Source of the DNA: a virus
Virus record (IMG/VR): IMGVR_UViG_3300009507_002841
Coordinates: 1-20,367 of that record
DNA: 20,367 nt
Reading direction: 5' to 3' (one strand)
Numbering within the stretch: position 1 is the stretch's first letter; each line of letters starts with the position of its first letter. Both the position numbers and the translations under genes were made by a program. The notes beneath the pieces were generated by a model. The model saw only the letters and a program-made list of their open reading frames with translations, was not told where the DNA came from and searched no databases. This document shows, one piece after another, positions 1 through 20,367 of this stretch.

Positions 1-2
1 CC

Positions 3-422
3 TTTACTAAAGCGTTTAAAGAAGCTCAATGGCTTGACATAGAGATATCTAGGGAACTTAGAGGTGTCCTCGTAGACTTAGAGGAAAGAATCATTAAAAC
101 CATATGCGGAGGGACTTATGTAAGCATCACTGAGTTTGAAGAGTGGTATGAGAGTGGTGTTGAAGACGGAGTAGAACATGGCTATCATGACGGCTACGGT
201 TTAGGTCATACAGAAGGTCATGAAGAAGGCTACGAGATGGGTCATGAAGATGGCTTCGATATGGGTCATGAAGAGGGCTACGATTTAGGTCATGAAGAGG
301 GCTACGATTTAGGTCATATAGATGGCTATGAAGATGGCCAGGAAGAAGGCTACGATTTGGGCTACGAAGAAGGCCATGAAGAGGGCTTCGAAGAAGGTGC
401 CGAAGAAAGTTTTAAAGATTAG
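3..422 (+). CDS. C-terminal part of a Gly-X3 repeat protein (5' end outside window)
   Basis: The frame is open from the left edge, so this is the last 139 residues of a longer protein. The first ~50 residues look like an ordinary mixed helical domain. The rest is a strict four-residue repeat: 21 glycines fall exactly four residues apart, with His, Tyr or Phe next and acidic or Leu residues between (units such as GHEE, GYDL). This resembles the deca-GX3 motif of eukaryotic Yae1/Lto1, but is about twice as long and very acidic. GX3 periodicity suits closely packed helices; a role in protein-protein contact is inference. The ATG at 237 lies inside the repeat and is not the start. A good ribosome site for the next gene follows the stop. 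Confidence 0.8.
   Translation, partial: FTKAFKEAQWLDIEISRELRGVLVDLEERIIKTICGGTYVSITEFEEWYESGVEDGVEHGYHDGYGLGHTEGHEEGYEMGHEDGFDMGHEEGYDLGHEEGYDLGHIDGYEDGQEEGYDLGYEEGHEEGFEEGAEESFKD
264..311 (+). repeat. Perfect 24-bp tandem duplication inside the GX3 gene
   Basis: Positions 264-287 and 288-311 are identical and encode GHEEGYDL twice. Degenerate 12-bp and 24-bp relatives flank them through the rest of the gene. The exact identity suggests recent slippage or unequal exchange changing the repeat number. Confidence 0.85.
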
Positions 423-437
423 TTAAGAGGAGTTACA

Positions 438-647
438 ATGAATAAATTAAACTTAATTGTTGAGGTTATTGACAACCCAGAGAAGTTAGCAGAGATTGCA
501 AAAAGCATGAGCTATTCTGCTAGAAAGAAGGTCTGTAAAGAATTCGAAGATCCTTACAGCACCTTTAATATGAGTAGAAAACAAACATTAAACGAAGACT
601 ACTCAGATTACTTCTGGACTCGTTGGAACGTTGCAAATAGCAATTAA
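438..647 (+). CDS. Hypothetical protein, 69 aa
   Basis: I do not recognise a family. The protein is soluble and mixed in charge. Its N-terminal half looks helical (residues 1-35, NPEKLAEIAKSMSY), and the C-terminus is rich in aromatic residues (YSDYFWTRW). An AGGAG Shine-Dalgarno sits just before the ATG, 15 nt after the previous stop. The next gene begins at or just past its stop, so it belongs to the same transcript. Confidence 0.75.
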   Translation: MNKLNLIVEVIDNPEKLAEIAKSMSYSARKKVCKEFEDPYSTFNMSRKQTLNEDYSDYFWTRWNVANSN

Positions 648-658
648 TGGAGAATATC

Positions 659-1138
659 ATGGATAGTACTAAGAAATGTAGCAAGTGTGGAGAAGTGAAG
701 TCTGTAGGTGAAGGTGGCGCTTTCAATAAGCATGGCAAAAAGTCTGACGGCTCTATTAAGTGGCAATCATGGTGTAAGCCTTGTTTTAATAAAGATCGTT
801 ACAAAGGCACCGATAAACTTGAGGCACACCGAAAGGCAGTTTTGAAGTATAGTGCAAATAACCCACAAGTTCAGGGTCTTAACAGTGCTATACAGCGCTC
901 AACACTATCTGAAGCTGAACTGCTTAAGGGTGCTACGAGGGACTTTGTTAGAGCAGAGACGCGCTTTGATTACCATCTACGCGACTTACTGACTGAAAAG
1001 ACAGGTGTCCCTCACGAGTTAGACCATATTACCCCTTTAGCAAGGGGCGGTATTCACAGGTTAGAAAACCTACGCAGCATCCCTGCATCACTAAACCGAA
1101 CCAAACGTAATCTACTAGATGCGGAATGGTTGGGATAA
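659..1138 (+). CDS. HNH endonuclease with N-terminal zinc ribbon
   Basis: 159 residues from this start. Two CxxC pairs (C7/C10 and C39/C42) form a zinc-ribbon-like head. The C-terminus carries a clear HNH nuclease core: H119-E-L-D-H123, then N137 in RLENL, then an N-R-T-K segment near residue 146, i.e. an HNN-type variant. Such proteins are common in phages as free-standing homing enzymes, and some act in packaging; here no target is visible. An ATG at 647 overlaps the previous stop but has no ribosome site. The ATG at 659 has GGAG six bases upstream and is preferred. Its location among small accessory genes fits a mobile nuclease. Confidence 0.85.
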   Translation: MDSTKKCSKCGEVKSVGEGGAFNKHGKKSDGSIKWQSWCKPCFNKDRYKGTDKLEAHRKAVLKYSANNPQVQGLNSAIQRSTLSEAELLKGATRDFVRAETRFDYHLRDLLTEKTGVPHELDHITPLARGGIHRLENLRSIPASLNRTKRNLLDAEWLG

Positions 1139-1160
1139 CCGACAACTCAAAGGAGAAGAT

Positions 1161-1760
1161 ATGTTTATGATTAATGGATGGAAGTTAGTTAGCAAAGTAA
1201 CAGGTGAATCAGTTAGTAAAGGAGACGAGATAGTGGACTTTCGTGGAAACGAGTCTGTGCTGAGAGGCGGTCAACCTCCTCAACACCCTGGTTCTACAGG
1301 ACGAGTAACAGATACCGAAGGCAACCATGTATACCCAAGCGTATACTCTTTAAAGTGGGTGCGGATGAGTGAGTATTGTGATTGTGATAAATGTAATAGA
1401 GGAAAAAACAATATGAAAACTTCTGTTGATAACCAGTTAATCGACATTGCCGATCAAATCATCGACATTGTTGCCACTGTAGCTGACGTTGATCTTATTG
1501 AAAACAAGGAAGTTAGAGATGCTGAAACCGATGTTATTGATAGCCTTCACAACCTTCGCCATTGTGTTGCTCGTGCTCGTGATGTACCTTCTGACAATGC
1601 CGAACCTGAACTGCGAGGTAGGACTGAATTTGAACGCCGTATGATGGGTGAAATCATGGCTTGGTCCATAACCTATGAAAAGCCTCTCCTTGACACTAGC
1701 GAGATGGTTAAGCTATACTGGAAGGAAGTCTTTGGTTTAGACATGGGAGATTCTAAATGA
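1161..1760 (+). CDS. Hypothetical protein, 199 aa, possibly two modules
   Basis: Not recognised. The N-terminal ~70 residues look like a beta-rich phage module (GWKLVSKVTGE ... GRVTDTEGN ... SLKWVR). They are followed by a C-rich hinge, CDCDKC, near residues 72-77. The C-terminal part (from M85) is helical and acidic. The start at 1161 is chosen because AGGAG lies at 1151-1155; an upstream in-frame ATG at 1119 would overlap the HNH gene and lacks a site. A purine-rich GAGGAAAAAA precedes the in-frame ATG at 1413, so a shorter C-terminal product may also be made, or two ancestral genes were fused. The end overlaps mazG by an ATGA. Confidence 0.75.
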   Translation: MFMINGWKLVSKVTGESVSKGDEIVDFRGNESVLRGGQPPQHPGSTGRVTDTEGNHVYPSVYSLKWVRMSEYCDCDKCNRGKNNMKTSVDNQLIDIADQIIDIVATVADVDLIENKEVRDAETDVIDSLHNLRHCVARARDVPSDNAEPELRGRTEFERRMMGEIMAWSITYEKPLLDTSEMVKLYWKEVFGLDMGDSK

Positions 1761-2026
1761 AATCGGAGATCTATGAAAAGATTGCTTTGCAGTTCCTTAC
1801 TGAAGAGCATAGGAACCGCCATCAACTCCAAGTGGGTATGCTTGAGGAAGCAAAAGAACTTGAGGAGGCCTTCACAGAAGGCAGCTACTTAGAGTGTCTC
1901 TATGAACTTGGAGACATGCTCTGGTACATCACGGTTATGGCAGAGTCTAGAGGCATTAGCCTTGGACAGATAATGAACTCTAACATTAATAAATTAGAAG
2001 AGAGAGCTTTAAATGGAAAAAAATAA
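1757..2026 (+). CDS. mazG: MazG-like nucleotide pyrophosphohydrolase
   Basis: 89 residues, the usual size of a single all-alpha MazG domain. The metal-binding pattern is present: E30-E31-A-K-E34 in the first helix and E50-L-G-D53 in the second, followed by the typical MLWYI hydrophobic stretch. Family members hydrolyse (d)NTPs to monophosphate and pyrophosphate. Phage versions have been proposed to lower alarmone or to clean or rebalance nucleotide pools. The start overlaps the upstream stop (ATGA), implying translational coupling. The phage RNR and exonuclease downstream support a nucleotide-metabolism role, but the substrate cannot be read from sequence. Confidence 0.88.
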   Translation: MKSEIYEKIALQFLTEEHRNRHQLQVGMLEEAKELEEAFTEGSYLECLYELGDMLWYITVMAESRGISLGQIMNSNINKLEERALNGKK

Positions 2027-2252
2027 AATAGTTATAAAGGTAGATGAAAACTGGGAGGTGTCCTGCTATGGTAAGGTAGAGGATTCTTCTAACTTTGGAA
2101 TGGTCTTCGATGAGCAAGACCACGACATAATCTGGATTACTAGAGACCCTAGTAAGCTACCTGACTGGGAGTCTATTGTTAAACACTGGATACCTTACTG
2201 TGTTAAATACAGAGTGAAAGTTCTTGAGATCATTTCAGACACATCTTATTGA
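2013..2252 (+). CDS. Hypothetical protein, 79 aa
   Basis: No family recognised. It overlaps the end of mazG by 14 nt and has AGAGAGAG just upstream as a weak ribosome site. The sequence alternates beta-like stretches (KIVIKVDENWEVSCYGKV) with a C-terminal helix (VKHWIPYCVKYRVKVLEII). It has no signal peptide and no membrane segment. It is the last gene before the promoter/hairpin region, so it probably ends the preceding transcription unit. Confidence 0.65.
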   Translation: MEKNKIVIKVDENWEVSCYGKVEDSSNFGMVFDEQDHDIIWITRDPSKLPDWESIVKHWIPYCVKYRVKVLEIISDTSY

Positions 2253-2263
2253 AAAGTAATGTA

Positions 2264-2284
2264 AAAAATAGGGTACGATAATGA
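2264..2284 (+). promoter_or_regulatory. Candidate phage promoter, copy 1
   Basis: This 21-nt block begins AAAAATAGGGTAC and ends ATAATGA. It matches the block at 11101-11121 at 19 of 21 positions. Both copies sit in intergenic gaps at module boundaries and both are followed by a C-run/G-run hairpin. That pattern fits a promoter of a single-subunit phage RNA polymerase. A host promoter is less likely because no consistent -35 box lies upstream of both, although TACGATAAT resembles a -10 element. Confidence 0.6.
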
Positions 2285-2340
2285 CCGTAGGGCATCCCCC
2301 CTGGGGGGGGGTTCCTTATGGGTCCCCTATATGAAGACCC
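2285..2340 (+). promoter_or_regulatory. Strong hairpins in the leader after promoter 1
   Basis: Six C at 2296-2301 face nine G at 2303-2311 across a minimal loop. GGGTC (2320-2324) and GACCC (2336-2340) can form a second stem. No T-run follows, so this does not look like an intrinsic terminator. It could be a protective 5' end or RNA processing structure of the downstream mRNA. The shared CGTAGG...CCCTGGGG arrangement recurs after promoter 2. Confidence 0.5.
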
Positions 2341-2362
2341 TAAGTATTAGAAAGGAGCTATT

Positions 2363-3088
2363 ATGACAATAGCTATTATAGATGGTGATGTTCTTCTTTA
2401 TCAATCAATGTGGGGATGTGTTACTATAGAAGAAGGACAAGAGAAGTTTAAAGAAGTCTTTGATGACGCTATGGAGTCTATGTTTGCTACAGACTACGTT
2501 ATGGCTTTAGGTGGACCTGATAACTTTAGACTTGATATTTTTCCTGATTATAAAGGAAACAGAAAGAAAGTTAAAGACTCAAGACCTAGCTGGTTTGGTG
2601 ATTTAAAGTCTTGGATTATAGACAACTACCCAGGTTCTATTCTTTCAGACAATTGTGAAGCAGACGATATGGTTCGTGTATGGGCTACACAGTGTAAAGA
2701 TTCAAACATTGACTTTATTGTTTGTTCTGTTGATAAAGACTTGAATTGTATAGTAGGTCCTCACTACAATCCTCGTACCAGACAGATTCTTAACATCTCT
2801 GATAACTATGCAGAGCGTTTTTACTGGGAGCAAATACTAACAGGAGACAGTACAGATAACATTCCAGGCATCTATAGGTGTGGACCTGTAAAGGCTAAGA
2901 AGATACTTGAAAATGCTTTTACTCGTAAAGAGTTGCAATCTGCTGTTTGTGTAGCTTACAAGGATTCTTATCAAGAACACGGCTACAGCCACCTTATAAG
3001 CAATTCACGACTTATACACATATGGCGTTATATTGATGACTACTTCAAGATTACTCGTGAGTTTTATGATGATGCCATCAAAGAATAA
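2363..3088 (+). CDS. 5'-3' exonuclease, FEN/PIN-like
   Basis: 241 residues, similar in size to T7 gp6-type or pol-I-like phage 5' exonucleases. Metal-binding motifs run in order: N-terminal IDGDVLLYQ (D7, D9), YKGNRK in the arch region, EADDM, SVDKDL, and then GDSTDNIPG followed by GPVKAKKIL, the helix-three-turn-helix that grips DNA. The reaction is metal-dependent 5'-to-3' hydrolysis of duplex or flap DNA. In T7-like phages it removes primers and degrades host DNA for nucleotides. GAAAGGAGC is a strong Shine-Dalgarno just before the ATG. It is the first gene after candidate promoter 1. Confidence 0.88.
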   Translation: MTIAIIDGDVLLYQSMWGCVTIEEGQEKFKEVFDDAMESMFATDYVMALGGPDNFRLDIFPDYKGNRKKVKDSRPSWFGDLKSWIIDNYPGSILSDNCEADDMVRVWATQCKDSNIDFIVCSVDKDLNCIVGPHYNPRTRQILNISDNYAERFYWEQILTGDSTDNIPGIYRCGPVKAKKILENAFTRKELQSAVCVAYKDSYQEHGYSHLISNSRLIHIWRYIDDYFKITREFYDDAIKE

Positions 3089-3533
3089 CACAGGCCACTG
3101 GTCTTCTTACAAGCCCTTTAACCCCTCTGAACACTTTGGTTTCTTATACTGCATACACAATAAAGAACATAAACGATTTTACTTAGGTAAAAAGCAGTTC
3201 TTTCACGGTGGCAAAAAGAAATCAAGAACTTACGGGAAAGAAATGGCTTGGAGGACTTACCAAGGATCCTCTGTTCATGTTAAAAATGACATTGAACAAT
3301 TAGGCGCTGATAAATTTGATTTTGAAATAATAGACCTTTACCAAACTAAAGGAGGTTTGTACTACAGTGAAGCTTTTCTGCAAATGTTAACGGATTCTAT
3401 GATCTGGCATTGTGACAAAGGAGTGCCTAAGTCTTACAATAGACAGATAGCAGCTATAAGGTTTGTTCCAAAGGAGATACCCACTGATAGAACAAGAGAC
3501 TATGCTAAAGAAATAAAGAGAAGATACAAATAA
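3066..3533 (+). CDS. GIY-YIG-like putative endonuclease
   Basis: 155 residues from the first of three consecutive ATGs at 3066, which overlaps the exonuclease gene; a more upstream ATG at 3033 is unlikely. After a ~24-residue leader comes GFLYCIHN ... RFYLGKKQF, resembling the paired GIY/YIG strands. WRTYQGSS and KFDFEIIDLY with a following helix (YYSEAFLQ) are typical of phage GIY-YIG-like Seg-type proteins. The canonical glycines are degenerate (LYC and YLG), so activity is uncertain. It may be a free-standing homing nuclease or a recruited structure-specific nuclease. Gene overlap suggests coupled translation with the exonuclease. Confidence 0.65.
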   Translation: MMMPSKNNTGHWSSYKPFNPSEHFGFLYCIHNKEHKRFYLGKKQFFHGGKKKSRTYGKEMAWRTYQGSSVHVKNDIEQLGADKFDFEIIDLYQTKGGLYYSEAFLQMLTDSMIWHCDKGVPKSYNRQIAAIRFVPKEIPTDRTRDYAKEIKRRYK

Positions 3534-3550
3534 CCCAACAGGAGCGTATT

Positions 3551-3865
3551 ATGTTAAACAATATCAAAGAATCAATCTTAGAAGCTTGGAGCTATTTATG
3601 CAAGGGAGAGTTATCTGAGTTAATTATTATAGTAGGTGAAGACAGTTATTCTAATGCCTTAACTCTAAGAGAAGCTATGATTAAAGAGTATAGAATGGAC
3701 ATTAGGGTTATAACAGAGGAGTCTTTATTTAACTCGCCAGGGTATGAAGGAGAACCCTTTGCAATGGAGAAGGACGGAATGACCCTTCTTTCTATCTATG
3801 ACGGTAACTGGTTTGTTAAACCTTCTGTTGAGGAGGCTTACCTTACCTTTACGTTAATGAACTAA
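3551..3865 (+). CDS. Hypothetical protein, 104 aa
   Basis: No family recognised. An ACAGGAGCG ribosome site precedes the ATG. The protein begins with a helix (MLNNIKESILEAWSYL) and a hydrophobic strand (ELIIIVGED), and looks like a small soluble alpha/beta fold. The C-terminal half is acidic. No membrane segment is evident. It lies between the nuclease and primase genes on the same transcript. Confidence 0.7.
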   Translation: MLNNIKESILEAWSYLCKGELSELIIIVGEDSYSNALTLREAMIKEYRMDIRVITEESLFNSPGYEGEPFAMEKDGMTLLSIYDGNWFVKPSVEEAYLTFTLMN

Positions 3866-3880
3866 TACAGGAGTTACAAA

Positions 3881-4102
3881 ATGAGAAGAATTCCCTTTAT
3901 CAGCGGTGATGAGCAAGACGCTCTGACCAAGGCAAAGAAATATCTTACTTGGAGACCTGGAGAAAGAAAAAAGTTAAAGAGAGCGTATAATAAAAGGTTT
4001 AGAAAATTAAGTCATCAGCAGGAAGTACTGCTTCTGAAGGAGAAATATTGTGGGCAACATCGTCCAGAAAGATCAACCCTGCGAGAAGTGTGGGGGTTCT
4101 GA
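3881..4102 (+). CDS. Hypothetical small basic protein, 73 aa
   Basis: No family recognised. It is strongly basic, with a dense K/R patch near residues 29-42 (RKKLKRAYNKRFRK), which suggests nucleic-acid binding. ACAGGAG precedes the ATG. Its last 53 nt overlap the start of the primase-helicase in another frame. Translation of this gene may therefore influence initiation at the primase GTG. Confidence 0.7.
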   Translation: MRRIPFISGDEQDALTKAKKYLTWRPGERKKLKRAYNKRFRKLSHQQEVLLLKEKYCGQHRPERSTLREVWGF

Positions 4103-5672
4103 TCCAAAACAAGTCTATGAGGATGGTTCGGGGTACTGCTTTAGCTGTTCCTCTTACTTTCCTTCAAGTAATCAAGAAGTATTCGAGGAGGTGTCTTTTC
4201 AGACTATGAACAAAGATAACCAGCTGGAAGAAATCTCTGAGTATCCCTGTCGAGGATTTAAAGAGAGAAATATATTTAAACAAGTGAGTGAACATTATGG
4301 CGTTAAGGTTTCTTATGATAGTGATGGAAGCATTGCTGCCCATTATTATCCATACTATATGGAGGATGTACTTTCAGGATATAAAGTACGAAAACTACCA
4401 AAAGAATTCTCTAGCGTAGGGAAGGTTCGTGGGGGCCTCTTCGGTCAGAACCTTTATTCAGGCGGTAAGAGATTAGTAATCACGGAAGGTGAGCTAGACT
4501 GTATGGCTGTTCAGGCAGCTTGGTATAACAAGTATAAAACCTTCTACCCTGTTGTATCTATCCGTAGTGCTTCTTCTATTAAAGACTTAATTGAGGAACG
4601 AGAGTGGATACGTAACTTTGACGAGGTAATTGTCTGGTTTGATAACGATGAGGCTGGTAGGAAAGCATCCCAGGAGGCTGCTCGTATTATCGGCTATGAT
4701 AAGGTTAAACTTGCTAAGTCAGCAGAGAAGGATGCATCAGAGTTATGGGTTAAGGACCCCACTAAGGTCTTAAAGACTGTTTATGACTCTATCCCCTACA
4801 CACCAGCAGGCATCTTAACAGCGGATGACCTGTGGGAACAACTGGAAGACTACAATAAGATTGAGTCTGTTCCTTACCCTCCTTGTATGGCGGGTCTGAA
4901 CGATAAGCTCAAAGGAATGAGATTCGGAGAGATAACTCTCTGGACTTCTGGTACTGGCTCGGGTAAGTCTACCTTGCTAAGAGAAATAGCCTTACACTTA
5001 ATTGAAACAACAGAGGATAAGGTTGGTGTTATCTCTTTAGAGGAATCACCAGCAGAGACCGCTAGGAAGATGGCAGGTATGGCCCTTAACAGGAACCCCG
5101 CTGCTGAAGAAATACCTATTGACGAGCTTAAGGTAGGCTTTGACAAGGTGTTTAGAACTAACAGAGTGCAGGTGCTTGATCATCAAGGCTCTATCTCTGA
5201 TGGCTCTATCATCGATTATCTGGAATATATGTGTCTGTCAGGAGCTAAGTATCTCTTTATAGACCACATCACTATTCTTGCCTCTGAGGGGGCTGAAGGT
5301 CTTACAGGTAATGAAGCTACAGACCTTATAATGAATCAGCTGTTAAAGGTCGCTAAGAAGCATAACGTGTGGATTGGCCTTATTTCTCACCTACGTAAGA
5401 CTGGTGAGGGTAGAAGCTTTGAAGATGGTAAGTTACCCGCAATGGATGATATTAGGGGTTCTGGCTCTATTAAACAGATTTCCTGTGATATTATTGCTTT
5501 TGCTCGTAACGTCTCTGCTGAGAACTCTAATGAGAGAAATACAATAAGTACTAAAGTTCTTAAGTGCCGTTATACAGGTTTAACAGGCCCAACTGGACCC
5601 ATATTTTATGAGTATGATACAGGGCGTTTAAGACAAGCTGAAGCGTTTGATGAGGAGGTAATGAAACTATGA
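4050..5672 (+). CDS. T7 gp4-like bifunctional primase-helicase
   Basis: 540 residues with the full gp4 layout. The zinc-binding primase head has C11/C14 and C30/C33, the same spacing as T7 gp4. The TOPRIM core has E146-G-E-L-D and D198-N-D200-E-A-G. The RecA-like helicase has Walker A G301-T-G-S-G-K306-S and a Walker B-like strand YLFID405H. LISHLRKTGEGR follows, as in DnaB-family helicases. It unwinds the fork with NTP and primes the lagging strand. The start is GTG, chosen because AAGGAG (4037-4042) lies seven bases upstream and because the zinc motif begins ten residues later. It overlaps the upstream small gene and ends with ATGA into the next gene. Confidence 0.93.
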   Translation: MGNIVQKDQPCEKCGGSDPKQVYEDGSGYCFSCSSYFPSSNQEVFEEVSFQTMNKDNQLEEISEYPCRGFKERNIFKQVSEHYGVKVSYDSDGSIAAHYYPYYMEDVLSGYKVRKLPKEFSSVGKVRGGLFGQNLYSGGKRLVITEGELDCMAVQAAWYNKYKTFYPVVSIRSASSIKDLIEEREWIRNFDEVIVWFDNDEAGRKASQEAARIIGYDKVKLAKSAEKDASELWVKDPTKVLKTVYDSIPYTPAGILTADDLWEQLEDYNKIESVPYPPCMAGLNDKLKGMRFGEITLWTSGTGSGKSTLLREIALHLIETTEDKVGVISLEESPAETARKMAGMALNRNPAAEEIPIDELKVGFDKVFRTNRVQVLDHQGSISDGSIIDYLEYMCLSGAKYLFIDHITILASEGAEGLTGNEATDLIMNQLLKVAKKHNVWIGLISHLRKTGEGRSFEDGKLPAMDDIRGSGSIKQISCDIIAFARNVSAENSNERNTISTKVLKCRYTGLTGPTGPIFYEYDTGRLRQAEAFDEEVMKL

Positions 5673-5920
5673 TGGAAGAAGACGAAGACGAAGACATGAG
5701 CAGAGAAGCAGAAGTTAATGGAGTGCTGACTTCTATACTCTTGCAGCTTTTAAGCAACAGACCAAAGACAGAGGATAAGAAACTTGCCCCTGAGATAGAA
5801 GAGTTTCTTGAGCACTTTGTTGGTGAGTTTGCTGATATGCCTGAAAAGGGTAAAAATGAAATATACTTCTGGGCTAATACGGTCCTTAAACGAGAAGAAC
5901 ACAAAAAACTTTATCACTAG
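5669..5920 (+). CDS. Hypothetical acidic protein, 83 aa
   Basis: No family recognised. It begins with a poly-acidic tract (EEDEDEDM) and then looks helical (NGVLTSILLQLLSNR ... EIEEFLEHFVGEF). The start overlaps the primase stop and is served by GAGGAGG upstream. The acidic, helical character and its coupling to the primase gene suggest a replication accessory protein, but that is inference only. Confidence 0.72.
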   Translation: MMEEDEDEDMSREAEVNGVLTSILLQLLSNRPKTEDKKLAPEIEEFLEHFVGEFADMPEKGKNEIYFWANTVLKREEHKKLYH

Positions 5921-5929
5921 GAGATAAAC

Positions 5930-6262
5930 ATGAAAAATAACGTTTCTGACTATTTTAATAACTTTGTTATGAAGGTCATTAAAAACAAAAAACACCTTGA
6001 AGTTTTCTTAAAAGCATCAAGTATGGATGAAGACATGAAAGCAGCTCTTATCGATATGTGGGAGGATAACCACAAAGAAGAAGAAGTCTCTAAAAACGTT
6101 AAAGTGTTGGAGGGTAGTGTAGTAACAGAAGAGCCTACTCCTGACTCAGAAAAAGCTCCCATCCAAAAGAAAGCTCGTAATAAACGCAATAAATCAGGGG
6201 AGCAGTTGACAGAGCTTTCGGGAATTGCTGTGCTTGCAGACGATACTAAAACTCAGGAGTAA
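5930..6262 (+). CDS. Hypothetical protein with disordered basic tail, 110 aa
   Basis: No family recognised. The N-terminal ~50 residues are helical (YFNNFVMKVIKNKKHLEVFLKA). A linker rich in E, P and S follows, then a basic patch KKARNKRNK near residues 80-88. TAGGAGATAAAC before the ATG is a good ribosome site. It sits directly before the RNR gene with a six-base gap, so it is co-expressed with it. Confidence 0.72.
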   Translation: MKNNVSDYFNNFVMKVIKNKKHLEVFLKASSMDEDMKAALIDMWEDNHKEEEVSKNVKVLEGSVVTEEPTPDSEKAPIQKKARNKRNKSGEQLTELSGIAVLADDTKTQE

Positions 6263-6268
6263 CTTTCT

Positions 6269-8140
6269 ATGGACAACTATAAAACTTTTATTCACAAATC
6301 TAGATACGCTAGGTTTTTAGAGGACTTAGGTCGTCGTGAAACTTGGAGTGAGACAGTAGAAAGAGTTATTAGTTTCTGGAAAGAGCGAGTCAGTAATAAC
6401 ATTATTAGTGATGCAGACTTTCAAGACCTTTATGATGCTATCTATAACCACGAGGTTATGCCCTCAATGAGAGCAATGTGGAGTGCTGGTAAGGCACTTG
6501 ATCAGAACAACTTTAGAGGCTATAACTGTAGTTTTACAGCTGTTGACCATATTAGGTGTTTTGATGAAATACTGTATATCCTTATGGCAGGAACAGGTGT
6601 CGGGTTCTCCGCTGAAAGCAAATACGTAAATAAACTGCCTATTATTAATGATAACTTTACTATAACAGACCGTGTTATCTCTATTGAGGATAGTGCTGAA
6701 GGATGGGCCAAAGGTCTACGTAAGCTTATTGCTGAGTTGTACTTAGGTAATGAGCATAACTGGGATTACTCTAAAATACGTCCAGAGGGTGCTAGACTAA
6801 AGACTATGGGTGGTCGTGCTTCTGGTCCAGACCCCCTTAAGGAACTCTTTGCTTTTGTAACAATGAAGTTTAAACTGGCTGCTGGTCGTAAGCTTACTTC
6901 TCTTGAAGTACACGACATTGTATGCAAGATTGCTGAAGTTGTTGTTGTTGGAGGAGTTAGACGTTCTGCCTTAATTAGCTTAAGCGACTTGGGAGACCCT
7001 GAAGTAAGAGATTGTAAGTCAGGTCGTTGGTGGGAAACTGCCGCACATCGTGCTTTGGCTAATAACTCCGCTGTCTATGACGCTAAGCCCTCTATGGCTG
7101 TATTCATGGATGAGTGGATTGCCTTAATGAAGTCAGGTTCTGGTGAACGTGGCATCTACAACAGAGGCGGCGCTCGTGCAATGGCACCTGATAGGCGTGA
7201 AGGCGACTCTATTGTGGGCTGTAACCCTTGCGCTGAGATACAGCTACGCAGTGGACAACTATGTAACTTAACAGAGGTAGTTGCTCGTCAGGGTGACACA
7301 GAAAAGGACTTACTACGTAAGGTTAAACTAGCCACTATACTAGGTACTCTGCAGGCTTCCTTGACAGACTTTAAGTATGTTCGTAAGGTATGGCATAAGA
7401 ACTGTGAGGAGGAAGCCCTCTTGGGTGTATCTTTAACAGGTATCCAAGACTGTGAACTACTACAGAAACCAAAAGCAGACTTACTATCAACCCTTAAATG
7501 TGAGGCACAGAGAATCAATGAGCATTATTCAAACATTCTTGGTATTAATGCGGCTACCGCTATTACAACAATCAAGCCGTCAGGAACCGTATCACAACTC
7601 GTAGATAGTGCTTCTGGAATACATGGTCGTTTCTCTGAATACTACATACGAGCAGTACGACAGGCTAACAATGACCCACTAACAACCTTCTTGAAAGACC
7701 AAGGGGTTCCTAACGAAGAAGACGTTATGAATCCAGCTAAAACAACTGTTTTCTATTTTCCAATAAAGTCTCCTAAAGGGGCGGTGTTGGCTAATGAGCA
7801 GGGAGCTATTCAACAGTTAGAGAATTGGAAAACTTTCCAGCAGTACTGGTCAGAACATTCTGTCTCTGTCACTGTGTATGTGAAGGAAGAAGAATGGATG
7901 GAAGTAGGTGCTTGGGTATACGAGAACTTCTCTTACCTAACAGGAGTATCCTTTCTGCCTTACTCTGAGCATACCTATGCCCAGGCTCCTTATACGCCTT
8001 GTACAGAGCAAGAATATATTAAGGCTGTATACGCTATGCCTGATGTTGACTTTTCTTTGTTGTCTAACTATGAGCAAGAGGATAACACAGAGGGTAGCCA
8101 GACTTTGGCTTGTAGTGGAGTAGGAGGTTGTGAGATATGA
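6269..8140 (+). CDS. nrdJ: Monomeric class II ribonucleotide reductase, adenosylcobalamin-dependent
   Basis: 623 residues, shorter than the ~740-residue Lactobacillus leichmannii type. It converts ribonucleotides to deoxyribonucleotides using a B12-derived radical. The active-site motif N319-P-C321-A-E323 carries the thiyl Cys and catalytic Glu. The redox Cys pair is C87 (N-C-S-F) and C332 (L-C-N-L); the 11-residue step from C321 to C332 equals that between C408 and C419 of the Lactobacillus enzyme. TIKPSGTVSQL is the family signature loop. The C-terminus ends C615-S-G-V-G-G-C621-E-I, a swinging cysteine pair that needs an outside reductant. No separate radical subunit gene follows. The host or environment must provide cobalamin. 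The stop overlaps the next ATG. Confidence 0.95.
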   Translation: MDNYKTFIHKSRYARFLEDLGRRETWSETVERVISFWKERVSNNIISDADFQDLYDAIYNHEVMPSMRAMWSAGKALDQNNFRGYNCSFTAVDHIRCFDEILYILMAGTGVGFSAESKYVNKLPIINDNFTITDRVISIEDSAEGWAKGLRKLIAELYLGNEHNWDYSKIRPEGARLKTMGGRASGPDPLKELFAFVTMKFKLAAGRKLTSLEVHDIVCKIAEVVVVGGVRRSALISLSDLGDPEVRDCKSGRWWETAAHRALANNSAVYDAKPSMAVFMDEWIALMKSGSGERGIYNRGGARAMAPDRREGDSIVGCNPCAEIQLRSGQLCNLTEVVARQGDTEKDLLRKVKLATILGTLQASLTDFKYVRKVWHKNCEEEALLGVSLTGIQDCELLQKPKADLLSTLKCEAQRINEHYSNILGINAATAITTIKPSGTVSQLVDSASGIHGRFSEYYIRAVRQANNDPLTTFLKDQGVPNEEDVMNPAKTTVFYFPIKSPKGAVLANEQGAIQQLENWKTFQQYWSEHSVSVTVYVKEEEWMEVGAWVYENFSYLTGVSFLPYSEHTYAQAPYTPCTEQEYIKAVYAMPDVDFSLLSNYEQEDNTEGSQTLACSGVGGCEI

Positions 8141-8277
8141 AACCAAACACTATTCTTACGGATGGTGTCACTCAGATGACCTATTCTAAGTGGGTTAAAA
8201 AAGATGGAACAGAAGCGATAAATTATAGAATATCGCTCGGAGTATTAAAAGTATTAAAAATCAAAGAGGAAATATAA
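8137..8277 (+). CDS. Hypothetical small protein, 46 aa
   Basis: A short gene between the RNR and the next protein. Its ATG overlaps the RNR stop and is preceded by TAGGAGG, a near-perfect ribosome site at 8121-8127. Its stop overlaps the next ATG (TAATG). The product begins MKPNTILTDGVTQ and ends with a basic amphipathic stretch (GVLKVLKIKEEI). Tight coupling on both sides supports a real gene. No function can be assigned. Confidence 0.7.
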   Translation: MKPNTILTDGVTQMTYSKWVKKDGTEAINYRISLGVLKVLKIKEEI

Positions 8278-8720
8278 TGCCACGTATAACATTATTAGAT
8301 GAAGTAGAAGATGCAACCGTAACCTTTATATCAAACGGTTATACACTAGAATACAGTGGAGATGACCCTGAAGCAGAAGAAGATAGTTTCTCTCGTAAAA
8401 CTCGTAGGTACTTCTTTGAAGACATGGATGAGCTACTGGAATCTTTAGATAAACTTATGACTGAAAGTATTTCAGAAGGAAATATAACAATAGAAAGTCC
8501 AAGGAACCACCCTATTATTCCTAGAACTTTAACAGAGTTTAACGCTGTTGTTGTTAAGTTCTTTGATAATGGTTATGTCTTAGAGTACTCTGGACGAGAT
8601 GAGAAGCTTAACTGGGCAGATACTGCTCACTTTTGTAAGTATGTATATCACCCTAGTATTGAAGAAAATCCTTTAAAGATTGCCTTAACTTCAATCGAAA
8701 ATATGGAGTTGACACGATGA
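8277..8720 (+). CDS. Hypothetical protein with duplicated domain, 147 aa
   Basis: Not recognised, but internally duplicated. Residues 17-28 read F-I-S-N-G-Y-T-L-E-Y-S-G and residues 95-106 read F-F-D-N-G-Y-V-L-E-Y-S-G, 78 residues apart. Each is followed by an acidic segment, an aromatic strand and a helix. It is probably two copies of one small alpha/beta fold. AAAGAGGAA serves the ATG. The stop overlaps the next start (ATGA). Confidence 0.75.
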   Translation: MPRITLLDEVEDATVTFISNGYTLEYSGDDPEAEEDSFSRKTRRYFFEDMDELLESLDKLMTESISEGNITIESPRNHPIIPRTLTEFNAVVVKFFDNGYVLEYSGRDEKLNWADTAHFCKYVYHPSIEENPLKIALTSIENMELTR

Positions 8721-9055
8721 GTTATGTGAATAGAGTAACAGCAGCTTTAGTTCTTACTGTTTTAATCGCCTTTGTAACTGTTATTTATGTAACTCCAGCT
8801 TTATCACAAAATGCTGAAGAGTTGAATAAGTGTAGTAACATTAGCTCTTGGTATTCTTATATAGCTGAGAGTGTAAACTATGTACCAGCTCAAATGTTAG
8901 CTGTACAGTGGGTTAATCAGTTCCCACAAATACCCTTCGATCTCGCTTTTAACCAAGTATTCTTTGTTAATAGCTTGGTTGAGAGCGGAGCTAGCCCTGA
9001 AGACGTGGGTATGCTTATCTATAATACCTGTCTTCAACAATTCCCTAACGTTTAG
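8717..9055 (+). CDS. Secreted or membrane-anchored small protein, 112 aa
   Basis: The N-terminus is a signal-peptide-like segment: MSYVNR, then ~19 hydrophobic residues, then T-P-A-L-S before QNAEE, a plausible signal peptidase I site after S30. The rest is soluble with two cysteines, C39 and C105, that could form a disulfide in the periplasm. The function is unknown; envelope-directed roles such as superinfection exclusion or help in lysis are possibilities only. GGAG lies 9 nt before the ATG. The next gene is a tiny membrane protein, so the two may act together at the envelope. Confidence 0.72.
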   Translation: MSYVNRVTAALVLTVLIAFVTVIYVTPALSQNAEELNKCSNISSWYSYIAESVNYVPAQMLAVQWVNQFPQIPFDLAFNQVFFVNSLVESGASPEDVGMLIYNTCLQQFPNV

Positions 9056-9067
9056 AAAGGAACTATT

Positions 9068-9205
9068 ATGACACCTGAGAAACTTGGAGAGATGATTGGA
9101 ATTACCTTGGGATATTCCTTCGGTATACTCTTTGGACTAGCAGTACACTTTGCTGTTGTGTTTATTCAAGTATATGTTATTTTAATGATTCTAGGACTTG
9201 TTTAA
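9068..9205 (+). CDS. Small membrane protein, 45 aa
   Basis: The ATG is preceded by GAAAGGAACT, a strong ribosome site. The product is almost wholly hydrophobic after residue 10 (GITLGYSFGILFGLAVHF, then AVVFIQVYVILMILGLV), enough for one long or two short membrane spans, with no charged C-terminal tail. The stop overlaps the next ATG. A holin-like role is conceivable because no holin is otherwise obvious and an endolysin is encoded downstream, but nothing proves it. Confidence 0.65.
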   Translation: MTPEKLGEMIGITLGYSFGILFGLAVHFAVVFIQVYVILMILGLV

Positions 9206-9492
9206 TGAAAGGAATGGAGCAGCTTAAAGAGATTGTTAGCCTTGCTGATTATCGTAAGGATAAGGAATCACAAACTCATAAGGAAGTTGAAGCGCTATTT
9301 GGGGATTCCCTCTTAGATTCTGAATGTATTGCTTCTGAATTTGTTATGGAATCTATTGAGTCCTCCTTCGAGGTTGGTATGGTCATTGGTATAAAAGATA
9401 ACACACTCGAAGTGTCTTGTACCTCTGACAATATCGATACAATGATTTCACTATTGGAAACAGCACTAGACTCTGTTAAGAATAACTATTAA
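9205..9492 (+). CDS. Hypothetical protein, 95 aa
   Basis: No family recognised. The protein is soluble and acidic, with a helical N-terminus (EQLKEIVSLADYRKDKE) and a C-terminal alpha/beta part. The ATG overlaps the upstream stop, and TAGGAC lies ahead of it. A second ATG at 9214 follows AAAGGA too closely to be favoured. A perfect hairpin follows the stop. Confidence 0.68.
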   Translation: MKGMEQLKEIVSLADYRKDKESQTHKEVEALFGDSLLDSECIASEFVMESIESSFEVGMVIGIKDNTLEVSCTSDNIDTMISLLETALDSVKNNY

Positions 9493-9510
9493 GCAGATAG
9501 CTCTGCTATC
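9492..9510 (+). promoter_or_regulatory. Two mutually exclusive hairpins after the 95-aa gene
   Basis: AGCAGA (9492-9497) pairs with TCTGCT (9502-9507) around TAGC. Alternatively GATAGC (9496-9501) pairs with GCTATC (9505-9510) around TCT. The two folds share bases. No T-run follows, so an RNA-stability or processing element is more likely than a terminator. Confidence 0.5.
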
Positions 9511-9528
9511 AAATAAATGGAAAACTAA

Positions 9529-9717
9529 ATGACTTTTAGAGAAGTATTGAATAAGCTAGGTATTTGGGACTCTGTTCAGAGAAGAACCTATAAAGAACTA
9601 GCAAGTATGACTGATGATGAGCTTAATGACATCGGTCTTTGTCGTGGTGATATACTGCGATTAGTTAATGAGACTTATACCAGAAAAAGTGATAAGAAAG
9701 GTTTGAAAAATGAGTAA
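9529..9717 (+). CDS. DUF1127-like small protein
   Basis: 62 residues. Residues 18-43 match the DUF1127 pattern: R-R-T-Y-K-E-L-A-S-M-T-D-D-E-L, then N-D-I-G-L-C-R-G-D-I, close to the family's YxxLxxLxDxxLxDIGLxRxxI. Cellular members are small arginine-rich proteins of Proteobacteria, some linked to RNA turnover and phosphate or stress physiology. The basic tail (RKSDKKGLK) could contact nucleic acid. In a phage it may mimic or interfere with the host regulator, which is inference. The ribosome site (ATGGAAAACTAA) is modest. Its end overlaps the next gene. Confidence 0.72.
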   Translation: MTFREVLNKLGIWDSVQRRTYKELASMTDDELNDIGLCRGDILRLVNETYTRKSDKKGLKNE

Positions 9718-9952
9718 GAAATCAGTTGAAAGGGATGACTCTGTCATCGACACAGAAGCAGAATTAAAACTGTATGAAGAACAGCTTTATGCAGTTACAC
9801 AAGATAAGTTCGATGAGATTATGAATAAATATGAGTTGGATGGCACAATGTCTATTGAAGACATGCTATATGAAATGTTTGCTCTAGGCTTTGAAACAGG
9901 CTTAGTTTTTATTAATGAAGAAGAGGAATATAACGATGATGGATATGAATAG
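9710..9952 (+). CDS. Hypothetical acidic protein, 80 aa
   Basis: Not recognised. It is strongly acidic (ending NEEEEYNDDGYE) and mostly helical, with a central segment KFDEIMNKYELDGTMSIEDMLYEMF. GAAAGG lies upstream and the start overlaps the DUF1127-like gene. The end overlaps the following membrane protein. Confidence 0.68.
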   Translation: MSKKSVERDDSVIDTEAELKLYEEQLYAVTQDKFDEIMNKYELDGTMSIEDMLYEMFALGFETGLVFINEEEEYNDDGYE

Positions 9953-10103
9953 AAAAAATTGGACAGTAGGCGCAACCTCTGTTCTATTTGTTGTACTTTT
10001 GGTATGGGGCGGTATCTGGTGGTTTAACCAAGCCGTTGAGCCAGTAACCGAAAACCCTCAAGTTGAACAATCGGAATCAGTTGATTCGGAAAAAGAAGGG
10101 TAA
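9936..10103 (+). CDS. Single-span membrane protein with acidic tail, 55 aa
   Basis: The start at 9936 (or the adjacent ATG at 9939) is preferred because AGAGGA lies 9-10 bases upstream; an ATG at 9915 is the less likely start. A short basic N-terminus (MNRKNW) precedes one membrane span (VGATSVLFVVLLVWGGIWWF). A ~25-residue acidic tail follows. The positive-inside rule suggests a cytoplasmic N-terminus and an outside tail. The function is unknown; small phage envelope proteins may serve lysis or exclusion. Confidence 0.7.
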   Translation: MMDMNRKNWTVGATSVLFVVLLVWGGIWWFNQAVEPVTENPQVEQSESVDSEKEG

Positions 10104-10107
10104 TAAC

Positions 10108-10314
10108 TTGTATTACGTAATTGGGAAGCAAGATTGCCCAAGTTGCGATAAAGCCAAGGCTCTGTTAGATGACTCAGGATACTACTATATCTATGAGGAG
10201 CTAACAGAGCAAAGCTTAAAGCTTCTTAAGTCAATGAATATAAAAACAGTCCCCGCTATATTTGAGTTCAATGGTGGCTATGAAGAGCTACAAAAGGAAC
10301 TAAACAATGACTGA
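10108..10314 (+). CDS. Glutaredoxin-like thiol reductase, TTG start
   Basis: 68 residues. The redox motif C10-P-S-C13 follows the first strand (YYVIGKQD), and T47-V-P49-A supplies the cis-proline loop: a minimal thioredoxin fold. The start is TTG, chosen because GAAGGG lies seven to eight bases upstream and because the fold begins immediately. A TTG further upstream at 10063 would add 15 residues inside the previous gene. It probably passes electrons from glutathione or thioredoxin reductase to targets, and the C-terminal cysteine pair of the phage RNR is an obvious candidate. The end overlaps the next gene. Confidence 0.8.
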   Translation: MYYVIGKQDCPSCDKAKALLDDSGYYYIYEELTEQSLKLLKSMNIKTVPAIFEFNGGYEELQKELNND

Positions 10315-10744
10315 TACTCTGAAAAAGAAAAAGGGACGACCTAAACTTAAACAGTTTGCAGAACCCCCAAAGGCAAAAAAGATTAAACTTAAACCAAGAC
10401 CAAAGGACGCTAAACAAGCTTACTTGAAACGATATGCTGACTTGGGTGTATTGGCTGTCTACGGCTTGGATGAGTTTACTGATGAGCTAATCCAAGAGGC
10501 TTGGAAGAACCCTAACCTAGATATATTCCTCTGCGACTCAAGAGAGGCTCTCTTGGACAACTATAATAGAAAAATGAGCCAAAGAAGCTTTTCTATGTTT
10601 AGATGGAATGCAGTCAGAACAAGTGGTTTCTTCGAAGCCCCTGTTAGCCCTGTCGTAGTCGTTGCTAAAGACTATATCGATGAGGCAAAGAAAAGACCTA
10701 ACCCTTATAACACTCTCTATGTACTCTTGGAGGACTTCGCATAA
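10307..10744 (+). CDS. Hypothetical protein with basic AT-hook-like N-terminus, 145 aa
   Basis: Not recognised. Residues 6-13 (KKKKGRPK) resemble an AT-hook, and the first ~38 residues are Lys/Pro rich and probably disordered, suggesting DNA contact. The remainder is a globular alpha/beta domain (YADLGVLAVYGLDEFTDELI ... VVVVAKDYIDEA). The start overlaps the glutaredoxin-like gene by 8 nt. The stop is joined to the next ATG (TAATG). Confidence 0.7.
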   Translation: MTDTLKKKKGRPKLKQFAEPPKAKKIKLKPRPKDAKQAYLKRYADLGVLAVYGLDEFTDELIQEAWKNPNLDIFLCDSREALLDNYNRKMSQRSFSMFRWNAVRTSGFFEAPVSPVVVVAKDYIDEAKKRPNPYNTLYVLLEDFA

Positions 10745-10953
10745 TGTTTAGTGGAACAGACTACTTTCACACTCTTAACCCTTCTATCTCTGACTTCCAA
10801 GTGCAGTTTAATGGTTATGGCACTAATGAGTTTGGTTTGGATGAAGATGTTATAGTAGTGGAATATCAAGAAACTTATTGGACATTAAATTGGTCTCCTA
10901 AGTACAGCTACTATAGTGGAAAAATAGCTGGCATCGAAGGCTATGTACTCTGA
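10744..10953 (+). CDS. Hypothetical protein, 69 aa
   Basis: Not recognised. It is rich in aromatic residues (YFHTLNP ... ETYWTLNWSPKYSYYSG) and probably all-beta. The ATG overlaps the upstream stop, and GGAGGA lies near it. It is the last gene before the terminator, so it closes the long transcript that began near 2285. Confidence 0.66.
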   Translation: MFSGTDYFHTLNPSISDFQVQFNGYGTNEFGLDEDVIVVEYQETYWTLNWSPKYSYYSGKIAGIEGYVL

Positions 10954-10961
10954 AACTATTC

Positions 10962-10980
10962 AGAGGAAGAATCCTCTTCC
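10962..10980 (+). promoter_or_regulatory. Second pair of mutually exclusive hairpins
   Basis: AGAGGA (10962-10967) can pair with TCCTCT (10972-10977), or GGAAGA (10965-10970) with TCTTCC (10975-10980). This is the same bistable arrangement as at 9492, again just after a stop codon. It lies immediately upstream of the main terminator. Confidence 0.45.
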
Positions 10981-10993
10981 GACTCTAAAATTG

Positions 10994-11072
10994 TCTCTGG
11001 ACTCTCTCTAATTCTGCCCCTTGGGGGTGGTTTTAGGGGGAGTTCAGAGATACCCCTTTCTTTATTTTTTTC
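10994..11072 (+). terminator. Intrinsic terminator at the end of the early/middle module
   Basis: The outer arms are TCTCTGGACTC (10994-11004) and GAGTTCAGAGA (11040-11050), 11 pairs with one G-T wobble. CCCC and GGGG runs can nest inside. A T-rich tract (11056-11072, including seven T in a row) follows. Its place between the last small gene and the second promoter supports termination. Confidence 0.7.
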
Positions 11073-11100
11073 GTTATAAATAAGGTAAAACAATTTATTT

Positions 11101-11121
11101 AAAAATAGGGTACAATATTGA
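11101..11121 (+). promoter_or_regulatory. Candidate phage promoter, copy 2
   Basis: 19 of 21 bases match the copy at 2264-2284, including AAAAATAGGGTAC. It lies just past the terminator and upstream of the packaging, lysis and virion genes, as expected for a late promoter of a phage-encoded RNA polymerase. TACAAT within it could instead be a host -10 element, but there is no good -35. Confidence 0.6.
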
Positions 11122-11130
11122 TATAGCTGC

Positions 11131-11162
11131 TCGTAGGTACCCTGGGGAGGTATCTACTACGA
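11131..11162 (+). promoter_or_regulatory. Hairpin in the leader after promoter 2
   Basis: TCGTAG (11131-11136) pairs with CTACGA (11157-11162), and GTACC (11137-11141) with GGTAT (11149-11153), leaving a CTGGGGA loop and a three-base bulge. G-runs follow rather than T-runs. It is probably a 5' mRNA structure comparable to that after promoter 1. Confidence 0.5.
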
Positions 11163-11513
11163 AGGGGGGTTGGGGGGTAGTAACATAAAAATAATTTCAT
11201 TGAGATAAACTTGGTAATAGCTTTAAGAGATTATCTTTTTATTTTGTTATTTTGTTTGTTTTTTATTTAATCAAACATAATGGTTTTTAAATGAATATTT
11301 TGTTTGTTATTTAGTTAACCAAACATAATGGTTTTTAGATGAACATTTAAATGAACCTTTAATGATACCATAATGGTTTTATTGAATAAAAAACTAAATA
11401 AAAATAATGACTTAGAAGAAAAAACTTATAAACTACAGAAAACAAACAAAAACTTTTTCAAACAAAATAATATCTTCAATATTGAAATAGTCAGAGAAGA
11501 AAAGGAATTCAAA
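11163..11513 (+). other. AT-rich leader before the small-terminase-like gene
   Basis: About 350 nt without a convincing gene. It opens with G-runs (AGGGGGGTTGGGGGG), then becomes very AT rich and holds the 48-bp repeats. From 11373 the reading frame of the next gene is open (M-V-L-L-N-K-K...), but this part is low-complexity Asn/Lys sequence without a ribosome site. It looks like untranslated leader. The bend-prone, repetitive, easily melted sequence could also suit a replication origin or regulator-binding site. Confidence 0.5.
11249..11344 (+). repeat. Two 48-bp tandem direct repeats
   Basis: 11249-11296 and 11297-11344 match at about 43 of 48 positions. Each contains GTTTGTT, a CAAAC that can pair back to GTTTG, and CATAATGGTTTTTA. 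A third partial copy (CATAATGGTTTTATTGAAT) begins at 11368. The differences spare both the GTTTG/CAAAC arms and the CATAATGG box, hinting at conserved binding or structure. Confidence 0.75.
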
Positions 11514-11882
11514 ATGCGATTAGATAATCGTAAGAGTAAAACTGGCGGGGTTAAACCTGGTGCTGGTCGTCCGAAGGGAGCTAAGAACATAAACTCTATG
11601 GCTTCTGTAAAGAAACTTGAGGAGCTTGGCTTTGATCCGATCTCTAAGATGGTTGAGCAGTATGATGGCATTACTAAGATTATTGCTAGTGGTGAAGTTA
11701 GAGTTGGCTCTGGTGCTCATGCCCAGTTAATTGCCACTCAAGGGAACCTTATTAATAACCTTATGCAGTATGGTTATAAGCGTGTGCCAGAAAGAATAGA
11801 ACAGGAAATAACAGAGAAACAACCTGTAGCTGTTAGGCTTAACTTTAAATCTAATAACGAAAAAGAAAGAGAATTAAAATGA
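11514..11882 (+). CDS. Putative terminase small subunit
   Basis: 122 residues from ATG 11514, which has AAAGGAA seven bases upstream. The N-terminus, K-P-G-A-G-R-P-K-G-A-K-N (near residues 13-24), is a basic GRPKG motif often seen at the start of phage small terminases. Helical segments follow (MASVKKLEELGFDPISKMVEQY ... QLIATQGNLINNLMQYGYKR). Small terminases recognise viral DNA and hand it to the large subunit. Its placement upstream of the large subunit supports the call, though homology cannot be tested here. It ends with ATGA into the endolysin. Confidence 0.65.
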   Translation: MRLDNRKSKTGGVKPGAGRPKGAKNINSMASVKKLEELGFDPISKMVEQYDGITKIIASGEVRVGSGAHAQLIATQGNLINNLMQYGYKRVPERIEQEITEKQPVAVRLNFKSNNEKERELK

Positions 11883-12526
11883 AAACATCGGATAAAGGAA
11901 TTAGTGCTTTAGTACAGCACGAGGGAATTGTTCCCGCTCCTTACCTTGACAGTGTTGGAGTAATGACTTACGGTGTTGGACATACTAGTGCTGCTGGTAG
12001 TCCTAACCCCTCAGAGATGGCTAAAGGTATGCCAGACGATCTAGATGCTGCTATAGCGGATGTCTTTGAGGTCTTTAGTAGAGACATAGAAAAGTATGAG
12101 GCTGCTGTTGATAAAGCTATTACTGTACCTGTTGAACAACATGAGTTTGATGCTGCTGTAAGCTTCCACTATAACACTGGTGCTATTGCTAGTGCTACTT
12201 GGGTGAAGACCCTTAATAGTGGTAATAAGGAGTTAGCAGCTGATCAAATGATGAACTGGACAAAGCCACCAGAGATTATACCTCGTAGGCAGGCTGAAAA
12301 GGACTTATTTAAGACAGGTAAATACCCTACCCACAATAGTAATGTTTGGGGTGTTAACTCTAGTAGTAAGCTTACTTGGAAGGTCGTTAAGTCTATTACT
12401 CCCGAAGAGATTATGGAGTATATGGGTAAGAACACTACTGAAGAGAAGAAGAGCCTTAAAGATAAACTTACTAGAAAAACTAAAGTATGTCCTACCTGTA
12501 ATGGTACTGGAAAAGTAGATGCTTAA
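11879..12526 (+). CDS. Endolysin, GH24 (T4-type) lysozyme
   Basis: 215 residues. It hydrolyses the MurNAc-GlcNAc bond of peptidoglycan. The catalytic triad is E15, D24 and T30, with exactly the 9- and 6-residue spacing of T4 lysozyme E11/D20/T26, in HEGIVPAPYLDS and MTYGVGHT. The conserved FHYNTGAI and WTKPPEIIPRRQAEKDLF segments follow. There is no signal peptide, so release would need a holin. Unusually, the C-terminus adds a basic linker and C204-P-T-C207-N-G-T-G, a single DnaJ-like CxxCxGxG motif. GAAAGAGAATTAAA upstream supplies a weak ribosome site, and the ATG overlaps the previous stop. Confidence 0.92.
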   Translation: MKTSDKGISALVQHEGIVPAPYLDSVGVMTYGVGHTSAAGSPNPSEMAKGMPDDLDAAIADVFEVFSRDIEKYEAAVDKAITVPVEQHEFDAAVSFHYNTGAIASATWVKTLNSGNKELAADQMMNWTKPPEIIPRRQAEKDLFKTGKYPTHNSNVWGVNSSSKLTWKVVKSITPEEIMEYMGKNTTEEKKSLKDKLTRKTKVCPTCNGTGKVDA

Positions 12527-12549
12527 GTAAAGGCTAGGACTATTAGTAA

Positions 12550-12831
12550 ATGATTGAAGATATATTCCCCCACTATTCTAAAGAACCTAAGTTTTATGTG
12601 TATAAACATATAGACTTTGATGGTATTACTATGTATGTGGGTAAAGGCACTAGTAAGAGAGCCTACCAAGTTAGTAGGAGAGATCTCTCTCATAAACAGT
12701 GGATAGAGAACTGCTCACATAACTATGTAGAGCTAGTTGAAGAAGGATTAACAGAGTTAGAGGCTTTTCGTCTTGAGAACAAGTTATTAAGACAAGAAGA
12801 ACCTATTTATAATAAGATTAGGAATTATTAA
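12550..12831 (+). CDS. GIY-YIG homing-type endonuclease, 93 aa
   Basis: F15-Y-V-Y18 and Y29-V-G31-K-G form the paired GIY/YIG strands, with R37 in the expected arginine position. A C-terminal helix (LTELEAFRLENKLL) offers E76 as candidate metal-binding Glu, and N-K-I closes the fold. It is compact, little more than the catalytic domain, so DNA specificity would need a partner or be low. The gap to the endolysin is short (23 nt) and the stop is four bases from the terminase ATG. The gene therefore sits wedged beside the interrupted terminase, a typical site for a homing endonuclease next to its target. Confidence 0.8.
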   Translation: MIEDIFPHYSKEPKFYVYKHIDFDGITMYVGKGTSKRAYQVSRRDLSHKQWIENCSHNYVELVEEGLTELEAFRLENKLLRQEEPIYNKIRNY

Positions 12832-12835
12832 TAGT

Positions 12836-14201
12836 ATGGAAATTGATTTACATGAAGGTCAATCCGAAGTCATCAACGATTTATTTATTGAGAATGCATG
12901 TCGCTACGCGGTAGTGAATGCTTCTCGCGGTCATTGACCCCCTTGGTTTTTACTGAGGGGGGTTATTTGGATTTGGAAAGAGCTACCTAGCTGCTACAGC
13001 GGCGATGATTGCCGTACAGGAGTTAATGGAGCTACCCGCAGAGGTGCCTAATAAGAACGTAGCACTAATCTGCCCCACCTACTCACAGAGTGTGGATATC
13101 TACTACCCCCTGATAGCCTATCAACTAGGCATGGCAGAGTATGCAGAGAAGCATAGTAAAGCTGCTGGACACTTCTGGTTCCCTAAGAACGTCAACCTTA
13201 AGCTATGGTCTTATGAGGCTAGTGAGAGGATGCGTGGTAGTGGTCAGTACTTTGTTGTTTGTGATGAGGTCTGCTCATGGAGGGGTGCTGGTACTAGCCT
13301 TAAAGAGTCTTGGGAGTCTGTTATACAGCCCTGTGTTTCTACTAGGTGGAGTGAGCAGAACGCTAACCGCTGGGGTGCTAACCCTGGGAAAGCTTTAATA
13401 ATAAGCACACCAATGGGTTTTAACTACTTCTATGATATGTATAATAGGCAAGACACAGATAATCACTGGAAGAGCTATCACTATACCTACCATGATAGCC
13501 CCTATTTAGATGAAGAAGAAATTGATAGGGTTAAGCTCACGCTAGACCCCCTAAAGTTTGCTAGAGAGTACAAAGCGAGTTTTGAAGACTCAGGAAACAA
13601 CGTGTTCTATACGTTTAATCGTAAGGAGCATATTAGTAAATTACCCTATTTTGAGAAAGAAGAAGATGTTCATGTAGCCATTGACTTTAACGTTGGCATT
13701 ATGGCTTCTGTTATTTTTGCTCTAAGAGGTAACCAGATACACATTATAGACGAGATGCAAGGTCATCCCGACACAGAGTCCTTGGCTAAGACGCTAAAGG
13801 AGAAATACCAACACCACAAGATAACCGCCTATCCTGACCCTAGTGGTAGGGCTAGGAAGAGTTCTGCGGCTGTTGGTAGGACGGACTTCTCTATTCTTGA
13901 GAGCGCAGGTATTACTACCAGAGCGCACCAGAAGGCTCCTCCTATTATAGACAGTGTAGCCGCTGTGAATAAGAAGTTCAAGAACGCTAATGGTGATATA
14001 GACATGTATATTCATCCTAAGTGTGTTAATACAATCAAGTCCATTGAGCGTACTCAGTGGTTAGAAAGTAATCCAGATACCGCTACTATTGATAAGAAGG
14101 AAGGTGTTGAACACTGGACGGATTCAATACGGTATGCTGTTGAGTATCTCTTCCCAGTACGTTCTGGAACTAAAACAACAACAAAAGGCTTCGGCTTTTA
14201 A
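12836..14201 (+). CDS. terL: Terminase large subunit, interrupted in the Walker A motif
   Basis: ATP-driven DNA packaging motor with a nuclease domain. The first part (12836-12931) encodes MEIDLHEGQSEV ... YAVVNASRG, then CAT and TGA (12935). The frame resumes at 12972 as F-G-K-S-Y-L-A-A-T and runs to 14201. Joining 12929-12931 (GGT) to 12972 gives R-G-F-G-K-S, a proper Walker A, and a 441-residue protein. Later motifs are intact: Walker B-like YFVVCDE, coupling motif ISTP, nuclease strands VAIDFN and YPDPSG, and DSIRYAVEYLF. ATG 13005 begins after the P-loop, so a protein from there would lack ATPase function. AGGA lies 12 nt before ATG 12836. How the break is crossed is not known. Confidence 0.85.
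12932..12971 (+). other. 40-nt hairpin insert in terL, possible ribosomal bypass element
   Basis: The insert begins CAT TGA and ends GGA. C38-C42 of the 129xx numbering pair with G57-G61, and T43-T47 with A52-A56 (two wobbles), giving a 10-bp stem at 12938-12961 with a TTTT loop. GAGGGG lies 10 nt before the GGA at 12969. The +1 frame has its own TGA at 12954, so a simple frameshift cannot cross it. Glycine codons flank the gap (GGT before, GGA at its end). Confidence 0.6.
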
Positions 14202-14216
14202 AAAGGAAAAATAACT

Positions 14217-14639
14217 ATGGCAATTAAGAAAAAAGTTAATAGCGCTAAAAAAAGCGTTAGTAGGGCTAAAAGAAACGCCAAACGTCAAACAGCAACTTTC
14301 AAAGCTGCTTATAAGCGCAACGCTTTAAGTACCAAAAAAGCTAACCTTTCCCTTGGTGCACGCAACTCTGCTGTAGGTGCGATGGCTAATGCTCTCTCTA
14401 AGACTCACACGTCGGGTAGGCTTGGAGCCAAGGCTGGTGTAGCTCATAGAAAAACAGCTGCTAAGCTTAACAAAATGAAGAGTAAGGGCGCTGCTAAAAT
14501 CAGCAGCATGAAGAATAAAGTTGGCAGCATGAAGAAAAAGGGAGCTGCTAAGTTTAACAGCATGAAGAAGGGTGCATACAAGATGACTGCATCTCACAGG
14601 GCTGCTATTTCTCGTGCGCTAAAAGGGAAGCGCAGGTAG
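14217..14639 (+). CDS. Histone-H1-like basic protein with NUMOD3-like C-terminus
   Basis: 140 residues with 30 Lys and 11 Arg, many Ala and Ser, and no Asp, Glu, Pro, Cys or Trp. An 11-residue unit recurs: M-K-S-K-G-A-A-K-I-S-S and M-K-K-K-G-A-A-K-F-N-S, with shortened copies around them. The C-terminal SHRAAISRALKGKRR resembles the NUMOD3 DNA-binding motif of homing endonucleases. No catalytic domain is present. It probably binds DNA, perhaps condensing the packaged genome or serving as a virion protein, inferred from its place between terminase and fibre genes. AAAAAGGAAAAATAACT supplies the ribosome site. Confidence 0.75.
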   Translation: MAIKKKVNSAKKSVSRAKRNAKRQTATFKAAYKRNALSTKKANLSLGARNSAVGAMANALSKTHTSGRLGAKAGVAHRKTAAKLNKMKSKGAAKISSMKNKVGSMKKKGAAKFNSMKKGAYKMTASHRAAISRALKGKRR

Positions 14640-14648
14640 ATTACTAAA

Positions 14649-14819
14649 ATGAAAACAGCAAAAGACTATTCTAAAATCTCTTCTGCCAATCCTGTTGAGC
14701 GGAAGACCCAACCTTTATCTAAGCAAGATAAGAAGACTCTTGTAGGTGTTGTAGGCACGGCAGGGGACAGCAACTTATACTATGTTTCTAAAGGTCGGAA
14801 GGCTTCTACTTCTAAGTAA
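14649..14819 (+). CDS. Small protein, 56 aa
   Basis: A short gene that begins ten bases after the basic protein, with AGGTAGATTACTAAA ahead of the ATG. The product starts MKTAKDYSKISSANPVERKT and ends YYVSKGRKASTSK. It is basic, with a central hydrophobic GVVGTAG. The family is not recognised; virion accessory proteins of this size are common near head genes. A terminator follows directly, supporting a genuine gene end. Confidence 0.62.
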   Translation: MKTAKDYSKISSANPVERKTQPLSKQDKKTLVGVVGTAGDSNLYYVSKGRKASTSK

Positions 14820-14834
14820 GCCCGTACAATTAAT

Positions 14835-14866
14835 GCTATCTCCCCTGTGGGGGGTAGCTTTCTCTT
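14835..14866 (+). terminator. Intrinsic terminator after the 56-aa gene
   Basis: GCTATCTCCCC (14835-14845) pairs with GGGGGGTAGC (14849-14858) around TGT, with one bulged T. TTTCTCTT follows. It probably limits read-through from the packaging genes into the fibre genes, so some promoter or partial read-through must supply those. Confidence 0.65.
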
Positions 14867-14913
14867 ACTACTAGTTCCACCAACTGAGGTTCGTGGATAG
14901 AAGGAATAATACT

Positions 14914-15405
14914 ATGCCTCGTTCAAAGATAACATCGGTATCGAAGGACGTCATTACTGATGACGGCACGATACTATTGTCCGTAATACACGGAGAACAG
15001 ACAAGAATAGTTGTAACATTAAGCTGGTTGACTAACCTTACTGGCTGTGAGATTAGCTGTAAGGTTGTGGAAGGCGATAACCAAGAAGGTACTGGCGCAA
15101 TCCCCACAGGTCCCGCAATGAATGCAATTGTTCAAGAACTAGCGATAATAGATCCAAGTGTTTCTGATAATCACTTTGAGTTAGTAATACCAGAGACTTT
15201 AATAGACAAGTGGCAAACCGCCCCTCAAGTTGATATGCCTATCTATGGCTTTATTGGGTTAGAGGTAAGAGACAACGGCGTTGGTATTCAACAACAAGTA
15301 TGGAAACCCATGCGCGGTCTTGTTCAAATAATGTACTCCCCTACCGAAGAAGAAGTAGCAGGGCGTTCCACGACTAAAACTATAAGGATAAACAACCATG
15401 TCTGA
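14914..15405 (+). CDS. Putative tail or fibre-base protein, 163 aa
   Basis: The ATG at 14914 is chosen because AAGGAA lies seven bases upstream; an earlier ATG at 14893 has no site. It is beta-rich: residues 12-50 ([28 protein letters not shown]) with [10 protein letters not shown], then [13 protein letters not shown]-like strands. This looks like the small beta-sandwich modules at the base of fibres (BppU N-terminal-like), but the match is only by eye. Its end overlaps the fibre gene by eight bases, so the two are coupled and may assemble together. Confidence 0.6.
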
Positions 15406-18400
15406 TTATACACACAACTCAACAAGCGCCTATCAGGTTGTTCTATCCAGAACAGGCGGTCAAGGTAGTAAAGGCGACTCTATTTCCGATATTTACATTA
15501 ATGATGATGGTGAGATGATTGTTGTCATTTCTAATGCATCGGGGGAAATAGTAAACGAAATTAATGTTGGTAAAATTGGTGAGCTAGCGGGAGCTGAGTT
15601 TCACTCTGATGACTTTATTGGAGACGGTGTAACTACTGAGTACACTCTGACAAAGACTCCAGGCAACAAAGACAACACTCAAATCTACATTGATGGTGCT
15701 TACCAAAACAAAGACGGCTACTCTCTTAGCAACAAGTCTGTTAATCTTTGTGGAGATACAGTGTCAGGTAGCTTTATTACCTTTTCAGAGGCCCCACCAG
15801 AAGGATCGCCTATTGAAGTAATGACTGCTTCTAACCTTAACATCATTGACTACCAAGCACGTCCTGGAGACAAAGGCGAGCAAGGTGAGCAGGGTGAGCA
15901 GGGTCCTCAAGGCGAAGAGGGCGCACAAGGTCCTCAAGGTGAAGAGGGTGAAAAAGGCGAGCAAGGAGATCAAGGTCTTCAAGGTGATGAAGGTCTTCAA
16001 GGTGAAGAGGGTCTTCAAGGTGAGCAAGGTCTACAAGGCGATAGCTTTGAGTATGAAGACTTCACAGAAGAACAACTAGAGTCATTACAAGGCCCTGCAG
16101 GTGATCGTGGTATTCGTGGACCTATTGGCCCTAGAGGACGCACTGGTGAAGAAGGTCCCGAAGGCCCTCGTGGCCCCCGTGGTTTTGAAGGACCACAAGG
16201 GGACGAAGGCGGCAGAGGCCCTGAAGGCGAAGAAGGTGTTCAAGGTGAAAAGGGTGATCGTGGAGAAGTAGGACCACCAGGACCTGCGGGTAGTGGCACT
16301 GGAGACGGACCCCAAGGACCAGAGGGACCACAGGGTATACCAGGCCCCAAAGGAGACCGTGGACCAGCGGGACCAGAAGGACCTAGAGGCTATAGAGGCT
16401 ATGAAGGACCACAAGGTATACAAGGTGAAGAAGGCCAACGTGGCGAAAAAGGGGAAGAAGGCGTACAAGGTCTGGAAGGACCAGAAGGACCGCAAGGACC
16501 CCAAGGTATACAAGGTGAAGGCAAAGATGGTGAAGACGGAGCGCCTGGGCAAAACGGTGCGGATGGACTTACTTCTGTAATAAAAGCTGGCACATGGTCT
16601 TATATTCCTGGAGACAACACACCAAGCAACGGTTGGTTATCTCTTGAGGAAGAAGATGTTACCGAAGATACAAACATTATTTATGTAAACAGCCAAGACT
16701 CAGCTGGAACAAAACATAGTTGGAACTCTGTACACATTGGCAACTACATTGAGCTTAATAAAGATTTCAATGATCGGGTTGTATTCAGGATCTCTGATGT
16801 TGATGATTCAAATATTCACTTTGCAGTTTTAACTGTTCTCTTTGAGTATGGTCAAGGTTCTTTTGAGAAAAACGACACAATTAATTTTGAAGTTTATTCT
16901 CCAAAAGGTGTAATTGCTTCTGATGACTTTGTCAGCACACACGGCGACACTATGGATGGTGCGCTTATTCTTAAAGATAATGACTTAACAGTAAACCAAG
17001 TAACAGTGGGCGCAGGCAAGATTCCTACCAATAAGAACACTATCGTAGGTAATAACGCTGGGACTACTGTAACAGGAACACACAACACTCTTATTGGTGC
17101 GGATGCTCGTGTAGTCAGTGAAGACGGAGACAATCAGCTTGTTATTCGTGCTGGTGGTACTAACTGGCTTGCTGGTTATGGACACCCCGAAGGGCTTGTG
17201 AAAGCAAGCGTTGGTTCGATCTACCTACGTACAAATGCTCAAGATGGCGAAGACATATTCTTTATTAAAGAGTCTGGCATAGAAGACGAGGGTTGGGTTT
17301 CACAAAACTCTAAGCTAACAAAGTTTGTTGAACGCCCTGATGCTTCTTTGCAAGGACAAGGAATACTTATCTATGAAGAAGAAAATAACAAAGGTGTTTG
17401 GACGACTTTAACTACAGATAACCTACCAACAAATGACTCAGTAACTCTTTCAAGGCTTAGTGGTGTAGAAGATTTAGCAACACAGCTACTTGTAAACCGC
17501 TACATTTTCGAGTCTATTGAAAAGTCTGATGCAAAGTTAGTAGATCTACAAAAGCAAATAAACACTATTGAATTACAAGGAGGCCCCGAAGGACCGCAAG
17601 GACTTAAGGGTAATGACGGACCTAAAGGCGATGACGGTGCTGCGTTTGAGTACGATGATTTCACTCAAGACCAGCTAGACTCCCTTAAAGGCGAGCAAGG
17701 CGAACAAGGTGAGCAAGGTGAACAGGGTGCTGGCATTCAAATTGCAGGTAGCATTGAACCTAACGAAGATCCTAATGATGTTAAGCCCAAGTATGATGCC
17801 CTACTAGACCCTGCAGGCAACGCTCTAATTGATCCAGATGATGGGTTCTTATGGGTATCCGATGGTGAAGACTGGATTAACATGGGGAGCATCCAAGGAC
17901 CAAAGGGTGAGGACTTTAAATACAGCGACTTTACTCAAGATCAACTTGATTCTCTCAAGGGAGAAGCAGGTGAGAAGGGCGAAGACGGCACTGATGGTGC
18001 TGCTGGTGCTGATGGTTCTGCCTTTACCTATGACATGTTCACTCCAGACCAGTTAGATGGTTTGAAGGGGGATGAGGGTCAAGCTGGTGCTGATGGTAAA
18101 GACGGTGCTGACTTTACATACGATGACTTTACTGAAGAGCAACTTGAAGACCTCGTCGGCCCTAGCGGTGACAAGGGTGACAAGGGCGATAGTGGAAGTG
18201 GATTGTTTCTCAAGAAAGGTGTTTGGAAGTATTCAACTGATGCATTCAACCCTCTCGACCCTATAAACCCTAAAGCGGGTGAATGTGGTCTACTAAACAA
18301 TAATTTCATTGACGAAGAGAACTCTTTCCGAATCAATGAAGAGGACTCTGACGGTGTGACACACAGTTGGGATCTGAAAATAGGCTCATTCGTTGAGTTG

Positions 18401-20367
18401 TTTATAGACGAAGATAACAACGCTACATATGAAGTTGTCGAGGATGAAGAGGATCATACGTTAGATTCTACCGTCACTCATTATAACTTAAAGTTTCAGA
18501 GTGGAATTGGTGAGCCTAAGAATGGTGATGAGATAAATGTTACTGTAACAGTAGGTATGGCTGGCGTATTAGATGCGGAAGAATTTGTCCTTCGTCCAGA
18601 AACAACACAAAGAGATGGTAGCTATCTTGTATATGCTGAAGATGGGGATGATGATAAGAAGTGGGTTGACCTCAAAGAAGCGTTTAGTGAGATAGAAATT
18701 ATAGAACGACTTGACAGCAAGGTATCAAAGTCTGGCGACACAATGACGGGCAACCTGATACTGGATCAGGCCACTCAAGTAAAACTTGAAACTCGTTTTG
18801 TTGATTCTGGAGAAAACAGTAATCTAAATCTACAGCGCGATGGTGAAACCAAAGTCTTTATCTGTGATGATGAAGTAATTGTGACACCGTATCTACAATT
18901 AAACAAAGAGGGCGTTGACGCCTATCATGCTGTCACCAAGAAATATGTAGACGACAAGGGTGAACACCTACAGCAAGAGATCATCGAACTAGAAGAAGAA
19001 ATAGACGCCCTAGCACCTACGCTGGAGAGAGGATCATGGCGGTTTAATCCAACTGGTTCTGCTGGTCCAGCCATGTTTGCTATGTACGCAGCGGGTACCA
19101 CTACTAGCGAGTATCCACAAGCAGATCAGGTATTTATAAACACCGTAGACAGTGACGGGACGCTACACAATTTCAATGACGTTGAAGTTGGCAGCTACCT
19201 TGAAATCTTCTCGCCAGATGATGGCGATTATGGTCTTTATAAAGTCACAGGTAAGTCTGACGAAACTGAGGGGGCAAACTCCTTCTGGATGTTTGACGTA
19301 GAACACTCACGTTCTAACCGTCCTATGTCCGATGCAAGTTTGGAAGATAAGTGTCGTGTTAAATTCTTTACCATAGCTGAAGCTACAGACCCTACTGCTT
19401 TTGTAATGAAAGCTGGCGACACCATGTCAGGCGATCTTAACATGGTAGGCTCAAAGGTAAAAACTCTTTTCCTAGACAGTGGTCAAAACTCAAACTTAGC
19501 AATTCAGCATGACGGAAATACAAAAGTATATGTTGGCAAAACTCAATCCGCATTTACGCACCACGTCAAATTAGGCAAAGAGGGCGTGGACGATGATCAT
19601 GCGGTTACTAAGAAATATGTTGATGATCTAGTAGGTGACATTGCTGAAGGTGGTAGCTGCGTAAACATTAATGGTGGTAAGCTATGTGCTTCCAATGCTG
19701 CCCCAAGTTGGGCTGAAGTCATAAAGAGCAATCCAAAAGTTTCGGAGCTTAAAGTATTAAATCACTACACTGATGTTCAAACAGCTACAGAGCCTTGTAT
19801 GTGTACGGCTAACTTTGATGGTGACATAAAATATTGGATTAAACCAGCCAAGGAAAATTTCTTTAAAGATGGTGATATTGTCTACATTAGTTATGTAACT
19901 GGCTCGTCAAAAGTAGAAGGTGGTCCGTACACAATCAAGAATGTAATTAGCACTGCTGATTGGAATACATTCTTTATCTTCGGTGGTCCACGGCCAAAAG
20001 TAGGTACAGAATGTTCTTTTTCTAAAACCAGTAAGTTTGAATTAAGTACAGATGGCGATGGCATTCGATTGGGTACGGAAACTCCAGACGGATACTACAG
20101 TTCGGGTTTTGTGTTTGGTGACTATTTTCACTATATATATTCTGACTACGCAAGCATAAAACATGACGCACGAGTACACTGTGAAACAGGTGTCGAGGAA
20201 ATAATATGGACTTTCCCATACACTCCCAATGGTTATTTAGACAATAGAACAACCATAAACGACACAGGTACTATCTACGTTAAAGCTAGAGACGTTATGG
20301 AAACATCGTCTGTATCAAACAAAGTGGTTACTGTTAATTCACGTCTGACCGAACAGGATAGAGTACA
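15398..20367 (+). CDS. Giant collagen-like tail fibre protein (3' end outside window)
   Basis: Open from ATG 15398 to the right edge, at least 1656 residues. A short N-terminal domain (to ~156) is followed by G-X-Y collagen-like runs from residue 157, broken by linkers. Five copies of a linker, aromatic-x-Y-x-D-F-T-x-x-Q-L-x-x-L (one with MFT for DFT), precede new G-X-Y runs. Three beta-rich modules of ~110-130 residues follow. Each is linked to GDTM-x-G-x-L, and two to [10 protein letters not shown], signatures of trimeric phage fibres. It probably forms a trimeric host-recognition fibre; collagen-like helix formation without hydroxyproline is known for bacterial and phage proteins. No strong ribosome site (AAGGATAAACAACC) precedes the ATG, implying coupling to the upstream gene. 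Confidence 0.9.
15866..16570 (+). repeat. Collagen-like G-X-Y repeat region
   Basis: First run: 20 consecutive triplets from 15866 to 16045, rich in GEQ and GLQ. Second run: about 160 residues from 16091, rich in G-P-x and G-x-R, with periodicity breaks near GSGTGDG and GEGKDG. Shorter runs recur at 17579-17640, 17687-17730, 17960-18015 and 18155-18195. The repeats create many spurious open frames on both strands. Confidence 0.9.

Follow-up and report, generated by a model that had tools for sequence, protein, structure and literature searches.

The large terminase gene (terL) analyzed here is interrupted within its Walker A motif by 40 nt which, judged by comparison with related phages, most probably (with a probability of about 85%) represent a noncoding gap that would be skipped by translating ribosomes and would belong to a mobile homing endonuclease/bypass cassette analogous to mobA and gene 60 of phage T4. 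We favor bypassing because it is the only reading that covers the interruption of an essential gene precisely between two Walker A codons, the two gap lengths with different frame relations but a single landing codon, the purifying selection that both coding flanks have undergone since the copies diverged, and the presence of a neighboring homing endonuclease gene as in T4. For decades, long bypassing in phages has been proven for T4 gene 60 alone. A literature search, the coverage of which was incomplete, returned no report of bypassing in the phage group concerned.

The terL reading frame is interrupted within the Walker A motif

The window, i.e., the whole stretch of DNA that was analyzed, comprises 20,367 nt and corresponds to an entire virus record. 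By its terminase it is placed near the group of the roseophages DSS3_VP1 and DSS3_PM1 (Noahvirus, Naomviridae), with a protein identity of about 70%. The reading frame of terL starts with the ATG at position 12836 and reaches the residues NASRG, after which it runs via CAT (12932) into the stop codon TGA (12935). The continuation FGKSYLAAT (TTT GGA AAG AGC from 12972) lies in the +1 frame and is free of defects up to position 14201 (Table 1). The insert sits precisely between two Walker A codons of terL, and not a single coding base has been lost.

Most of the gap is made up of one hairpin with a 10-bp stem and a TTTT loop. The motif GAGG (12955–12958) opens a G-rich tract which ends 6 nt upstream of the proposed landing codon; the GAG itself is located 11 nt upstream and within a stem. 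The original prediction had described the interruption NASRG-CAT-TGA with FGKS following 40 nt further on in another frame, and this was confirmed base for base, as were the stem, the TTTT loop, the GAGG tract and the GGA at the end of the gap. The stem–loop structure upstream of the take-off codon, the GIY-YIG-like open reading frame in front of terL, and the recurrence of the insert at a different length go beyond that prediction.

Table 1. Features in and around the interrupted terL gene (positions in the window)
Feature	Position	Strand	Remarks
GIY-YIG-like ORF, 93 aa	12550–12831	+	stops 4 nt short of the terL ATG; matched by PHROG 314 (homing endonuclease) with E 0.0025, residues 10–88
terL ORF1, 32 codons	12836–12931	+	MEIDLHEGQSEVINDLFIENACRYAVVNASRG; resembles the N-terminal start of TerL of relatives, which pass straight to FGKS
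High-identity, co-conversion-like tract common to L085	12851–12989	+	74/81 nt before the gap and 16/18 nt after it identical; rest of terL about 72%
5' stem–loop, 17 bp, −17.9 kcal/mol	12889–12927	+	ends 1 nt before the take-off codon; fold of the 48 nt ending at the take-off codon
Proposed take-off codon GGT (Gly32)	12929–12931	+	same in L085/L086
Putatively bypassed gap, 40 nt	12932–12971	+	39 nt in L085/L086; from the sequence and comparison with relatives
Stop codon TGA	12935–12937	+	second codon past take-off; same position in L085
Gap hairpin CCCCCTTGGT-TTTT-ACTGAGGGGG	12938–12961	+	stem identical in L085/L086, loop there one T shorter
Shine–Dalgarno-like G-rich tract GAGGGGGG	12955–12962	+	in the 3' arm of the hairpin; from the sequence; weak, putative element
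Proposed landing codon GGA	12969–12971	+	same GGA precedes TTTGGAAAR in L085/L086 despite the other frame relation
terL ORF2, FGKS (Walker A) to stop, 409 codons	12972–14201	+	intact; Pfam Terminase_6N above cut-off; 80–83% identity to relatives

The insert is absent from most relatives and recurs in a second lineage

We fetched 80 related IMG/VR loci. The site is covered by 72 of these; all 72 lack the insert and read uninterrupted through (A/G)(S/A/G)RG(F/W)GKS, and the annotated DSS3 phages gave no sign of a comparable insert. The stretch from 12932 to 12971 is therefore an insertion. Exact copies of the insert or of its hairpin were found neither in viral nor in genome contigs. The longest match elsewhere in the window does not exceed 13 nt, and no source was detected in the loci either. 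As for dating the insertion, no relative exceeded about 83% protein identity, and the bacterial genome contigs contained no relative of terL.

Two early scans for inserts between SRG and FGKS that started with other codons gave no match. In a degenerate scan the codons for SRG and FGKS were allowed to be 11–71 nt apart, and the version with GCTTCN revealed two more contigs, L085 (IMGVR_UViG_3300012522_001049) and L086 (IMGVR_UViG_3300025647_002779), in which a homologous insert occupies exactly this codon boundary. Both read GCTTCTCGCGGT CGATGACCCCCTTGGTTTTACTGAGGGGGATATTTTGGA TTTGGAAAAAGC at this site. Their insert comprises 39 nt; the loop is one T shorter, and there are five substitutions, none of which falls in the 10-bp stem. 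The gap of L085 is in frame but contains two in-frame TGA codons, and the codon between take-off and TGA is CGA instead of CAT. Common to both lineages are the GGT take-off codon, the TGA two codons on, the stem, the GGA directly before TTTGGAAAR, and the site itself. L085 and L086 stem from two different metagenome assemblies and do not differ from each other over 1330 + 1152 nt; no more than two independent cassette sequences are known. The question raised with the original prediction, whether the stretch is missing from related terL genes or recurs in them, is thus answered in both senses: it is missing in 72 relatives and recurs in L085 and L086.

A stable stem–loop structure precedes the proposed take-off codon

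Folding of the sequence up to the take-off codon gave a 5' stem–loop structure that ranks first among the 1407 coding 48-nt windows of the analyzed DNA (z −4.9). Its stability was reached by 6 of 50,000 synonymous variants drawn with the phage's own codon usage, and by none of 50,000 variants which used the codons of the relatives at each position. The codons forming this structure are rare in the window (CGC 7%, GCG 10%, GTG 10%). In 42 different relatives the same stretch folds with −2 to −13.5 kcal/mol, with the exception of the distant L053 (−16.4 kcal/mol). The stem is kept in L085 (−17.0 kcal/mol), where two synonymous changes turn one A-U pair into a compensatory G-C pair and one pair is lost.

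As a control we folded the T4 sequence (NC_000866). A 5' stem–loop was found in the same stretch before take-off, and the gap stem–loop included the take-off codon. The synonymous-shuffle score of the T4 5' stem–loop was not extreme, hence the score is supportive in the window and is no general detector. The start of ORF2 in the window is not unusually structured and forms no notable 3' stem–loop (z −0.3). The ORF1 peptide is like that of the insert-free relatives and does not contain KKYK; another nascent-peptide signal is possible.

The insert is associated with endonuclease genes and appears to be mobile

The open reading frame directly in front of terL is also matched by the UvrC/Cho GIY-YIG domain models (E about 0.01–0.04, residues 10–91). 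By these weak but concordant matches it probably encodes a homing endonuclease of which little more than the catalytic domain is left. The AlphaFold model calculated from the single protein sequence was discarded because of its low confidence (pLDDT 61). L085 carries a full-length GIY-YIG homing endonuclease gene at the same place, which overlaps the start of terL (PHROG 314, E 6.5e-13). Between the two GIY-YIG proteins there is weak similarity (pairwise BLASTP, E 0.003).

The window and L085 share 91% identity in the 81 nt before the gap, as opposed to 71% in the first 400 nt of ORF2. Such an identity in the 81-nt flank was not reached by any of 869 similarly diverged pairs of relatives. After the gap the identity is down to the background within about 25–30 nt. 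The TerL tree does not join the two insert carriers as sisters, and forced sisterhood was rejected (AU p 0.007). Taken together, the identity of the tract and the tree show the pattern that homing of a cassette with co-conversion of its flanks should produce. For mobA of T4 and its bypass sequence, homing with co-conversion of the flanks is the published explanation (PMC5009743). Of the features of the mobA/byp type, we thus find the adjoining endonuclease gene and the horizontal movement of the gap together with its flanks.

Homing endonuclease genes abut the start of terL in gap-free relatives as well, namely a GIY-YIG gene in L056 (2258–2908) and an HNH gene in L028 (1678–2070). Endonuclease genes have repeatedly landed at the start of terL. 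Group I introns are situated farther down terL in L077–L080, L086, and DSS3_VP1. The intron of L086 (1449–1700) has no counterpart in L085 (4395–4396), so that these otherwise identical contigs form a natural plus/minus pair; the introns of L078–L080 lie at about the same place in terL. In DSS3_VP1 (L082, 2902–4922) the terminase is annotated as split with an endonuclease VII gene inside, which overlaps a group I intron match, and the deposited annotation calls two terminase genes. Further endonuclease-like genes of the window are found at 647–1138 (HNH/endonuclease VII type) and at 3033–3533 (GIY-YIG of the SegE type); the latter overlaps the preceding gene (2363–3088) at its end.

Selection on the coding flanks and alternative explanations

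We compared the window with L085 in the 99 coding nucleotides of their common tract, of which 27 codons precede the gap and 6 follow it. There are 6 changes at 21.7 synonymous sites and 3 changes at 77.3 nonsynonymous sites (Fisher p 0.003); for the whole ORF2, pN is 0.15 and pS is 0.76. From the low nonsynonymous change in the tract it follows that both flanks were under protein-level selection while bearing the gap, provided that the tract moved as one piece. If the transfer was recent, the constraint on the remaining ORF2 would predate the insert.

This purifying selection since the divergence of the two copies argues against the possibility that the insert disables terL, either as a selfish endonuclease-linked insertion or as a mutation in defective genomes which rely on helpers or on a second terL. 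On paper, the frame and the Walker A motif are indeed broken, the 20-kb record does not include the remainder of the genome, and the horizontal spread of the tract could be selfish. However, ORF2 is intact in both lineages, the L085 type is found unchanged in two samples and has gained a group I intron in L086, and the codon choice before the gap forms the 5' stem–loop. We therefore regard a disabled terL as unlikely. A very recent loss of function, which had been a concern with the original prediction, is largely answered by L085 and L086: by its recurrence in these contigs, a recent inactivation of terL appears unlikely.

Removal of the 40 nt from the RNA, by splicing or by cleavage and ligation, would fit a group in which transcript processing is normal, as the group I introns in terL of relatives and of L086 indicate. 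However, a self-splicing intron cannot be accommodated in 39–40 nt with one hairpin, which is far too short. In agreement with the earlier statement that no group I intron fits into 40 nt, no Rfam intron match, and hence no catalytic core, was obtained for the window or for L085. We consider this explanation very unlikely.

Frameshifting, stop codon readthrough or internal initiation in place of a hop is highly improbable. The gap is decodable in principle and is in frame in L085. The window, however, needs a +1 shift, which meets the TGA at 12954, whereas L085 needs no shift and meets two TGA codons; since the frame relations differ (40 versus 39 nt), one frameshift or readthrough mechanism cannot serve both phages. 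As had been predicted, readthrough of the TGA at 12935 in the window yields an unrelated protein, and the obstacle at 12954 had been recognized, too. Any decoded gap would moreover add residues within the Walker A motif. Concerning internal initiation, neither phage has a start codon between the last in-frame stop codon and the Walker A motif; the first ATG comes after this motif, and its product would be devoid of Walker A in either phage.

An assembly or sequencing artefact, for which local errors at strong hairpins could be invoked, can practically be dismissed, since two other assemblies contain a homologous but non-identical insert at this very site and the 40 nt have neither a source in the window and loci nor an exact copy among the contigs searched.

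A hairpin scan that tolerated changes in the loop also matched two unrelated records, L087 (1934–1962) and L088 (3573–3600). A near-identical, terminator-like hairpin (TGACCCCCTTGG...CTGAGGGGG) is situated near or between genes there. The gap hairpin may have originated from a terminator-like sequence. That it acts as a transcription terminator in terL, as its resemblance to these hairpins could suggest, is a minor alternative, but the T tract is interrupted and termination here would silence terL.

Proposed course of the bypass

That the hop takes place, how efficient it would be, what each element contributes, and that the nuclease cleaves insert-free terL are all inferred. The peptidyl-tRNA(Gly) would leave the GGU at 12929 while CAU is in the A site and UGA is one codon beyond. 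The ribosome would slide about 40 nt, the tRNA would re-pair at the GGA at 12969, and reading would restart at UUU, giving NASRG-FGKS with an intact Walker A motif. The upper 7 bp of the 5' stem–loop would lie outside the mRNA exit, and the lower 10 bp could zip during the forward movement of the ribosome. Together with the gap hairpin, this structure probably drives the hop, as has been proposed for T4. The gap and its flanking codons would travel between phages as a cassette with the adjoining GIY-YIG homing endonuclease gene. At the same time, the gap would mask the conserved Walker A DNA against the GIY-YIG nuclease, which presumably cleaves insert-free terL. One point against the hop is that the matched GGU triplets within the gap (12945 and 12961) lead to dead frames.

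Comparison with known bypass systems

In the published model for T4 gene 60, sliding is driven by the 5' stem–loop, which exerts a pull on the mRNA as it closes (PMC5009743, PMC11194080). As in T4, a noncoding gap is situated in an essential phage gene, with 50 nt in T4 and 40 or 39 nt in terL (PMC5009743, PMC3014915, PMC11194080). Take-off is from a glycine codon with a stop codon shortly downstream, the gap forms a stem–loop, and a 5' stem–loop lies in the codons before take-off. Landing is at GGA in a similar A/T-rich context (T4 TTATTGGATTAGG, window TTATTTGGATTTGG); of the 479 GGA sites in the window, 5 resemble T4 equally well. A homing endonuclease gene lies upstream in both cases; that of T4 is defective, and that of the window appears to be reduced.

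Several features differ. The interrupted gene is terL, within Walker A, and belongs to another phage family. As the original prediction had pointed out, take-off and landing codons are synonymous and non-identical; in both lineages they are GGU and GGA, with only the first two bases matching, whereas T4 has GGA and GGA. A sense codon (CAT in the window, CGA in L085) stands between take-off and the conserved TGA. The 10-bp gap hairpin starts 6 nt after the take-off codon, in contrast to that of T4, which includes this codon. The KKYK nascent peptide and a notable 3' stem–loop are missing. The endonuclease is of the GIY-YIG type and its gene is directly adjacent to terL, while that of T4 is an HNH enzyme. 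Finally, the terL gap occurs in two lineages and at two lengths, whereas the relatives of T4 are without the gap (PMC3014915); according to a review of 2010 it is apparently absent from all other sequenced T4-related phages (PMC3014915).

The bypass originally predicted is thus supported by the comparative evidence, although two hallmarks of T4, identical codons and an adjacent stop, are not found. In our view the terL gap would work like that of gene 60, yet we refrain from assigning it fully to the T4 type because of the GGU/GGA codons, the stop one codon later, the hairpin being off the take-off codon, the lack of KKYK and of a notable 3' stem–loop, and the dead-frame GGU triplets. It seems rather probable that the terL insert represents a second, independent class of mobile bypass cassette. 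Such a class would need neither identical codons nor an adjacent stop, mRNA folding and local sequence would set the landing site, a frame-altering change in length would be tolerated, and GIY-YIG enzymes would have spread it into a packaging gene that is essential, at its most conserved codons.

Imperfect codon matches have precedent in the mitochondria of Magnusiomyces capitatus. Ribosomes there skip the short byp inserts, whose take-off and landing codons do not always match perfectly; these inserts differ in that 81 copies are present in mitochondrial genes with relaxed decoding, apparently independent of the mRNA context (PMC5009743). In Streptomyces phage Hau3 a terminase gene is concerned as well, and expression by bypass is proposed but unproven; by its description, that case involves a UUA codon and may serve regulation, and no endonuclease-associated insert is described (PMC5009743). 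In phage Corndog bypass was considered for a structural gene, that of the tape measure, next to an HNH insertion, but an alternative start codon is equally possible and no homologous gap is shown (PMC4351075).

The two diverged marine phages with their homologous gaps offer natural variation (40 and 39 nt, changes in the loop and at the base of the stem, a compensatory pair) for testing the requirements of the hop. Bypassing could be a recurring way for endonuclease-linked inserts to inhabit essential genes, beside introns and inteins. Gene finders would miss such genes; in the window the intact terminase resembles a pseudogene.

Other features

Upstream of terL, the relative L004 contains a gene (200–1411) that by eye resembles 5-aminolevulinate synthase, an unusual cargo for a phage. 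In the window, a tail-fibre-like gene of very great length (15398–20365), which contains Gly-X-Y stretches of the collagen kind, runs off the record. An intergenic direct repeat with CAAACATAATGGTTTTTA motifs is located at 11270–11350, about 250 nt past a strong hairpin (11001–11045).
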